Shown here in pieces: positions 1-64,000 of a stretch of 64,000 nucleotides of DNA. How positions within the stretch are numbered: the stretch's first letter is position 1; each line of letters begins with the position of its first letter. Below the pieces are notes generated by a model. That model was not told the origin of the DNA, ran no database searches, and was given only the letters and a program-made list of their open reading frames with translations. This DNA comes from an uncultured Craurococcus sp. (GTDB lineage: Bacteria > Pseudomonadota > Alphaproteobacteria > Acetobacterales > Acetobacteraceae): positions 124,001-188,000 of the forward strand of contig CADCTD010000001.1 of assembly GCA_902805545.1 (NCBI GenBank), in the 5' to 3' direction. A program made the position numbers and the translations under genes.

Positions 1-63
1 GCCTGGGAAGTCGGCCTCGCCTGCGGCGGCAAGCTGAAGGTCTTCGTGGAGAAGCTCTCGTGA
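1..63 (+). CDS. XdhC/CoxI family protein, C-terminal end (partial)
   Basis: Only the last 20 codons are in the window. They read CGGKLKVFVEKLS before TGA, which resembles the GLxCGG...VFVE end of the XdhC/CoxI N-terminal domain. That family helps insert the sulfurated molybdenum cofactor into xanthine or CO dehydrogenase-like hydroxylases. The stop overlaps the GTG start of the next gene, which carries the matching Rossmann half. The two halves are therefore probably separate co-translated proteins. Too little sequence is present for a firm family call. Confidence 0.6.
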   Translation, partial: AWEVGLACGGKLKVFVEKLS

Positions 64-764
64 CTCCCGAGACCCTCGCCGCGCTGGAGGCGGCGAAGGC
101 GGCCAAGCGCCCGGTCGCCCTGCTGACCCGCCTCTCGGATGGCACGCAGCATCTCTGGCCGGAGGCGGAGGTCCCGGCCCCCCTCGCCGAGGCCGCGGCG
201 AAGGCGCTCGCCGATGACGCCGCCGCCAACCTCACCCTCGATGGCGAGGCCTGGTTCATCCACCCGCACAATCCGCCGCTGCGGCTGATCGTCGTCGGCG
301 CGGTCCATATCGCCCAGGCCCTGGTGCCGATGGCCCAGGCCGCCGGCTATGCGGTGACGGTGGTCGATCCCCGCCGCGCCTGGGCGACGGCCGAGCGCTT
401 CCCCGGCATCACGCTCATCCATGAATGGACCGACGATGCGGTCGCCGCCCTCGCCCCCGATGCCCGCAGCGCCGTCGTGACGCTGACCCACGACCCCAAG
501 CTCGACGACCCCGCGCTCGACGCCGCGCTGACCTCGGACTGCTTCTATATCGGCGCCCTCGGCAGCCGCCGCACCCACGCCAAGCGCGTCGCCCGCCTCA
601 CCGAGGCGGGCCACTCCGCCGAGGCCATCGCCCGCATCCACGCCCCCGTCGGCCTCAACATCGAGGCGGTGACGGCGCCCGAGATCGCGCTGTCGATCCT
701 CGCCGAGGTGGTGGCGACCCGGCGCGGCGCGGCGCTGGCCCGCCGGCCGGCGCTCGCCGCATGA
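60..764 (+). CDS. xdhC: XdhC-type Rossmann-domain protein, molybdenum hydroxylase maturation
   Basis: This 234-aa protein matches the C-terminal Rossmann domain of the XdhC/CoxI family, which loads molybdenum cofactor onto xanthine/CO dehydrogenase-type enzymes. A nucleotide-binding strand-turn-helix starts near residue 78 (LIVVGAVHIAQ), followed by VVDPR near 103, THDPKLDDPAL near 143 and the family signature YIGALGSRRTHAKR near 163. The usual GAGH turn reads GAVH here. The GTG start overlaps the previous stop, and the gene overlaps the next start by ATGA, so all three are co-transcribed. The hydroxylase structural genes are presumably upstream, outside the window. Confidence 0.85.
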   Translation: MTPETLAALEAAKAAKRPVALLTRLSDGTQHLWPEAEVPAPLAEAAAKALADDAAANLTLDGEAWFIHPHNPPLRLIVVGAVHIAQALVPMAQAAGYAVTVVDPRRAWATAERFPGITLIHEWTDDAVAALAPDARSAVVTLTHDPKLDDPALDAALTSDCFYIGALGSRRTHAKRVARLTEAGHSAEAIARIHAPVGLNIEAVTAPEIALSILAEVVATRRGAALARRPALAA

Positions 765-2404
765 TCTTCGGCCCTACCCCGCTCGACGAGGCACGCGGCG
801 CCGTCCTCGCCCATACCGTCCGCCTGCCCGGCCGGGTGCTGAAGAAGGGGACGGTGCTCGACCAGGGCGCCATCGCCGCCTTGCAGGGCGCGGGGCTCGG
901 CAGCGTCATCGCCGCCCGGCTGGAGTCCGGCGAGGTGCCGGAGGACGAGGCCGCGGACCGCCTCTCCAATGCGCTGATGGGCCCGCTGCTTGCCCGCTCG
1001 CGCGCCTCCACCGGCCGGGTCAACATCCTGGCCGATGCCGCCGGGCTGCTGGTGGTCGACCCCACCACCATCAACCGCCTGAACGCGCTCGACGAGTCGC
1101 TCACCGTCGCCACCCTCGCCTCGCATATCCCCGTCTCGGCGAAGGAGATGCTGGCGACCATCAAGGTCATCCCCTTCGCCACCCCCGGCCCGGTGCTGGA
1201 AGTGGCCGAGTTGATCGCCCGCACCGGCCCGCCCGCCCTCTCGCTGCATCCCTTCCGCCCGCTGAAGGTCGGCCTCGTGCTGACCGAGCTGCCCGGGGTG
1301 AAGGAGAGCGTGATGGAAGGCGCCATCGAGGCGACGCGGGACCGGGTGGAGGCGCTCTGCGGCAGCCTCCTTCCCCCCGAGCGAACCCGGCACGAGACGC
1401 AACCGATCTCCGATGCGCTGAACCGCCTGCGCCGCGCCGGGGCCGAGCTGCTGCTGATCGCCGGCGCCTCCGCCGTGGTGGACAGGCGCGACGTCGGCCC
1501 GGCCGGCATCGTCCGCTCCGGCGGCGCGATCGATCATTTCGGCATGCCGGTCGATCCCGGCAACCTGATCTGCCTCGGCCGCATCGACGCGATCCCGGCC
1601 CTCGTCCTCCCCGGCTGCGCCAAGTCGCCGAAGCTGAACGGCATCGACTGGATCCTCCAGCGCCTCTTCGCCGGCCTGCCGGTGACGCCGCGCGATGTCA
1701 TGGGCATGGGCGTCGGCGGCCTGCTGAAGGAGATGGAGGCCCGCCCCCTGCCCCGCGACCACGCCCCGCAGCCCGCCGGTCCCGCCCCGCGCCGCGGCCG
1801 CAAGCTGGCGGCCCTGGTGCTGGCCGCCGGGCGCAGCCGCCGCATGGCGCCGCTCAACAAGCTGCTGGTGCAGGACGACCAGGGCGTCCCCATGGTCGCC
1901 CGCGTGGTGGACAACGCGCTCGCCTCCCGCGCACGCCCCGTGGTGGTGGTCACCGGCTACGAGCATGAGCGGGTGGAGGCGGCGCTCGCCGGCCGCCCCG
2001 TCCTCTTCGCCCATGCCGAGGACTATGCCGAAGGCCTCTCCGCCAGTCTCAAGGCCGGTCTCGGCGCGCTGCCGAAGGATATCGAGGGCGTCGTCATCTG
2101 CCTCGGCGACATGCCGCTCGTCGCCGGGCCGATGATCGACCGGCTGCTGGCGGCCTTCGACCCGGAGGAGGGCCGGTCCATCGTCATGCCGACCTTCCGC
2201 GGCAAGCAGGGCAACCCGATGCTCTGGGCGATGGAGTTCCTGCCGGAAATGATGACCATCACCGGCGACGTCGGCGCCCGCCATCTCGCCGGGAAGCACG
2301 CCGACCGGGTTGCCGAGGTCGAGATGGCCGATGACGCGGTGCTGCGCGATTTCGATACCACCGACGCGCTGCGGAAGGCGCCGGGCTTCGCAAAGGTCAG
2401 GTAG
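761..2404 (+). CDS. MoeA-like molybdopterin-binding domain fused to MocA-like nucleotidyltransferase
   Basis: The ORF track starts this at 425, but ATG 761 overlaps the xdhC stop (ATGA) and starts the recognisable MIFGPTPLDEARG N-terminus, giving 547 aa. Residues about 1-330 resemble the molybdopterin-binding domain of MoeA/CinA-type proteins. Residues about 345-545 form a MobA/MocA-like nucleotidyltransferase with LVLAAGRSRRMAPLNKLL as the nucleotide-binding loop and LGDMPLV as the metal-binding segment. Proteins of this layout are predicted to make the cytosine-dinucleotide molybdenum cofactor used by xanthine/CO dehydrogenase-family enzymes. The 3' end overlaps the convergent amidase by 8 bases. 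Confidence 0.85.
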   Translation: MIFGPTPLDEARGAVLAHTVRLPGRVLKKGTVLDQGAIAALQGAGLGSVIAARLESGEVPEDEAADRLSNALMGPLLARSRASTGRVNILADAAGLLVVDPTTINRLNALDESLTVATLASHIPVSAKEMLATIKVIPFATPGPVLEVAELIARTGPPALSLHPFRPLKVGLVLTELPGVKESVMEGAIEATRDRVEALCGSLLPPERTRHETQPISDALNRLRRAGAELLLIAGASAVVDRRDVGPAGIVRSGGAIDHFGMPVDPGNLICLGRIDAIPALVLPGCAKSPKLNGIDWILQRLFAGLPVTPRDVMGMGVGGLLKEMEARPLPRDHAPQPAGPAPRRGRKLAALVLAAGRSRRMAPLNKLLVQDDQGVPMVARVVDNALASRARPVVVVTGYEHERVEAALAGRPVLFAHAEDYAEGLSASLKAGLGALPKDIEGVVICLGDMPLVAGPMIDRLLAAFDPEEGRSIVMPTFRGKQGNPMLWAMEFLPEMMTITGDVGARHLAGKHADRVAEVEMADDAVLRDFDTTDALRKAPGFAKVR

Positions 2405-3686
2405 AGGCCGCGCGAACCCACTCCGCCCAGGCCAGGGCCTCCCGGTCCTGGCCGAAGCCGGTGACGATCTGTGCCCCGAGCGGCAGCCCCTTCGGTCCGG
2501 TGCCGACCGGCACCGTCACGCAGGGGACATGCAGCAGCGTCCAGAGCGAGTTGAAGGCCGGGTCGCCGGTCCAGCCGAGCCCCTCCGGCGCCTCGCCCGG
2601 GGCGCTCGGCGTCAGTATCGCGTCGTACCCGGCGATGACATCTGCGAAGGCCGCCCGCGCCGCGGCGAAGGCGGTCCGCCCCGCCGCCAGCGCCGCCCGC
2701 CCCTGGCCGAGGCCCCATTCCATCCGCTCCCGCAACCCTTCGGAGAGCTGCGCCGCCGCATGGTCCATCTCCCAGGCCAGCGCCTCGGCCGACTCTCCGT
2801 TCATGACCAGAGCATGCGCCTCGAGCCCGGCGATGACGGCCGCGGGCAGCTCCACCGCCTCCACCCTGGCCCCGGACCGCGCCGCCGCGGCGGCTACCCG
2901 CTCGATCGCCTCCCGCGTCTCCGCCGCCGCCTGATCCGCCGTCGGCCCCCAGCAGAGGCCAAGCCGCGGCGCCTGCCCCGGCCGGCTCTCCGGCGCGCCA
3001 TAATCCCCGCCCGTCAGCCCGGCCATGGCCAGCGCCGCATCGCCCACGCTGCCGGCGATGACGCCGATCGTGTCGAGGGATTCCGCCATCACCTTCATCC
3101 CAGCCCGATGAAGGGTGCCGAAGGACGGCTTGAACCCGACCGCCCCGCAATAGGCCGCCGGCCGGATGATGCTGCCCGCCGTCTGCGTGCCGAAGCCGGC
3201 ATGGAAGAACCCGGCCCCCGCCCCCGCCGCCGAACCGGAGGAGGAGCCGCCCGGCGTATGCGCCGGATTGTGCGGATTGGCCGTCGCCCCCGGATGCCGG
3301 GTGGCGAATTCCGTGGTGACCGTCTTGCCGAGGATCACCGCCCCCGCCCGCCGCGCCAGGGCGACGCAGGCCGCATCGGCTCTCGGCCGGTGCCCGGCCC
3401 AGACGGCCGAGCCGTATTGCGAGGGCTGGTCCGCTGTATCCAGCACGTCCTTCACCCCGAAGGCGAGGCCCGCGAGCGGCCCCGCCCGCCCCGCCTTCAG
3501 CGCCCTGTCGACCGCCGCCGCCTGGCGCAGCGCCAGGGCCGGGTCGAGATGGATGAAGGCGCGGACCTCCGGCTCCCGCGCCGCGATCCGGGCGAGCAGC
3601 GCCTCGGTCAGTGCGGTGACGGAGAGGCGGCCGTCGCGGATGCGCCGGGCGGCGTCGGTGGCGGAGAGGGTCGCGGGATCGGTCAT
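2397..3686 (-). CDS. Amidase (amidase-signature family)
   Basis: This 429-aa enzyme of the amidase-signature superfamily hydrolyses a carboxamide by a Ser-cisSer-Lys triad. The parts are visible: Lys about 79 in FGVKD, cis-Ser about 148 in the GGSSSGSAAG loop, and nucleophile Ser about 172 in GTQTAGSIIRPA. There is no signal peptide, so it is cytoplasmic. It is a stand-alone gene convergent with the molybdenum-cofactor operon. A paralogue of the same type sits at the far end of the window. The substrate cannot be read from the sequence; it is not a GatA, because gatB/gatC are absent nearby. Confidence 0.88.
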   Translation of the reverse strand: MTDPATLSATDAARRIRDGRLSVTALTEALLARIAAREPEVRAFIHLDPALALRQAAAVDRALKAGRAGPLAGLAFGVKDVLDTADQPSQYGSAVWAGHRPRADAACVALARRAGAVILGKTVTTEFATRHPGATANPHNPAHTPGGSSSGSAAGAGAGFFHAGFGTQTAGSIIRPAAYCGAVGFKPSFGTLHRAGMKVMAESLDTIGVIAGSVGDAALAMAGLTGGDYGAPESRPGQAPRLGLCWGPTADQAAAETREAIERVAAAAARSGARVEAVELPAAVIAGLEAHALVMNGESAEALAWEMDHAAAQLSEGLRERMEWGLGQGRAALAAGRTAFAAARAAFADVIAGYDAILTPSAPGEAPEGLGWTGDPAFNSLWTLLHVPCVTVPVGTGPKGLPLGAQIVTGFGQDREALAWAEWVRAAST

Positions 3687-3809
3687 GGCTCGAGCTTAGG
3701 CCAAAGGCCGGAGGGCGCGACAGCGTCCGCGGAGGCAATCGGCCGGCAAAAGCATCGCCCTCCGCAACGCCGCTGGCGCCGGCCCCGCCGTGCCCCCAGA
3801 TTGCCGCCA

Positions 3810-4334
3810 ATGCCCTCCTCCATCCGCGTGGCCGAGGCGCCGAATGGTGCGCTCACCTACGCCGTCCCGCTGCCGCCCGAGCGCCTGCCCCCCGTCGCCC
3901 CGCGCCAGCTCCTGGCTGCCTGGGAGCTGGCGCGCGAGGCCGCCGGCCGCCAGGAATGGGGCAAGCCCCGCCGCCTGCTCTTTCCCCGCGTCGAGGGGGA
4001 GCCGATGGAGCTCGCCATCGCCGACCGCGACGCCGCCGCCTGGGCCGAGGCCATCGACTCGGCGGTCGGCCTCGACACGATCAGCGGCCTCAGCCTCTGC
4101 CTCCGCCTGCTCGCCCTGGTCGAGATCCTTGGCCGGGCACCCTGGCTGGCCGCACTTTTCGCCGTCAGCCGCCAGGGAATCGACCTGCATCCGGCCCTGC
4201 TCTCCGCAGCGGCCGCCATGCCGCTGGACGCCGGGGCGCGGTTCGACGAAACCGGTCTCCGTCGGCTATTGTCCCGGCCGCTGCCCCAGGGCTCTCCCCC
4301 GGGCGGCGCTTCGAGCCTGGGCCGCATCGCATGA
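3810..4334 (+). CDS. Hypothetical protein
   Basis: This 174-aa protein is not recognised. ATG 3810 is preferred to the much longer upstream ORF, because that ORF would lie antisense across the whole amidase. The protein is Ala/Pro/Leu-rich with a hydrophobic stretch in the middle (LSLCLRLLALVEILG, near 90-105) that is more likely a buried helix than a clear membrane span. Its stop overlaps the ATG of the downstream lipoprotein gene, so the two are probably translated together. No function can be assigned. Confidence 0.6.
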   Translation: MPSSIRVAEAPNGALTYAVPLPPERLPPVAPRQLLAAWELAREAAGRQEWGKPRRLLFPRVEGEPMELAIADRDAAAWAEAIDSAVGLDTISGLSLCLRLLALVEILGRAPWLAALFAVSRQGIDLHPALLSAAAAMPLDAGARFDETGLRRLLSRPLPQGSPPGGASSLGRIA

Positions 4335-4741
4335 CGGATGACCTGATGACACGCCTCCTCCCGATCGGCCTGCTCGCCCTGCTCGCCGCCTGCGCCGGCA
4401 GGCCGGACCCGGCCGTGGTGCCGCTGGCGGGCAATGCCGCGCCCTCCCGCGCCGCCATCGCCCCCGGGCCCGGCGCCGTCCCCACCGTGCCGCCGCCGAG
4501 CGCCGCGCTCCGCGACCAGGCCGCGCTCGCCGCCGCCTGCCGCGCCGATGCCGACCGTATCGTCACCTTCCGCGACCGTGGCCAGCTGATGCGCGAGGAT
4601 GAGCGCGACGCCCGCATCGGCACCGATTCCAGCATCTATGCCCGCCGCGGCGAGACCGACCGGCTGGGGCGCATCTTCGAGCGCGACCGCCTCGCCGCCG
4701 ACTGCGTGCAGGAGAACACCCGGACCCCGCCGCAGCGCTGA
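4331..4741 (+). CDS. Small putative lipoprotein
   Basis: The product is 136 aa. A hydrophobic N-terminus ends in a lipobox (LLAAC, Cys about 21), which predicts signal peptidase II processing and membrane anchoring. The mature part has a Pro/Ala-rich linker, then a charged helical region (DRDADRI...RDRGQLMRED) and one further Cys near the end. ATG 4331 overlaps the upstream stop; an in-frame ATG at 4346 would give a more typical signal peptide and is a fair alternative. I do not recognise the family. Confidence 0.6.
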   Translation: MTDDLMTRLLPIGLLALLAACAGRPDPAVVPLAGNAAPSRAAIAPGPGAVPTVPPPSAALRDQAALAAACRADADRIVTFRDRGQLMREDERDARIGTDSSIYARRGETDRLGRIFERDRLAADCVQENTRTPPQR

Positions 4742-4841
4742 TGGCCATCCGCGGCTCGGGGCGAGCTTCGGTCCGGCCGATCCACCGGACCGGCGGCATC
4801 GGATCGCCCGAACCGGAGGACAGATCGGGGTCCGCGGGCCG

Positions 4842-6095
4842 GTGCGCAGGGAGACCGCCATAGGCGCCTTCGGCGCGCTGGGCCGCGCCCTCTCGCATCG
4901 CGACGCGCGGCTCTTCTTCGGCGCCTCGCTCACCTCCTGGACCGGGCTCTGGATCCATCAGATCGCCGTCGCCTGGCTGGCCTGGGAGCTGACGAAGAGC
5001 GCCTTCTGGGTCGGCATGGTCGCTTTCTGTGACCTGGCGCCGGCCGTCATCTTCAGCCCGATCGCCGGCGCCGTCGCCGACCGGATGGACCGGGTGAAGC
5101 TCACCATGGCTGCGCAGGCGACCATCGCCCTCGAAGCTGCCGCGGTCGGCACGCTGCTCGCCACCGGCCATCTCGGCATCGGCCTGCTGCTGGCGCTGGA
5201 GGTGCTGAAGGGCACCGCCTCCTCATTCGCCCAGCCGGCGCGGCAGAGCCTGATGCCCGGCCTCGTCCCGCGCGCCGACCTGCCGGCCGCCGTCGCCTGC
5301 AATTCGCTCTGCTTCAATGTCGCCCGCTTCATCGGCCCCGCCATCGCCGGGCCGCTGATCGCCACCTCCGGCGTCGTGCCCGCCGTCTTCCTCAACAGCA
5401 TCGCCTATCTCGTGGCGACGCTGACCATGCCCAGGCTCCGCGTCGAGGCCGCGCAGCGCCGCGGCCATGTGCCGGAAGGCAGCGTCCTCGCCGAGACCGT
5501 CGCCGGCTTCCGCTATGCCGGGAGGCATCCGGGCATCGGCCCGCTGCTCGGCTTCGCCGCCGTGGCTGCGGTGCTGATGCGCGGTGTGCAGGAAATCCTG
5601 CCACCCTTCGTCGAGCGGCTCTTCGAGCGGGGTGCGGAGGGGCTGGCCATGCTGACGGCCTGCATCGGCATCGGCGCGCTCTTCTCCGGCCTCTGGGTCG
5701 CCGGCCGCGGCAAGCTGGAGGGGGCGGTGACGCTCGCCGTCCTGGCCGCCGCCTGCCAGGCGGTATTCACCATCGGCTTCGCGGCGACGGGCGTCTTCCC
5801 CTTCGCCCTGCTTTGCGCCGCGCTGATGGGCGCCAGCGCCTCGGTGCATGGCATCCTGGTCCAGACGCTGGTGCAGAACGCCGCCGACCCGGCGATGCGT
5901 GGCCGGGTGCTGAGCCTCTGGGGCATGATCGTCCGCGCCTGCCCGGCGAGCGGGGCGCTGGCGCTCGGCGTGGCGGGCGAGTTCCTCGGCCTCCGCTGGC
6001 CGACCATCGGCGCCATGCTGGCCGCGCTGCTCGTGGTGGGCTGGGGCTGGCGGCGGAAGCCTGCGATGGTGGCGGCGCTCGAGACGAGAAGCTGA
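4842..6095 (+). CDS. MFS transporter, EntS/MFS_3-type exporter
   Basis: This is an integral membrane protein of about 417 aa with roughly 12 hydrophobic segments. It opens with LSHRDARLFFGASLTSWTGLWIHQIAVAW-type sequence, and ADRMDRVKL matches the loop 2-3 signature of the major facilitator superfamily. The overall pattern fits the MFS_3 group, which includes the enterobactin exporter EntS. It is probably a proton-coupled exporter of small molecules. The start is uncertain: GTG 4842 is the only plausible one before the first membrane segment and lacks an ideal ribosome-binding site. The next gene follows 17 bases on and may be co-transcribed. Confidence 0.8.
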   Translation: MRRETAIGAFGALGRALSHRDARLFFGASLTSWTGLWIHQIAVAWLAWELTKSAFWVGMVAFCDLAPAVIFSPIAGAVADRMDRVKLTMAAQATIALEAAAVGTLLATGHLGIGLLLALEVLKGTASSFAQPARQSLMPGLVPRADLPAAVACNSLCFNVARFIGPAIAGPLIATSGVVPAVFLNSIAYLVATLTMPRLRVEAAQRRGHVPEGSVLAETVAGFRYAGRHPGIGPLLGFAAVAAVLMRGVQEILPPFVERLFERGAEGLAMLTACIGIGALFSGLWVAGRGKLEGAVTLAVLAAACQAVFTIGFAATGVFPFALLCAALMGASASVHGILVQTLVQNAADPAMRGRVLSLWGMIVRACPASGALALGVAGEFLGLRWPTIGAMLAALLVVGWGWRRKPAMVAALETRS

Positions 6096-6112
6096 CCGGA
6101 GGAAACAAGACC

Positions 6113-7228
6113 ATGGACGACCTGCCGCTCCCCGCCGGCATAAGCGCGCGCTTCCTCGACGGCATCAACGGATTGCGGATGCATGTGCTCGAGGCCGGCG
6201 ACCCGGACGCGCCCTGCCTGCTGCTGCTGCACGGCTTCCCGGAACTCGCCTTCTCCTGGCGCAAGGCAATGCTGCCGCTGGCCGAGGCCGGCTACCACGT
6301 CGTGGCCCCCGACCAGCGCGGCTATGGCCGCACCACCGGCTGGAGCGCCGATTATGACGGCGACCTCGCCCCCTTCCGCCCCTTCAACCTGGTACGGGAT
6401 GCGATGGGGCTGCTCGCTGCCCTCGGCCATGACGGCGTCGCGGCGGTAGTCGGCCACGACTTCGGCTCGCCCATCGCCGCCTGGTGTGCGGTCCTGCGCC
6501 CCGACCTGTTTCGCCGTGTCGTGCTGATGAGCGCGCCCTTCGCCGGCCCTCCCGCCCTGCCGCAGGGCAGCGCGCCTCGCAGCGCGGCGCCCGACATCCA
6601 CGCCGCCCTGGCCGCCCTGCCGCGTCCGCGCAAGCACTATCAGTGGTACTACTCCACCCGCGAGGCCAATGCGGAGATGCAGCACGCCCCGCAGGGGCTG
6701 CATGCCTTCCTCCGCGCCTATTACCATGCGAAGAGCGCCGACTGGCCGGAGAACCGCCCCTTCCCCCTCGCCGGCTGGACCGCGGAGGAGCTGGCGAAGC
6801 TCCCCGGCTACTACGTCATGGACCTGGCGAAGGGCATGGCCGAGCAGGTCGCTCCTGACATGCCCCCGCCAGACTCCGTCGCCGCCAACCGCTGGCTGCC
6901 CGAGGCGGAGCTTGCCGTCTATGCGGCGGAGTATGCCCGCACCGGCTTCCAGGGCGGGCTGCAATGGTACCGCTGCAACACCAGCCGCCGCTTCGAGGCG
7001 GAGCACCAGCTGATGGCCGGCCGCCGCATCGCCCAGCCCTCGCTCTTCATCGCCGGCGCCAGCGACTGGGGCATCCGCCAGGTGCCCGGTGCGCTGGAGC
7101 GCATGCAGCGCGAGGCCTGCTCCGACATGCGCGGCTGCCACCTGATCGAGGGCGCAGGCCATTGGGTGCAGCAGGAGCAGCCGGAGCGGACGGTCGCGCA
7201 TCTGCTCGACTTCCTCCGCTCTTCCTGA
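6113..7228 (+). CDS. Alpha/beta hydrolase, epoxide-hydrolase-like
   Basis: The protein is 371 aa. The start at ATG 6113 is set by the ribosome-binding site GGAGGA ten bases upstream; the longer track ORF is a read-through of the MFS gene. It shows the epoxide hydrolase/haloalkane dehalogenase pattern: oxyanion motif HGFP (about 40-43), DQRGYGR (about 67-73), nucleophile Asp about 116 in GHDFGSP, and a catalytic His near the end in GAGHWVQ. An Asp nucleophile separates it from Ser esterases. It is probably a soluble hydrolase of epoxides or haloalkanes; the substrate is unknown. Confidence 0.82.
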   Translation: MDDLPLPAGISARFLDGINGLRMHVLEAGDPDAPCLLLLHGFPELAFSWRKAMLPLAEAGYHVVAPDQRGYGRTTGWSADYDGDLAPFRPFNLVRDAMGLLAALGHDGVAAVVGHDFGSPIAAWCAVLRPDLFRRVVLMSAPFAGPPALPQGSAPRSAAPDIHAALAALPRPRKHYQWYYSTREANAEMQHAPQGLHAFLRAYYHAKSADWPENRPFPLAGWTAEELAKLPGYYVMDLAKGMAEQVAPDMPPPDSVAANRWLPEAELAVYAAEYARTGFQGGLQWYRCNTSRRFEAEHQLMAGRRIAQPSLFIAGASDWGIRQVPGALERMQREACSDMRGCHLIEGAGHWVQQEQPERTVAHLLDFLRSS

Positions 7229-7277
7229 CCGGCAGCGGCACCGATAGTCTCCCGGCCGGAATGCAGGACACCTCGTC

Positions 7278-8252
7278 ATGTTGAACACCGCGATCGTCGG
7301 CATGGGCCGCTGGGGCCGCACCCTGGTGGAGAGCGTGCAGCGGAAGAACGGCGCGGGCCTCCGCTTCGTCGCCGGCACCACCGGCACCCTATCCAAGGCC
7401 GAGACCTGGGCCGCCGAGCAGGGCATCCGGCTGCATCCCGACTATGCCGCGATGCTCGCCGACCCCGAGGTGCAGGCGGTGGCGCTGGCCACGCCGCACA
7501 AGCAGCATGCCGAGCAGGTCATCGCCGCGGCCGCCGCCGGCAAGCATGTCTTCGTCGAGAAGCCCTTCACCCTCAGCCGCGCCTCCGCCGAGGCCTGCGT
7601 CGCCGCCTGCCGCGGGGCGGGCGTGGTGCTGGCGCTCGGCCACAACCGCCGCTTCCTGCCGGCCACGCTCGAGATGAAGCGCATGCTGGCCGAGGGCGCT
7701 CTCGGCACCGTGCTGCATGCGGAAGGGCATATCAGCGGCCCCGGCGCCTTCGGCTGGAAGCCCGGCATGTGGCGCGCCGACCGCGAGGAGAGCCCGCTCG
7801 GCGGCATGGGCGCCATGGGCATCCACATGATCGACATGCTGGTGAACCTGATGGGCCCCTTCGCCGAGGTCACCGTGCAGTCCTTCCCGCGCGTCTCGCC
7901 GCATATCGACGACACCACGGCGATGCTCGCCCGCTTCGCCTCCGGCGCCAGCTGCAACTTCGCCACGCTCTCGCTGACCGCCCGCTACTGGCGCGTCGCC
8001 CTGTTCGGCACCAAGGGCCATCTGGAGATGCAGGGACAGGACCGGCTGGTCTTCACCCCGGTGGAGGGGGCTGGCTGGGCGCGGGACTTCGACAAGGTCG
8101 ACATCGAGGCGGCGGAGCTCGAGGCGTTCGCCGCCGCCGTGGCCGGCGGCCCGGCTTATCCGCTGCCGCTGGAGGAGGCGATCCATGGGGTCGCCGTCTT
8201 CGAGACCATGATCGGCGCCGCCGCCTCCGGGAGCAGCTATGCGATTGCCTGA
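7278..8252 (+). CDS. Gfo/Idh/MocA family NAD(P)-dependent oxidoreductase
   Basis: This is a 324-aa two-domain dehydrogenase. The N-terminal Rossmann fold opens with TAIVGMGRWGRTLV, followed by ALATPHKQHAEQ and the family signature VEKPF near residue 95, where the Lys is usually catalytic. The C-terminal half is the alpha/beta GFO/IDH/MocA domain, including the HMIDMLVNLMGP segment. Members oxidise or reduce sugars, inositols and related polyols. It stands alone between the hydrolase and the RidA-family gene, so the substrate is not indicated by its neighbours. Confidence 0.85.
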   Translation: MLNTAIVGMGRWGRTLVESVQRKNGAGLRFVAGTTGTLSKAETWAAEQGIRLHPDYAAMLADPEVQAVALATPHKQHAEQVIAAAAAGKHVFVEKPFTLSRASAEACVAACRGAGVVLALGHNRRFLPATLEMKRMLAEGALGTVLHAEGHISGPGAFGWKPGMWRADREESPLGGMGAMGIHMIDMLVNLMGPFAEVTVQSFPRVSPHIDDTTAMLARFASGASCNFATLSLTARYWRVALFGTKGHLEMQGQDRLVFTPVEGAGWARDFDKVDIEAAELEAFAAAVAGGPAYPLPLEEAIHGVAVFETMIGAAASGSSYAIA

Positions 8253-8262
8253 CCGGCCACGC

Positions 8263-8291
8263 TTGTCGCTGCTGTAGCAGCGCCCTAGAAC
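8263..8291 (+). promoter_or_regulatory. Putative sigma-70 promoter for the RidA-family gene
   Basis: TTGTCG at 8263-8268 and TAGAAC at 8286-8291 are separated by 17 bases. Each matches the consensus in about four positions. A transcript from here would have a leader of roughly 20 bases before ATG 8319, with AAGGAGG in it. This was found by eye only. Confidence 0.35.
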
Positions 8292-8318
8292 GGCCCTTCC
8301 TTGAAGGAGGGGCAGCCG

Positions 8319-8669
8319 ATGTCGAAGATCACCCGCCAGGGCAGCAACGCGATTCTCTCGGGTTCCGTCGAGTACCACAATTTCGTCTACCTGGCCGGCA
8401 TGACCGCCGACGACCTTTCCCAGGACGTCACCGGGCAGACGCAGCAGGTGCTCGCCAAGATCACCGCGGCGCTGGAGGCCAATGGCACCGACACCACCCG
8501 CCTGCTGAGCGCCCAGATCTGGCTGAAGGACATCCGCGACCGCGACGCCATGAACAAGGTCTGGGTCGAGTGGCTCGGCGATGCCGGCCGTCCGGCTCGC
8601 GCCTGCGTCGAGGCCAACATGGCCGACCCTCGCCATCTCGTTGAGATCATGATCACCGCCTGCCGCTGA
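8319..8669 (+). CDS. RidA family (YjgF/YER057c/UK114) protein
   Basis: This 116-aa protein matches the RidA superfamily, whose best-known members hydrolyse reactive enamine/imine intermediates from PLP enzymes to keto acids and ammonia. GRPARACVEA contains the conserved Arg of the active site, and HLVEIMITA carries the Glu near the C-terminus. ATG 8319 is chosen because AAGGAGG lies nine bases upstream; the TTG at 8301 in the track overlaps that site. It is a single gene, closed off by a strong hairpin downstream. The exact RidA subfamily is uncertain. Confidence 0.85.
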   Translation: MSKITRQGSNAILSGSVEYHNFVYLAGMTADDLSQDVTGQTQQVLAKITAALEANGTDTTRLLSAQIWLKDIRDRDAMNKVWVEWLGDAGRPARACVEANMADPRHLVEIMITACR

Positions 8670-8687
8670 GGGGGCGGGACTCGCAAA

Positions 8688-8715
8688 AGGGCGGCGCCTC
8701 TCGGGGCGCCGCCCT
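8688..8715 (+). terminator. Strong hairpin after the RidA-family gene
   Basis: AGGGCGGCGCC and GGCGCCGCCCT form a perfect 11-bp stem around a 6-base loop, starting 18 bases after the stop codon. The following bases (GTTCGCGAC) have no real T-run, so it is either a weak intrinsic terminator or an mRNA-stabilising hairpin. Confidence 0.5.
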
Positions 8716-8861
8716 GTTCGCGACTGTGGCACGTATGCCAACACACTGTGGCAGGCCTCATTTCTGAGACCATCCCTAGGACGATCCTCCGTTCACGGAC
8801 CGGTAATCGGCCCCTCTTCCAATAAATCACCCTGCGTTTCGAGATGTTTCGCCGCTCTCGG

Positions 8862-8890
8862 TTGCGCGAGACATTTGCGACCCGGATAAA
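8862..8890 (+). promoter_or_regulatory. Putative promoter for the CHAP protein gene
   Basis: TTGCGC (8862-8867) and GATAAA (8885-8890) are 17 bases apart in one of the few A/T-richer patches of the window. The predicted leader contains GAGGT-TACG-ACCTC (8905-8918) overlapping the palindrome CCTCGCGAGG (8915-8924), which could be a protein-binding or RNA-hairpin site. The rest of the 8716-8955 gap shows nothing else. Confidence 0.25.
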
Positions 8891-8955
8891 ACCAATTGTG
8901 TCGTGAGGTTACGACCTCGCGAGGGGAAGCGATCCACGCGTGCAGGGGTATTGGG

Positions 8956-9732
8956 ATGCGGATGCATCGGACGGCGATGGCGTGGTGCGTGGTGATCGGT
9001 GCGGTAGCGGCGTCAGGGGACGCCATGGCCGAGCGACGGGACCAGGCCCAGCCGCGCCCCGGCCGGGATGCGGCACGGCAGGTCACCACGGCGTCGCACT
9101 CCGCTCAGGCCATGCCGAACCGCACCGCGCCCCGCCAGCGCACCAACCGCCGCGACCATGCGCGCCTCGCGGCCGCCCCGGCCACCGGAGGCATCTCCTG
9201 CGTCCCCTATGCCCGCGCCGTCACCGGCCTGCAGATCAGCGGCAATGGCGGCGACTGGTGGGGCAATGCCGCCGGTCTCTATGACCGCGGGCAGCGACCG
9301 GAGCCACATTCGGTCATGGCCTTCCGCGCGACGGGTGGCATGACGCGCGGCCATGTCGCCGTGGTGCGCCAGGTGGTCGGCCCCCGCGAGGTCCGCATCG
9401 ACCATGCCAATTGGGCCGGCCCCGGCATCCGCCGCGGCACGGTCATGCAGGATGTCAGCGTGATTGACGTCTCGGACGTCAATGACTGGTCCGAGGTGCG
9501 CGTCCAGGTCGGGCATGACGACAATGCCTTCGGCCGCGTCTATCCGACCTACGGCTTCATCTACAACCGCCCGGATGATGGCGTGAACACCGGCACGGCC
9601 TATGCCGGCATGCAGCTCCATCGCAGCACCCGCTACGAGCAGCTGGCGGAGACGCCGGAGGGCGGCGCCCGCGGCTACAGCCTGCAGGGCCTCGCCCCGC
9701 TCCGCAGCGCCCAGGCCCGCGCCTCCCGCTAG
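8956..9732 (+). CDS. Secreted CHAP-domain protein, putative peptidoglycan amidase/endopeptidase
   Basis: The protein is 258 aa from ATG 8956, which has AGGGG about ten bases upstream and begins a signal peptide ([17 protein letters not shown], cut near AMA-ER). The longer track start would place extra residues before the signal. A basic linker (30-75) precedes a CHAP domain: Cys about 82 in SCVPYAR, the [10 protein letters not shown] segment, His about 133 in GHVAVV and Asn about 152 in DHANW, together the Cys-His-Asn set. It is probably a periplasmic cell-wall hydrolase. It stands alone. Confidence 0.82.
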
Positions 9733-9856
9733 GGATTTCGCACGAAACCGCTGCGCGGCCGAAACCGGGGCCCCGGTTTTGGGCGCGATCGCGTCTTGCG
9801 CCGGCCCGCCGGCATGGCACTGTCGGCGGGATGATGTCCTTCCGTCCGGCCGGCTG

Positions 9857-10828
9857 ATGGTCCTCGAGATCCGGGACCTCGCCATTACCTTCCGCACCGA
9901 TCGGGGCCCGCTGCGGGCCGTCGATGGCGTGTCCCTCGCGGTCGAGGCCGGGCGGACCCTGGCGGTCGTCGGCGAGAGCGGCTGCGGCAAGTCGGTCACG
10001 GCGCTGGCCGCCATGGGGCTGCTCCCGGGCAATGCCCGGCTCTCCGGCTCCATCCGCCTGCGCGGGCGGGAGATGGCGACGCTGGACCAGGCCGAATGGC
10101 GCCGTCGCCGCGGCCGGGAGATCGCCATGATCTTCCAGGAGCCGATGACCAGCCTCAACCCCGCCTTCACCGCCGGCGAGCAGGTGGCCGAGGTGCTGCG
10201 GCTGCATGAGCGCCTCGGCGAGCGCGCCGCCTTCGACCGCGCCGTCGCCCTGCTGGATCGCGTGCGCATCCCCGATGCGGCGCGGCGGGCGCGGCAGTAC
10301 CCGCACCAGCTCTCGGGCGGCATGCGGCAGCGGGTGATGATCGCCATGGCGCTCGCCTGCCGCCCGCGCCTGCTGATCGCCGATGAGCCGACCACGGCGC
10401 TCGACGTGACGGTGCAGGCGCAGATCCTCGCCCTGCTCGACGAGCTGAAGCGCGAGACCGGCACGGCGGTGGTGCTCATCACCCACGACCTCGGCGTCGT
10501 CGCCGACCATGCCGACGAGGTTGTCGTCATGTATGCCGGCCGCGTCGCCGAGCGGGCGCCGGCCGCGCGGCTCTTCGCCCGGCCGGAGCATCCCTACACG
10601 GTCGGCCTGCTCGGCGCCGCGCCACGCATCGAGGATGCGCGCGCGCGGCTCGCCAGCATCGAGGGCACCGTGCCCGACCTGCTGCACCCGCCGGAGGGCT
10701 GCCGCTTCGCCCCGCGCTGCCCCTTCCGCGGTGCCGACTGCGCCCGCCAGCCGCCGCTGGCCGAGCTGGAGCCGGGCCATGCGGCGGCGTGCTGGCGCGC
10801 GCCGCTCGACCGGGTGCTCGCCGCATGA
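9857..10828 (+). CDS. dppD: Peptide-type ABC transporter ATP-binding protein (DppD/OppD-like)
   Basis: This 323-aa ATPase is the first gene of a five-gene importer operon. It has Walker A GESGCGKS (near 41), a Q-loop in [10 protein letters not shown], signature LSGGMRQR, Walker [13 protein letters not shown] and the switch His in LITHDLGVV. The C-terminal oligopeptide/dipeptide extension contains a Cys-rich CRFAPRCPF...C segment, which in this family often binds an Fe-S cluster. ATG 9857 is the first usable start. The next gene overlaps by ATGA. The substrate (di/oligopeptide, opine or similar) is not determined. Confidence 0.88.
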
Positions 10829-11868
10829 GCGAGCCGCTGCTCGAGCTCAGCGGCCTCCGCAAGCATTTCCCCGTGCGCGACGCGCTCGGCCGGTCGCGCG
10901 GGGCGGTGCGGGCGGTGGATGGCGTCTCGCTCGCGGTCGATCGCGGCACGGTGCTGGCGATCGTCGGCGAGAGCGGCTGCGGCAAGTCGACGCTCGGGCG
11001 CCTCGCGCTGCGGCTCATCGAGCCGGATGCGGGGACGGTGCGCTTCGCAGGAGAGGATCTCGGCCGCCTCTCCGCCGCCGCGCTGCGCGCCCGGCGGCGC
11101 GACATGCAGCTGATCTTCCAGGACCCCTTCGCCAGCCTCGACCCGCGCATGACGGTGGGCGCCGCCATCGCCGAGCCGCTGCGGCTGCACCGCATCGTGC
11201 CGCGCGCCGGCGAGGCGGCGCGCGTCGCGGAGTTGCTGGAGCGCGTGGGCCTCCGTCCCGAGAGCGCGCGGCGCTGGCCGCACGAGTTCAGCGGCGGGCA
11301 GCGCCAGCGCATCGCCATCGCGCGCGCGCTTGCCAGCGGCCCCCGCCTCGTCATCGGCGACGAGCCGGTGAGCGCGCTCGACGTCTCGGTGCAGGCGCAG
11401 GTGGTGAACCTGCTCGCCGGCCTCATCCGCGACCTCGGCCTCACCTTCGTGCTGATCAGTCACGACCTCGGCGTGGTGCGGCACATCGCCGACCGGGTGG
11501 CGGTGATGTATCTCGGCAGCCTGGTCGAGGAAGGGCCGGCCGACTCCGTCTTCGCCGCTCCGCGCCACCCCTATACGCGGGCGCTGCTCGCCGCCGTGCC
11601 CGGGCGCGGCCTCCGCGCGCCGCCGATCGAGGGCGACGTGCCGAGCCCGATCGCGCCACCCCCCGGCTGCCGCTTCCACACCCGCTGCCCCCATGCCGAG
11701 GCGGTCTGCCGCGAGCAGGCGCCGGCGCTCGCGGGCGAGGCGCATCGCGCCGCCTGCCACCTGCAGGAGCGGCTGCCGCCGGCGCCCGCCCTGCAGGCGA
11801 ACGAGCCGGGCGGCGAGAGGCTGCGCCGCCTGCAATCCTTCTTCCAGCCCGCCGGGAGCGATGCATGA
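10825..11868 (+). CDS. dppF: Peptide-type ABC transporter ATP-binding protein (DppF/OppF-like)
   Basis: This is the second ATPase of the importer, 347 aa. ATG 10825 overlaps the dppD stop; the track start at 10789 is inside dppD. It has Walker [21 protein letters not shown], signature FSGGQRQR, Walker [22 protein letters not shown] and the C-terminal family extension with [14 protein letters not shown]. The two ATPases form the usual heterodimer on the cytoplasmic face of DppB/DppC. The end overlaps the binding-protein gene by 4 bases. Confidence 0.9.
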
Positions 11869-13370
11869 TCCGACGAACCCTCCTCGCCGCCCTTGCCTCG
11901 GTCGCCTTCGCCGGCGCAGCGCAGGCGCAGAGCCTGCGCATCGGCCTGCGCGAGGATCCGGACATCCTCGACCCGACGCTGGCGCGCACCTTCGTCGGCC
12001 GCATCGTCTTCGCCACTCTTTGCGACAAGCTCTTCGACATCAACGAGAAGCTGGAGATCGTCCCGCAGCTCGCCACCGGCTATGCCTGGGAGGACCCGAA
12101 GACGCTGCGCATCACGCTGCGCGAGGGAGTGCGCTTCCATGACGGCGAGGCGATGGATGCCGAGGCTGTGCGCTACTCGCTCAACCGCCACATGACGATG
12201 CAGGGCAGCTTCCGCCGCAGCGAGATCGGCGCCATGGAGGCGGTCGAGGTGGTCGACCCGAAGACCATCCGCATCCGGCTGAAGGCACCCTCCTCGCCCT
12301 TCCTCTCCCAGCTCACCGACCGTGCCGGGATGGTGGTCAGCCCGAAGGCGGCGGAGGCCACGGGGCGCAATTTCGGCAATGCACCGGTCTGCGCCGGGCC
12401 CTATCGCCTGGTCGAGCGGGTGGCGCAGGACCGCATCGTGGTCGAGCGCTTCGACGGCTACTGGGATGCCGCGCGCATCCACATCCCGCGCATCACCTTC
12501 CTGCCGATCCCGGACAGCACGGTGCGCCTCGCCAACCTCCAATCCGGCGCGCTGGAGATGGTGCAGACCATCGAGCCGGACGACATGAAGGCGGTGCAGG
12601 GCAACCGGCGCCTCCGGGTCGTCGCCTATGACGAGCTCGGCTACCAGAGCATCACCTTCAACATCGGCAACGGGCCGCGGGCCAATACCGCCTTCTCCCG
12701 CGACCCGCGAGTTCGCGCCGCATTTGAACTCGCCATCGACCGCGATGCGGTGAACCAGGTGGTCTTCGAGGGCGCCTTCACGCCGACGGCGCAGCCCGTC
12801 CCGCCCGCGAACCCGTATCATGCCCCCGGCTTCCGCCCGGAAGGGCGAGACGTGGCACGCGCCCGGGCGCTGCTGCGCGAGGCGGGCGTCGCCACGCCCG
12901 TGCCGGTCGAGATGACGGTGCCGAACAACCCCGATCTCCGCCAGGTGGGCGAGGTGATCCAGGCCATGGTGCAGGAGGCCGGCTTCGCGCTGAAGCTGAA
13001 CACCATGGAGTTCGCCAGCAGCCTGCAGGCGGCCAATCGCGGCGAGTTCGAGACCTATCTCGTCGCCTGGTCGGGCCGCGTCGACCCGGACGGCAATACC
13101 TGGACCTTCATGCACAGCCAGGGTGGGCAGAATGACGGCAAATATTCCAACCCCGAGGTCGACCGGCTGCTCGACGAGGCCCGCGTCGAGACCGATGTGG
13201 CGGCGCGGCGGGCGCTCTACGGGCGCATCTTCGAGATCGCGCTGCGGCAGGACCGCAGCCGCGTCTTCCTCTGGCACCGCAAGAACATCGTCGCCCATAC
13301 CGCGCGGCTCAGCGGCTTCGTCCCCGTCGCCGACGGGCTGATCCGGCCGCAGGGGCTGAGGCTCAACTAG
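11865..13370 (+). CDS. dppA: Peptide-type ABC transporter substrate-binding protein (SBP_bac_5)
   Basis: The product is a 501-aa periplasmic binding protein. ATG 11865 overlaps the upstream stop and begins a clear signal peptide ([22 protein letters not shown], cleavage after AQA). The mature protein starts with the cluster-C pattern [18 protein letters not shown], and [20 protein letters not shown] near 95 is the family hallmark. It binds the substrate and delivers it to DppBC. Having the two ATPases first and the binding protein third is unusual but seen in alphaproteobacterial copies. The exact ligand is unknown. Confidence 0.9.
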
Positions 13371-13371
13371 C

Positions 13372-14319
13372 ATGCTGGGCTGGCTCCTGCGGCGCATCGG
13401 TCAGATCGTGCCGACGCTGCTCATCCTCTCGGTGCTGATCTTCGGGCTGCAGCAGCTCATGCCGGGCGACCCGGCGCTGATCCTTGCGGGCGAGGAGCGC
13501 GGCGACCCGCAGGTGCTGGCGCAGATCAGGGCCGAGCTCCGCCTCGACCGGCCGCTGCCGGAGCAGTACCTGCACTGGGTCGGCCGCGCGGTGCAGGGCG
13601 ATTTCGGCTTCTCCTGGCGCATCCGCGAGCCGGTGGCGGCGCTCATCCTCGAGAAGCTGCCGGTGACCTTCCAGCTCGCGGTGATGGCCTTCGTCATCGC
13701 GCTGCTGATCGGCATCCCGGCCGGTATCGTCTCGGCCGTGCGGCGGGACCGGCCGACGGACTGGCTGGTCAACGGCGTCGCGCTCTTCGGCATCTCGATG
13801 CCGAATTTCTGGCTTGGCATCATGATGATCCTGCTCTTCTCGGTGCAGCTCGGCTGGCTGCCGCCCTCCGGCTACGTGCCGCTCAGCGAGGACCCGGTGC
13901 AGAGCCTGGCGACGACCATCATGCCGGCCTTCGTGCTCGGCTCCGGCATCGCCGGGGTGCTGATGCGGCACACGCGGGCGGCGATGCTGGGGGCGCTGGC
14001 CCAGGACTATGTGCGGACGGCCCGCGCCAAGGGCCTCGCCGAGCGGGCGGTGGTGGGGCGGCATGCGCTGCGCAACGCGCTGATCCCGGTGGTGACGCTC
14101 GGGACGATCGAGTTCGGGCGGCTGCTGGCGGGCGCGGTGCTGACGGAGCAGATCTTCACCATCCCCGGCTTCGGCAAGCTGATCGTCGATGCGGTGTTCA
14201 ACCGGGACTACCCCGTGGTGCAGGGAGTCGTCATGGCGACCGCGCTGATCTTCGTCGGGCTCTCGCTCGTCGCCGATCTCCTGTACATGGCGGTCAACCC
14301 GCGGCTGCGGGCCGGATGA
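13372..14319 (+). CDS. dppB: Peptide-type ABC transporter permease (DppB-like)
   Basis: This 315-aa inner-membrane permease starts with MLGWLLRRIGQIVPTLLILSVLIFGL, typical of DppB/OppB. LMPGDPALILAGEE follows in the first periplasmic loop. The EAA loop that contacts the ATPase is seen in YVRTARAKGLAERAVVGRHALRNALIPV. About six membrane segments are visible. It starts one base after the dppA stop and overlaps dppC by ATGA. Confidence 0.9.
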   Translation: MLGWLLRRIGQIVPTLLILSVLIFGLQQLMPGDPALILAGEERGDPQVLAQIRAELRLDRPLPEQYLHWVGRAVQGDFGFSWRIREPVAALILEKLPVTFQLAVMAFVIALLIGIPAGIVSAVRRDRPTDWLVNGVALFGISMPNFWLGIMMILLFSVQLGWLPPSGYVPLSEDPVQSLATTIMPAFVLGSGIAGVLMRHTRAAMLGALAQDYVRTARAKGLAERAVVGRHALRNALIPVVTLGTIEFGRLLAGAVLTEQIFTIPGFGKLIVDAVFNRDYPVVQGVVMATALIFVGLSLVADLLYMAVNPRLRAG

Positions 14320-15221
14320 GCGCCATGTCCGACGACCGGAGTGGCAGCGGAGGGCTGAACCGGCCGCGCAGCAATTCCGACAGCCCGGGGCGGCGGGCGC
14401 TCCGGCGTTTCCTCAGGCATCGGCTCGCCGTGTTCGGGCTGGTTGTCGTCGTGCTTTTCCTGCTCGCGGCGCTGCTGGCGCCCTGGCTCTCGCCGGCGGA
14501 TCCGCTGCAGACCTCCTGGACGGCGATCCGCAAGCCGCCCTCGGCGGCGCACTGGTTCGGCACCGACGAGAACGGGCGGGACGTGCTGTCGCGGGTGCTC
14601 CATGGGGCGCGTGCCTCGATGGCGGCGGGGGTGCTCTCGGTCACCGTCGCGCTGCTGATCGGCGTGCCGATCGGCGTCCTGGCGGGGCTTGCGGGCGGCT
14701 GGGTCGATGCCGTCATCGCCCGCGTCGCGGATGCGATGCTGTCGGTGCCCTTCCTCATCCTTGCCATCGCGCTCGCCGCCTTCCTCGGGCCGGCGCTCGA
14801 GAATGCGATGCTGGCGATCGCCATCACCGCCTCGCCGATCTTCGTCCGCCTCGCGCGGGGGATGGCGCTGGAGGCGCGGGCGACGGATTGGCTGGAGGCC
14901 GCGCGGGCGCTCGGCAACCCGCCCTGGCGGCTCGGCCTCGTGCATGTCCTGCCGAACATCGTCCCGCCGCTGCTGGTGCAGGCGACGCTCTCCATCGCGG
15001 AAGCGATCATCGCGGAGGCCTCGCTGAGCTTTCTCGGCCTCGGGCAGCAGCCGCCGGCGCCCTCCTGGGGGAGCATGCTGAACAGCGCGCAGCGCTTCCT
15101 GACCCAGGCGCCGTGGCTGGCGGTGTTCCCTGGGCTGGCGATCTTCCTGGTGGTGCTGGCCTTCAACCTGGTCGGGGACGGGCTCCGGGATGCGCTCGAC
15201 CCCAGGGGGGAGCGGCGCTGA
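14316..15221 (+). CDS. dppC: Peptide-type ABC transporter permease (DppC-like)
   Basis: This 301-aa partner permease has the cytoplasmic N-terminal extension, then a first membrane segment (LAVFGLVVVVLFLLAALLAPWL) and the DppC signature HWFGTDENGRDVLSRVLHGAR near 75. The EAA loop reads DWLEAARALGNPPWRLGLVHVLPN. ATG 14316 overlaps the dppB stop; ATG 14325 is also possible. It is the last gene of the operon. Confidence 0.9.
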   Translation: MSAMSDDRSGSGGLNRPRSNSDSPGRRALRRFLRHRLAVFGLVVVVLFLLAALLAPWLSPADPLQTSWTAIRKPPSAAHWFGTDENGRDVLSRVLHGARASMAAGVLSVTVALLIGVPIGVLAGLAGGWVDAVIARVADAMLSVPFLILAIALAAFLGPALENAMLAIAITASPIFVRLARGMALEARATDWLEAARALGNPPWRLGLVHVLPNIVPPLLVQATLSIAEAIIAEASLSFLGLGQQPPAPSWGSMLNSAQRFLTQAPWLAVFPGLAIFLVVLAFNLVGDGLRDALDPRGERR

Positions 15222-15249
15222 GGCGCCACAAGGCTTGAAGGCCGGCGGG

Positions 15250-15271
15250 CCAGGGCCGCGGTTCGCCCTGG
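15250..15271 (+). terminator. Weak hairpin after dppC
   Basis: CCAGGGC and GCCCTGG pair perfectly over 7 bp around an 8-base loop, 28 bases after dppC. There is no T-run. It could end the importer transcript, but chance pairing is common at this base composition. Nothing else is visible in the 15222-15393 gap. Confidence 0.25.
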
Positions 15272-15393
15272 GGTGTCCGGCGAGGCTTGAGGACTGGAAG
15301 AGTTGAGGAGGGAGCCGTCCCCTCGCCAAAGGGCACGGGGATGGCGTCGATTACAGGCCCATCATCCGCTGCACCTGCCCCGGCAAGCCCTCC

Positions 15394-16554
15394 CTACCCC
15401 ATCGCATGGACCGCCCGCTCGAAGGCGGCGAAGAGCTCAAGGATCTTCGCGTCGGCGAAGGGCAGCGTCTGGGTCAGCAGCACGCCGCAGCGGTCATGCG
15501 TCGGGTCGATCCAGTAATAGGTGTTGCCGAGGCCAGCCCAGGCCATGCTGCCGGGTGCGCGGCCCCCCTGCGGGTGCGCCTCCTCGTTCAGCATGAAGGC
15601 GAGGCTCCAGCGCTTGCGCTGGCCCGGGAAGAATTCGGCATGGTTCGAGGCGCCGGGCTGGGCGGTGGCGAGGGGGCCGACCAGGAGGTCGCCCATCTGG
15701 TTGCGGCCGAGATCCTCCACAGTGCCGGGGGAGAGGATGCGGGCGCCGTCGAGCGTGCCGCCGTTCAGCACCATGCGGCAGAAGCGGAGATAGTCGGGCG
15801 CGGTGCCGTAGAGGCCGCCGCCGCCCATGTCGAATTCCTGCTCCTCCGGGATCGGGAAGGGGATGGGAGAGAGGCTGCCATCGGCGCCGCGAGCATGCAT
15901 GGCCGAGAGGCGGGCGCGCTGGGCGGGACCAGGCCGGAAGCTGGTATCCTGCATGCCGAGGGGGCCGGTGATGCGCTCCTCGATCACCTCACCGAGGCGG
16001 CGGCCGGTGACGGCCTCGACGGCGAGGCCGGCCCAGTCGATGCCGATGCCGTAGTTCCAGGCGGCGCCCGGGTCGGCGATCAGCGGCGTGGTGAGTGCGA
16101 GCCGCTTGCGGGAGGCGACGCCGGGGATCCCCTTCAGCTGCATGTAGCGGACGAGGTCCGGGTTCCAGATGTCGTAGCCGAAGCCGCTGGTATGGGTGAG
16201 GAGCTGGCGGAGGGTGATCGCGCCGCGGGCGGGGCGGAGCATGGGCTCGCCGGCCGGGGAGAAGCCCTCGAGCACCCGGGGCTCGGCGAGGTCGGGGAGC
16301 ACCTCGGCGATCGGGCCGTCGAGGGTGAGGCGTCCGGCCTCGACCTGCTGCAGGGCGGCGACGCTGGTGACGGCCTTGGTCATGCTGGCGATCCAGCCGA
16401 GCGTGTCGGGCGTCATCGGCTCGCCATCGGCGGTGGAGCGGCGGCCGGCGGCGCCCTCGAAGAGCGTGCCGGCGGCATTGCCGGCGGTGGCGACGACGCC
16501 CGCGGCGGTGCCTTTGGCGACGGCGTCGTTCAGCAACCTGGCGATCTCGTTCAT
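15394..16554 (-). CDS. Serine hydrolase, class-C beta-lactamase fold (EstB-like)
   Basis: The product is 386 aa. The catalytic SxxK motif is SMTK (Ser about 57, Lys about 60) in GWIASMTKAVTSVAALQQVE, and the Tyr motif is probably within NYGIGIDWAG near 170. There is no signal peptide, so it is more likely a cytoplasmic esterase or amidase of the EstB/family VIII type than a true beta-lactamase. The ribosome-binding site GGGAGGAG confirms the start. A second, exported member lies at 19690-20937. It is transcribed alone. Confidence 0.85.
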   Translation of the reverse strand: MNEIARLLNDAVAKGTAAGVVATAGNAAGTLFEGAAGRRSTADGEPMTPDTLGWIASMTKAVTSVAALQQVEAGRLTLDGPIAEVLPDLAEPRVLEGFSPAGEPMLRPARGAITLRQLLTHTSGFGYDIWNPDLVRYMQLKGIPGVASRKRLALTTPLIADPGAAWNYGIGIDWAGLAVEAVTGRRLGEVIEERITGPLGMQDTSFRPGPAQRARLSAMHARGADGSLSPIPFPIPEEQEFDMGGGGLYGTAPDYLRFCRMVLNGGTLDGARILSPGTVEDLGRNQMGDLLVGPLATAQPGASNHAEFFPGQRKRWSLAFMLNEEAHPQGGRAPGSMAWAGLGNTYYWIDPTHDRCGVLLTQTLPFADAKILELFAAFERAVHAMG

Positions 16555-16668
16555 GGCCGTTCTCCTCCCTGCCCGGGGAGGCTAAAGCCGTTTCGCGTCG
16601 TGGCCAAACTCGCGTTGTCCAGCGGCCCTTCGGTCTCTGGCGGGGAAGCTTGAGGGGTCAACGCTCCC

Positions 16669-17595
16669 TCAGTCCTGGCGCCTTTTGTGGGCGATGAGCG
16701 CCATCAGCCGCCGGTCACGCCAGCCGCTGCGCGCCTCGATCCCGTCGAGCGGAAGGGCGGCGCGGCGGGCCCCGGCAACGCGCGAGACGGTTTCCTCATC
16801 GTAGAGGAAGGGTGTCTGCTCCTCGGTGATGGCGCCCATCAGGGGGCCGAAGCGCCCGGCATAGTCGGCGACGCCGCCCGGGGCGTTGAGGTCGATGGTC
16901 TCGAAGGGGCCCATGAAGGACCAGCGGAGGCCGAGCCCGTCCTTCACGCAGGCATCGACATCCTCGGCCGACATGACGCCGTCGCGGACCATGCGGAAGG
17001 CCTCGGCGACCAGCGCGGCCTGGAGGCGGTTGAGGACGAAGCCCCGCGTTTCCTTGTAGGCAGTCACTGGCACCTGGCCGACCCGCTCCATCAGTGCGCG
17101 GGTGCGGGCGATGGTGGCGGGCGCCGTCCAGGGGGCACCGACCAGCTCGACGAGCGGGATGAGGTAGGGTGGGTTCACCGGATGGGCGACGAGGCAGCGC
17201 GCGCGGCCGGGAAGGTCCGCGGTGAACTCGCTGGCCGGGATGCCGCTTGTGGAGGAGGCGAGGATCACCTCCGGGCCGCAGAGCCGGTCCAGCTCGGCGA
17301 AGATCTCCTGCTTGGGGGCCAGGCGCTCCGGCCCGTTCTCCTGCACATGGGCGGCGCCGGCAAGGCAGTCGGCCAGCGTCGCCGCGGCGGTGATGCGGGC
17401 GGCGATGGTGGCGGGCGGCTCGGTGACGAGGCCGGCGGCGTGAAGGTCGGCGAGGCTCTCGGCGACCAGCGCCAGCGCCCGGTCGGCGACGCCCGGCAGC
17501 TTGTCCCAGAGCCGGACGGTATGGCCGGCGCGCGCGAAGACGATGGCCCATGCCCGGCCGATCAGCCCGGCGCCCACCACTGCGATCTGGTCCAT
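16669..17595 (-). CDS. 3-hydroxyacyl-CoA dehydrogenase-family oxidoreductase (L-gulonate 3-dehydrogenase-like)
   Basis: The protein is 308 aa from ATG 17595. The track counts one extra TTG codon, but AAGGAGGA lies seven bases before the ATG. The Rossmann motif is IAVVGAGLIGRAWA, and ASSTSGIPASEF and HPVNPPYLIPLVEL are hallmarks of the lambda-crystallin/L-gulonate 3-dehydrogenase branch, as is ETRGFVLNRLQ. It should oxidise a 3-hydroxy acid or its CoA ester with NAD. The gene stands alone and divergent from the telA operon. Carnitine or hydroxybutyryl-CoA dehydrogenase activity is also possible. Confidence 0.8.
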   Translation of the reverse strand: MDQIAVVGAGLIGRAWAIVFARAGHTVRLWDKLPGVADRALALVAESLADLHAAGLVTEPPATIAARITAAATLADCLAGAAHVQENGPERLAPKQEIFAELDRLCGPEVILASSTSGIPASEFTADLPGRARCLVAHPVNPPYLIPLVELVGAPWTAPATIARTRALMERVGQVPVTAYKETRGFVLNRLQAALVAEAFRMVRDGVMSAEDVDACVKDGLGLRWSFMGPFETIDLNAPGGVADYAGRFGPLMGAITEEQTPFLYDEETVSRVAGARRAALPLDGIEARSGWRDRRLMALIAHKRRQD

Positions 17596-17635
17596 CAAAA
17601 TCCTCCTTCCGTGATCGTCCGCCCCGCGAGACGGC

Positions 17636-17666
17636 TTGATACGAGCCGACGCGAGGGCGATCTAAC
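17636..17666 (+). promoter_or_regulatory. Putative promoter for the XpaC/TelA operon
   Basis: TTGATA (17636-17641) and TCTAAC (17661-17666) are separated by 19 bases. The -35-like box is a good match and the spacing is long. The first ATG is only eight bases further, so the transcript would be nearly leaderless. This was found by eye only. Confidence 0.3.
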
Positions 17667-17674
17667 GACCCGTC

Positions 17675-17836
17675 ATGGCCGAACGCAACGCGACCTCCCT
17701 CCCCGCCCCGCTCCCGGCATCCCCGCCGCTCACCACGCCGCTGGTCTGGGCCTGGGGCGGGGTGCTGCTGACCGCCACCACCTGGCTAGTCGGCATCATC
17801 GCCCTGTTCCGCAGCATCGGCGGGTTCTTCGACTGA
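17675..17836 (+). CDS. 53-aa single-span membrane protein
   Basis: This gene is absent from the supplied ORF track. It runs from ATG 17675 to TGA 17836, with a Pro/Ala-rich N-terminus (LPAPLPASPPLTTP) and one hydrophobic helix (VWAWGGVLLTATTWLVGIIALF, about 25-46) ending in a short Gly/Phe tail. Its stop overlaps the ATG of the XpaC-like gene by one base (TGATG), so it is the first gene of that operon. It may be a small partner of the XpaC/TelA pair. I do not recognise the family. Confidence 0.65.
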   Translation: MAERNATSLPAPLPASPPLTTPLVWAWGGVLLTATTWLVGIIALFRSIGGFFD

Positions 17837-18585
17837 TGATGGAGCGGGCCCTCGGCGCCTGGATCGGGCTGCGCACCCGCTGGCGCGGGCTGGCGCTGCC
17901 GATCTTCGCCTCGCCGCTGTTGCCGGCGGCGCTGTTCTTCGCCATCGACGGGAACGAGCAGGGGGTGATCGGCTCGGCGCTCGGCTTCGGCGGCAGCCTG
18001 TTGGCGGCGCGGGCGCTGCGGCGGGGGCGCCTGGGCGACTCCCGGCGGGCTTCCTGGGTGATGGCCGCCGGCACGGGGCTGGCGGCGAGCATGGCCGGGG
18101 ATCTGGGCGTCCCGATGTCGCTGATCATGGGCGCCGGCGCCCTCTTCGGCACGCGGATGATGTACCAGGCATTGCCGGAGACGGCCCCTCCCCCGCCGCC
18201 GGAGCCGCCACCCCCGCCGCCGGGCCCGATCGAGGAGAGCCGGGCGCGGCTGGCGCGCATCGAGGCGGTGGCGGCCCGGCGGGCCGACCCGCGGCTGCAG
18301 GGTGTGGCAACGGCGATGGAAGGCGTGCTCGACGATCTCACCGCCCATCCGGATCGTTTGCCGCAGGCCCGGCGTTTCCTCACCGTGCACCTGGATGGGT
18401 TGGAGCGGATCGTGGAGCGACTGGAGGCCGGGGCGGCACCGCCCGAGGGGCTGCCGGTGCTGCTCGACGACCTGGCGACCACGGCGCAGGAGTTGCGCGG
18501 GCGGCTGACGCGGGAGGAGAGCGCGGCGCTCGACATCCAGGTGAAGGTGCTCTCCGACCGGCTGCGCGAGGAAGGATTCCGATGA
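17836..18585 (+). CDS. XpaC-like membrane protein (5-bromo-4-chloroindolyl phosphate hydrolysis family)
   Basis: The product is 249 aa. Residues 18-110 hold three to four hydrophobic segments; then comes a striking proline run (PPPPPEPPPPPPGP, about 117-130), and the last 110 residues form a charged helical, probably coiled-coil, domain ending KVLSDRLREEGFR. This layout and its place directly before telA match the XpaC family, named for a Bacillus phenotype and of unknown biochemical role. ATG 17836 or 17839 may be used. The stop overlaps the telA start by ATGA. Confidence 0.7.
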   Translation: MMERALGAWIGLRTRWRGLALPIFASPLLPAALFFAIDGNEQGVIGSALGFGGSLLAARALRRGRLGDSRRASWVMAAGTGLAASMAGDLGVPMSLIMGAGALFGTRMMYQALPETAPPPPPEPPPPPPGPIEESRARLARIEAVAARRADPRLQGVATAMEGVLDDLTAHPDRLPQARRFLTVHLDGLERIVERLEAGAAPPEGLPVLLDDLATTAQELRGRLTREESAALDIQVKVLSDRLREEGFR

Positions 18586-19670
18586 GCGAGACCCAGCAGA
18601 AGACCGTAGAGCTCGAGCCGGTGCTGCCGCCGCGCGAGGCGGAGGTGGCGCGGCTGGCGCAGCAGCTGGATGTCGCCGACCCGGCCAGCATCCTCCGCTT
18701 CGGTCAGGAGGCGCAGAACCGCGCGACCATCGCCGCGGATGCGATGCTGGAAGGGGCGCGCAACCGCGAGGCGGGCGAGGCGGGGGTCACGCTTTCCACG
18801 CTGATCGGGACGCTGCGCGGCTTCGACATGCGCGGGCTCGGCGAGAAGACGGGCTGGCTGGCGCGGCTCTTCGGCCGGGCCAGGGCCGAGACGGCGCGCG
18901 TCCTGCAGCGCTACGAGACGATCAAGGGGCAGGTGGAGGCGGTCGGCGACAAGCTCGACACCCATCGCACGCGGCTGCTCGAGGATGTGGAGAAGCTGGA
19001 GCGGCTCTACGGGGCGACGCTCGAGTGGTTCCATGCGCTCGGCGACCACATCGCGGCCGGCGAGAGCGTGCTCGGGCGCGTCGAGCGCGAGGCGATCCCC
19101 GCCATGGCGAAGGCCGTGGAGGGTGGCGATTCCACCGCGGCCCAGAAGCTGCGGGACCTGCGGAGTGCGCGGGACGAGCTGGAGCGGCGGGTGCATGACC
19201 TGCGGCTGACGCGCCAGGTGGCGATGCAGGCGCTGCCCTCGATCCGGCTGATCCAGGAGAACGACAAGGCGCTGGCTGCCAAGATCCAGAGCGTCATCGC
19301 CAATACCGTGCCGCTGTGGCGGCAGCAGCTGGCCCAGGCGCTGGCCATCCAGAACATGCGCGAGGCGGGCCGGACGCTGAAGGAGGCGACGGACCTCACC
19401 AACGAACTGCTGACCGGCAATGCGGAGCGGCTGCGCCAGGGCAACCTGGAGGCGCGGCAGCAGATCGAGCGCGGCGTCTTCGACATCGAGGCGGTGAAGC
19501 GGGCGAATGCCTCGCTCGTCGCGACGATCGAGGACAGCCTGCGCATCGCCAACGAGGCGCAGGCGCAGCGGGCGAGTGCGACGAAGGAGCTGGAGAAGGC
19601 CGAGGGCGAGATCCGGCGGGTGCTCACTGCCGCGAGGGCCTCGGGCGGGTCGCCGGCGCGGCCGATGTGA
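18582..19670 (+). CDS. telA: TelA/KlaA family toxic-anion resistance protein
   Basis: This 362-aa, almost wholly helical protein matches the TelA family, linked to tellurite and toxic-anion resistance on plasmids and to envelope stress in other bacteria. Family-like segments include RFGQEAQNRATIAADAML near 45, DKLDTHRTRLLEDVEKLERLY near 125 and MQALPSIRLIQENDKALAAKIQ near 215. It has no membrane span or signal and is probably cytoplasmic, working with the membrane-bound XpaC-like protein encoded just upstream. No terZABCDE genes are present, so a role in tellurite resistance is only a family label. Confidence 0.85.
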   Translation: MSETQQKTVELEPVLPPREAEVARLAQQLDVADPASILRFGQEAQNRATIAADAMLEGARNREAGEAGVTLSTLIGTLRGFDMRGLGEKTGWLARLFGRARAETARVLQRYETIKGQVEAVGDKLDTHRTRLLEDVEKLERLYGATLEWFHALGDHIAAGESVLGRVEREAIPAMAKAVEGGDSTAAQKLRDLRSARDELERRVHDLRLTRQVAMQALPSIRLIQENDKALAAKIQSVIANTVPLWRQQLAQALAIQNMREAGRTLKEATDLTNELLTGNAERLRQGNLEARQQIERGVFDIEAVKRANASLVATIEDSLRIANEAQAQRASATKELEKAEGEIRRVLTAARASGGSPARPM

Positions 19671-19689
19671 GGCCGCCCCGTCCGTCTCC

Positions 19690-20937
19690 CTACTGCGCCA
19701 TGGTGCCGTAGAAGGCCTCCCGCACCTCATTGGCCGCGGCGCCGCCGTTGGTCGCGGTCTGGGTCATCACGATGGTGGCGAGGCGGTTCGCCGGATCGAT
19801 GAAGAAGCCGGTGCCGTAGATGCCGCCCCAGCCATAGGTGCCCACCGGTTGGCGCGTCTTCGCCGCCGCCGGGTCGGTCACGATGCTGAAGCCGTAGCCG
19901 AAGTCATAGCCGGGGCCGCGAAGGTTGATCGGCAGGCTGCGGGTCTGGCCGCGCGTCATCTCCGCCACCGTCTCCGGCCTTAGGATGCGGACGCCGTCCA
20001 GCTCGCCGCCGTTCAACAGCATGCGGGTGAAGCGGGCATAGTCGCCGAGCGTGGCGGTGGCGCCGGCGCCGCCCGAGGGGTAGGCGGTGCGGCTGAATGC
20101 GCGCTCAGGGTCGGAGGCCCAGGTGCCGCGGGTCAGCGGATAGGGCACGCGCTCGCCGGAGCGGATGGGGCGGAGGCCGCCATCGGCCGGCTGCATCGCC
20201 GTGACCATGCGGGGACGGGATGCCTCGGGGACGTGAAAGGCGAAGCTCGTCATCCGGAGGGGACCCGCGATGCGTTCCTGGATATAGGCATCGAGCGGCT
20301 GGCCGCTGACACGCTCGACGACGGCGCCGAGCACGTCGGTCGCCAGGGAATACGCCCAGACCGTACCGGGCTGGGCCTGCAGCGGCGCACGGGCGAGGCG
20401 GCGCATGTTCTCGCGCGTGGTACGCGTGGGCGCGGCGAGGCCGTCATCCACCCCCTCCCGCGCATAGGCCTCGACGATGCCGGGTACGTTGAGGAAGCTG
20501 TAGGAGAAGCCGCCCATATGGCGCAGCAGGTCGCGGATCGTCGGCTGGCGGGCCGCGACGAGCCTGCCATTCGCCTCGCGGAGGCGGAGGCCGCGGAACT
20601 CGGGGAGGTGTTTCGCCAGCGGGTCGTCGAGGCGAAGCCTGCCGTCCTCGACGAGCGTCATCACCGCGACACTGGTGACGGGCTTGGTCATCGAGGCGAG
20701 GCGGAAAAGGCTGTCCGGGTTCGCCCCACCGGCGAAGCCCTCGTAGAGCACCTCGCCATCGGCGCGGATGACGATGGCAGCGATGGCGGCGACCTTGCCG
20801 GCCTCCACCTGCTGGCGGAGCGCGCCGTCCATCACGGCCTGGCGGGACGGGGCGGCGGCGGTCGGGGCGCGGTCCTGCCCGGCGCAGGCGAGGAGCGGCA
20901 GCAGGGCGAGCGGCCAGAGATGGCGGCGCAGCGTCAT
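19690..20937 (-). CDS. Exported serine hydrolase lipoprotein, class-C beta-lactamase fold
   Basis: The product is 415 aa. The track ORF is longer, but ATG 20937 has GGAGGA nine bases upstream and begins a lipoprotein signal (LALLPLLACAG, lipid Cys about 18). The SxxK motif is SMTK (Ser about 82, Lys about 85) in FRLASMTKPVTSVAVMTLVEDGRL. A late GWGGIYGTGFFIDP segment sits where the HTG/KTG motif normally lies. It is probably a membrane-anchored esterase, D-peptidase or beta-lactamase-like enzyme. It is divergent from the Bug receptor gene. Confidence 0.85.
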   Translation of the reverse strand: MTLRRHLWPLALLPLLACAGQDRAPTAAAPSRQAVMDGALRQQVEAGKVAAIAAIVIRADGEVLYEGFAGGANPDSLFRLASMTKPVTSVAVMTLVEDGRLRLDDPLAKHLPEFRGLRLREANGRLVAARQPTIRDLLRHMGGFSYSFLNVPGIVEAYAREGVDDGLAAPTRTTRENMRRLARAPLQAQPGTVWAYSLATDVLGAVVERVSGQPLDAYIQERIAGPLRMTSFAFHVPEASRPRMVTAMQPADGGLRPIRSGERVPYPLTRGTWASDPERAFSRTAYPSGGAGATATLGDYARFTRMLLNGGELDGVRILRPETVAEMTRGQTRSLPINLRGPGYDFGYGFSIVTDPAAAKTRQPVGTYGWGGIYGTGFFIDPANRLATIVMTQTATNGGAAANEVREAFYGTMAQ

Positions 20938-21069
20938 CGGCGAGTTTCCTCCGGAGTCGTTCTTCCTTGGCGGGTGCAGGCTAGCGGGCGGGGGCGGCGG
21001 CCGTCCATCTGCGGCCTTGACGGAGGCGCCTGGTCTGCGACCTAGGGACGAGACCAGGGAGGTTCCGCC

Positions 21070-22032
21070 ATGCTCAACCGTCGTACCGTGCTCGGCACGG
21101 GGCTCGTCCTCGCCGCGCCCGCCATCGCCCAGCCGGCCTGGCCGAGCGGGCCGATCCGGCTCGTCGCGCCCTTCCCGCCCGGCGGGAGCGTCGATGCCAT
21201 CTCGCGGCTGCTGCAGCCGCATCTCTCGTCAGCGCTCGGCGTGCCGGTCGTCGTCGAGAACAAGGGCGGGGCCTCGGGGTCGATCGGCACGCGGGACGTG
21301 GCGCGTTCGGCACCCGACGGGAACAGTTGGGTGCTGGTCTTCGACACCCATGCGGTGAACCCGGCGCTGATCCCGAACATGGGCTTCGACACGCAGAAGG
21401 ACCTGGCGCCGGTCCTGTTGATCGGCACCTCGCCCATGGTCATCACCGCCTTCCACAGCCGGCCCTGGCGGGACTTCGCCGCGGTGGCGGCGGCGGCGAA
21501 GGCGAAGCCGGAGACGATCAGCTACGGCACCATCGGCAACGGCTCGCTCGCGCATCTGACGATGAAGCTGGTGGAGAAGGCGGCGGGCATCAGCCTCCTC
21601 CATGTGCCCTATCGCGGGGGCGGACCGCTCGGCGTCGCCGCCTCGGCCGGGGAGGTCGATCTACCGACGGCAACGGGGACGATCTTCGTGCCGCAGCTCG
21701 AGGCGAAGAGCATCCGGCCGCTGGCGAGCACGGGGGCGAAGCGCTCCACCGTCGCGCCGGAGGCGCCGACGCTGACGGAACTCGGCATCGGCGTGACGGC
21801 CGAGGCCTTCTGGGGCGTGCTCGGGCCAGCGGCGACGCCGGCGCCGATCCGCGCGCGCTTCGAGGCGGCGCTGCGCGAGGCACTGAGGGTGCCGGCGGTG
21901 CAGGAGCGGCTGACGGGGACGCTCGGCCTCGATCTCGACCCGAAGGGACCCGCGGAATTCGCCGCTTTCCTCGACAAGGCTATCGAGACCTGGGGGCGCG
22001 TGGTGCGCGAGAACGGCATCAGGCCCGACTGA
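21070..22032 (+). CDS. Bug family tripartite tricarboxylate transporter substrate-binding protein
   Basis: This 320-aa periplasmic receptor has a signal peptide (MLNRRTVLGTGLVLAAPAIAQ) and the Bug/TctC signatures: WPSGPIRLVAPFPPGGSVDAISRLL at the mature start, VVVENKGGASGSIGT near 60 and VPYRGGGPLGVAASAGEVD near 178. Such proteins bind carboxylates (citrate, tartrate, nicotinate and others) for a TctAB permease. No tctA/tctB is nearby, so this is an orphan receptor of the kind that is common in Acetobacteraceae. A TTGACG lies 48 bases before the start in the shared divergent gap. Confidence 0.88.
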   Translation: MLNRRTVLGTGLVLAAPAIAQPAWPSGPIRLVAPFPPGGSVDAISRLLQPHLSSALGVPVVVENKGGASGSIGTRDVARSAPDGNSWVLVFDTHAVNPALIPNMGFDTQKDLAPVLLIGTSPMVITAFHSRPWRDFAAVAAAAKAKPETISYGTIGNGSLAHLTMKLVEKAAGISLLHVPYRGGGPLGVAASAGEVDLPTATGTIFVPQLEAKSIRPLASTGAKRSTVAPEAPTLTELGIGVTAEAFWGVLGPAATPAPIRARFEAALREALRVPAVQERLTGTLGLDLDPKGPAEFAAFLDKAIETWGRVVRENGIRPD

Positions 22033-22130
22033 AGCGGCGGCGGTCAGGCGCGATCACCTGACCGGAGTAGTCGGCTCGATCAGACGACAGCCAGGGCGGC
22101 ATCCGTGAGCCAAGGCGAACGGAGACCGCT

Positions 22131-22655
22131 CTAGCTGCCGTGCAGCGGCGGCGAGGCTTGGCCGGAGGCGGGGGCTGGCGCATCGTCGGCTGTGGCCGGG
22201 CCGAAGCGGCCGATCCCGGCATCGCCGCCGGCGCCGATGCCCGGCTGGTGGGTGCCGGCGGTGAGCTGGCCAGCATTGGGCAGGACGGTGCCAGTGCCCT
22301 CATCGCGCGGGAGGTGGCCGTCCGGCGTCAGCGCATCGACCAGGCGCGGCAGGGCTTGGCTCAGCATCTCGAGCAGGCCCGGGCGCTCCAGCCCGGACTC
22401 GCGGGCGATGGCGTCGGTCTCCTGCTCGCCGAGGGCGCGCTCGAGCTCGGGCGGCGTCACCGGGCGATTTGCCCCGGTGCCGATCCAGGATGCGACCTGC
22501 TCGCCAAGGCCGCCGCTGCGCAGGCGCTCGACCAGCGCCTCGAGGCCGGAGGCGCCGGCCTGGCCGCCCATCAACCGGTTCAGGATGGCATCGAGCGGCG
22601 TGCCCTTCAGGTCGTTCAGGGCGGCGCTGCCGAAGCGGCTCAGGAATTCGCTCAT
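22131..22655 (-). CDS. YidB-like (DUF937) protein
   Basis: The product is 174 aa, starting MSEFLSRFGSAALNDLKG at ATG 22655 with AAGGAG upstream. Residues 1-115 match the YidB/DUF937 family: LNRLMGGQAGASGLEALVERLRSGGLGEQVASWIG and the PPELERALG helix. The last 60 residues are a Gly/Pro/Ala-rich, probably disordered tail. The family's role is unknown. The much longer track ORF is rejected. Confidence 0.78.
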   Translation of the reverse strand: MSEFLSRFGSAALNDLKGTPLDAILNRLMGGQAGASGLEALVERLRSGGLGEQVASWIGTGANRPVTPPELERALGEQETDAIARESGLERPGLLEMLSQALPRLVDALTPDGHLPRDEGTGTVLPNAGQLTAGTHQPGIGAGGDAGIGRFGPATADDAPAPASGQASPPLHGS

Positions 22656-22766
22656 GGACCTCTCCTTCGCGGGAGCAACGCTCCGGGCGCGGCGCCGTTG
22701 CCGGGCCCCGCTTGACCGCGGCGGCGCGGCGCGGTCCCATCCTCTGATCAGACGGGAGAAAACGCG

Positions 22767-23828
22767 ATGCGCGCCTGGGCCGTGGTCGAGACGGGGCAAC
22801 CCCTGCAGGAGATCGAGCTGCCGACGCCGGAGCCGAAGGGCGCCGAGGTGCTGCTCGAGGTGACGCATGCCGGCGTCTGCCATTCCGACCTGCATATCTG
22901 GGAAGGCGAGTACGACCTCGGCTCCCGCGGCAAGATGCGGCTGACCGATCGCGGCGTGAAGCTGCCGCTCGCCATGGGGCACGAGATCGTCGGCCGCGTC
23001 GTCAAGCTCGGGCCGGAGGCGGAGGGCCAGGGCAGCAAGGTCGGCGACATCCGCGTCGTCTACCCCTGGGTCGGCTGCGGCAAGTGCGCCATCTGCCAGC
23101 GCGACGAGGAGAACATGTGCCCATCCGGGCGCAGCCTCGGCGTCTACCAGAATGGCGGCTACGCGACGCATGTGCTGGCGACGCATGTGAAGCACCTGAT
23201 CGACATCGAGGGGCTCGACCCTTCGCTGGCGGCGACCTATGCCTGCTCCGGCGTCACCGTCTATTCGGCCGTCAACAAGCTGATGCCGCTCGAGCCGGAT
23301 GAGCCGGTGGTGCTGGTCGGCGCGGGCGGGCTCGGGCTGAACGCCATCGCCATCCTGAAGGCGATCGGGCACCGGCGCATCTGCGTGGTCGATGTCGCCG
23401 AGGACAAGCTGGCGGCCGCCAAGCAGCAGGGGGCGACGGATACGGTGCTCGCCTCCGACGAGGGGACGGCGCAGCGCATCGTCGAGGCCTGCGGCGGGCC
23501 GGTCGCCGGCGTGGTCGACCTGGTGAACGGCACGCAGACCGCGCGCTTCGCCTTCGAGGCGCTGCGGAAGGGCGGCAAGCTGGTGCAGGTCGGGCTCTTC
23601 GGCGGCGAGATGACGTTGCCGCTGCCGCTGATGCCGATCCGCGCGCTGACCGTCCAGGGCAGCTATGTGGGCAATGTGAAGGAGCTGCGGGCGCTGGTGG
23701 ACATCGCCAAGCAGGGCAAGATCCCCGCCATCCCGATTGAGAACCAGCCGCAGCGCAATGCCGATGCGGTGCTGCAGCGGCTCCGCGCCGGGAAGATCAC
23801 CGGGCGGGTGGTGCTGGTCGCCGGATAG
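22767..23828 (+). CDS. Zinc-dependent alcohol dehydrogenase (MDR family)
   Basis: The product is 353 aa. Catalytic zinc ligands are Cys about 38 in GVCHSDLH and His in MGHEIVG near 75. The structural zinc site is intact, with four Cys in CGKCAICQRDEENMC. The NAD-binding motif is VGAGGLGLNAI near 190. The enzyme should oxidise alcohols to aldehydes, or the reverse. The gene is alone, convergent with the nitroreductase; the four-base gap leaves no room for a terminator. Confidence 0.88.
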   Translation: MRAWAVVETGQPLQEIELPTPEPKGAEVLLEVTHAGVCHSDLHIWEGEYDLGSRGKMRLTDRGVKLPLAMGHEIVGRVVKLGPEAEGQGSKVGDIRVVYPWVGCGKCAICQRDEENMCPSGRSLGVYQNGGYATHVLATHVKHLIDIEGLDPSLAATYACSGVTVYSAVNKLMPLEPDEPVVLVGAGGLGLNAIAILKAIGHRRICVVDVAEDKLAAAKQQGATDTVLASDEGTAQRIVEACGGPVAGVVDLVNGTQTARFAFEALRKGGKLVQVGLFGGEMTLPLPLMPIRALTVQGSYVGNVKELRALVDIAKQGKIPAIPIENQPQRNADAVLQRLRAGKITGRVVLVAG

Positions 23829-23832
23829 GCGC

Positions 23833-24468
23833 TCAGCCCTCCTCCGGGATGTCCCATTGCTCGCCCCAGCGGTCGAGGAAGGTGATGTCCCGGAGCGGGC
23901 CGCGGCCGACCGGGCCGAAGCGGCCCATCGGGTAGCCGATGGGCAGGATGGCGTAGGAATGGACGCCGGGCGGCAGGCCGAGCGCCGCCTCGGCCTCGCG
24001 CTCGTAGAGCAGGTGGCGCGTGGTCAGCGTGGCGCCGAGGCCGAGCGCCCGGGCGGCGAGCAGCATGTTCTGTACCGCGGGGTAGATCGAGGCGCCGGAC
24101 CAGCGGGTCGGCTTCTCCTCGGCAAGGCAGGCGACGATCCAGACCGGCGCCTCGTGGAAACGCTCGGTCAGGTATTCGACGGCGGCGTGCTGGCGGGCGT
24201 AGCGCTCCGCGGTGGTGCCGGGGGGCGGGGCGCTGCCGGCGTAGCGGGGGCCGATCACCTCGTCATAGGCGCGCTTGTACCAGGCCTGCACCGCCTGCTT
24301 GATCGCAGGATCCTTCACCACGAGGAAGCGCCAGCGCTGGGTGTTCCCGCCATTGGCGGCCGAGGCGCCGGCGCGGAGGATCCGGGCGATCAGCGCATCC
24401 GGCACCGGGTCCGGCTTCAGCCGGCGCATGGCGCGTGTGGTGTGCAGGATCTCGAAGATGTCGGTCAT
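23833..24468 (-). CDS. Nitroreductase family protein
   Basis: This is a 211-aa FMN-dependent oxidoreductase. ATG 24468 follows GGAGGAG; the track's earlier start is not needed. The FMN-binding N-terminus is TTRAMRRLKPDPVPDAL, with GASAANGGNTQRWRFLVV near 35 and the dimer segment YPAVQNMLLAARALGLGATLTTRHL near 125. The last part (ILPIGYPMGRFGPVGRGPL) is typical. It reduces nitro groups, quinones or enones with NAD(P)H. The physiological substrate is unknown. Confidence 0.85.
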   Translation of the reverse strand: MTDIFEILHTTRAMRRLKPDPVPDALIARILRAGASAANGGNTQRWRFLVVKDPAIKQAVQAWYKRAYDEVIGPRYAGSAPPPGTTAERYARQHAAVEYLTERFHEAPVWIVACLAEEKPTRWSGASIYPAVQNMLLAARALGLGATLTTRHLLYEREAEAALGLPPGVHSYAILPIGYPMGRFGPVGRGPLRDITFLDRWGEQWDIPEEG

Positions 24469-24508
24469 GGCGGGCTCCTCCCCTGCGGGGGAGCCTGTCA
24501 TGGGTGGA

Positions 24509-24988
24509 TCAGAGCGGCCAGGGGGCGCCGGTGACGGGCTCTGCGGGCGGGTCGGGGACAGCGGGGATGGCGGCGATGGCCCGCGCGTGCTCGCCAGGGC
24601 GGCCGCGATGCTCGGTCGGAGACTGGCCCGTCGGATAGGCGCCGACGACCAGGAGGTCCGCGCTGGCGCCGAGGTTGCGGTGGCCGGTGCCGGCAGGCAG
24701 CACCACCACGTCGCCGGCCTCGAGGTCGAGGACCTGGCCCCATTCCCCGCCGAGCAACACGCTCACCCGGCCGCAGGCGATGGCGAGCGCCTCATGCGCA
24801 TCCGGGTGGTAGTGGTGATAGCGGTAGATGCCGTTGCGCCAGGCGGGCGGCCAGCCATGGCAGGCGAAGAGCGCCTCGGCCGCGGCGGGGTCGCCGGGCG
24901 GCAGCGCGGCGCGGAAGAGCAGCGCGGGCAGGCGCGGGTTGTTGGGGATCGTGCCGTCATCGGCGAAGACCAGCAATTCCGGGGTCAT
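24509..24988 (-). CDS. Cupin-domain protein (YjlB-like)
   Basis: This small cytoplasmic protein is 159 aa. It carries cupin motif 1 around YHHYHPDAHEALAIACGRVSV and motif 2 in LEAGDVVVLPAGTGHRNLG, giving a likely His/Glu metal site. It resembles the YjlB group of single-domain cupins, which have no known reaction. It sits 40 bases upstream of the nitroreductase on the same strand and may be co-transcribed with it. Confidence 0.78.
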   Translation of the reverse strand: MTPELLVFADDGTIPNNPRLPALLFRAALPPGDPAAAEALFACHGWPPAWRNGIYRYHHYHPDAHEALAIACGRVSVLLGGEWGQVLDLEAGDVVVLPAGTGHRNLGASADLLVVGAYPTGQSPTEHRGRPGEHARAIAAIPAVPDPPAEPVTGAPWPL

Positions 24989-25109
24989 GGCGGGGCCTCC
25001 TGGCGGATGACGCGTGGCGCCGGGATGCGTTCCCGGCCCCGGGGTGGTTGGCGCGACGGGCCTTCCTCGGTATCACCGGGGCATGACCGATATGCCGGAA
25101 GGCCATGCC

Positions 25110-25352
25110 ATGACCGAGACCCTGCCAGACCGCCTGGCGACCGACCCGCGCAGCCCCTTCCACCAGCCGGAGCTGCTCTCCCGCGGCATCGGCATCCGCT
25201 TCAATGGGGTGGAGAAGACCAATGTCGAGGAGTATTGCGTCAGCGAGGGCTGGGTGCGCGTTGCGGTCGGCAAGACGCTCGACCGCAAGGGCAACCCGAT
25301 GACGATAAGGCTGAAGGGGACCGTCGAGCCCTATTTCAAGGAAGAGGCCTGA
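25110..25352 (+). CDS. DUF3297 family protein
   Basis: The product is 80 aa: MTETLPDRLATDPRSPF, then GIGIRFNGVEKTNVEEYCVSEGWVRVAVGKTLDRKG and TIRLKGTVEPYF. This is the full length and pattern of DUF3297, a short proteobacterial family of unknown function. ATG 25110 has GGAAGG at a good distance and matches the usual start; ATG 25083 would add nine residues and is possible. Confidence 0.8.
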   Translation: MTETLPDRLATDPRSPFHQPELLSRGIGIRFNGVEKTNVEEYCVSEGWVRVAVGKTLDRKGNPMTIRLKGTVEPYFKEEA

Positions 25353-25353
25353 C

Positions 25354-25379
25354 GGGAAGGGGCGGGCTGGCCCCCTCCC
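25354..25379. terminator. Possible two-way terminator hairpin
   Basis: GGGAAGGGGC and GCCCCCTCCC pair with one mismatch around GGGCTG, between the convergent DUF3297 gene and livM. There is no T-run on either side. Confidence 0.35.
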
Positions 25380-25386
25380 CCTCCGG

Positions 25387-26382
25387 TCAGAGCTTCACCT
25401 TCAGCCAGTTGCCGATCTCGCCGACGATGCCGCGGCGGAAGGCGAGCACGCAGATGACGAAGATCACGCCCTGGATCACCGTCACCCAGGCGCCGAGCTC
25501 GGCCAGGTAGTTCTGCATCGTCACGATCACCGCCGCGCCCACCACCGGCCCGAAGACCGTGCCGAGGCCGCCCACCAGCGTCATCAGCACCACCTCGCCC
25601 GACATGGACCAGTGGACATCGGTCAGCGTGGCGATGCCGAAGACGATCGACTTGGTCGCCCCCGCGACGCCGGCAAGGCAGGCGGAGAGGATGAAGGCGA
25701 GCAGCTTGTAGTCATCCGTCCGGTAGCCGAGCGAGATCGCCCGCGGCTCGTTCTCGCGGATCGACTTCAGCACCATGCCATAGGGCGAGTGGATGATGCG
25801 GTGGATCATCAGGAAGCCGAGGAGGAAGATGCCGGCGACGACCCAGTAGAGCGTCAGGTCCCGGTCGAGCGGGACGATGCCGAGGAGGGTGCCGCGCGGG
25901 ATGGCCTGGATGCCGTCCTCGCCGCCGGTGAAGGGCAGCTGGACGCAGAGGAAGTAGATCATCTGCGCCAGCGCCAGGGTGATCATGGCGAAGTAGATGC
26001 CCTGGCGGCGGATCGCCACCCAGCCGGCGACGGCGCCGAGCACCGCCGCCGTCGCGCCACCGGTGATGATGGCAAGTTCCGGCGTCAACCCCCAGACCTT
26101 CGCCGCATGGCCGGCGAGGTAGCCGCCCATGCCGAAATAGGCGGCATGGCCGAAGCTCAGCAGCCCGACATAGCCGATCAGCAGGTTGAAGGCGCAGGCG
26201 AAGAGGGCGAAGCAGAGCAGCTTCATCAGGAAGACGGGGTAGAGCAGGAAGGGCCCGACCGCGAGGATGACCAGCATCACCCCGAGGGCGCCGAACTGCG
26301 CCCGGGAGAAACCCCAGATGCCGTGATCCTCGGCCGCGGGGGCCGGGATCGAGTTGGCGGTGATGGCGGTGGTATCGGCCAT
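25387..26382 (-). CDS. livM: Branched-chain amino-acid-type ABC permease LivM
   Basis: This 331-aa inner-membrane permease has about eight to ten hydrophobic segments and the LivM pattern: NLLIGYVGLLSFGHAAYFGMGGY near 65, GIYFAMITLALAQMIYF near 130 and SIRENEPRAISLGYRTDDYKL near 210 as the ATPase-contact loop. It is the last gene of the minus-strand liv operon and starts one base after the livH stop. It pairs with LivH in the membrane. The ligand is set by the binding proteins, not by this subunit. Confidence 0.92.
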   Translation of the reverse strand: MADTTAITANSIPAPAAEDHGIWGFSRAQFGALGVMLVILAVGPFLLYPVFLMKLLCFALFACAFNLLIGYVGLLSFGHAAYFGMGGYLAGHAAKVWGLTPELAIITGGATAAVLGAVAGWVAIRRQGIYFAMITLALAQMIYFLCVQLPFTGGEDGIQAIPRGTLLGIVPLDRDLTLYWVVAGIFLLGFLMIHRIIHSPYGMVLKSIRENEPRAISLGYRTDDYKLLAFILSACLAGVAGATKSIVFGIATLTDVHWSMSGEVVLMTLVGGLGTVFGPVVGAAVIVTMQNYLAELGAWVTVIQGVIFVICVLAFRRGIVGEIGNWLKVKL

Positions 26383-26383
26383 G

Positions 26384-27268
26384 TCAGGCCCTCCCGAAGA
26401 GGCCGGCGGGACGTGCGAGCAGCACGATCGCCATGATGACGAAGATGACGGTCGCCGAGGCCTCCGGATAGAAGACCTTGGTCAGCCCCTCGACGATGCC
26501 GAGGCCGAAGCCGGTGATGATCGAGCCGAGGATGGAGCCCATGCCGCCGATCACCACCACCGCGAAGACCACGATGATCAGGTTGGTTCCCATCTGCGGG
26601 TTGACCGAATAGATCGGCGCCGCGAGCACGCCCCCAATCGCCGCCAGCGCCACGCCGAAGCCGTAGGTCAGCGTCACCATGCGGGGGACGTTGACGCCGA
26701 AGGCCTGGACAAGCGGCGCGTTCTCGGTCGCGGCGCGGAGATAGGCGCCGAGCCGCGTCTTCTCGATGATCAGCCAGGTCGCAAGGCAGAGGACGAGGGC
26801 CGCGATCACCACCCATCCGCGATAGATGGGGAGGAACATGAAGCCGAGGTCCCAGGCGCCCTGCAGCTCGGCAGGGATGCGGTAGGGCAGGCCGGAGGAG
26901 CCGAACTGGTTGCGGAACACGCCCTCGATGATGAGGCCGAGGCCGAAGGTCAGCAGCAGGCCGTAGAGATGGTCGAGCTTGTAGAGCCGGCTGATCATCA
27001 GCCGCTCCAGCACCACGCCGGTGAAGCCGATGATGATGGGCACCAGCACCAGCGCCCACCAGTAGTTCAGCCCGGCCCATTCCAGCAGCATCCAGGCGGC
27101 GAAGGCGCCCATCATGAACTGCGCGCCATGGGTGAAGTTGATGATGTTGAGCAGGCCGAAGATCACCGCCAGCCCCAGCGACATCATCGCGTAGAAGGCG
27201 CCGTTGATGAGGCCGAGCAGCAGCTGCCCGAAGAGCAGCGGTGCGGGGATGCCGAAGATGTCGTCCAT
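26384..27268 (-). CDS. livH: Branched-chain amino-acid-type ABC permease LivH
   Basis: The protein is 294 aa and very hydrophobic, with LivH signatures GLINGAFYAMMSLGLAVIFGLLNIINFTHGAQFMMGAF near 17-55 and GLRAATENAPLVQAFGVNVPR-like EAA loop near 190. It forms the translocation pore with LivM. It lies 15 bases after the last of the four binding-protein genes. Confidence 0.92.
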   Translation of the reverse strand: MDDIFGIPAPLLFGQLLLGLINGAFYAMMSLGLAVIFGLLNIINFTHGAQFMMGAFAAWMLLEWAGLNYWWALVLVPIIIGFTGVVLERLMISRLYKLDHLYGLLLTFGLGLIIEGVFRNQFGSSGLPYRIPAELQGAWDLGFMFLPIYRGWVVIAALVLCLATWLIIEKTRLGAYLRAATENAPLVQAFGVNVPRMVTLTYGFGVALAAIGGVLAAPIYSVNPQMGTNLIIVVFAVVVIGGMGSILGSIITGFGLGIVEGLTKVFYPEASATVIFVIMAIVLLARPAGLFGRA

Positions 27269-27283
27269 GCGGCGTGGGAGTCC

Positions 27284-28507
27284 TTAAGTTCGAACGAAGG
27301 GGCAGCCGCCTTCGGCGAGCGGGCGGGCGGCCTCCTCGGCCGGGGTGGTGGCGACGAGTTTATGCACATCGAAGGGGCCGCGGCTCTCGGCCGGCGACTT
27401 CACCTGGAAGAGATAGCCGGGCGTGAGCTTGCGGCCATCCTCGCGGATGCGCCCTGGCCCGAAGGCGTCGTCGTCGCAGGGAATCGCCTTCATGCGGTTG
27501 ACGACATCGAGGCCGGAGGCGCGGGCGCGCTCGACGCCAAGGTCCTTCACCGCCTTCAGGTAGTGCAGCGTGACGCCGTAGCAGCCGGCGCAGGAGGCAT
27601 GGACCACGCCGCCCTGGCGCTTGCTCTTCACCCGCTCGGCGAAGGCGCGGGTGCGGTCGTTCAGGTCCCAGTAGAAGCTCTCGGTCATCAGCAGGCCCTG
27701 CGCCTCGGGCAGGCCGAGGGCGATGCTGTCGACCACCGTCATCAGCAGGCAGGCGAGCTTCGTGCTGCCCCGCGTCAGGCCGAACTCGCGGGCCTGCTTG
27801 ATGCAGTTGATGAGGTCCGCACCCGCATTGGCAAGGCCGACGACCTTGGCGCGCGAGGACTGCGCCTGGAGCAGGAAGGAGGAGAAATCCGTCGTCGCCG
27901 GAAAGGGGTAGCGCGCCGCGCCGAGCACCTTGCCGCCAGCGGCCTCGACGAAGCGGGAGGTATCGGCCTGGAGCGCATGACCGAAGGCATAGTCGGCGGT
28001 GATGAAGAACCAGCTATCCGCCCCCTGCTTCACCAGCGCATCACCCGTGCCCTTGGCGAGCATGTAGGTGTCGTAGGTGAACTGGACGCTGTTCGGGCTG
28101 CATTGCGCGCCGGAGAAGACGGTGGAGCCGACGCCGGAGCCGAGCACCACCTTGTTCTTCTCGCGCGCGATGCCGGAGACGGCGAGCGCGACCGCGCTGT
28201 TGGGCAGGTCGATGATCGCCTCGACGCCCTCGCGGTCGAACCATTGCCGGGCGATATTGGCACCGACATCCGGCTTGTTCTGGTGGTCGCCGACGATGAT
28301 CTCGACGGCGATGCCGGTCGCGGCCGAGAATTCCTCGGCCGCCTGGCGGGCGCCGGCGAAGCTGCCGGGGCCCGTCAGGTCGCGATAGGGGCCGGACATG
28401 TCGGTGAGGACGCCGAGGCGGAGCGGGCCGCCTTGCGCCCTCGCCCGGCCCCCGGCCAGGGCGAGGCCGCTGCCGGCCAGCAAGAGGTTGCGGCGGTGCA
28501 GCGGCAT
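27284..28507 (-). CDS. Liv-type ABC substrate-binding protein, copy 1 (most divergent)
   Basis: This 407-aa periplasmic binding protein belongs to the LivJ/Peripla_BP_6 type. The track ORF is too long; ATG 28507 begins the signal MPLHRRNLLLAGSGLALAGG with an RR pair. The mature part reads LRLGVLTDMSGPYRDLTGPGS, then DHQNKPDVGANIARQWFDREGV and WFFITADYAFGHALQADTSRFV. The C-terminus is EGGCPFVRT, where the other three copies end CSLVRS. It lies five bases after copy 2 and precedes livH. The ligand is unknown; the family binds amino acids, amides, urea and aromatic acids. Confidence 0.88.
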   Translation of the reverse strand: MPLHRRNLLLAGSGLALAGGRARAQGGPLRLGVLTDMSGPYRDLTGPGSFAGARQAAEEFSAATGIAVEIIVGDHQNKPDVGANIARQWFDREGVEAIIDLPNSAVALAVSGIAREKNKVVLGSGVGSTVFSGAQCSPNSVQFTYDTYMLAKGTGDALVKQGADSWFFITADYAFGHALQADTSRFVEAAGGKVLGAARYPFPATTDFSSFLLQAQSSRAKVVGLANAGADLINCIKQAREFGLTRGSTKLACLLMTVVDSIALGLPEAQGLLMTESFYWDLNDRTRAFAERVKSKRQGGVVHASCAGCYGVTLHYLKAVKDLGVERARASGLDVVNRMKAIPCDDDAFGPGRIREDGRKLTPGYLFQVKSPAESRGPFDVHKLVATTPAEEAARPLAEGGCPFVRT

Positions 28508-28512
28508 TGCCC

Positions 28513-29742
28513 TCAGCTCCGCACGAGGGAACAGCCACCCTCGTTCATCGGGCGGAAGGCCTCCGTCGCCGGGGTGGTCTGGAGCAGCTTGTAGTAGTCC
28601 CACGGGCCCTTGCTCTCGGCCGGCGACTTCACCTCGAAGAGGTAGGAGGGGCAGAGCTTGCGCCCATCCGCGCGGATGGTGCCCGCGCCGAAGGCGTCGT
28701 CGTCGCAGGGCATCGCCTTCATGCGGTTGATGACCTCGACGCCCGACGCTTTGGAGGCCGCGACGCCCATATCCGCCACCGCCTTCAGGTAGTGCAGGGT
28801 GCAGGAGTAGTTGGCGATGGAGGCCATGTTCGGCCGCACATCCTTCAGGCGCGGGCGCAGCCGCTCCGACACCGCGCGGGTGCGGTCATTCAGGTCCCAG
28901 TAGAAGCTCTCGGTCAGCACCAGGCCCTGCGCGGTCCGCAGGCCGATCGCATGGACATCGGGGAGGAACATCAGCAGCGCCGCCAGCTTCACGCCGCCGC
29001 GGGTGACGCCGAATTCGGCCGCCTGCTTGATGCTGTTGATGGTGTCAGCACCGGCATTGGCGAAGCCGATGACCTTGGCGCGGGAGGCCTGGGCCTGCAG
29101 CAGGAAGGAGGAGAAGTCCGAGGTCGCCGGGAAGGGGTATTTGACGCTGCCGTTCACGCGGCCGCCCGCGGCCCTGATGAAGTTGGTCGTGTCCCGCTCC
29201 AGCGCATGGCCGAAGGCATAGTCGGCGGTGATGAAGAACCAGCTGTCGCCGCCCGCCTTCACCATGGCGCCGCCGGTCGACTTGGCGAGCATGTAGGTGT
29301 CGTACATCCAGTGGATGGTGGTCGGGCTGCACTGCGCGCCGGTCAGGTCGGATGTCGCCGAGCCGGTGTTGATATAGGCCTTGTTCTTCTCGCGGGCGAC
29401 ATTGTTGACCGCGAGGCCGACCGAGCTGGTCGGCACGTCGATGATGAGGTCGACGCCCTGGTCGTACCACTGGCGCGCGATATTCGCGCCGACATCCGGC
29501 TTGTTCTGGTGGTCGGCGGCGATGACCTCGACGGCGAAGCCTTTGTCGCCGAACTCCTGCACCGCCTGGCGGGTGCACTCGATGCCGTAGGGGCCGCTGA
29601 TGTCGCGATAGGCGCCGGACTGGTCGTTGAGCACGCCGATGCGGATGGTGTTGGCGGCCTGCGCCCGGCCGAGGCGCGGCAGGGCGGGCATCAGCGTGGC
29701 GCCGACCGAGGCGGTCAGCAGGCTGCGGCGGGTCGGGGTCAT
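28513..29742 (-). CDS. Liv-type ABC substrate-binding protein, copy 2
   Basis: This is a 409-aa paralogue. The signal MTPTRRSLLTASVGATLMP contains TRRSLL, a Tat-like or Sec signal, and the mature start is NTIRIGVLNDQSGAYRDISGP. The ligand-site region SATSDLTGAQCSPTTIHWMYDTYML and VIGFANAGADTINSIKQAAEFG are shared with copy 3. Differences cluster in the middle of the C-terminal lobe (RLRPRLKDVRPNMASIANYSC), consistent with altered ligand preference. It is cotranscribed with its neighbours. Confidence 0.9.
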   Translation of the reverse strand: MTPTRRSLLTASVGATLMPALPRLGRAQAANTIRIGVLNDQSGAYRDISGPYGIECTRQAVQEFGDKGFAVEVIAADHQNKPDVGANIARQWYDQGVDLIIDVPTSSVGLAVNNVAREKNKAYINTGSATSDLTGAQCSPTTIHWMYDTYMLAKSTGGAMVKAGGDSWFFITADYAFGHALERDTTNFIRAAGGRVNGSVKYPFPATSDFSSFLLQAQASRAKVIGFANAGADTINSIKQAAEFGVTRGGVKLAALLMFLPDVHAIGLRTAQGLVLTESFYWDLNDRTRAVSERLRPRLKDVRPNMASIANYSCTLHYLKAVADMGVAASKASGVEVINRMKAMPCDDDAFGAGTIRADGRKLCPSYLFEVKSPAESKGPWDYYKLLQTTPATEAFRPMNEGGCSLVRS

Positions 29743-29759
29743 CTCTCGCGTCTTTCCTC

Positions 29760-30989
29760 TCAGCTACGGACCAGGGAGCAGCCGCCCTCGGTGATCGGGC
29801 GGAAGGCTTCCTCGGCCGGGGTGGTTTGCAGCACCTTGTAGTAGTCCCACGGGCGCTTCGACTCCGCCGGGGACTTCACCTCCAGCAGGTAGGAGGGGCA
29901 GAGCTTCCGCCCGTCGGCACGGATGGTCCCGGGCCCGAAGGCATCGTCCTCGGTGGGCACCGCCTTCATGCGGTTGACGACCTCGGTCCCGGAGGCCTTG
30001 GCCGCGGCGACGCCCATGGCCTGCACCGCGCGCAGGTAGTGCAGCGTCGCCGAGTAGCAGCCGGCATGGATCTGGTTGGGGTAGAGGTTCGGCATCCGCG
30101 GCAGCACGCGTTGCGTGAAGGCGCGGGTGCGGTCGTTGAGGTCCCAGTAGAAGCTCTCGGTGCAGACCAGACCCTGCCCCGTCTCGAGGCCGATGGAATG
30201 CACGTCGGTGATGAACATCAGCATCGCCGCGAGCTTGGTGCCGCGCCGGGTGAGGCCGAATTCCGCCGCCTGCTTCACGCAGTTGATGGTGTCGGACCCG
30301 GCATTGGCGAAGCCGATGACCTTGGCGCGGGAGCTCTGCGCCTGGACGAGGAAGGAGGAGAAATCCGTCGTCGCCGGGAAGGGCGTGCGCACGGCGCCGA
30401 GCACGCGCCCGCCCGAGGCGCGGACGAAATTGCTGGTGTCCCGCTCCAGCGCATGGCCGAAGGCATAGTCGGCGGTGATGAAGAACCAAGTATCGCCGCC
30501 TGCCTTCACCATGGCGCCGCCGGTCGACTTCGACAGCATGTAGGTGTCGTAGGCCCAGTGGATCATGGTCGGCGCGCATTGCGCCCCGGTCAGGTCCGAG
30601 GTGGCAGAGCCGACATTGAGGTTCACCTTATTTTTCTCGCGGGCGACGTTGTTGACCGCGAGGCCGACCGAGCTGGTGGGGACGTCGAGGATCATGTCGA
30701 CGCCCTGGTCGTACCATTGCCGGGCAATGTTCACCCCGACATCCGGCTTGTTCTGGTGGTCGGCGAAGACCATCTCGACATTGAAGCCCTGTTGGCCGAA
30801 CTCCGTGACCGCCTGCTGCGCGCAGGCGACGGAGCTCGGGCCGGTATTGTCCTTGTAGGTGCCGGACATGTCGTTCAGCACGCCGATGCGGATGGTATTC
30901 GCCGCCTGGGCCCGTGTGAGCCGCGGCAGCGATACCGCCGCCGCGGCCGCGGCACCGGTGGCAAGCAGGCCTCTCCTCGTGGTCGTCAT
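29760..30989 (-). CDS. Liv-type ABC substrate-binding protein, copy 3
   Basis: The protein is 409 aa, closest by eye to copy 2. The signal is MTTTRRGLLATGAAAAAAVSLP, and the mature start is NTIRIGVLNDMSGTYKDNTGP. Conserved blocks are DHQNKPDVGVNIARQWYDQGVD, SATSDLTGAQCAPTMIHWAYD and FYWDLNDRTRAFTQRV. The lobe-2 segment PRMPNLYPNQIHAGCYSATLHY differs from copy 2. It is a periplasmic ligand receptor for the same LivHM permease. Confidence 0.9.
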   Translation of the reverse strand: MTTTRRGLLATGAAAAAAVSLPRLTRAQAANTIRIGVLNDMSGTYKDNTGPSSVACAQQAVTEFGQQGFNVEMVFADHQNKPDVGVNIARQWYDQGVDMILDVPTSSVGLAVNNVAREKNKVNLNVGSATSDLTGAQCAPTMIHWAYDTYMLSKSTGGAMVKAGGDTWFFITADYAFGHALERDTSNFVRASGGRVLGAVRTPFPATTDFSSFLVQAQSSRAKVIGFANAGSDTINCVKQAAEFGLTRRGTKLAAMLMFITDVHSIGLETGQGLVCTESFYWDLNDRTRAFTQRVLPRMPNLYPNQIHAGCYSATLHYLRAVQAMGVAAAKASGTEVVNRMKAVPTEDDAFGPGTIRADGRKLCPSYLLEVKSPAESKRPWDYYKVLQTTPAEEAFRPITEGGCSLVRS

Positions 30990-31055
30990 GTCCGTCTCCC
31001 TGTTCGGCGCGGGGCCGGGCGATGCATGGCCGCCCGGTCTCCCATGGTCTTTGGC

Positions 31056-32285
31056 CTAGCTGCGGACCAGCGAGCAGCCGCCTTCGTTCACCGGGCGGAA
31101 GGCCTCGTCGGCCGGGGTTGTCTGCAGCAGCTTGTAGTAGTCCCAGGCGCCCTTGCTCTCGCCCGGGGTCTTCACCTCGAAGAGATAGGCGGGGCAGAGC
31201 TTCCGGCCGTCCTCGCGGATGCGGCCCGGCCCGAAGCAGTCATCGTCGGTCGGCATGGCCTTCATGCGGGCGACCGTCGCGGCGCCGTCCTGCTTCGCCT
31301 GGGCGGCGCCCATATCGGCCACCGTCTTCAGGTAGTGCAGCGCTGCGCTGTAGCAGCCGGCATGGGACATCGCGGGCATGGCGCCGGCGAGCTGCGGCTT
31401 GACGCGGTTGGTGAAGGCGCGGGTGCGGTCGTTGAGGTCCCAGTAGAAGGTCTCGGTCAGCACCAGGCCCTGCGCCGCCTGGAGGCCAAGCGCATGCACG
31501 TCGTTCAGGAACATCAGCAGCACGGCGATCTTGGTACCGCGCCGGGTGATGCCGAACTCGGCCGCCTGCTTCACCGTGTTGACGGTGTCGGCGCCGGCAT
31601 TGGCCAGGCCGATCACCTTGGCGCGCGAGGACTGCGCCTGGACGAGGAAGGAGGAGAAGTCCGTATTGCCGAGCGGCGCACGCACGCCGCCGACGATGCG
31701 CCCGCCGGCCGCCTTGACGAAATTGGTCGTGTCCCGCTCCAGCGCATGGCCGAAGGCATAGTCGGCGGTGATGAAGAACCAGTCGGTCCCGCCCGCCTTC
31801 ACCATTGCGCCGCCGGTCGACTTCGCCAGCATGTAGGTGTCATAGGTCCAGTGGACGGTGTTCGGCGAGCATTGCGAGCCGGTGAGGTCCGCCGTCGCCG
31901 AGGTGGAGTTCAAGTAGACCTTGTTCTTCTCGCGCACCACGCCGTTGACCGCGAGGCCCACCGCGCTGTTCGGCACGTCGACGATGACATCGACGCCGTC
32001 GCGGTCGATCCATTGCCGGGCGATGTTGCTGCCGACATCGGGCTTGTTCTGGTGGTCGCCGATGATGACCTCGACATTGAAGCCGCGGCTGCCGATATCC
32101 TGGATGGCCTGGCGGACGCAGGCGACCGAGGTCGGGCCGGAGATGTCGCGGTAGACGCCGGACTGGTCGTTCAGCACGCCGATCTTCAAGGTCGGCCCGC
32201 CCTGGGCGCGGCCGGTGCCGGCAAGGGCGAAGGGGGCGGCAGCGGCGCCGGTCAGCAGGCTGCGGCGATCAAGCGACATTACCAT
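31056..32285 (-). CDS. Liv-type ABC substrate-binding protein, copy 4
   Basis: The protein is 409 aa from ATG 32285, where AGGAG lies five bases upstream and the length equals copies 2 and 3; the track start is ten codons longer. The signal is MVMSLDRRSLLTGAAAAPFALAG, and the mature start is LKIGVLNDQSGVYRDISGP. Here TSATADLTGSQCSPNTVHWTYD replaces the equivalent ligand-site block. It is the first binding protein in the operon, 19 bases after livF. The gap to copy 3 is the largest of the set (66 bases). Confidence 0.9.
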   Translation of the reverse strand: MVMSLDRRSLLTGAAAAPFALAGTGRAQGGPTLKIGVLNDQSGVYRDISGPTSVACVRQAIQDIGSRGFNVEVIIGDHQNKPDVGSNIARQWIDRDGVDVIVDVPNSAVGLAVNGVVREKNKVYLNSTSATADLTGSQCSPNTVHWTYDTYMLAKSTGGAMVKAGGTDWFFITADYAFGHALERDTTNFVKAAGGRIVGGVRAPLGNTDFSSFLVQAQSSRAKVIGLANAGADTVNTVKQAAEFGITRRGTKIAVLLMFLNDVHALGLQAAQGLVLTETFYWDLNDRTRAFTNRVKPQLAGAMPAMSHAGCYSAALHYLKTVADMGAAQAKQDGAATVARMKAMPTDDDCFGPGRIREDGRKLCPAYLFEVKTPGESKGAWDYYKLLQTTPADEAFRPVNEGGCSLVRS

Positions 32286-32304
32286 GAGGCTCCTGGAAGC
32301 GGGA

Positions 32305-33037
<733 letters not shown>

Positions 33038-33045
<8 letters not shown>

Positions 33046-33814
33046 GGGCCATCGCTCCTTCGGGGGTGGCTTCGGTGCCGAGATAGGCGGCGATGACGTC
33101 GGGGTTGCGGGAAACCTCGGCGTAGTCGCCCTCGGCGAGGACGCTGCCGCGGGCGAGCACGGTGATGCGGTCGCAGAGGCCTGAGACGACCTTCAGGTTG
33201 TGCTCCACGAGAAGCACGGTGCGGCCGGCGGAGACGCGCTTCACCAGCGCCACGATGCGGTCGACATCCTCATGCGCCATGCCGGCGGTGGGCTCGTCGA
33301 GCAGCATCATCGCCGGGTCCATGGCCAGCGTCGTCGCGATCTCGAGGGCGCGCTTGCGGCCATAGGGCAGCTCGCCAGCCTGGATGCGGGAATAGGCAGT
33401 GAGGCCGACATCCTCGAGCAGCGCCATGGCGCGGTCGTCGAACTGCCGCAGCAGGCCCTCCGAGCGCCAGAAATCGAAGCTGCCGCCGCGCTGGCGCTGC
33501 AGCGCGACCCGGACGTTCTCCAGCACGGAGAGATGCGGGAAGACGGCCGAGATCTGGAAGCTGCGCACCAGGCCGAGGCGGGCGACCTCGGCCGACTTCA
33601 TCCCGGTGATATCCTTGCCGTCGTAGCGGATGGTGCCGCGTGTCGGCTGAAGGAATTTCGTCAGCAGGTTGAAGCAGGTGGTCTTGCCGGCGCCGTTCGG
33701 GCCGATCAGGCCATGGATGCTGCCGCGCCGGACCTTCAGGGCGACGTCGTTCACGGCGACGAAACCCCGGAATTCCTTCGTCAGCCCCTCGGTTTCCAGG
33801 ATGGAATCTGTCAC
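33038..33814 (-). CDS. livG: Branched-chain amino-acid-type ABC ATPase LivG
   Basis: The protein is 258 aa from GTG 33814, which has GGGGAGA about ten bases upstream. The track ORF adds over 100 residues that run antisense into the phosphodiesterase gene. Walker A is GPNGAGKTTCFNLL, and FLQPTRGTIRYDGKDITGM and VRSFQISAVFPHLSVLENV are LivG-type. The signature Gly-rich loop is weak (LPYGRKRALEIATTLA), as is usual for LivG, and Walker B is MMLLDEPTAGMAHEDV. It is the first gene of the operon. Confidence 0.92.
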
Positions 33815-33863
33815 CCGGATCGTTCTCCCCGTTGCGTCCCTAGTGCCGCCCTCGTTGCGGCTA

Positions 33864-33892
33864 GGTATGGCCGCGCAACGCCCTATATGCAA
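33864..33892 (-). promoter_or_regulatory. Putative promoter of the liv operon
   Basis: Read on the minus strand, TTGCAT (33892-33887) and CATACC (33869-33864) are 17 bases apart, about 50 bases before GTG 33814. The gap 33815-33956 also holds GCTAATATCGCG further upstream. Both were found by eye; only position and spacing support them. Confidence 0.3.
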
Positions 33893-33956
33893 GGGAGGCA
33901 GCGGCTTTCCGGACGTTTCTTTCGCGATATTAGCACCGGGGGGGTGGTTGCTCGGC

Positions 33957-34703
33957 TCAGCCGCGCAGGCGGAGCGCGAGCGGCGGGTCGTCGGTGGCGA
34001 TGGCATCCATGCCGAGGGCGAAGCCCCGCCGGATCGTCCCCTCGTCATTGGTGCCCCAGGCACTGACGCCGAGACCGGCGGCGCGGATCGCGGCAACCGA
34101 GGCCTCGTCCCAATCGGCGATCGTGAGGCCGAGCTCCCCGGCATGGCAGGCGCGCGAGAGGGCGACGGCGCTCTCCGGCCCCATGCCGTGCCAGGAGCGG
34201 CTGCCCATCAGCAGCACCAGCCGGTGGAAGCCGCCGGCAGCGGCGGCCGCAGCGACGGTCATCGGCTCAAAGCTCATCAGCACGGTGCGGCCGCGCATGC
34301 CGGCAGCGTCGAGCGCCGCGAGGCAGGCCGGCACGATGCCGGGATAGGGCCGGCCCGTGCCATCCGCCTTGATCTCGAGGCGGAGGATGCGCCCCGCCTG
34401 CCGCACCAGCGCCACGGTCTCGGCGAGGCCCGGCACCCCCTCCCCGCCCGTGCCCTTCAGTCGGGTCCGGCGCAGCTCGGCCATGGTCCGGGCGCGGACC
34501 GGGCCGGTGCCGTCGGTGGTGCGATCAAGCGTCGCGTCATGAATGACGGCGACCTCGCCATCAGCGGCCAGGTGGACGTCGATCTCGAGCTGCTCGGCCG
34601 GCAGGGCCAGCGCCTGGCGGAAGGCGAGCAGGCTGTTCTCCGGCCAGAGGATCGCGCCGCCGCGGTGGCTGGCGATCTCCGTCCCTATGCGTCCAGCAGC
34701 CAT
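33957..34703 (-). CDS. Glycerophosphodiester phosphodiesterase
   Basis: This 248-aa TIM-barrel enzyme of the GDPD family cleaves glycerophosphodiesters to glycerol-3-phosphate and an alcohol. Active-site residues visible are His13-Arg14 (SHRGG), Glu22-Asn23 (PENSLLAF), Glu40 and Asp42 (LEIDVHL) and His55 (VIHDATLDRTTDG). There is no signal peptide, so it is a cytoplasmic type. The start overlaps the end of egtD by 19 bases, which suggests transcription with the ergothioneine genes, though there is no known link in function. Confidence 0.9.
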   Translation of the reverse strand: MAAGRIGTEIASHRGGAILWPENSLLAFRQALALPAEQLEIDVHLAADGEVAVIHDATLDRTTDGTGPVRARTMAELRRTRLKGTGGEGVPGLAETVALVRQAGRILRLEIKADGTGRPYPGIVPACLAALDAAGMRGRTVLMSFEPMTVAAAAAAGGFHRLVLLMGSRSWHGMGPESAVALSRACHAGELGLTIADWDEASVAAIRAAGLGVSAWGTNDEGTIRRGFALGMDAIATDDPPLALRLRG

Positions 34704-35635
34704 ACCGAAAAGAGCCCTTCCGCATCCGTCCAGGGCCGGCTTATGCGCCAGCCGGCGGCGGCGGCCAAGCCGGCGAGGCGCTCCGGCCGGTACTTGTGGC
34801 TGCTCTCGGTATGGATGGTCTCGCCCTCGGCGAAGCGGATGGTCCGGCCGGCGAGGCGCACGGATTGCGCCCGCCCGGAGACGAGATGCATCTCGACCCG
34901 CTCCAGCGCGGCATTCCAGACGGCGCGATGGCGGAAGGCGGCAATGTCGAAATCGGCACCGGCCTCGCGGTTGAGGCGGTGCAGCAGGTTGAGGTCGAAG
35001 GCGGCGGTGACGCCGGCGGCATCGTCATAGGCGGCCTCCAGCACCGCGGGTGCCTTCACCAGGTCGGCTCCGAGCAGCAGCCGCGCCCCCGCGCCGAGCG
35101 TCGTCCGTGCGCGGCGAAGGAAGGCGACAGCGCCCTCCGGCTCGAAATTGCCGATGGTCGAGCCAGGGAAGAATCCGAGCCGCGGCGCCGTGCCGAGCCG
35201 CCCCGGCAGGGCGAAGGGCAAGGTGAAGTCGGCGACGACCGGCAGGACCGGCAGGCCGGGACAGGCGAGGGCGACGCGGCTCGCCGCGCCTTCCAGCCAT
35301 TCGGGGGCGATATCGACCGGCACATAGGCGGCCGGGCGGTCGAGGCCAGCGAGCAGCAGCGCCGCCTTGGCGCCGTCGCCCGGGCCGAACTCGATGACGG
35401 CGCGGCCAGGCCCGACGGCCTCGGCGATGGAGGCGGCCTCCTCGGTCAGGATCCGCGTCTCCGTCCGGGTCGGATAGTATTCCGGCAGGCGGGTGATGGC
35501 CTCGAAAAGGCGGCAGCCCTCGGCATCGTAAAGCCACTTGCAGGGCAGCGTCTTCCGCGGGGCGGTGAGGCCGGCGAGCGCATCGGCGATGAGGGCGGCG
35601 CGCTGACCGGAGGCGGCGTCGATCGCGGCGCTCAC
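34685..35635 (-). CDS. egtD: L-histidine N-alpha-methyltransferase EgtD
   Basis: The protein is 316 aa from GTG 35635, which overlaps the egtB stop (GTGA). It matches the histidine-specific SAM methyltransferase family: KWLYDAEGCRLFEAITRLPEYYPTRTE near 35-60, SAM site VIEFGPGDGAKA near 80, and PGSTIGNFEPEGAVAFLR near 158. It trimethylates histidine to hercynine, the first step of ergothioneine synthesis. Its partner egtB is directly upstream. The track's longer start lies inside egtB. Confidence 0.93.
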   Translation of the reverse strand: MSAAIDAASGQRAALIADALAGLTAPRKTLPCKWLYDAEGCRLFEAITRLPEYYPTRTETRILTEEAASIAEAVGPGRAVIEFGPGDGAKAALLLAGLDRPAAYVPVDIAPEWLEGAASRVALACPGLPVLPVVADFTLPFALPGRLGTAPRLGFFPGSTIGNFEPEGAVAFLRRARTTLGAGARLLLGADLVKAPAVLEAAYDDAAGVTAAFDLNLLHRLNREAGADFDIAAFRHRAVWNAALERVEMHLVSGRAQSVRLAGRTIRFAEGETIHTESSHKYRPERLAGLAAAAGWRISRPWTDAEGLFSVWLLDA

Positions 35636-36822
35636 GCCGCATCCTCCGCGAGGCGCAGGCCGGTGAACTGCCAGCGGGCATCGGGCGGGAAGAAATTGCG
35701 GTAGCCCGGCCGGACATGGCCGGGCGGCGTGGCAAGCGAGCCGCCGCGCAGCACCATCTGCCCGATCATGAACTTGCCGTTGTACTCGCCGACCGCGCCC
35801 TCCCAGGGGCGGAAGCCGGGATAGGGGCGATAGGCGCTGCCGGTCCATTGCCAGGCGACATCGCGCGCCTGGAGGAAGCCGGGGATGTCCTGCGCCGCCT
35901 CCCATTCCGCCTCGGTCGGCAGGCGGCGGCCAGCCCAGCGGGCATAGGCCTCCGCCTCGTACCAGGAGACGTGGCGGACGGGCGCCGCGGGGTCGAGCGG
36001 ACGGAGACCAGCGAGGGTGAACTGGCTCCAGCCGCCCTCACGCCGGTGCCAATGCAGCGGGGCCTGCCATTCCTCGGCCTGGGCGCGCGCCCAACCTTCG
36101 CTCATCCAGAGCATCGCGGTCCGGTAGCCGCCATCCGCCATGAAGTCGAGCCACTCGCCATTCGTCACCAGCCGGTCGGCGATGCGGTAGGGTTCCAGCC
36201 AAACCTTGTGGCGCGGCGTCTCGTTGTCAAAGGCGAAGCCGGGGCCGGCGCTGCCGATCTCGCCGAGGCCCGCGGGCCCGTCGAGCATGCGGGCCGGGCC
36301 GGGAACGGAGGCCGGCTCGCGCCAGTCCGAATCATAGGTGGGCTGCAGCGGATTTTGCGCCAGGGCGTGCAGGATGTCGGTCAGCAGCAACTCCTGGTGT
36401 TGCTGCTCATGCTGCAGGCCAAGCTCGACCAGCGGCAGGACCTCGGCCGGCGGGTCCTCCAGCAGCCGGGCCATGGCGGCATCGACATTGGCGCGATAGG
36501 CGCCGACCTCGGCGGCGGAGGGGCGCGTCAGCATGCCGCGCTTCGGCCGGGCATGGCGCGGGCCGGCGGCCTCGTAATAGGAGTTGAAGAGGTAGGCGAA
36601 CTCCTCGCGGAAGCGACGGTGGCCCGGACGATGCGGCAGCAGCAGGAAGGTCTCGAAGAACCAGGTGACATGCGCCCGATGCCACTTCGCGGGGCTGGCA
36701 TCCGGCATGGACTGGATGGTCTGGTCCTCGGGGGAGAGCGGTGCGGCGAGCTTCTCCGTATGGGCGCGAACGGCAGCATAGCGGGCGGCCAGGGCGGAGA
36801 CGCCGGTATCGAGGAGGGTCAT
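35632..36822 (-). CDS. egtB: Hercynine sulfoxide synthase EgtB
   Basis: The protein is 396 aa from ATG 36822 with GAAGG upstream; the track ORF is far too long. The DinB-like N-terminal domain holds the iron ligands His51 (RAHVTWFFE) and the HxxxHxE motif His138/His142/Glu144 (QHEQQHQE). The C-terminal half is the formylglycine-generating-enzyme fold (HVSWYEAEAYARWAGRRLPTEAEWE, then GGSLATPPGHVRPGYRNFFPP). It joins hercynine to cysteine or gamma-glutamylcysteine with O2. No egtA, egtC or egtE gene is in the window. Confidence 0.93.
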   Translation of the reverse strand: MTLLDTGVSALAARYAAVRAHTEKLAAPLSPEDQTIQSMPDASPAKWHRAHVTWFFETFLLLPHRPGHRRFREEFAYLFNSYYEAAGPRHARPKRGMLTRPSAAEVGAYRANVDAAMARLLEDPPAEVLPLVELGLQHEQQHQELLLTDILHALAQNPLQPTYDSDWREPASVPGPARMLDGPAGLGEIGSAGPGFAFDNETPRHKVWLEPYRIADRLVTNGEWLDFMADGGYRTAMLWMSEGWARAQAEEWQAPLHWHRREGGWSQFTLAGLRPLDPAAPVRHVSWYEAEAYARWAGRRLPTEAEWEAAQDIPGFLQARDVAWQWTGSAYRPYPGFRPWEGAVGEYNGKFMIGQMVLRGGSLATPPGHVRPGYRNFFPPDARWQFTGLRLAEDAA

Positions 36823-36935
36823 CGGCCTTCGTGCTTCCTTGTCCCGCGAGCCGCTGCCGGAACGGCCGAGGGCCGGACCGGTTCCGCCGACATGGGGGCC
36901 GCGTCGCGCCTGCCCAACCGAAGATTCCCGAAAGC

Positions 36936-39206
36936 CTAACCACCTGGCGTGACGTTTTGTCGAGCGGCCTCCTCCCAGGCATGACGCAGCGCGGCGGCGA
37001 GGCCGCGGGCGAAGCGCGGGGCATCGGTGAGCGGCGAGGCCGCAACGCGCTGGCGCATCCCCCCCCGCAGGGCGGCGAGCGCCGGCAGATCCCGCGCCCG
37101 TGCGATGGCCTGGGTGACGTATGCCTCCACATCCGCCACCGCCCAATCGGCAAGGCCTACATTGCTCAGGTGGCTGAACGCATGCCGGGCACAGAAACTG
37201 TCCCCCACCATGGCGAGGACGGGCACGCCCATCCACAGCGCCTCGCAGACCGTCAATCCGCCAGTATAGGGGAAGGGATCGAGCGCGATGTCGATATCGC
37301 CATAAGCGCCCATGAGCTCGCGGTGCGGCACGCCACCCTCGAGCGCGACCCGCGCCATCGGCAGCCCGGCGGCGGCGAGGCGAGCGGCGGTGCGGGTGCG
37401 CGTCGCCAGCTCGCTGAGGCCATGGGTGCGCAGCACCAGCCGCGCCTCCGGCAGGGCGGCCAGGATGCCCGACCAGGCGGCGAGCACCGGCGCCGTCAGC
37501 TTGGCGAGGTTGTTGAAGCAGCCGAAGGTGACGGCGCCGCGGCCAAGCGCCGGCAAGGGTGCGACCGGCGGCGCATAGGGCGGCGGCGTGTAGCAGACGT
37601 AGCCGTCCGGCAGACGCAGCAGGCGCTCGGTATAGTGCGGCTCCGAGCCGGGGGGCGTCTCCCACCAGTCGGTCAGCATCCAGTCGCAGGCCGCGAGGCC
37701 GAGCGTCGAGAACTGCGCGCCGACCCATTTCACCTGCACCGGCGCCGGGCGATGCCGCAGCACGAAGGGCCGGCCGCCTTCACCATAGCCGCCGAGCTCC
37801 ATCAGGATGTCGATCCCGTCCTCGGCGATCCGGGCTGCGATGGCGGCGTCGTCCAGTGGACCGACCTCGCGCCAACGGGCGCAGCGAGCGCGGAAGCGGG
37901 CGGCGAGCGGATCCGTGCGCGGCTTCAGGGAGTAGGCTGTGAGCTCGAACTCCCCCTCCGGCAGCGCCTCCAGCCCGGCGAGCGTCAGCCAGCCGACCGG
38001 ATGGCGGCCCAGATTGCCCGAGAGCAGACCCAGGCGCAGGGGCCCGCCGCCCTGCCGCCGCCGGGCGACGAGCGGCGCGGCGGGCGGCAGGGCGGCATCG
38101 ACCGCCTCCGCCGCGACCCGGAGCCCGGCGGCGGTGCCGCAGACCGGGTGATAGGGCAGGACGGCGACGCGGTTGACGAGAGCGGCGGCCCCTCCCCCCT
38201 GCAGCGAGGCGTCGGCGGCGGCGAGCGCCGCCTCCTGCTCGCCCAGCGTGTTCAGGGCGAGCGCCTGGTTCAGCAGCAGCGTCGGATGCGGGCCGAATTC
38301 GGCGATGGCGGCGGCGAGGACGTCGAGCATCGCCGAGTTGCGGCCGGACTTCCACAGCACGGTCGCCAGCCGGTTATGCAGGTCGACATCGCTCGGCCGG
38401 GCGGCGATGGCGGCGCGAAGGGTTGCCTCCGCCTCCTCCTGCTGGCCGGCATCGGCGAGGGCATGGCCGAGCGGCGCCAGGATGTCCGGGGAATTCGGCG
38501 CGAGCATCCGAGCCATGCGCAGTTCGGCGAGGGCGGCGGCGGGGCGGCCGGCGGCCGCGTGCAGGGCGGCAGCGGCGAGTGACCAGCCAGCGGCGAAGGG
38601 CTCCGCCTCCGCCCGGGCGGCGATCTCGGCGAGGGCTGCCTCGGCGCCCAGCCGGGCCAGGCTCGCCTCGGCGAAGAGCTTGGCGGCGCCGGCATGGGCC
38701 GGCCGCGTGGCGAGGATGGCGGCGGCGCCGGCGGCGGCGGCTTCGGGGCGGCCTTCGGCGAGGTCGAGGCGCGCGAGGGCGAGCTTGAGCTCCGGCTCCT
38801 CCGGGTCGATGGCGTGGGCGGCGCTCAGCAGGGCGCGGCCCTCGGCCCGGTCGCCGGCCTCGATCGCCAGCGCGGCGAGAGCGGCATGGGCCGGTACATG
38901 CCGGGGGTCGCGGGCGAGGGCGGCGCGGAAGAGCGCCATGGCGCCGGCCGCGTCCTCGCGCAGCCCGGCGATGGTGCCGAGGCGGAAGGGCGGCTCCGCC
39001 TGATCCGGCAGTGCCGCCATGGCCGCCTGCAGATGCGGCTCCGCCTCAGCGAGGCGGCCAAGATCCTGCAGGGCGAGGCCCAGGTTGAGCCGTGCCCAGG
39101 CGCCCTGCACCGGGTCCGCGAGCGCGACAGTGAGCGGGGCGAGCGCGGCCTCCGGCCTGCCGGCCTGCAACGCCTCCAGCCCGGCGCGATAGGCGGACGC
39201 GCCCAT
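36936..39206 (-). CDS. TPR protein with GT41 O-GlcNAc-transferase-like domain
   Basis: The product is 756 aa. Residues 1-320 are TPR-like helical repeats (LGLALQDLGRLAEAEPHLQAA and similar). Residues 350-750 match the SPINDLY/OGT C-terminal catalytic region: FGCFNNLAKLTAPVLAAWSGIL, then DIALDPFPYTGGLTVCEALWMGVPVL and ARHAFSHLSNVGL. Such enzymes transfer a sugar from a nucleotide sugar to Ser/Thr of proteins. It is the last gene of an operon with flagellin, flaF and a TPR methyltransferase, so flagellin is the probable acceptor. The donor sugar is unknown. Confidence 0.85.
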   Translation of the reverse strand: MGASAYRAGLEALQAGRPEAALAPLTVALADPVQGAWARLNLGLALQDLGRLAEAEPHLQAAMAALPDQAEPPFRLGTIAGLREDAAGAMALFRAALARDPRHVPAHAALAALAIEAGDRAEGRALLSAAHAIDPEEPELKLALARLDLAEGRPEAAAAGAAAILATRPAHAGAAKLFAEASLARLGAEAALAEIAARAEAEPFAAGWSLAAAALHAAAGRPAAALAELRMARMLAPNSPDILAPLGHALADAGQQEEAEATLRAAIAARPSDVDLHNRLATVLWKSGRNSAMLDVLAAAIAEFGPHPTLLLNQALALNTLGEQEAALAAADASLQGGGAAALVNRVAVLPYHPVCGTAAGLRVAAEAVDAALPPAAPLVARRRQGGGPLRLGLLSGNLGRHPVGWLTLAGLEALPEGEFELTAYSLKPRTDPLAARFRARCARWREVGPLDDAAIAARIAEDGIDILMELGGYGEGGRPFVLRHRPAPVQVKWVGAQFSTLGLAACDWMLTDWWETPPGSEPHYTERLLRLPDGYVCYTPPPYAPPVAPLPALGRGAVTFGCFNNLAKLTAPVLAAWSGILAALPEARLVLRTHGLSELATRTRTAARLAAAGLPMARVALEGGVPHRELMGAYGDIDIALDPFPYTGGLTVCEALWMGVPVLAMVGDSFCARHAFSHLSNVGLADWAVADVEAYVTQAIARARDLPALAALRGGMRQRVAASPLTDAPRFARGLAAALRHAWEEAARQNVTPGG

Positions 39207-40645
39207 CAGTGCGACGTCGGGTGGGCGAGGATCATCATTCCCTCGACCGGCTGGCTGCCATCGAGGCGGAGCAGCTCGTCACGCTGCTCGGTCACGGCGA
39301 GCCCGGCCTCGGCAAGGCAGCGGGCAACATAGTCCGGTGCGTGGGCGTAGCGGCCGGACGCGCCGAGGCGCCAGGGCTCGCCGCCCGGCGGCAGGCGCTC
39401 CAGGCTGAAGAGCAGTGCGCCATCGGGCGCCAGGGTCTCGCGGCAGAGGCGCATCACCTCCTCCAGCCGGCCGAGATAGATGAAGACGTCGGCGGCGACG
39501 ATCAGCGCATGGGGCGGCAGGCCCTCGCGCAGCGCGGCGGTGATCTCGGCCTGGCGGAGAGCCGCGTAGAGATGCTTCTGCGCCGCCTGCTCCAGCATGG
39601 CGCGGGAGAGGTCGATGCCGGTCAGCGGGCCGCCGAGCATGTCCGCGAGCACGACGCCGACGAGGCCGGTCCCGCAGCCGAGATCGAGCACCGGGCCGAG
39701 CTTCGCCCCGCCGGCGCCGACGGCCGGCCAATGGCGCTCCACGACCCGCCGCACCAGGCCGGGCACGCGGTAGCCGAGGGAGAGGAGCGACTGCTCGAAG
39801 CGCGGCGCATAGCCGTCGAACAGGGAGGCGACATAGCTCTCCGTCGCGCGCTCCGTCGCCTGCCCCGTCGCGGCGGCGGCGAGATGGGCGAGATAGCCGT
39901 CACCCGGCGACAGACGCGCGGCGGCGGTGAAATGCGGCCCGGCCTCGGCAAGGCGGCCCGCGCCGACCAGCGCATGGGCGAGGACGTTATGCAGCGAGCC
40001 ATCGGGAATGCCGGCTCCGAGGCCCGTTTCGGCCAGCGCGATGGCGGCTGCGGTGTCGCCAGCGAGCAGCGCGTTCTGCGCCTGCAAGGCGACGAAGCGG
40101 AGGTGTTCGGGAGCCTGGCTGCGGCAGAGGGCGAATTGCTCGGCGGCGGCCTCGTGGCGGCCGGCCAGCATGAAGGCCTGGCCGAGGCGGGCCCGCAGGC
40201 CGGCATCGGCGGGATTGACGCTGACCGCCTCGCCGAGGAACCAGATCGCCTCGTCGAAGCAGCGGGCCTCGAGCAGGGCGATGCCGAGCAGGGCCTTGGC
40301 GGGAGGGTCCCATGGCGTCGCCATCACCGCTGCGGCGGCATCGTCGATGGCGCCCTTCCCTTCGCCGCGGGCAAGGCGGATGCGCGCACGGACCTGCCGG
40401 GCGGCCGACCATTCGGGGTCGGCCTCCAGGGCCCGGTCGGCGGCTGCCTCGGCCTCCGGCAAACGCTCGAGCGCAGCAAGGGCCTCCGCCTGCAGCAGCG
40501 CCGCGGCAGGGGCGAGGCCGGGCAGGCGGCCAAGCCGGTCGACCATCGGCAGCGCCTCCTCCGGCCGGCGGTCCTGCAGGAGTTGGCGGGCGCCAGCATG
40601 GAGGCGGGCACCGAGGAGCGCAGCGGGCGCGGCGGCAATGGTCAT
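39206..40645 (-). CDS. TPR-repeat SAM-dependent methyltransferase
   Basis: The product is 479 aa. The N-terminal 260 residues are TPR-like (AEAEAAADRALEADPEWSAARQ, LRARLGQAFMLAGRHEAAAEQF). YVASLFDGYAPRFEQSLLSLGYRVP then leads into a class I methyltransferase with SAM motif LDLGCGTGLVGVVLADML near 330 and VAADVFIYLGRLEEV. The start has GGGAGAG, and the stop meets the GT41 gene as TGATG. Located between flaF and the glycosyltransferase, it may methylate the flagellin glycan or the flagellin itself; this is inferred from context. Confidence 0.8.
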   Translation of the reverse strand: MTIAAAPAALLGARLHAGARQLLQDRRPEEALPMVDRLGRLPGLAPAAALLQAEALAALERLPEAEAAADRALEADPEWSAARQVRARIRLARGEGKGAIDDAAAAVMATPWDPPAKALLGIALLEARCFDEAIWFLGEAVSVNPADAGLRARLGQAFMLAGRHEAAAEQFALCRSQAPEHLRFVALQAQNALLAGDTAAAIALAETGLGAGIPDGSLHNVLAHALVGAGRLAEAGPHFTAAARLSPGDGYLAHLAAAATGQATERATESYVASLFDGYAPRFEQSLLSLGYRVPGLVRRVVERHWPAVGAGGAKLGPVLDLGCGTGLVGVVLADMLGGPLTGIDLSRAMLEQAAQKHLYAALRQAEITAALREGLPPHALIVAADVFIYLGRLEEVMRLCRETLAPDGALLFSLERLPPGGEPWRLGASGRYAHAPDYVARCLAEAGLAVTEQRDELLRLDGSQPVEGMMILAHPTSH

Positions 40646-40657
40646 CGTGGCTCTCCC

Positions 40658-41005
40658 TCAGCGCCAGAGGGCGGCAGCGAAGTGGTCGTTCATCTCGGCT
40701 ACGAAGCCGAGATCGGGCTCCTCCCTGCCGCATTCGCGCAGCACCGCGATGGCGACGCCGGCGATGCTCGCGCGCAGCTCGGCCGGCAGGGCATTGGTCG
40801 GATCGATCACCGCACCCTGCACCGCATCCCAGAGGCGGCGGTTGTCTGCAAGGGCGCGGGCGCGGGCGAGCGGGCCACCATCGCGGCTCTCGCGGATGGC
40901 GCGGTTGGCGCGGGCGAAGACCTCGGCCTCCATCTGCCGCGTCGAGAGGCGACGGCGATAGGCGGCGGCGCCGCGATTGGCCTGGGTCTCGGTCTCGGGG
41001 GTCAT
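40658..41005 (-). CDS. flaF: Flagellar biosynthesis regulator FlaF
   Basis: The product is 115 aa, matching the alphaproteobacterial FlaF family: AAYRRRLSTRQMEAEVFARANRAI, then DNRRLWDAVQGAVIDPTNALPAELRASI. FlaF is needed for flagellin synthesis or secretion and works opposite FlbT, which represses flagellin mRNA. No flbT gene is present next to it, although the two are often adjacent. It lies 72 bases after flagellin and 12 before the methyltransferase, in one operon. Confidence 0.88.
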   Translation of the reverse strand: MTPETETQANRGAAAYRRRLSTRQMEAEVFARANRAIRESRDGGPLARARALADNRRLWDAVQGAVIDPTNALPAELRASIAGVAIAVLRECGREEPDLGFVAEMNDHFAAALWR

Positions 41006-41077
41006 GCGCAGCGTTCCTTCCTGGAGGGGTGCGCGGTCTCAGCCAATGGCCGGCCTCCTGCCGGCCTGGCCGCCGCC

Positions 41078-41923
41078 TTAGCGGAACAGGCTCAGCAGCG
41101 TCTGCGGTGCCTGGTTGGCGATGGAGAGTGCCTGGGTGCCGAGCTGCTGGCGGATCTGCAGCGATTGCAGCGTCGCCGACTCCTTCGCCAGGTCGGCATC
41201 GACCAGCGCGCCGATGCCGGCCTGCTGCGCGTCGATCTTCGCCTTGTTGTAGTTGATCTGGCTGTCGATGAAGTTCGAATAGCTGCCGAAGTTGTTGAGC
41301 TGGCTCAGCGTGTTGGTGATGGCCTTGGAGACGGCGCCGCCCTTGGTCAGGGCGTTGGAGGCATCGCTCCGGCTCCAGGCATTGGCGCCGGAGACCAGGT
41401 TGTAGATGTTGGCCATCCCGCTGTAGCTGTTGAAGCTGTAGGTGTCGCCCTTGCCGTTGCGCACCACCTTGTTGCTGGCGGCGGGCGGGGGCGTCGCCGA
41501 CTCGTTCAGCACGTTGGTGCCGTTGTAGGTGGCGTCCTTGATGAAGGACTGGATGTTGTTCGTCAGCTCCTTCACCTGGGCCTTGTACTGGTCCCGCTGC
41601 TCGGCGGAGATGCTGCCATCGGCCATCTTCACCGTCACCGTCTGCAGCTTCTGCAGCGTATCGGAGACGTTCTGCAGGCTTGCGGAGGTGACGTCGATCA
41701 GCCCCTTGGCACCGCCGAGCTGCTCATTGGCGGAGGTATTGGCCGCGACCTCGCCCCGCACGCGCTCGGCGACGGCATAGGCAGCGCCGTCGTCCTTGGC
41801 GTCCGCGACGCGGTAGCCGGTGGAGATGCGCTTCTGCGTGACGGCGAGCGCCTCGGCGGTGTTGTTGAAGGAGGCCAGCGCCACCTGGGCGCCGGCGTTG
41901 GTGATGACGGAGTTCAGCGGCAT
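41078..41923 (-). CDS. Flagellin
   Basis: The product is 281 aa, the filament subunit exported by the flagellar type III system without a signal peptide. The N-terminal D0/D1 region reads SVITNAGAQVALASFNNTAEAL and TQKRISTGYRVADAKDDGAAYAVAERVR. The C-terminal D1/D0 region reads FIDSQINYNKAKIDAQQAGIGALVDADLAKESATLQ and ends NQAPQTLLSLFR, the standard end. The short central part (130-200) is rich in Ser, Thr and Asn, suitable for O-glycosylation by the GT41 enzyme. The 5' leader contains a CCCGG-TTCGT-CCGGG hairpin. Confidence 0.95.
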   Translation of the reverse strand: MPLNSVITNAGAQVALASFNNTAEALAVTQKRISTGYRVADAKDDGAAYAVAERVRGEVAANTSANEQLGGAKGLIDVTSASLQNVSDTLQKLQTVTVKMADGSISAEQRDQYKAQVKELTNNIQSFIKDATYNGTNVLNESATPPPAASNKVVRNGKGDTYSFNSYSGMANIYNLVSGANAWSRSDASNALTKGGAVSKAITNTLSQLNNFGSYSNFIDSQINYNKAKIDAQQAGIGALVDADLAKESATLQSLQIRQQLGTQALSIANQAPQTLLSLFR

Positions 41924-42029
41924 GCGGGTTTTCCCTCTGGTCGCAGGCCCGGTTCGTCCGGGACCATGCGAGCAGTCTCCGCCCCGGAAGTGAAAAGGCG
42001 GTTAAGGCGCGTGGCGAATTCTGCAGGCC

Positions 42030-42623
42030 TCATCCGGGATCGAAGGCGTGGGCGATGAGGTCGGTGGCGAGCATCGCCGCATCGGTGTTTGGCTTCGGCG
42101 TCAGCAGGGCGAGGGTGCCGGCGCTGCCGGCCAGGTCGTAATGGCGGAGCAGCGGGGCGCGGTAGGCGGCGCGGCTCCAGAAGTCATGCACCAGCACCAG
42201 CGCTCCCGGGGCGAGGCGCGGTCGGCCGGCGAGTGCGCAGGCGATGCGGAAGCGGCCATCGACGAGCACGCAATCGACCTCGCCGGCAGCCTCCCACGGG
42301 TCGCGCCAGTAGGACGGCCAGCGCGGCAGGCTGGCGGCCTCGGTCGGGTAGCCCCAAGGGCCGGTCGGGCCGAGATCGACATACAGCAGGCGGAGCCGGC
42401 CGTCCGCCATGGCGGCGGGGTTGGCAGCGGCGGTGCGCTCGAGCCAGGCACGGTCGCTGTCGATGGAGAGCAGGCGCGGGAGGCCGGCGGCGAGCAGCAG
42501 GCCGGTGCTGCCGCCGCAGCCGAATTCCAGCCCGGCGCGCCGGTCGGCGACGGCGGCGGCGAGCAAAGCCTGCTCCGCCGCCGTCATGGCGGGTTGCAGC
42601 CCGGTCTCGGGGATGGCGTTCAC
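42030..42623 (-). CDS. Small methyltransferase-like protein
   Basis: The product is 197 aa from GTG 42623, which has GGAG about ten bases upstream; the track's TTG 42665 lacks one. A Rossmann-like class I methyltransferase start is seen in GLEFGCGGSTGLLLAAGLPRLLSIDSD near 35-60, followed by VDCVLVDGRFRIACALAGRPRLAPGALVLVHDFWSR. This pattern is common in uncharacterised glycan-biosynthesis-associated methyltransferases. It sits between flagellin and the RTX protein on the same strand. The acceptor is unknown. Confidence 0.7.
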   Translation of the reverse strand: MNAIPETGLQPAMTAAEQALLAAAVADRRAGLEFGCGGSTGLLLAAGLPRLLSIDSDRAWLERTAAANPAAMADGRLRLLYVDLGPTGPWGYPTEAASLPRWPSYWRDPWEAAGEVDCVLVDGRFRIACALAGRPRLAPGALVLVHDFWSRAAYRAPLLRHYDLAGSAGTLALLTPKPNTDAAMLATDLIAHAFDPG

Positions 42624-42694
42624 GCGGCGGCTCCGTTCTGGGGCGCCGCCACTCTGGCTCCGCAATGGTTAGCGAAGCGCGAAGATCGCCGGGC

Positions 42695-44131
42695 TCAGGC
42701 GAAAAGAATATCGCCTGGCGCGAGCGCCGCGATGCCGGGCAGGGTCACGCCATGGCCGGCGGCATCGAAGGTGATGACGAGGCCGCCGCCTTCGGCCGGC
42801 GCGGTGGTGAGGCTCTCCGCGGCGATGCCGGTGAAGACCAAATGGTCCTCGCCCGGCGCGAAGTCGGCGATGGTGGCGGAGCCGGCGCCGGGGGCGACCA
42901 GCCATCGGTCCGCGCCCGCGCCGCCGGCGAGGACGCCGCCGCCGCTGCCGGCGCCGAGGCTGACGACATCGGCTCCCTCACCGGCAGGAAGGGTCGCGGC
43001 GGCCGTCACCGGGGCGTGGATGGTGCCATCCGCCGCGAGCCCGTGCGCATCGACCCAGATGGGCATGCCCTGCTCGTCATAGACTGCGTTGCCGCGGCCG
43101 CCACCCTCGGCGCCGGCGAGGCGGCCATAGCCATGGCCGTAGAAGAGCCGCGCATCGGCGGGCAGCGGCTTGGCGAAGTCGAGCAGCAGCGAATCGGGCC
43201 CGGTGACGGTGGCGGCGGTCGCGGCCATCGCCGCCCCCGTCGCATCGGCGATCGTGGTCCAGCCGGTGCCACGCGCGGCATCGGCATCCAGCGGGGCGAG
43301 GCTGCCGGCGGCGTCATGCGCGACGGCGAGGGCGAGCTGCCGGTCGCCGATGCGGCTCGCCTGCACCACCTGCGGGCCAAGGTCGTCCGCCTGGCCGCCG
43401 GCCAGCGCGATGGGCGAGCCGGGCTTCGCATGCTCGGCCCAGTCCTGGGCGAGGGAGAGTGCGAGGCGCTCGCCGGTCTGCATCCCGTCCGGGTTGGACT
43501 GATGCGAGCCGCCATAGTCCCGGGTTTTCGAGTTCCCGTCGAGGTTGTCGAAGCTCATATCCGTGTCGAGGGCGCGGGCGCCGATGCGGGCGTTGAAGGC
43601 CGGGTCGGCGGCCAGTTCCTCCATGCCGATGCGGATGGCCTGGTGCCCGGCATCCGTCCCGTCCGGATAGGGGATGGCGCTGACGAAATGGTAGGGCAGC
43701 GCGGCGGCATCCTGTCCATAGGCGGCGCGAAGCTGCGCGGCCTCGCTGCGGAGGGCTCCTTGCCATTCGGCGGGGGTCAGCGTGGCGTCGCGGCTGTCAT
43801 ACTCGCTGTGCAGCCAGACGACGGCGGTCGGCTCCGCCTTCCGTGCGGCAGGCAGCTCGCCGACGTAGTTCAGCAGGCTTTGCTCGAGCCTGCCGGTGGT
43901 CCAGCCCAGGGCATCCGCCGTGGGCTTCAGCCAGTCGCCGAGCAGGGCGGTACCGCTGAAGACGGTGTTCGCGTTGCGCGCCTGGCTGGAATATTCCAGA
44001 GCTACCCTATCCGTGGCGCCGTCGAAGCCGAGCAATTCCTCGACCCGGTCCACCATCGCCTGGGCGCCGCCATTGTAATCGCCCATGAGCTGGGCATTGG
44101 ACTGGCCGCGGAGCAGGACATTCAACTGCAA
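42695..44131 (-). CDS. Esterase-like (SASA/GDS-type) protein with RTX-like C-terminus, probably type I secreted
   Basis: The product is 478 aa. The likely start is TTG 44131, preceded by GTGAGGT at a good distance. The N-terminal 230 residues resemble sialate O-acetylesterase-like GDS hydrolases: catalytic-Ser block LLRGQSNAQLMGDY near 6-18 and a later DAGHQAIRIGM. There is no signal peptide. The C-terminus has RTX-like sequence (GGVLAGGAGADRWLVAPGAGSATIADFAPGEDHLVFTG), typical of type I secretion substrates. It probably removes acyl groups from an extracellular glycan. No type I exporter genes are nearby. Confidence 0.72.
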   Translation of the reverse strand: MQLNVLLRGQSNAQLMGDYNGGAQAMVDRVEELLGFDGATDRVALEYSSQARNANTVFSGTALLGDWLKPTADALGWTTGRLEQSLLNYVGELPAARKAEPTAVVWLHSEYDSRDATLTPAEWQGALRSEAAQLRAAYGQDAAALPYHFVSAIPYPDGTDAGHQAIRIGMEELAADPAFNARIGARALDTDMSFDNLDGNSKTRDYGGSHQSNPDGMQTGERLALSLAQDWAEHAKPGSPIALAGGQADDLGPQVVQASRIGDRQLALAVAHDAAGSLAPLDADAARGTGWTTIADATGAAMAATAATVTGPDSLLLDFAKPLPADARLFYGHGYGRLAGAEGGGRGNAVYDEQGMPIWVDAHGLAADGTIHAPVTAAATLPAGEGADVVSLGAGSGGGVLAGGAGADRWLVAPGAGSATIADFAPGEDHLVFTGIAAESLTTAPAEGGGLVITFDAAGHGVTLPGIAALAPGDILFA

Positions 44132-44234
44132 GCAAATACCTCACGATGTATCCAATTCAGGCCAGGAACGGCCGGAATGGGCGTCGTGATGGATCAATAC
44201 TGTTGCAGGTCCTACACGCGATGCAGTGAGCGAC

Positions 44235-44477
44235 TCAGGGTTGCAACGCCGCGGAGAGGATCGCCCTTGGGGCCGCCTCGGTTCCTGCCTCCACCCGGAA
44301 CAGCAGCTCGGCCGAGACCCAGGAGAGGGCGAGGGCGAGCATGCCGGCGAGGCAGGCCTCCTGCAGCGGCCCGAGGCCGATCACGGTGATGCGGAGGCCG
44401 CCCGCCACGGGGCCGGGCCTTGCACGGCCCGGCGGCGGGGGGATGTGGTTCGGGTCCAGCGGGGAGATCGTCGGCAT
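44235..44477 (-). CDS. Small hypothetical membrane protein
   Basis: This is an 80-aa ORF with a Pro-rich N-terminus and one hydrophobic segment (EACLAGMLALALSWVSAELLF, about 40-60). It is preferred over the overlapping 93-aa ORF 44212-44493, whose product is Arg/Pro/Gly-rich as expected of a shadow frame. No clear ribosome-binding site is visible, so expression is uncertain. Family not recognised. Confidence 0.45.
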   Translation of the reverse strand: MPTISPLDPNHIPPPPGRARPGPVAGGLRITVIGLGPLQEACLAGMLALALSWVSAELLFRVEAGTEAAPRAILSAALQP

Positions 44478-44536
44478 GGGCCGATGTGAACAAATCCTGA
44501 ACGCTGAATCAAGGGTTAATGTTCGCTGGACGTTCC

Positions 44537-45433
44537 CTAACCTTCCTTCGGCAACCGGATGCCGGTCAAGGCCTGGTAGGCGCGGATGACGAAGGCATCG
44601 TCCTTGCCGCCATGCCCCTGGGCGCTCGCCGCGATGAAGAGCTGCTGCGCCTGGGCAGCAAGCGGCGCGGGGAAGGCCACCTCGCGCGCCAGCTGCGTCA
44701 CCAGTCCGAGGTCCTTGACGAAGATGTCGACCGCCGAGCGCGGCGCCTCGTCGCCCTCGAGCACATGCGGCATGCGGTTCTCGAACATCCAGGAATTGCC
44801 CGCCGCCTGGGTGACGACGTTGAACAGCGCCTGCGGCTCGATCCCCGACTTGATGCCGAGCGCCATTGCCTCCGCCGCGACGGCGATATGCACGCCGGCG
44901 AGGAGCTGGTGCACCACCTTCATCGTGCTGCCGAGGCCGGGCACCTCGCCGAGGGTCCAGACCTTCTTCGCCACGGCGGCGAAGATCGGGGCGGCCTGCG
45001 CCATCGCGGCCTGGCTGCCGGAGGCCATCACCGTCATCGCCCCGGCGCGGGCCCCGACCGCGCCGCCGGAGACCGGGGCATCGACATAGAGGAAGCCGCC
45101 CGCCTCGGCCCGGGCGGCGAGACGCCGCGCATCCTCCGGTGCCATGGTGGAGGAGACGATGAGCACAGCGCCGGGGGCGAGGCGCGGGGCGGCGCCGTCC
45201 GGGCCGAAGAGCGCCGCCTCGGCCTGCTGCGCATTGACGACGAGGACGAGCACGGCCTCCGTCCCCTCCGGCAGCTCCGCGGCGCGGGCGGCGGCCGAGC
45301 CACCGGCGGCGGTGAACTCGGCCCGTGCCGTCTCGCGCGGATCGACGCCGGCGACCTCCATTTCCCCGGCCTTCACGAGGTTGAGGGCGGCGCCCATGCC
45401 CATGCTGCCCAGACCGATCACCGCGACGCGCAT
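44537..45433 (-). CDS. Beta-hydroxyacid dehydrogenase, L-threonate dehydrogenase (LtnD)-like
   Basis: The product is 298 aa from ATG 45433 with AAGGGGAG upstream; the track start is 20 codons too early. Rossmann motif VAVIGLGSMGMGAALNLVKAG is at the N-terminus, the substrate-binding DAPVSGGAVGARAGAMTVMASG near 120, and the catalytic Lys in GSTMKVVHQLLAG near 170. The long conserved helix with GIEPQALFNVVTQAAGNSWMFENRMPHVL is typical of the threonate-dehydrogenase branch. It oxidises a 3-hydroxy or 2-hydroxy sugar acid with NAD. It is divergent from the COG4091-like gene. Confidence 0.8.
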   Translation of the reverse strand: MRVAVIGLGSMGMGAALNLVKAGEMEVAGVDPRETARAEFTAAGGSAAARAAELPEGTEAVLVLVVNAQQAEAALFGPDGAAPRLAPGAVLIVSSTMAPEDARRLAARAEAGGFLYVDAPVSGGAVGARAGAMTVMASGSQAAMAQAAPIFAAVAKKVWTLGEVPGLGSTMKVVHQLLAGVHIAVAAEAMALGIKSGIEPQALFNVVTQAAGNSWMFENRMPHVLEGDEAPRSAVDIFVKDLGLVTQLAREVAFPAPLAAQAQQLFIAASAQGHGGKDDAFVIRAYQALTGIRLPKEG

Positions 45434-45532
45434 GCCGCTCCCCTTCCCTCGCCCGTGGCCGGCGAGGCTCGGGTGGCGCGGGGGCGGCGTCAAGCGCTAG
45501 CCTTCCGCCTCAACGAGGGAGAGGACACGGCG

Positions 45533-46840
45533 ATGAACCTCCATGCCATGCTGCGCCGCCGGGCGGCGGAGGGGCGGCCGATCACCGTCGGCGTCATCGG
45601 CGCCGGGAAATTCGGCTCCATGTTCCTCGCCATGGCGGTGCGGATGCCCGGGGTGCAGGTGGCCGGCATCGCCGACCTCTCCATCCCCCGCGCGCGGGAT
45701 GCGCTGGCCCGGGTCGGCTGGGAGGCGGAGCGCTACGCCTCGGCCTCGCTGGACGTGGCGCTGGCGACGGGGGGGACGCATCTCACCGAGGATGCGACGG
45801 CGCTGATGGCGGAGCCGCGCATCGAGGTCATCGTCGAGTGCACCGGCCATCCGGCGGCCGGCATCCGCCATGCGCTCGCCGCCATCGGGCATGGCAAGCA
45901 CATCGTCATGGTGAATGTGGAGGCCGATGTCCTCGCCGGTCCGCTGCTCGCCGCCCGGGCGCGGCAGGCGGGCGTCGTCTACTCCCTCGCCTATGGCGAC
46001 CAGCCGGCGCTGGTCTGCGAGCTGGTCGACACCATCCGCGCCATGGGCCTGCCCGTCACCGCGGCCGGCAAGGGGACCAAGTATCTCCCCGCCTATCACG
46101 AGAGCACGCCGGAGACGGTCTGGGGTCATTACGGGCTGACCGAGGAGCAGGCGCGGCTTGGGGGGATGAACCCGCAGATGTTCAACTCCTTCCTCGACGG
46201 GACCAAGTCGGGGATCGAGATGGCGGCCATTGCGAATGCCACCGGCCTCGCCCCGCCGGAGGACGGGCTGCTCTTCCCGCCCTGCGCCACCCATGACCTG
46301 CCGCGGGTCTTCGCCGATGCGGGGGGCGTGGTGGAGGTCATCTCCTCCCTCGAGCGCGACGGGCGGCAGGTGGTGGGCGACCTGCGCTGGGGCGTCTACG
46401 CCGTTTTCGAGGGGGAGACGGACTATATCCGCCGCTGCTTCTCCGAATACGGGGTGCATTGCGACCCATCCGGGCGGTTCGCTGCGCTCTGGCGACCCTA
46501 TCACCTGATCGGGCTGGAGCTCGGCGTCAGCATCGCCTCCGCGGCGCTGCGGCGGGAGCCGACCGGGGCGCCCGAGGCCTGGCGCGGCGATGTGGTGGCG
46601 ACGGCGAAGCGCGACCTGGCCGAGGGCGAGGTGCTGGATGGCGAGGGCGGCGCCATGGTCTGGGGGAAGTGCCTGCCGGCGCAGCGCTCGCTCGCGCTCG
46701 GCGCGCTGCCGATCGGGCTCGCGCATGGGGTGCGGCTCAGGCGGGCGGTGCCGCGCGGGGCGACGGTCGGCTGGGCGGATGTCGCGGTCGACGAGGCGAG
46801 CGAAGCCGTCAGGATCAGGCGGGAGATGGAGGCGATGTAG
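45533..46840 (+). CDS. COG4091-like dehydrogenase with C-terminal SAF domain
   Basis: The product is 435 aa from ATG 45533, with GAGGGAGAGG about ten bases upstream; the much longer track ORF is antisense to the neighbour. The N-terminal Rossmann fold is PITVGVIGAGKFGSMFLAMAV, with IVECTGHPAAGIRHALAAI near 105. The C-terminal 90 residues, from RDLAEGEVLDGEGG, resemble a SAF domain. This is the architecture of the group annotated as predicted homoserine dehydrogenase. Its position beside the threonate-dehydrogenase-like gene points instead to sugar-acid catabolism. The exact reaction is unknown. Confidence 0.75.
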   Translation: MNLHAMLRRRAAEGRPITVGVIGAGKFGSMFLAMAVRMPGVQVAGIADLSIPRARDALARVGWEAERYASASLDVALATGGTHLTEDATALMAEPRIEVIVECTGHPAAGIRHALAAIGHGKHIVMVNVEADVLAGPLLAARARQAGVVYSLAYGDQPALVCELVDTIRAMGLPVTAAGKGTKYLPAYHESTPETVWGHYGLTEEQARLGGMNPQMFNSFLDGTKSGIEMAAIANATGLAPPEDGLLFPPCATHDLPRVFADAGGVVEVISSLERDGRQVVGDLRWGVYAVFEGETDYIRRCFSEYGVHCDPSGRFAALWRPYHLIGLELGVSIASAALRREPTGAPEAWRGDVVATAKRDLAEGEVLDGEGGAMVWGKCLPAQRSLALGALPIGLAHGVRLRRAVPRGATVGWADVAVDEASEAVRIRREMEAM

Positions 46841-46912
46841 AATTCTGGGGAAGGCGCTGCCTTCCCGGGGCTCCATCCGCCAGGCCGGAACCCGGCCTGG
46901 ACCGGTCCGAAT

Positions 46913-48187
46913 TTACGCCTTGAAGGCTTCGAACAGTGCGGAGACTCCCGGCAGGCGGTCGGGGTGGCGGGCCATCTCCCACATTGCGTCCCAGCGCGCG
47001 CCGTGGGTCGGCTCGACGCTGCGGCGGAACTTCTCCCGCAGCGCCGGCTCCGGCAGGGGCCGGTCCGGGTCGCCGGGCGTGCCGCAGACGACGCGCTCGC
47101 GGCGGCTGCCATCCGCCAGGCGCAGCGTCAGGCGGCAGAGGCGTTCCCCTGGCAGCCGGGCCGTGTAGGATGGATCCTCGGTGACGGTGACCTTCGCCGC
47201 AAGTGCCCGCGTCGCCGGATCGGCGATGGCCTCGGCGGAGAAAGCCTCGATCCAGGCATGGCCGCGGAGGATCCGCGTCGCCACGGTGAAGGGGATGGAG
47301 AAGCGGCCCGCGATCGGCGCCACCGGCGCGCGCTCCGCCAGCAGCGCGGCGGAGGCGAAGGTGGCGACCTCGATCGCCGCCACCTGGCCGGGGTCGATCC
47401 GGCCCTCGGCCAGCAGCAGCTCCACGGCTTCCAATGCCCCTTGCGTCTCGCGGCAGCAGCTTACCCGCTTCAGGAAGCTCTCGAGGATGAACCAGCGCCC
47501 CTGCCCCGCCGCGTAGGCCGCCATATCGAAGGCGGAGCCGATGACCTCGCCGAACACGACGGGGATGCCGCCCGGCTCGCCCGTCACCCCGGCCTCCAGC
47601 AGGTCCACCGCCAGCACGCCGTTCTGCGCCGCCGCCCCCGCATAGGCGTTGCGGACCGAGCCGCCGCGGAGCGAGGCTGTCGCGCTCGTGGCCAGGCCGA
47701 GGCTCGCCGCCAGCTCGAGCGCCGCCTGCAGCCGCGCCCCGTCATGGCCGCGCAGGCTGGCGACCGCCGCCGCCGCGCCGATCACCCCCCAGGTGCCATG
47801 CGGATGCGCCGCCGGCCGCAGCCGCATCGCATGGCCGACCCGCGAGCCTGCCTCGTAGCCGGCGATGACGGCGGTCAGCAGCGCCTCGCCCGAGGCATCG
47901 CGCGCCGCTGCCTCGGCGAGCGCAGGCGCGACGGCGTGGATTGCCGGGTGGCCACCGGCCGGGTAGTTGCCCTCGTCCAGCTCCACCGCCGTGCCGGCGA
48001 AGCCGGTGAGGAAGGCCGCCATCGGCACCGGCGCGGCGAGGCGCGTCCCTAGCAGCGGCACGCCGCCCGCCGCATGCCGCGCGGCCATGGCCTGCACCTC
48101 CGGCTGCGCCTGGCCGGCGAGGATGGCGCCGAGCGTGTCGGCGAGGATCAGCCCGGCATGGGCGCGGACATGGTCGGGAATGCGCAT
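46913..48187 (-). CDS. MmgE/PrpD family protein
   Basis: This 424-aa protein matches the MmgE/PrpD family, which includes 2-methylcitrate dehydratase, cis-aconitate decarboxylase and other enzymes acting on polycarboxylic acids. Visible blocks are NYPAGGHPAIHAVAPALAEAAARDASGEALLTAVIAGYE near 78-115, HPHGTWGVIGAAAAVASLRG near 127 and the late substrate loop ending in EKFRRSVEPTHG. It lacks prpB/prpC neighbours, so it is not the propionate-pathway enzyme. It lies 12 bases after the idonate-dehydrogenase-like gene in the same operon. Confidence 0.83.
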   Translation of the reverse strand: MRIPDHVRAHAGLILADTLGAILAGQAQPEVQAMAARHAAGGVPLLGTRLAAPVPMAAFLTGFAGTAVELDEGNYPAGGHPAIHAVAPALAEAAARDASGEALLTAVIAGYEAGSRVGHAMRLRPAAHPHGTWGVIGAAAAVASLRGHDGARLQAALELAASLGLATSATASLRGGSVRNAYAGAAAQNGVLAVDLLEAGVTGEPGGIPVVFGEVIGSAFDMAAYAAGQGRWFILESFLKRVSCCRETQGALEAVELLLAEGRIDPGQVAAIEVATFASAALLAERAPVAPIAGRFSIPFTVATRILRGHAWIEAFSAEAIADPATRALAAKVTVTEDPSYTARLPGERLCRLTLRLADGSRRERVVCGTPGDPDRPLPEPALREKFRRSVEPTHGARWDAMWEMARHPDRLPGVSALFEAFKA

Positions 48188-48199
48188 GCGACGTGATCC

Positions 48200-49231
48200 T
48201 CAGAAGGCCAGCTGCACCTTCATCGCCCGGCTCCGGTCGGCGGCGAGGTCGAAGGCGGCGACGGCATCCGCCACCGGCATGGTCGCGGTCAGCAGCGGCG
48301 TCGGGTCGATGGCGCGGCGCGCCAGCACATCCACCGCGAGCGCGAACTCCTCGTGAAAGCGGAAGGTGCCGCGCAGCGAAACCTCCTTCGCCACCAGCGC
48401 CGAGAGCGGCAGGCCGACATCGCCGCCGAGGCCGAGCTGGACGATCACCGCGCCGGGGCGGGCGGCCTGGATCGCCGAGGCGAGCGCGGCGCCGCTGCCG
48501 GAGGCCTCGAAGACCACGTCGAAATGCCCCTTGTCGAGGGTGTAGGGCAGCAACCCGTCAGGATCCTCGCTCATCGAGAGGGTGCGGTCGGCGCCCATGC
48601 GGCGAGCGGTCAGCAGCGGCGTGGAATGGAGGTCGGTGACGACCACCTCCCGCGCCCCGGCATGGCGGGCCACGGCGATGGCGAGGTTGCCGATCGGCCC
48701 CGCGCCGGTGACGAGGACGCGGGCGCCGAGCATCGGCCCGGCCTGCCGCCCGGCATGCAGGCAGACGGCCAGCGGCTCGGCGAAGGCGGCGAGCTCAGGC
48801 GTCATCCCCTCCGGCAGCGGAACGGCGCGGGCGGCCTCGCAGACCAGGCGCTCGGAGAAGCCGCCCTGGACATGCGGCATCCGCATGGCGCTGCCGTAGA
48901 AGCGCATGTCGAGACAGTGGTTCGGCCGCCCCGCAAGGCAGTGGCGGCAGACGCCGCAGGGCAGGCTGGGATTGACCGCGACGGCTTGGCCGGGGGCGAG
49001 GCCGTCGACCCCCTGCCCCACCGCCTCGATCACGCCGGCGATCTCATGGCCGAGCACCATCGGCTCCCGCAGCCGGACGGCGCCGAAGCCGCCATGCAGG
49101 TAGTAGTGCAGGTCGGAGCCGCAAATGCCGCCCGCCCTGATGCGGATGGCGACCTGGCCGGGACCTGGCGCCTCCGCTGCGCGCTCCTCGATGCGGAGAT
49201 CCTTCGGGGCGTGGATGACGACGGACTTCAT
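48200..49231 (-). CDS. Zinc-dependent sugar-acid dehydrogenase, L-idonate 5-dehydrogenase-like
   Basis: This 343-aa MDR enzyme has catalytic zinc ligands in GGICGSDLHYYLHGG and LGHEIAG, structural Cys in CGVCRHCLAGRPNHC, and FYGSAMRMPHVQGGFSERLV near 110, which is characteristic of IdnD. The NAD motif is VTGAGPIGNLAIAVA near 172. IdnD oxidises L-idonate to 5-ketogluconate. A gluconate 5-dehydrogenase-like gene, the next step in that route, is encoded divergently 1.1 kb away. The ATG overlaps the end of the hydroxyacid dehydrogenase gene. Confidence 0.82.
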   Translation of the reverse strand: MKSVVIHAPKDLRIEERAAEAPGPGQVAIRIRAGGICGSDLHYYLHGGFGAVRLREPMVLGHEIAGVIEAVGQGVDGLAPGQAVAVNPSLPCGVCRHCLAGRPNHCLDMRFYGSAMRMPHVQGGFSERLVCEAARAVPLPEGMTPELAAFAEPLAVCLHAGRQAGPMLGARVLVTGAGPIGNLAIAVARHAGAREVVVTDLHSTPLLTARRMGADRTLSMSEDPDGLLPYTLDKGHFDVVFEASGSGAALASAIQAARPGAVIVQLGLGGDVGLPLSALVAKEVSLRGTFRFHEEFALAVDVLARRAIDPTPLLTATMPVADAVAAFDLAADRSRAMKVQLAF

Positions 49232-50175
49232 GGCGTGATCTCCGTCGGCAGGGGCCGGCCGGCGAAATGCGCGGCCAGGTTCTCCTGCATGAGAGCACCC
49301 ATGGCGCGGCGCGTCTCCTCCGTGCCGCTCGCCGCATGGGGGGCGAGGACGACATGGGGGAAGGTCGCAAATTCCGGGTCGATCTTCGGCTCGTTCCAGA
49401 AGACGTCGAGACCCGCGGCGGCGATGCGGCGGCTGCGCAGGGCCTCGAGCAGCGCTGCCTCGTCGACGACGGAGCCGCGGCTGACATTGACGAAGATGGC
49501 GCCGGGGCGGAGCGCCTCGATCGCCGCGCGGTCGATCAGGCCCTGGGTGCTCGGCCCGCCCATGGCGCAGCAGATCATGATGTCGACCTCCGGCGCGAGG
49601 GCGGCGGGGCTCGGGTGGAAAGCGTAGGGCACGCCCCCCTTCGGGCTGCGGCCGCTATAGCTGATCGCCATGCCGAAGCCCTCCGCCCGCTTCGCCACCG
49701 CGGAGCCGATGCGCCCGAGCCCGACGATGCCGAGCCGCTTGCCCCAGACGCGGGTCGTCAGCGGCATCGAGCCCTCCCGCGCCCAGGTCCCGTCGCGCAC
49801 CCAGGCATCGGCGGCGGGAATGCGGCGGGCGGCGGCGAGCAGCAGGGCGATGCCGAGATCGGCCACGTCCTCGGTCAGCACATCGGGCGTGTTGGTGACG
49901 GGGATGCGGTGCCGGGCGCACCAGGCGCGGTCGATGGCATCCACCCCGACGCCGTAGCAGGCGACGATCCCGAGCCGCGGCAGCCGGTCCATCAGCGCGG
50001 CGGAGGCGCCGATCTCGCCCTTGGTGACGATGCCGCGGATGGCGGGGCCGTGTTGCGCGAGGAAGGCCTCCTCGTCGCGCGCCTCGTAGAGCAGGCGGAG
50101 GGTATAGCGCTCCGCCATGGGCGCGAGGTCCCAATCCGGCAGGACGCCCATCACCAGAAGCTCCGGCTTGTCCAA
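49228..50175 (-). CDS. D-isomer-specific 2-hydroxyacid dehydrogenase (glyoxylate/hydroxypyruvate reductase-like)
   Basis: The product is 315 aa. I choose TTG 50175 because GGGGAGG lies five bases before it and it yields MDKPELLVMGVLPDWDL, the usual N-terminus; GTG 50154 and ATG 50151 lack such a site. NAD motif VGLGRIGSAVAKRAEGFG is near 150, catalytic Arg in NVSRGSVVDE, Glu in FWNEPKID and His in LAPHAASGTEET. It reduces a 2-keto acid such as glyoxylate or hydroxypyruvate. First gene of the operon with idnD-like and prpD-like genes. Confidence 0.83.
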   Translation of the reverse strand: MDKPELLVMGVLPDWDLAPMAERYTLRLLYEARDEEAFLAQHGPAIRGIVTKGEIGASAALMDRLPRLGIVACYGVGVDAIDRAWCARHRIPVTNTPDVLTEDVADLGIALLLAAARRIPAADAWVRDGTWAREGSMPLTTRVWGKRLGIVGLGRIGSAVAKRAEGFGMAISYSGRSPKGGVPYAFHPSPAALAPEVDIMICCAMGGPSTQGLIDRAAIEALRPGAIFVNVSRGSVVDEAALLEALRSRRIAAAGLDVFWNEPKIDPEFATFPHVVLAPHAASGTEETRRAMGALMQENLAAHFAGRPLPTEITP

Positions 50176-50323
50176 CTGCGCCTCCCCTGCAACTGTCCGG
50201 AGCGCTGTTAGAGCAAACCCCGGTCGGGTGGAATCACCCGGCGCGGTCAATTCGCCCGCCGAGGGAATCGCAGAGAGGATTTCGCCGACGGCAGCGGGCG
50301 GAGTCCGGATGGAGGATGGGACC

Positions 50324-51091
50324 ATGTCGCTCAAGCTCTTCGACCTCACCGGCCGGCGCGCCCTCGTCACCGGATCGAGCCAGGGGATCGGCCTGGCCCT
50401 CGCCCGGGGCGTGGCGGAAGCGGGAGCCGCGGTGGTGCTGAACGGGCGCGACGGGGCGAAGCTGGAGCGGGCGGCGGCGGGCCTCCGCGCGGATGGGTTG
50501 AAGGCGGAGATCGCCGCCTTCGATGTCACCGATCCGGCGGCGGTGGAGGCGGGCGTCGCCGCGATCGAGGCCGGCATCGGGCCCATCGACATCCTGTTCA
50601 ACAACGCGGGGGTCAATCTCCGCGGCCCGCTGGACGAGATTCCGGACGAAACCTGGCGCGCGGTGATCTCGACCAATCTCGACAGCGCCTTCTACTGCGC
50701 GCGTGCGGTCGCCAAGCGGATGATCCCGCGCGGCCGTGGCAAGATCGTCAACACCTGCTCGGTGATGAGCATGCTCGGCCGGCCGGGGACCGGCCCCTAC
50801 ACGGCGACCAAGGGCGCGCTCGGGATGCTGACCAAGGCGATGTGCGCCGACTGGGCGCGGCACGGCATCCAGGCCAATGGCATCGCGCCCGGCTATTTCA
50901 GCACCGAGCTTACCGCGCCGCTGCGCGCCAACCGCGAGTTCGACGAGTGGCTCTGCAAGCGCACGCCGGCCGGCCGCTGGGGCGAATTGCCGGAGCTGGT
51001 GGGGGCGGCGATCTTCCTTGCCTCCGACGCGTCGGCCTATGTCAACGGCCACCTCCTCTATGTTGACGGCGGGCTGACAAGCGTGGTCTGA
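50324..51091 (+). CDS. SDR oxidoreductase, gluconate 5-dehydrogenase (IdnO)-like
   Basis: The product is 255 aa from ATG 50324 with GGAGGA upstream. It is a classical short-chain dehydrogenase: cofactor motif VTGSSQGIGLALARG near 16, NNAGVN near 90, catalytic Ser in NTCSVMSM, YTATK as the YxxxK motif near 160, and IAPGYFSTEL near 190. FDLTGRRALVTGSSQGIG and the YFSTELT block are typical of gluconate 5-dehydrogenases, which reduce 5-ketogluconate to gluconate. It is divergent from the hydroxyacid dehydrogenase operon and 37 bases before the ABC importer genes. Confidence 0.82.
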   Translation: MSLKLFDLTGRRALVTGSSQGIGLALARGVAEAGAAVVLNGRDGAKLERAAAGLRADGLKAEIAAFDVTDPAAVEAGVAAIEAGIGPIDILFNNAGVNLRGPLDEIPDETWRAVISTNLDSAFYCARAVAKRMIPRGRGKIVNTCSVMSMLGRPGTGPYTATKGALGMLTKAMCADWARHGIQANGIAPGYFSTELTAPLRANREFDEWLCKRTPAGRWGELPELVGAAIFLASDASAYVNGHLLYVDGGLTSVV

Positions 51092-51128
51092 CAGCGGACA
51101 AGGACCTGGATACGGGGAAGGAACGAGC

Positions 51129-51941
51129 ATGATCACGCGCCTTGGATTGTTCGCGGCGGCGGCCACGCTGCCGGGGCTCGCCGCCCTCTCCCGCCCGGCC
51201 GCGGCGCAGCAGTCCGGCCCCATCACCACGGCCGACATCATCAAGCGCGGCAAGGTGCGGATCGGCGTCGTCACCGGCGCGCCGCCCTTCGGCATGGTGG
51301 ACGCCACCGGCAACGCCGTCGGCTACGACCTCGACGTCTCCAACCTGCTGGCAAAGTATCTCGGCGTGCCGGCGGAGATCTCCTCCCTCACCCCGCCGTC
51401 GCGCATCCCCGCGCTCGAGGCCGGGCGGGTCGACTTCCTTTGCGCGACGCTCGGCGCGACGCCGGAGCGGGCGCGCTCGGTGATGTTCACCATGCCCTAC
51501 AGCGCCTTCCGCATGGTGGTGATGGCGAAGAAGGACAGCCCCATCTCCAAGATCGAGGACCTGGCCGGCAAGCGCGTCGGCGTGCCGCGCGGGACGCCGC
51601 AGGAGCAGGCGCTGCTGCGCCGGGCGCCGCGGGGGACCAATGTGGTGCGCTTCGAGGATGACGCGACCTCCGCCCAGGCGCTGATTGTCGGCCAGGTGGA
51701 TGCGATCGGCATCCCCGACACCATCGGCGGCGACATCGCCAAGGGCCGGCCCGAGGCGGGGCTCGAGACGAAGTTCAACCTCTTCAACCAGCCCAATTGC
51801 ATGACGGTCCGCAAGGACCAATTCGAGCTGCGGCAATGGCTGCAGAACACCATCTACTTCATGAAGACCAGCGGCGAGCTGGACGAGATCTCGCAGAAGT
51901 GGACCGGCAGTCCGCTGCCCGCCGACCTGCCCGTGTTCTGA
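51129..51941 (+). CDS. Polar-amino-acid-type ABC substrate-binding protein (SBP_bac_3)
   Basis: The product is a 270-aa periplasmic receptor with signal peptide MITRLGLFAAAATLPGLAALSRPAAAQ. The family pattern is visible: GKVRIGVVTGAPPFGMVDATGNAVGYDLDVSNLLAKYLG, RIPALEAGRVDFLCATLGATPERA, and IEDLAGKRVGVPRGTPQEQ. The family usually binds amino acids or opines. It follows the IdnO-like gene closely and may be co-transcribed, so a hydroxy-acid ligand should be considered. SBP_bac_3 membership is clear; the ligand is not. Confidence 0.87.
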   Translation: MITRLGLFAAAATLPGLAALSRPAAAQQSGPITTADIIKRGKVRIGVVTGAPPFGMVDATGNAVGYDLDVSNLLAKYLGVPAEISSLTPPSRIPALEAGRVDFLCATLGATPERARSVMFTMPYSAFRMVVMAKKDSPISKIEDLAGKRVGVPRGTPQEQALLRRAPRGTNVVRFEDDATSAQALIVGQVDAIGIPDTIGGDIAKGRPEAGLETKFNLFNQPNCMTVRKDQFELRQWLQNTIYFMKTSGELDEISQKWTGSPLPADLPVF

Positions 51942-51945
51942 GGCC

Positions 51946-52647
51946 GTGGGCGGCTTCCAGTTCCAGTTCGCGCCGGTCTTCGCTCGCAGCGACGTGCTGC
52001 TGGAGGGGCTGTGGCTGACGCTGCAGCTCTCCGCCATCGGCATCTCGCTCGGGGCGCTGCTCGGCATCCTGCTGGCGATGCTGCGCGGCCTGGCGCCGGG
52101 GCTGCTGCGCTGGCCGGTCGATGCCTATGTCGAGCTGGTGCGGAACACGCCCTTCCTGGTGCAGCTGCTGATCATCTTCTTCGGCCTGCCGTCCATCGGC
52201 GTGAAGCTGACGGCGGAGCAGGCGGCGATCGGCGCGATCATCCTCAATCTCGGCGCCTATTCGACCGAAATCGTCCGCGCCGGCATCGAGAGCATCCACC
52301 GGAGCCAGATCGAGGCGGGGCTGTCGCTCGCCATGACGCGGTGGCAGGTCTTCCGCCATGTCGTCATCGCGCCGGCGCTGGCGCGGGTCTGGCCCTCGCT
52401 CTCCAGCCAGTTCGTGCTGATGATGCTCTCCACCTCGGTCTGCTCCTTCATCTCCGTGCAGGAGCTCTCGGCGACGGCCGCCAATGTGGAGAGCGATACC
52501 TTCCGCAGCTTCGAGGTCTACATCACCGTTACCGCCATCTACCTGGCGCTGGCGCTGGCGATGCGCGGGCTGCTGGCCGGTATTGGGGCGGTGCTCTTCC
52601 CGAAGGGCTCGGGGCTCGGGCGCCTGCGGGCGCAGTCCGGCCGATGA
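51946..52647 (+). CDS. Polar-amino-acid-type ABC permease, first subunit
   Basis: This 233-aa inner-membrane protein starts at GTG 51946, four bases after the receptor stop, with GAGG just upstream. The segment LLEGLWLTLQLSAIGISLGALLGILLAM is the usual HisM/GlnP-type start. YVELVRNTPFLVQLLIIFFGLP and the EAA loop RSQIEAGLSLAMTRWQVFRHVVIAPAL are typical. It pairs with the next permease. Overlap with the next gene is four bases. Confidence 0.88.
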   Translation: MGGFQFQFAPVFARSDVLLEGLWLTLQLSAIGISLGALLGILLAMLRGLAPGLLRWPVDAYVELVRNTPFLVQLLIIFFGLPSIGVKLTAEQAAIGAIILNLGAYSTEIVRAGIESIHRSQIEAGLSLAMTRWQVFRHVVIAPALARVWPSLSSQFVLMMLSTSVCSFISVQELSATAANVESDTFRSFEVYITVTAIYLALALAMRGLLAGIGAVLFPKGSGLGRLRAQSGR

Positions 52648-53300
52648 TCCGCACCTTCTCGGAATCCGAGTTCCTCTTCATCGTCGCCTCGGCGCGCTGG
52701 ACGCTGCTGCTGACGGTGCTGGCCCTGCTGCTCGGCGGGGCGCTCGGCTTCGTCGTGGCGCTGGTCCGCACCTCGCGCCTCGCCCCGCTGCGGATGCTCG
52801 CCGCGGGCTGGATCGGCATGATCCAGGGCATCCCGGTGCTGATGCTGCTCTTCCTCTCCTATTACGGGCTGTCGCTCGCCGGCGTCGACATGCCGCCGAT
52901 CGTCGCCGCCTCGGTTTCGATGGCGCTCTATGCCAGCGCCTATCTCGGCGAGATCTGGCGTGGCTCCATCCAGTCCGTCGCCTGGCAGCAATGGGAGGCC
53001 TCGGCGGCGCTCGCCATGTCGCGGGCGCAGCAATACCGTTACGTCATCCTGCCGCAGGCGGTGCGGATCGCGGTGGCACCGACGGTCGGCTTCGTCGTGC
53101 AGCTGGTGAAGAACACCTCCATCGTCTCGATCATCGGCGTGGTGGAGCTGGCGCGGGCCGGCAACCTCGTCAACAACGCCACCTTCGCCCCCTTCAAGGT
53201 CTTCGGCACGGTGGCGGCGACCTATTTCGTCATCTGCTGGCCGATCTCGCTGCTGGCGCGGCGGCTGGAAGGAAGGCTGCATGCCCGTCGTCCAGGTTGA
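52644..53300 (+). CDS. Polar-amino-acid-type ABC permease, second subunit
   Basis: The product is 218 aa from ATG 52644, overlapping the first permease by ATGA; the track's 429-aa ORF starts inside that gene. Membrane segments begin at FIVASARWTLLLTVLALLLGGALGFVVAL, with GMIQGIPVLMLLFLSYYG and EAA loop QQWEASAALAMSRAQQYRYVILPQAVR. FVVQLVKNTSIVSIIGVVEL is the typical later segment. The end overlaps the ATPase gene by 20 bases. Confidence 0.88.
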   Translation: MIRTFSESEFLFIVASARWTLLLTVLALLLGGALGFVVALVRTSRLAPLRMLAAGWIGMIQGIPVLMLLFLSYYGLSLAGVDMPPIVAASVSMALYASAYLGEIWRGSIQSVAWQQWEASAALAMSRAQQYRYVILPQAVRIAVAPTVGFVVQLVKNTSIVSIIGVVELARAGNLVNNATFAPFKVFGTVAATYFVICWPISLLARRLEGRLHARRPG

Positions 53301-54012
53301 AGCCGTCCGCAAGAGCTTCGGCGCCGTCGAGGTGCTGAAGGGCATCGACCTCACCGTCGAGCGCGGCGAGGTGATCGCCATCATCGGCCGCAGCGGCTCG
53401 GGCAAATCCACCTTGCTGCGCTGCATCAATGGGCTGGAGGTGATCCAGGCCGGGCGGATCGAGGTCTCGGGCCACAGGCTGGATGCCTCGGGCAAGGGCC
53501 TGCGCGAGCTGCGCAAGGATGTCGGCATCGTCTTCCAGAGCTACAACCTGTTCCCCCATCTCCGGGTCGGCGAGAACATCATGCTGGCGCCGCGCGTGGT
53601 CCTCCGCGTCGGCCGCGCCGAGGCGCGGCAGCGGGCGGAGGAGGCGCTGGCCGAGGTCGGGCTCGGCGAGCGCTTCGAGGCCTGGCCGGACAACCTCTCG
53701 GGCGGGCAGCAGCAGCGCGTCGCCATCGCCCGGTCGCTTGCGATGAAGCCGAAGGTCATGCTCTTCGACGAGGTGACGAGCGCCCTCGATCCGGAGCTGA
53801 CGGGCGAGGTGCTGGCGACCATGGAGCGGCTGGCGGGGCATGGCATGACCATGCTGCTGGTGACGCACGAGATGGCCTTCGCCCGCCGCGTCGCCACCCA
53901 GACCGTCTTCATGCACCAGGGCAAGGTCTGGGAGCTCGGGCCCTCCGAGCAGCTCTTCGGCGCGCCGCAGACGCCGGAGCTGCGGCAGTTCCTCGGCAGC
54001 GGGCTGAAATAG
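53281..54012 (+). CDS. Polar-amino-acid-type ABC ATPase (GlnQ-like)
   Basis: This 243-aa ATPase has Walker A GRSGSGKSTLLRCINGLE, Q-loop VFQSYNLFPHLRVGENI, signature LSGGQQQRVAIARSL, Walker B VMLFDEVTSALDPEL and switch His in LVTHEMAFARRVA. It is near-complete to the GlnQ/HisP consensus. It ends the IdnO-like/importer operon. It energises the two permeases above. Confidence 0.92.
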   Translation: MPVVQVEAVRKSFGAVEVLKGIDLTVERGEVIAIIGRSGSGKSTLLRCINGLEVIQAGRIEVSGHRLDASGKGLRELRKDVGIVFQSYNLFPHLRVGENIMLAPRVVLRVGRAEARQRAEEALAEVGLGERFEAWPDNLSGGQQQRVAIARSLAMKPKVMLFDEVTSALDPELTGEVLATMERLAGHGMTMLLVTHEMAFARRVATQTVFMHQGKVWELGPSEQLFGAPQTPELRQFLGSGLK

Positions 54013-54054
54013 GCCCTCCCCCGCTTGACGGCGGCGAGGCTTGAGGGAACCCTA

Positions 54055-54066
54055 AGCTAGCTAGCT
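54055..54066. promoter_or_regulatory. 12-bp palindrome upstream of the thiolase-like gene
   Basis: AGCTAGCTAGCT is a perfect palindrome in otherwise GC-rich sequence, 26 bases before ATG 54093 and just after TTGAGG (54041-54046). It could be an operator or part of a promoter for the acyl-CoA operon. It may also be chance. Confidence 0.25.
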
Positions 54067-54092
54067 ATCGACAAGGGAGGGCGCCCAGGCCC

Positions 54093-55265
54093 ATGAGCAT
54101 CAACGGCAAGGCCTATATCGTCGGGGCCTTCGAGCACCCGACCCGCAAGGCGGACGACAAGTCCGTGGCCCAGCTCCATGCCGAGGTCGCCTATGGCGCC
54201 CTGCAGGATGCCGGCCTCACCAAGGACGACATCGACGGCTTCTTCTGCACCGGCGCGGCGCCCGGCCTCGGGCCGCTGAACATGGCGGATTACCTCGGCC
54301 TGACGAAGCTCCGGCATTTCGACAGCACCGATGTCGGCGGCTCCTCCTATGTCATGCATGTCGGGCATGCGGCGGAGGCGATCTCGATGGGCCTCTGCGA
54401 CATCGCCCTCGTCACCCTCGCCGGCCGGCCGCGGGCGGAGGCGATGGCGACGGGGACTGCGCCGCGGAGCTGGGGCGTCAACGTACCCGACGACCCTTTC
54501 GAGATCCCCTATGGCCGCACGGTCGCCAATGCCTACGCGATGTGCGCCATGCGCCACATGCATGAATTCGGCACGACCAGCGAGCAACTTGCCTGGATCA
54601 AGGTGGCGGCGAGCCACCATGCCCAGTGGAACGAGCAGGCAATGCTGCGCAAGGTCGTGACCGTCGAGGATGTGGTGAACTCCCCGATGGTCTCCGACCC
54701 GCTGCACCGGCTTGATTGCTGCGTCATCTCGGATGGCGGCGGCGCGCTGATCATCGCCAAGCCGGAGATCGCCAGGTCGCTCAAGCGGCCGCTGGTGAAG
54801 GTGAAGGGGCATGGCGAGGCGACCAAGAACCAGAATGCCGGCTATACCGACCTGACCTATTCCGGCGCCCGCTGGTCCGGTCCGCGCGCCTTCGAGGAGG
54901 CGGGCGTCACCCCGCAGGACATCCAGTACGCCTCGATCTATGACAGCTTCACCATCACCGTGCTGATGCAGCTGGAGGATCTCGGCTTCTGCGAGAAGGG
55001 CCAGGGCGGGAAGTTCGTCTCCGACGGCAACCTGATCTCGGGCGTCGGCAAGCTGCCCTTCAACACCGATGGCGGCGGGCTCTGCAACAACCACCCGGCC
55101 AATCGCGGCGGCATGACCAAGGTGATCGAGGCGGTGCGGCAGCTCCGCGGCGAGGCCCATCCGAAGGTCCAGGTCCCGGGCTGCACGCTCGCGCTGGCGC
55201 ATGGCACGGGCGGGCTGCTCGGCACCCGGCATGGCAGCGCCACCGTCATCCTCGAGCGGGAGTAG
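54093..55265 (+). CDS. Thiolase-fold protein lacking the catalytic Cys (SCP2-thiolase/Ltp2-like)
   Basis: This 390-aa protein has thiolase fold. The segment where thiolases carry the nucleophilic Cys reads STDVGGSSYVMHVGHAAEAI, with no Cys. The late Cys-Gly-His region is also altered (LALAHGTGG), although NTDGGGLCNNHPANRGG keeps the usual HP position. Steroid side-chain aldolases such as Ltp2 share this loss and act in complex with a DUF35 protein, and a DUF35 gene is next. A retro-aldol or non-thiolytic CoA role is therefore more likely than true thiolysis. AAGGGAGG lies 13 bases upstream of ATG. Confidence 0.8.
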   Translation: MSINGKAYIVGAFEHPTRKADDKSVAQLHAEVAYGALQDAGLTKDDIDGFFCTGAAPGLGPLNMADYLGLTKLRHFDSTDVGGSSYVMHVGHAAEAISMGLCDIALVTLAGRPRAEAMATGTAPRSWGVNVPDDPFEIPYGRTVANAYAMCAMRHMHEFGTTSEQLAWIKVAASHHAQWNEQAMLRKVVTVEDVVNSPMVSDPLHRLDCCVISDGGGALIIAKPEIARSLKRPLVKVKGHGEATKNQNAGYTDLTYSGARWSGPRAFEEAGVTPQDIQYASIYDSFTITVLMQLEDLGFCEKGQGGKFVSDGNLISGVGKLPFNTDGGGLCNNHPANRGGMTKVIEAVRQLRGEAHPKVQVPGCTLALAHGTGGLLGTRHGSATVILERE

Positions 55266-55334
55266 TCCGTTCGATCGCTGGAGCGCCGCCAGGCGCAGAA
55301 GCGTGAATCGACCGGATCAGAAAGGAGATTACCC

Positions 55335-55733
55335 ATGGCAACCCCTGCCTCCAACCGCGCCCTGCCGGCCATCGCGGTCGACCCCACCAATAAGCCCTAT
55401 TTCGATGCCGCGCGCGAGGGCCGCATGCTGATCGGGCTTTGCAAGGATACCGGCAAGCATTTCTGGTACCCGCGCGGCTGCTCGCCCTTCACCCTCTCGA
55501 ACAATGTCGAGCTGGTGGAGGCGAAGGGCACCGGGACGATCTACACCTATACGGTGATGCGGACGAAAGAGCCCTACTGCGTCGCCTATGTCGAGCTGGA
55601 TGAGGGCGTGCGCGTCTTCACCAACATCGTCGATTGCGACCTCGACGAGGTGCGGATCGGCCAGAAGGTGAAGGTGGTGTTCAAGCCGACCCAGGGCGAC
55701 AGCCCGCCGGCGACCATGTTCACCCCTGTCTAG
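55335..55733 (+). CDS. DUF35 OB-fold protein with degenerate zinc ribbon
   Basis: This 132-aa protein of the Zn-ribbon/OB-fold DUF35 family usually binds a thiolase-like partner and acyl-CoA. In the ribbon (LIGLCKDTGKHFWYPRGCSP) only two of the normal four Cys remain, so zinc binding may be lost or altered. The OB-fold strand pattern follows: GTGTIYTYTVMRTKEPYCVAYVEL and VRIGQKVKVVF. It lies 69 bases after the thiolase-like gene, and the two probably form one complex. Confidence 0.85.
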   Translation: MATPASNRALPAIAVDPTNKPYFDAAREGRMLIGLCKDTGKHFWYPRGCSPFTLSNNVELVEAKGTGTIYTYTVMRTKEPYCVAYVELDEGVRVFTNIVDCDLDEVRIGQKVKVVFKPTQGDSPPATMFTPV

Positions 55734-55789
55734 CCCTTGCCCGCGCTGCCCTCCCTGGCAATATTCCCCGAAGTGCCAAGGAGGCAGCG

Positions 55790-56599
55790 ATGGCTCAAGC
55801 GGGTGACAACACGCCCCCGGTGACGCGACGCGACGAGGGCGCCGTCGCCATCATCACCCTCGACCGGCCGGCGGCGCGCAACAGCCTCTCGCGCGCCATG
55901 CTGGCGGCGCTGCAGGCGGCGCTGGACGAGGTGGCGGCGGAGGAGGGCATCCGCTGCGTCGTGATCGCCGCCGAAGGGCCGGCCTTCTCCGCGGGGCACG
56001 ACCTGAAGGAGATCACCGCCCATCGCGCCGACCCGGATGGCGGCGCGGCCTTCTTCACCGAGACGATGGAGGCCTGCGGCGCGGTGATGCAGCGGGTCAC
56101 CACCCTGCCCCAGCCGGTGATCGCCGCGGTGGAGGGCGTCGCCACCGCCGCCGGCTGCCAGCTCGCGGCGAGCTGCGACCTGGTGGTGGCGGCGGCATCC
56201 GCGAAATTCTGCACGCCGGGGGTCGATATCGGCCTGTTCTGCTCGACGCCGGGCGTGGCGCTGGCCCGCGCGGTGCCGCGCAAATCGGCCATGGAGATGC
56301 TGCTGCTGGGCGAGATGGTCCCGGCGGAGGAGGCGCATCGCATGGGCCTCGTCAACCGCGTCGTCGAGCCGGGCACGGCGCTGCCCGCGGCGCTGGAGCT
56401 GGCGCAGCGCATCGCCGCCCGCTCCGCGGTTGCGGTGCGGATGGGCAAGCGCGGCTTCAACGCCCAGGCCGGCCTGCCGCTCGCCGAGGCCTATGCCTCG
56501 GCCGGACGGGTGATGGTGGAGAACCTGCTCGCCGAGGATGCGGCGGAGGGCATCGGTGCCTTCATCGGCAAGCGCCGGCCGGAATGGCGGCATCGCTGA
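55790..56599 (+). CDS. Enoyl-CoA hydratase/isomerase family protein
   Basis: The product is 269 aa from ATG 55790, with AAGGAGG upstream; the longer track start lies in the DUF35 gene. It is a crotonase fold: LDRPAARNSLSRAML near 28, oxyanion loop FSAGHDLKEI near 68, and VEGVATAAGCQLAASCDLVVAA near 115. The catalytic Glu position after GCQLAASCD is followed by KFCTPGVDIGLFCSTPG, as in ECHDC3-like proteins that often lack one Glu. It may hydrate or hydrolyse a CoA thioester. Co-transcribed with its neighbours. Confidence 0.85.
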   Translation: MAQAGDNTPPVTRRDEGAVAIITLDRPAARNSLSRAMLAALQAALDEVAAEEGIRCVVIAAEGPAFSAGHDLKEITAHRADPDGGAAFFTETMEACGAVMQRVTTLPQPVIAAVEGVATAAGCQLAASCDLVVAAASAKFCTPGVDIGLFCSTPGVALARAVPRKSAMEMLLLGEMVPAEEAHRMGLVNRVVEPGTALPAALELAQRIAARSAVAVRMGKRGFNAQAGLPLAEAYASAGRVMVENLLAEDAAEGIGAFIGKRRPEWRHR

Positions 56600-56612
56600 G
56601 GGAGCACGCATC

Positions 56613-58247
56613 ATGGCCGCCGAGGATTACGACGCCGGGCTGGAGCGTTGCGCCGCCAATCACCAGCCGCTGACGCCGCTGCTCTTCCTCGAGCGTGCGG
56701 CGGCGACCTTCCCCGACCACGTCGCCGTGGTGCACGGTGCCCTGCGGCGGCCCTACAGCGCGCTGCGCGAGCGCTGCGTGCGCCTTGCCTCCGCGCTCGC
56801 CGCGCGCGGCATCGGCCGGGGCGACACGGTGGCGGCGCTGCTGCCCAACATCCCGGAGATGGTCGAGGCGCATTACGGCGTGCCGATGGCGGGCGCCGTG
56901 CTCAACACCATCAACACGCGGCTCGACGCCGACACCATCGGCTACATCCTGACGCATGGCGCCGCGAAGGCGGTGCTCGCCGACCGCGAATTCATCCCCA
57001 TCCTGCGTGCCGCGCTCGCCATCAGCGGCGCCTCGCCCCTCATTATCGAGATCGACGATCCGGAGGCGCCGGAGGCCGCGCGGGCTGGGACGCTCGGCGG
57101 GCTCGACTACGAGGCGTTCCTGGCCGAGGGTGACCCGGCCTTCGCCTGGCCCATGCCGGCCGACGAGTGGGATGCGATCGCGCTCAACTACACCTCCGGC
57201 ACCACCGGGCGGCCGAAGGGCGTGGTCTACCATCATCGCGGCGCGCAGCTGCTGGCCACCGGGAACGTGCTCTCGGCCAGCATGGCGCGGCACCCGGTCT
57301 ATCTCTGGACGTTGCCGATGTTCCATTGCAACGGCTGGTGCTTCCCCTGGACCGTTTGCGCCGTCGCCGGCACGCATGTCTGCCTCCGCGCCGTTCGCGG
57401 CCCGGCGATGTGGGCGCTGATGGCGGAGCATGGCGTGACGCATATGTGCGGGGCCCCCGTCGTCATGGCAACGCTGCTCGACACGCCCGAGGCAGAGAAG
57501 CGCGCCCTTCCCCACCAGGTGCAATTCGTCACCGCCGGCGCGCCGCCGCCCGAGGCGGTCCTTGGCCGCATGCGCGAAGCGGGCTTCGCCGTGCTGCACG
57601 TCTACGGGCTGACGGAGTGCTACGGCCCCTCCGTCGTCAACGAATGGAACCGCGCCTGGGACGCGCTGCCGCCGCCCGAGCAGGCGCGGCTGATGGCGCG
57701 GCAGGGCGTGCGCTACCTGGCGCTCGAATCCCTCGACGTGCTCGACCCGGCCACGATGCAGCCCGTCCCCCCCGACGGCGCGACCATGGGCGAGGTCATG
57801 ATGCGCGGCAATGTCGTGATGAAGGGATACTTCAAGGACCGCGCCGCGACCGAGGCGGCCTTCGCCGGCGGCTGGTTCCACACCGGCGACCTCGCGGTGA
57901 GGTATCCGGACGGCTACATCCAGCTCCGCGACCGCTCGAAGGACATCATCATCTCCGGCGGGGAGAACATCTCGTCCATCGAGGTGGAGGATGCGCTCTA
58001 CAAGCATCCAGCGGTCGCGCTGGCGGCGGTGGTGGCGAAGCCCGATGACAGATGGGGCGAGGTGCCCTGCGCCTTCATCGAGCTGAAGCCGGGCGCCGAG
58101 GCGACCGAGGCGGAGCTGATCGCCCATTGCCGCGAGCGGATGGCCGGCTTCAAGGCGCCGAAATCCGTCGTTTTCACGGAGCTGCCGCGGACCAGCACGG
58201 GCAAGATCCAGAAACACGTGCTTCGCACCAAAATTCGAACGGGGTGA
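56613..58247 (+). CDS. Acyl-CoA synthetase (AMP-binding family)
   Basis: The product is 544 aa from ATG 56613 with GAGGGAG upstream. Adenylation motifs are complete: P-loop [20 protein letters not shown] near 190, [12 protein letters not shown] near 330, [17 protein letters not shown] near 420 and the C-terminal catalytic Lys in [11 protein letters not shown]. Similar to medium-chain or unusual-acid CoA ligases. It activates a carboxylic acid to its acyl-CoA, feeding the hydratase and thiolase-like enzymes encoded upstream. The acid is unknown. Confidence 0.9.
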
Positions 58248-58305
58248 AAACGCCGCGTTAACCCGCGCCGGGCAGGATGTGACGATATCGCCACAGGACT
58301 CTGCC

Positions 58306-59355
58306 ATGGATGGGATTCACATCACCGAGGAGGCTGCCACGCCGGAGCGCGTCCTGGCGCTCGCCGAGCAAGCGGAAGCGCTAGCCGCCGGCAAGGTCCG
58401 GGCGATCCAGGCAATCACCGGGCAGACGCGCATCCTCGCGTTGAATGCCACCATCGAGGCCGCGCGCGCCGGCGAGCATGGCCGCGGCTTCGGCGTCGTC
58501 GCCGGCGAGGTGAAGTCCGTCGCCGCCGAGGTCGCCCGCCTCGCCGCCGAGATGGACGGCGAGTTGCGCGGTGCCTTCGCCGCCCTTCGCCGCATCGGGG
58601 CCCGCATGGCGGAGGAGGTCGGCGGGCAGCGGCTGATCGACCTGGCGCTGAACGCCATCGAGATCATCGACCGCAACCTCTACGAGCGCAGCTGCGACGT
58701 CCGCTGGTGGGCGACCGACGCCGCACTGGTCGAGGCCGCGACGGATCCGGCGCAGCTCGCCCATGCCGAGCGGCGGCTCGGCACCATTCTCTCGGCCTAT
58801 ACGGTCTATCTCGACCTCTGGCTTTGCGACCTCTCGGGCCGCGTCATCGCCCATGGGCGGCCGGAGCGCTATTCGGGGGTGCGCGGAGTGGATGTCCGCG
58901 ATGCCCCCTGGTTCCGCGCGGCGCTGGAGACGGCGAGCGGCGAGGAGTATGTCGTGACCGACATCGCCCGCTGCGGCCCGCTCGGCCATGCGCCGGTCGC
59001 TACCTATGCCGCGGCGGTGCGCGAGGGCGGTGCGACCCATGGCCGGCCGATCGGCGTGCTCGGCATCCATTTCGACTGGGCTCCGCAGGCGGAGGGGGTG
59101 GTCCAGGGCGTCCGCCTCTCGCCCGCCGAGCGCGCCCGCACCCGCGTGCTGCTGCTGGATGCGGCAGGACGGGTACTGGCGGCTTCGGCGGGTGGCGGCG
59201 TGCTGTCGGAGGTCTTGCGACTGGAGCATGGCGGGCGCGGCGCCGGCGCCTATCGCGACGCACAGGGGCGCACCATCGCCTTCCACCGCACGCCGGGCTA
59301 CGAGACCTATGAGGGGCTCGGCTGGTACGGGGCCTTGGTGCAGGAGCCTGGCTAG
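58306..59355 (+). CDS. Soluble chemoreceptor-like protein: N-terminal MCP signalling hairpin, C-terminal Cache-like sensor
   Basis: The product is 349 aa from ATG 58306, with AGGA seven bases upstream; GTG 58279 is possible. Residues about 14-90 contain the highly conserved MCP hairpin tip that contacts CheA/CheW ([20 protein letters not shown], then [16 protein letters not shown]). Residues about 110-349 resemble a PDC/Cache sensor ([38 protein letters not shown]). There is no membrane segment or HAMP domain, and the domain order is reversed and short. It is probably cytoplasmic and may join chemoreceptor arrays. Transcribed alone. Confidence 0.78.
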
Positions 59356-59454
59356 GGCAAAGGCCCAACAGGCGCGCGGGCCTGTGCTCTGTGAGCTGCC
59401 TGCGGAACAGGAGCCGGAGCGGCTTTACCCGTCGCCGGCATGGGAGACGTCGTT

Positions 59455-60621
59455 CTAACGCACCAAGACCAGCCGGCTCGCCAGCCCGGCAAGTCCGGCC
59501 AGGCCCATCACCATCGCCATCGGCACCGCCGTCCCGTTGTGGAAGACGCCGACCAGCGCCCCGGTCAGCGCCCCGCCGCCGAACTGCAGCGTGCCGATCA
59601 GGGCGGAGGCGCTGCCCGCCGCCCGTCCCTGGGAGGCCATGGCCAGCGCGGCGGCGATCGGCATCACCATGCCGATGCTGGCGACGAAGACGAAGAGCGG
59701 GATGGCGATGCCCCAGAAGCTGCCTGTCCCGGACATCGCCACCATGGCGAGCCCGGCCGCGCTCATCGCGGTGAGCCCCCAGAGCAGCACCCGCTCCGGC
59801 GGGTACCGCCGCGAGAGCATCGCATTGAGCTGCGAGACCGCCATGATGCCGAGCGCATTCGCGCCGAACAGCAGCCCGTACTGCGCCGGCGCGACGCCAT
59901 GCAGTTCCATGAAGACGAAGGGCGAGCCGGTGATGTAGGCGAACATCCCGCCCATCGGCAGCACGCCGGAGAGCACCAGCCCCATGAAGCGCCGGTTGCC
60001 CAGCATCCGCGCATAGACCATGGCGATGCCGGCCAGCCCCTCCCGCCGCCGCCGCTCGGGCGGCAGCGTCTCCGGCAAGACCAGCGCCACCACCAGGGCG
60101 AGGCCGAGGCCATAGGCCATCAGCGCCCAGAAGATCGCCCGCCACCCGCCGAGGCCGAGCAGCAGCCCGCCGATCGAGGGCGCCAGGATCGGCGCCAGCG
60201 TGACCACCAGCATCAGCCGCGACATCAGCCGGATCGTCTCCGTCCCCTCGGAGATGTCGCGCAGGATGGCGCGCGCCGTCACCATCCCGGCGCAGCCGCC
60301 GAGCCCCTGGACGAAGCGCCAGAGCGCCAGCCAGCCGACATCCTCCGTCATCGCGCAGCCGATGGAGCCGAGGACGAAGATGCCGAGCCCGCCGAGCAGC
60401 GGCAGCCGCCGCCCGAAGCGGTCCGTCAGCGGCCCGAAGGCGAGCTGTGCCAGCGACATCCCGGCAAAGAAGGTCGCCAGCGTCGTCTGCACCTGCGCGG
60501 CATCCGTCCCAAGCCCGGCGGCGATGGCTGGGAAGGCCGGCAGGTACATGTCCGTGGACAGCGGCCCGAAGGCCGACATGGCGGCGAGGACGAGGACGAG
60601 AAAGGGCGTGGCAGTCGGCAT
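59455..60621 (-). CDS. Bcr/CflA family MFS drug exporter
   Basis: The product is 388 aa from ATG 60621; the track start is 22 codons earlier and has no better support. Twelve hydrophobic segments are visible. The Bcr/CflA pattern includes LAAMSAFGPLSTDMYLPAFPAIA in helix 1, LAQLAFGPLTDRFGRRLPLLGGLG (loop 2-3 motif) and LWRFVQGLGGCAGMVTARAILRDI. It is probably a proton-driven exporter of drugs or dipeptides. It is divergent from rutA. Confidence 0.85.
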   Translation of the reverse strand: MPTATPFLVLVLAAMSAFGPLSTDMYLPAFPAIAAGLGTDAAQVQTTLATFFAGMSLAQLAFGPLTDRFGRRLPLLGGLGIFVLGSIGCAMTEDVGWLALWRFVQGLGGCAGMVTARAILRDISEGTETIRLMSRLMLVVTLAPILAPSIGGLLLGLGGWRAIFWALMAYGLGLALVVALVLPETLPPERRRREGLAGIAMVYARMLGNRRFMGLVLSGVLPMGGMFAYITGSPFVFMELHGVAPAQYGLLFGANALGIMAVSQLNAMLSRRYPPERVLLWGLTAMSAAGLAMVAMSGTGSFWGIAIPLFVFVASIGMVMPIAAALAMASQGRAAGSASALIGTLQFGGGALTGALVGVFHNGTAVPMAMVMGLAGLAGLASRLVLVR

Positions 60622-60826
60622 GGAACAGGGGTTAGCACTCGATGTTGCACCGCACCATCGTCCCGGGCTCCGCTGCGGGCACGCCATGCCTTTGGGCAGT
60701 CAGGCGGCGGCCTGGCCGCGATGGCGGCATATCCGTGCCCGGCGGCCGCGTTCGGCGCGCCATTCCCCCTCCCGGGCCGCCGGGCCTCGCCGCTAGGATG
60801 CGGGCCACCCGAAGCGGAGCGAGCCC

Positions 60827-61906
60827 ATGGATGTCGGCGTCTTCCTTCCCATCGGCAACAATGGCTGGCTGATCTCCAGCACTTCGCCGCAATATATGCC
60901 GAGCTTCGACCTCAACCGCGAGGTGACAGACAAGGCGGAGAAATACGGCTTCGAATTCGCCCTTTCCATGATCAAGCTGCGCGGCTTTGGCGGCCCGAGC
61001 CAGTACTGGGACCACAATCTCGAGAGCTTCAGCCTGATGGCGGGGCTGGCCGCCGTGACCACGCGGATCAAGCTCTTTGCCTCGGTCGCGGTGCTGACCA
61101 TCCCGCCCGCGGTGCTGGCGCGCATGGCCGTTACCATCGACAGCATCAGCCATGGCCGCTTCGGCGTGAACATCGTCTCCGGCTGGCAGAAGGCTGAGTA
61201 CGAGCAGATGGGCATCTGGCCCGGCGAGGCGCATTTCGCCCGGCGCTACGAGTACTGCTCGGAATATGTCTCGGTGATGCAGGATCTCTGGGCCACCGGC
61301 CGGTCCGACTTCAAGGGCGACTTCTTCCGGATGGAGGATTGCCGCGTCAGCCCGCTGCCCATGCGGAAGATCGAGATCATCTCCGCGGGCCAGTCCAGTC
61401 GCGGCATGCAGTTCGCGGCCGAGCATGCCGACTACAATTTCATCAGCGCCGGCGGCATCAACGACGTCTCGCAGGTCCGCCAGCATACGGACCGGCTGCT
61501 CGCCGCCAATGCCGCCGCCGGCCGGCAATGCGGCGCCATGCTGCTGATGATGATCATCGCCGACGAGACGGATGAGGCGGCGATGGCGAAATGGCACCAT
61601 TATGTCGCCGGCACCGACCTCGAGGCGCTGGCCTGGCGGGACTCGCAGGCGGCGGCCGATGTGAAGGCGGAGGCGCACAGCACCGTCGGCCGCATGGTCC
61701 GCTCAGACCGCGTGCCGACCAACATGCTCCGCCTCATCGGCTCCTACGAGACGGTGGCGACGCAGCTCGACGCCCTGGCCGAGACGCCCGGGCTGCAGGG
61801 CGTGATGCTGACCTTCGACGACTTCCTCATCGGCATGGAGCAGTTCGGCACACGCATCCAGCCGCTGATGCGGAGCCGGCGCCATGTCGCCGGGGCCGCG
61901 GCCTGA
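60827..61906 (+). CDS. rutA: Pyrimidine monooxygenase RutA
   Basis: The product is a 359-aa flavin-dependent luciferase-like enzyme. By eye it follows E. coli RutA nearly throughout: IGNNGWLISSTSPQYMPSFDLN at the N-terminus, FALSMIKLRGFGGPSQYWDHNLESF, TIDSISHGRFGVNIVSGWQ, SDFKGDFFRMEDCRVSP and the C-terminal GVMLTFDDFLIGMEQFGTRIQPLM. RutA opens the uracil ring using FMNH2 and O2. GGAG lies about ten bases upstream of ATG. In E. coli rutBCDEFG follow; here only rutE does. Confidence 0.93.
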   Translation: MDVGVFLPIGNNGWLISSTSPQYMPSFDLNREVTDKAEKYGFEFALSMIKLRGFGGPSQYWDHNLESFSLMAGLAAVTTRIKLFASVAVLTIPPAVLARMAVTIDSISHGRFGVNIVSGWQKAEYEQMGIWPGEAHFARRYEYCSEYVSVMQDLWATGRSDFKGDFFRMEDCRVSPLPMRKIEIISAGQSSRGMQFAAEHADYNFISAGGINDVSQVRQHTDRLLAANAAAGRQCGAMLLMMIIADETDEAAMAKWHHYVAGTDLEALAWRDSQAAADVKAEAHSTVGRMVRSDRVPTNMLRLIGSYETVATQLDALAETPGLQGVMLTFDDFLIGMEQFGTRIQPLMRSRRHVAGAAA

Positions 61907-61949
61907 TGATCGAGGAAAGGCGGAAGGGCGCGCTCCGGCTTCGAGCGGC

Positions 61950-62120
61950 GCGGTGGTCAATACCGACCTGCAGTGCGCCTATAGCCAGCCCGGGCGCCAC
62001 GTCGCCGCCTGTGAGACCGATCCTGGGCAAACCAGCCCCACCGACATGGCGGCGAAGTATGCCGGTGTGCTGCCGGTCGCCGAGGTGGCGGCGGCGCTGG
62101 CCGCGATGACCGGTGACTGA
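61950..62120 (+). pseudogene. Possible remnant of a RutB-like isochorismatase-family gene
   Basis: The 260-base gap between rutA and rutE has one frame with GC-rich third positions. It encodes TDLQCAYSQPG, similar to the N-terminal DMQNAYATPG motif of RutB, followed closely by DMAAKYAGVLPVAEVAAAL, similar to C-terminal ends of isochorismatase-type amidohydrolases. The core between these motifs, which would hold the catalytic Cys and Lys, is absent. It is read as an internally deleted rutB-like gene. The match is short, and a small real gene or chance is possible. Confidence 0.3.
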
Positions 62121-62166
62121 GCCGCCCGCAGCCGCTATGGAGGCGGCAACGAAGGAGACATCCGCG

Positions 62167-62748
62167 ATGCTCGACCAAGCCGCCATCGACGCGCTCTTCC
62201 ACAAGGCGCGCAGCCAGAACAAGTGGACCGAGGAGCCCGTCTCCGAGGCGCAGCTCCGCCAGATCTACGACATCCTGAAGATGGGCTCGACCTCGGCCAA
62301 CTGCTCGCCGGCGCGCTTCGTCTTCGTCACCAGCACGGAGGGCAAGGAGCGGCTCGCCCCCTGCCTGTCCTCCGGGAACCTCGCCAAGACGATGAGCGCG
62401 CCGGTCTGCGTCATCGTCGCGCAGGACATGGAATTCTACGAGAAGCTGCCGCGGCTCTTCCCGCATGCCGATGCCCGCTCCTGGTTCACCTCGAGCCCGG
62501 AGTTGGCGGCGGAGACGGCCTTCCGCAACGCCACGCTGCAGGGCGCGTACCTGATGATGGCGGCGAAGCTGGCCGGCCTCGATGTCGGCGCCATGTCGGG
62601 TTTCGACAAGGCGAAGTGCGACGAAGCCTTCTTCGCCGGCACCAAGGTGAAGTCCAACTTCCTCGTCAATATCGGCCATGGCGACCCGAGCGGCGTCTTC
62701 GAGCGCCTGCCGCGGCTCTCCTTCGAGGAAGCCTGCACCATCGCTTGA
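62167..62748 (+). CDS. rutE: Malonic semialdehyde reductase RutE (nitroreductase family)
   Basis: The product is 193 aa from ATG 62167, with AAGGAGA upstream; the track start 18 codons earlier is not needed. It matches RutE along its length: [15 protein letters not shown] near 37, [23 protein letters not shown] near 53, [40 protein letters not shown] and the end [14 protein letters not shown]. RutE reduces malonic semialdehyde to 3-hydroxypropionate, the last step of the Rut uracil pathway. Confidence 0.92.
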
Positions 62749-62773
62749 AGGACTGCCGCCTGAGGCGCCAGGC

Positions 62774-64000
62774 TCAGCGCTGGTCGATCACCGGGCCGAC
62801 CAGCGCCGCGACCTCGAGCAGCGCGGCGTCGCCGAAGCGGGGTCCCACGATCTGCACGCCGACCGGCATTCCGTGCCGCCCGCGCGCGGCGGGAATGGCG
62901 ATGCAGGGTACGTGCAGCAGCGTCCACATGCTGTTGAAGACCGGGTTGCCGGTGTCCTGCCGGCCAAGCGGCGCCTCGCCCGCGGCGGCCGGCGTCAGCA
63001 CCACGTCGAAGCGCGGGAAGAGCGCGTCGAAGAGCTTCCGGCAGTCGGCCGCCAGGTCGTAGGCGCCGGCCAGCTGCGCCCCGCCGATCTCGGCATGATT
63101 CTCGACGCGGTCGCGGAAATCCGCATGCAGCTTGCCATGGGCCATGACGTATTCGTGCAGGAAGGCGCCGCGCCCCTCGCCGAGCAGCACCACGCGCTGC
63201 GCCTCGGTGATGCCCTCGAAGGGCTGCGGCAGCGCCAGCGTCTCGACCACCGCGCCCGCAGCCTCGAGCCGCTGCCCGGCCAGCTCCAGCGCGGCCTGGG
63301 AGTCGGGTGACGCTAGGTGCCAGTTCGGCCCCCGGCACAGGCCGATCCGCAGCTCGCGCAGCCCCTTCCCGAGCGGCCGGTCGAGGTCGAAGAGGCGAAA
63401 GGCCTCCGCCACCAGCCGCAAATCCTCCGGCGCGCGCCCGTACCAGCCGATGGTGTCGAGCGTGTGCGAGTAGCGCTTGGCGCCCTCGGTGTTCACCACC
63501 CCATGCGTCGGCTTCATCGCATAGATGCCGCAGAACGAGGCCGGGCGGATGATGCTGCCCCCGGTCTGGGTGCCGAAGGCGAGTGGCACCATGCCATCCG
63601 CGACCGCCGCCGCCGAGCCGGAGGAGGAGCCGCCCGGTGTCCGTGCCGGGTCATGCGGGTTGCGGGTCAGCGCCCGGCGCCCCGCGGCGGCGAATTCCAC
63701 GGTGTCGGTCTTGCCGAGGATCACCGCGCCTTCCCCCCGCGCCACGCCGACGCAGGCCGCGTCCCGCCCCTGCCGCAGCCCCTGGTAGATGGGCGAATTG
63801 TAGGTGGTCGGCATGTCCGCCGTCTCGATCATGTCCTTCACGCCGATCGGCAGGCCGTGCAGGGCGCCCATCGTATGGGCCTTGTCCACCTCGCGGGCGC
63901 TGGCGATGGCGAGCTGCGGGTCAAGGAAGGTCCAGGCCTTCACCACCGCCTCCCGCTCGGCGATGCGCTCGAGGCAGGAGCGCGTCAGCGCCTCGGCGGT
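62774..64000 (-). CDS. Amidase (amidase-signature family), 5' end outside the window
   Basis: The reading frame is open to the right edge: upstream of the track start it continues as TAEALTRSCLERIAEREAVVKAW, the usual amidase N-terminal helix, so the true start lies beyond 64000. The triad is visible: Lys in GLPIGVKDMIETAD, cis-Ser in GGSSSGSAAAVADG, and nucleophile Ser in GTQTGGSIIRPASFC. It is similar to the amidase at 2397-3686, but the two differ throughout. It is convergent with rutE. Substrate unknown; a role in amide or ureide use beside the rut genes is only a guess. Confidence 0.88.
   Translation of the reverse strand, partial: TAEALTRSCLERIAEREAVVKAWTFLDPQLAIASAREVDKAHTMGALHGLPIGVKDMIETADMPTTYNSPIYQGLRQGRDAACVGVARGEGAVILGKTDTVEFAAAGRRALTRNPHDPARTPGGSSSGSAAAVADGMVPLAFGTQTGGSIIRPASFCGIYAMKPTHGVVNTEGAKRYSHTLDTIGWYGRAPEDLRLVAEAFRLFDLDRPLGKGLRELRIGLCRGPNWHLASPDSQAALELAGQRLEAAGAVVETLALPQPFEGITEAQRVVLLGEGRGAFLHEYVMAHGKLHADFRDRVENHAEIGGAQLAGAYDLAADCRKLFDALFPRFDVVLTPAAAGEAPLGRQDTGNPVFNSMWTLLHVPCIAIPAARGRHGMPVGVQIVGPRFGDAALLEVAALVGPVIDQR

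Follow-up and report, generated by a model that had tools for sequence, protein, structure and literature searches.

Why should a single importer operon carry four receptor genes? In the 64,000-nucleotide stretch analysed here, hereafter the window (assembly GCA_902805545.1, contig CADCTD010000001.1, positions 124,001 to 188,000, from an uncultured Craurococcus sp.), four homologous genes for Liv-type binding proteins lie side by side within one LivGFHM set, and the question is whether they give one permease several specificities or several versions of the same one. Judging from sequence comparisons, we consider it probable that the operon encodes a multi-receptor Liv (HAAT) importer, in which four receptors with distinct, related ligands would serve one LivHM-LivGF permease.

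Four Intact Receptor Genes in One Operon

Two permeases of the BPD_transp_2 family and two ATPases of the ABC type are encoded in the operon, as in a Liv/HAAT-type ABC importer, and the receptor block is placed between livG/livF and livH/livM with all genes on the minus strand (Table 1). All four receptors matched Peripla_BP_6 (319-343 bits against a Pfam cut-off of 31.7), and each is a complete open reading frame of 408-409 amino acids, with pairwise identities of 76% between B and C, 71% between A and C, 70% between A and B, and 62% between D and each of the other three. Reading frames, Pfam matches and gene order thus confirm the initial annotation of four adjacent, homologous, diverged and intact receptor genes with one LivGFHM set, the arrangement of a multi-receptor ABC importer, and the frameshifts that it had named as a sign against this reading are absent from all four copies. 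Decay of window receptors to pseudogenes was excluded by the intact frames together with the purifying selection described below. The urea importer UrtABCDE was also rejected, since the receptors scored at most 49 bits against a UrtA cut-off of about 493. Nor did the operon match the classical LivJ/LivKHMGF importer of branched-chain amino acids, its permease and ATPase staying below the curated LivH (91.5 of 379 bits) and LivG (204.9 of 362 bits) cut-offs.

Table 1. Features of the importer operon, in window coordinates.
Feature	Position	Strand	Evidence or remark
livG-type ATPase gene	33038..33814	-	PF00005 and BCA_ABC_TP_C
livF-type ATPase gene	32305..33045	-	PF00005
Receptor A (type A)	31056..32285	-	Peripla_BP_6, 343 bits; type by trees
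A-B intercistronic gap with CCGGGCG...CGCCCGG stem-loop	30990..31055	-	
Receptor B (type B)	29760..30989	-	Peripla_BP_6, 329 bits; AlphaFold2 model pLDDT 89.8
Receptor C (type C)	28513..29742	-	Peripla_BP_6, 319 bits
Receptor D (type D, most divergent, last slot)	27284..28510	-	Peripla_BP_6, 326 bits
livH-type permease gene	26384..27268	-	BPD_transp_2
livM-type permease gene	25387..26382	-	BPD_transp_2

The gaps A-B, B-C and C-D measure 66, 17 and 2 bp, and no terminator-like site was found on the minus strand within the operon, so that a single transcript is likely. The A-B gap holds a GC-rich stem-loop that could stabilise the upstream mRNA; it is present in relatives with changed sequence, where its fold beats shuffled sequences in some cases (z -2.1 to -4.8). 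The window fold was no better than its shuffles (z -0.28), and with no Rfam match either, a conserved RNA signal was rejected. All four receptors begin with a twin-arginine-like RR-x-LL signal, and both arginines are invariant across 37 diverse relatives, from which we infer that the receptors would be exported by the Tat route.

The livG reading frame reaches 34144, and its probable start, judged from the start-region sequence, is the GTG at 33814, a position that is the same in relatives; the longer frame runs too far and enters the GDPD gene. This gene and egtD, encoding a histidine methyltransferase of ergothioneine synthesis, lie directly upstream of livG (33957-35905) and are kept in four other Belnapia loci. 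Further along the window, at 36936-41923, genes for a TPR-glycosyltransferase (Glyco_transf_41), a TPR-methyltransferase, FlaF and flagellin follow one another, possibly a row for flagellin modification.

Array Size and Gene Order in Relatives

The source genome groups with Belnapia, with 93% matches in several Belnapia species, and the same four-gene run was present in all six near-complete congeneric genomes searched, indicating that the array is not a chance arrangement. As the initial annotation had proposed, conservation was also followed beyond the genus, using 77 loci fetched from other genomes together with the window, 57 of which hold a complete operon (Roseomonadaceae/Acetobacteraceae). 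The array recurs in the wider family, and 57/57 complete operons follow the order livG-livF-[receptors]-livH-livM. Intact receptors number one (8 operons), two (5), three (19), four (12), five (9) or six (2), counts that are not to be read as frequencies because similarity to receptor B was the basis on which loci were collected and near-identical MAGs are included; two further complete operons carry extra broken copies. The single-copy MAG loci L078 and L085, which are placed among three-copy relatives, may be assembly collapses. Copies in two overlapping partial frames were seen in L055 (7171-8498 and 12203-13624) and L096 (9234-10507), and represent broken genes or sequencing errors.

Outgroup operons of Agrobacterium and Pseudosulfitobacter have the identical order with a single receptor, which in Agrobacterium is 65% identical to receptor A. 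The simplest history would start from one ancestral receptor gene that was repeatedly duplicated at its original site, the window operon being an old expansion of livG-livF-S-livH-livM to four receptors.

Receptor Types Older Than the Genera

In trees of 238 and of 101 receptors, the array receptors form about ten types, which are mostly one-to-one across genera and stand in a largely fixed order. Bootstrap support was 98-100% for eight types, 90 for type A and 78 for type H. The window and Belnapia share the order A-B-C-D, Paeniroseomonas has A-B-C-E, Roseicella F-A-B-C-E or A-B-C-E, many Roseomonas MAGs A2-B-C, and Neoroseomonas H-I-B-F-E, G-A2-C-B-E or G-A2-H-C-B-E. Types E and D always occupy the last slot, B usually stands ahead of C (C precedes B in two loci), and the position of F and H differs between genera. 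Type D was found only in Belnapia and one Paracraurococcus, and since a single D + E clade was not rejected (p-AU 0.487), D may be a fast-evolving form of the last-slot receptor. Since orthologous types span genera, the types must have arisen before the genera did, and recent tandem duplication was excluded as the origin of the copies. In the wider family, about ten ancient types would have been gained, lost or moved with gene order largely kept.

The source genome also holds a type F receptor (G000:C7:12763-13980; locus L152:4758-5987) without an adjacent permease, a type that is first in some arrays of other genera; it has 66-67% matches with similar frame length in four other congeneric genomes. 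Contigs C65, C133, C178, C182 (two) and C76 encode six more members of this receptor subfamily, which share 48-60% identity with B; the one on C133 adjoins hydantoinase A/B-type genes. A possible extension, which we put forward tentatively, is that throughout Roseomonadaceae/Acetobacteraceae the array is a modular cassette, in which about ten ancient types, each with its own ligand, form ordered sets with one to six members. Whole receptor units would be gained, lost or relocated, and those that have left the array, such as the orphan type F receptor, would go on feeding the permease in trans. One could also argue that part of the array works chiefly with other Liv permeases or in sensing, and that co-expression is the only reason for its place in this operon, as subfamily receptors occur on other contigs and at least one of them, type F, lacks an adjacent permease. 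However, the array lies strictly between livF and livH in every complete operon and the single-receptor outgroups share this layout, making this explanation highly doubtful.

Selection on the Copies

Mean dN/dS of the A, B, C and D orthologues in six Belnapia was 0.108, 0.077, 0.120 and 0.131, respectively; this comparison, which the initial annotation had suggested, indicates that all four copies are under purifying selection. Copies within an array differ by dN 0.23-0.27 at dS 0.35-0.8, compared to 0.10-0.19 for orthologues from different genera in matching dS bands, giving a dN 1.4-2.2 times higher at equal dS, an excess that is a relative statement since codon bias compresses dS. Signs of gene conversion were few and mostly in a strongly conserved segment. 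Concerted evolution was rejected, with short signals only, mostly around residues 150-200 in two loci (L047/L062).

Distribution of Differences and the Predicted Pocket

The initial annotation had placed the differences between the copies in the second lobe. This was contradicted by the count of sites that vary among the four copies: 109/188 in lobe 1 and 82/190 in lobe 2, a higher density in lobe 1 (Fisher p 0.004). We assigned the lobe boundaries from the secondary structure of an AlphaFold2 model of receptor B, whose input alignment had 37 rows taken from the window and from relatives. The strongest type-separating sites are grouped at residues 38-52, 101-108, 122-127, 254-258 and 297-312. 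Among the top 40 such sites, 13 fall in topologically defined cleft loops against 6.2 expected (p 0.004), whereas over all sites the cleft loops showed no significant excess of type information (p 0.48).

Ligand contacts of LivJ, taken from a docking paper (PMC6983066), were mapped onto the receptors by a weak profile alignment (hhalign probability 71.6) and not by coordinates. By this mapping, type information averaged 0.71 bits at the contact equivalents and their neighbours compared to 0.40 overall (p 0.0007; shifted masks 0.011), and variation is not indifferent to the predicted ligand cleft; an even spread away from the cleft is what the initial annotation had named as speaking against a widened ligand range. 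All four receptors share S105 (LivJ Ser79), F176 and A229. Of the LivJ ligand-residue pair Ser79 and Thr102, the weak profile alignment has only Ser79 kept, the Thr102 equivalent being Ala or Gly in the four receptors. These patterns are best read as a common framework of the predicted pocket surrounded by type-specific neighbours.

The shared framework, together with the 155/378 sites that are identical across all 24 Belnapia receptors, would also suit copies that bind one compound class and differ in affinity, or in the pH, salt or temperature at which they work, or that raise receptor dosage. Simple dosage, however, predicts similar copies, whereas the types were already distinct when the genera diverged and have stayed at 62-76% identity, gene conversion has left few signs, and type-specific residues surround the predicted pocket; we regard this explanation as unlikely. 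Purifying selection, the dN excess and the enrichment around the pocket would instead favour several specificities for one permease. According to this multi-receptor model, four periplasmic receptors, exported by Tat if their RR signals are functional, would dock to and share one LivHM-LivGF permease. Each would be specific for its own compound among several related small molecules, which would be the reason why purifying selection maintains all four, and the cell would thereby widen its substrate range without multiplying permeases.

Comparison With Known Multi-Receptor Importers

In E. coli, LivJ and LivK bind branched-chain amino acids and share the LivHMGF permease. This locus resembles the window operon in having more than one receptor gene, but it has only two, with panZ between them, located before the permease genes. 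Rhodopseudomonas palustris RPA3723-3725 are three receptors of 60-71% identity clustered with ABC transporter genes, two of them with different binding profiles and one that bound nothing tested (PMC3223731), and a window copy may accordingly be non-binding as well. The likeness lies in closely related receptors clustered with transporter genes; the difference is that the triplet was reported as specific to Rhodopseudomonas/Bradyrhizobium, and that no series of one to six receptors was found described for it (PMC3223731). Together with the E. coli pair, the triplet makes the earlier statement that Liv operons normally have one receptor too strong. Borrelia burgdorferi has five non-redundant receptors, OppA1-5, for a presumptive primary Opp permease, and the three tested act at different stages (PMC7822543). 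Here, too, several diverged receptors would serve one permease, with three of them clustered with it, but they belong to the oligopeptide (Opp) family and another receptor fold cluster, and two are encoded elsewhere.

Given these parallels, the multi-receptor principle was already known. A limited search of open-access literature retrieved the R. palustris case as the only tandem Liv receptors and no description of a family-wide ordered series of one to six. The array is thus a real, conserved arrangement of a known principle, and the ordered series is the part not found described. If our reading is true, related species offer a natural series of one importer with 1, 2, 3, 4, 5 or 6 receptors, in which one can ask how a permease accepts many receptors and how receptor specificity splits, and which would show how far the receptor repertoire, and not the number of permeases, sets the substrate range.

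Clues to the Ligands

By sequence, the nearest solved structures are 3i09 and 3n0w, followed by 4maa. The model of B aligned with 3i09 (Burkholderia mallei BMA2936) at 47% identity and TM 0.87 and with 3n0w (B. xenovorans Bxe_C0949) at 38% and TM 0.84, both described as single proteins; the structural ranking after 3i09 was 3n0w, 4maa, 4zpj and the R. palustris aromatic-acid receptors 4evs, 4evq and 4eyg. E. coli LivJ ranked well below these, its open form also lowering its rank. Following this ranking, 'Liv-type' is apt for the fold and the operon and should not be taken to mean leucine, isoleucine or valine, which are unlikely as main ligands, and the annotation 'branched-chain amino acid' is unsafe for such operons.

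Arrays of Roseicella, Paracraurococcus and Siccirubricoccus have amidohydrolase, AA_synth, MarR and Mo-hydroxylase-type genes as neighbours. These genes, found immediately upstream of livG at as many as nine loci, resemble parts of nicotinate clusters, raising the idea that the array imports nicotinate or another pyridine carboxylate. In the source genome, however, their homologues are found on a separate contig, next to another Liv-type transporter. This locus (L159; G000:C126:76000-94000) holds a 6-hydroxynicotinate reductase homologue with MarR, amidohydrolase and AA_synth genes and its own Liv-type transporter, and is a probable nicotinate-type catabolic cluster whose transporter uses another receptor family. 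The receptor of that transporter shares 59% identity with its counterpart in a Comamonadaceae 6-hydroxynicotinate cluster, and this counterpart has no more than a partial-length match to receptor A, at 25% identity. Since the source genome has this separate nicotinate-type transporter, the adjacency in sister genera is a weak lead only, and we find it very unlikely that the array imports nicotinate or other pyridine carboxylates. The single-receptor operon of Agrobacterium is surrounded by CoA-ligase and acyl-CoA genes, a neighbourhood that would fit carboxylic acids as ligands.
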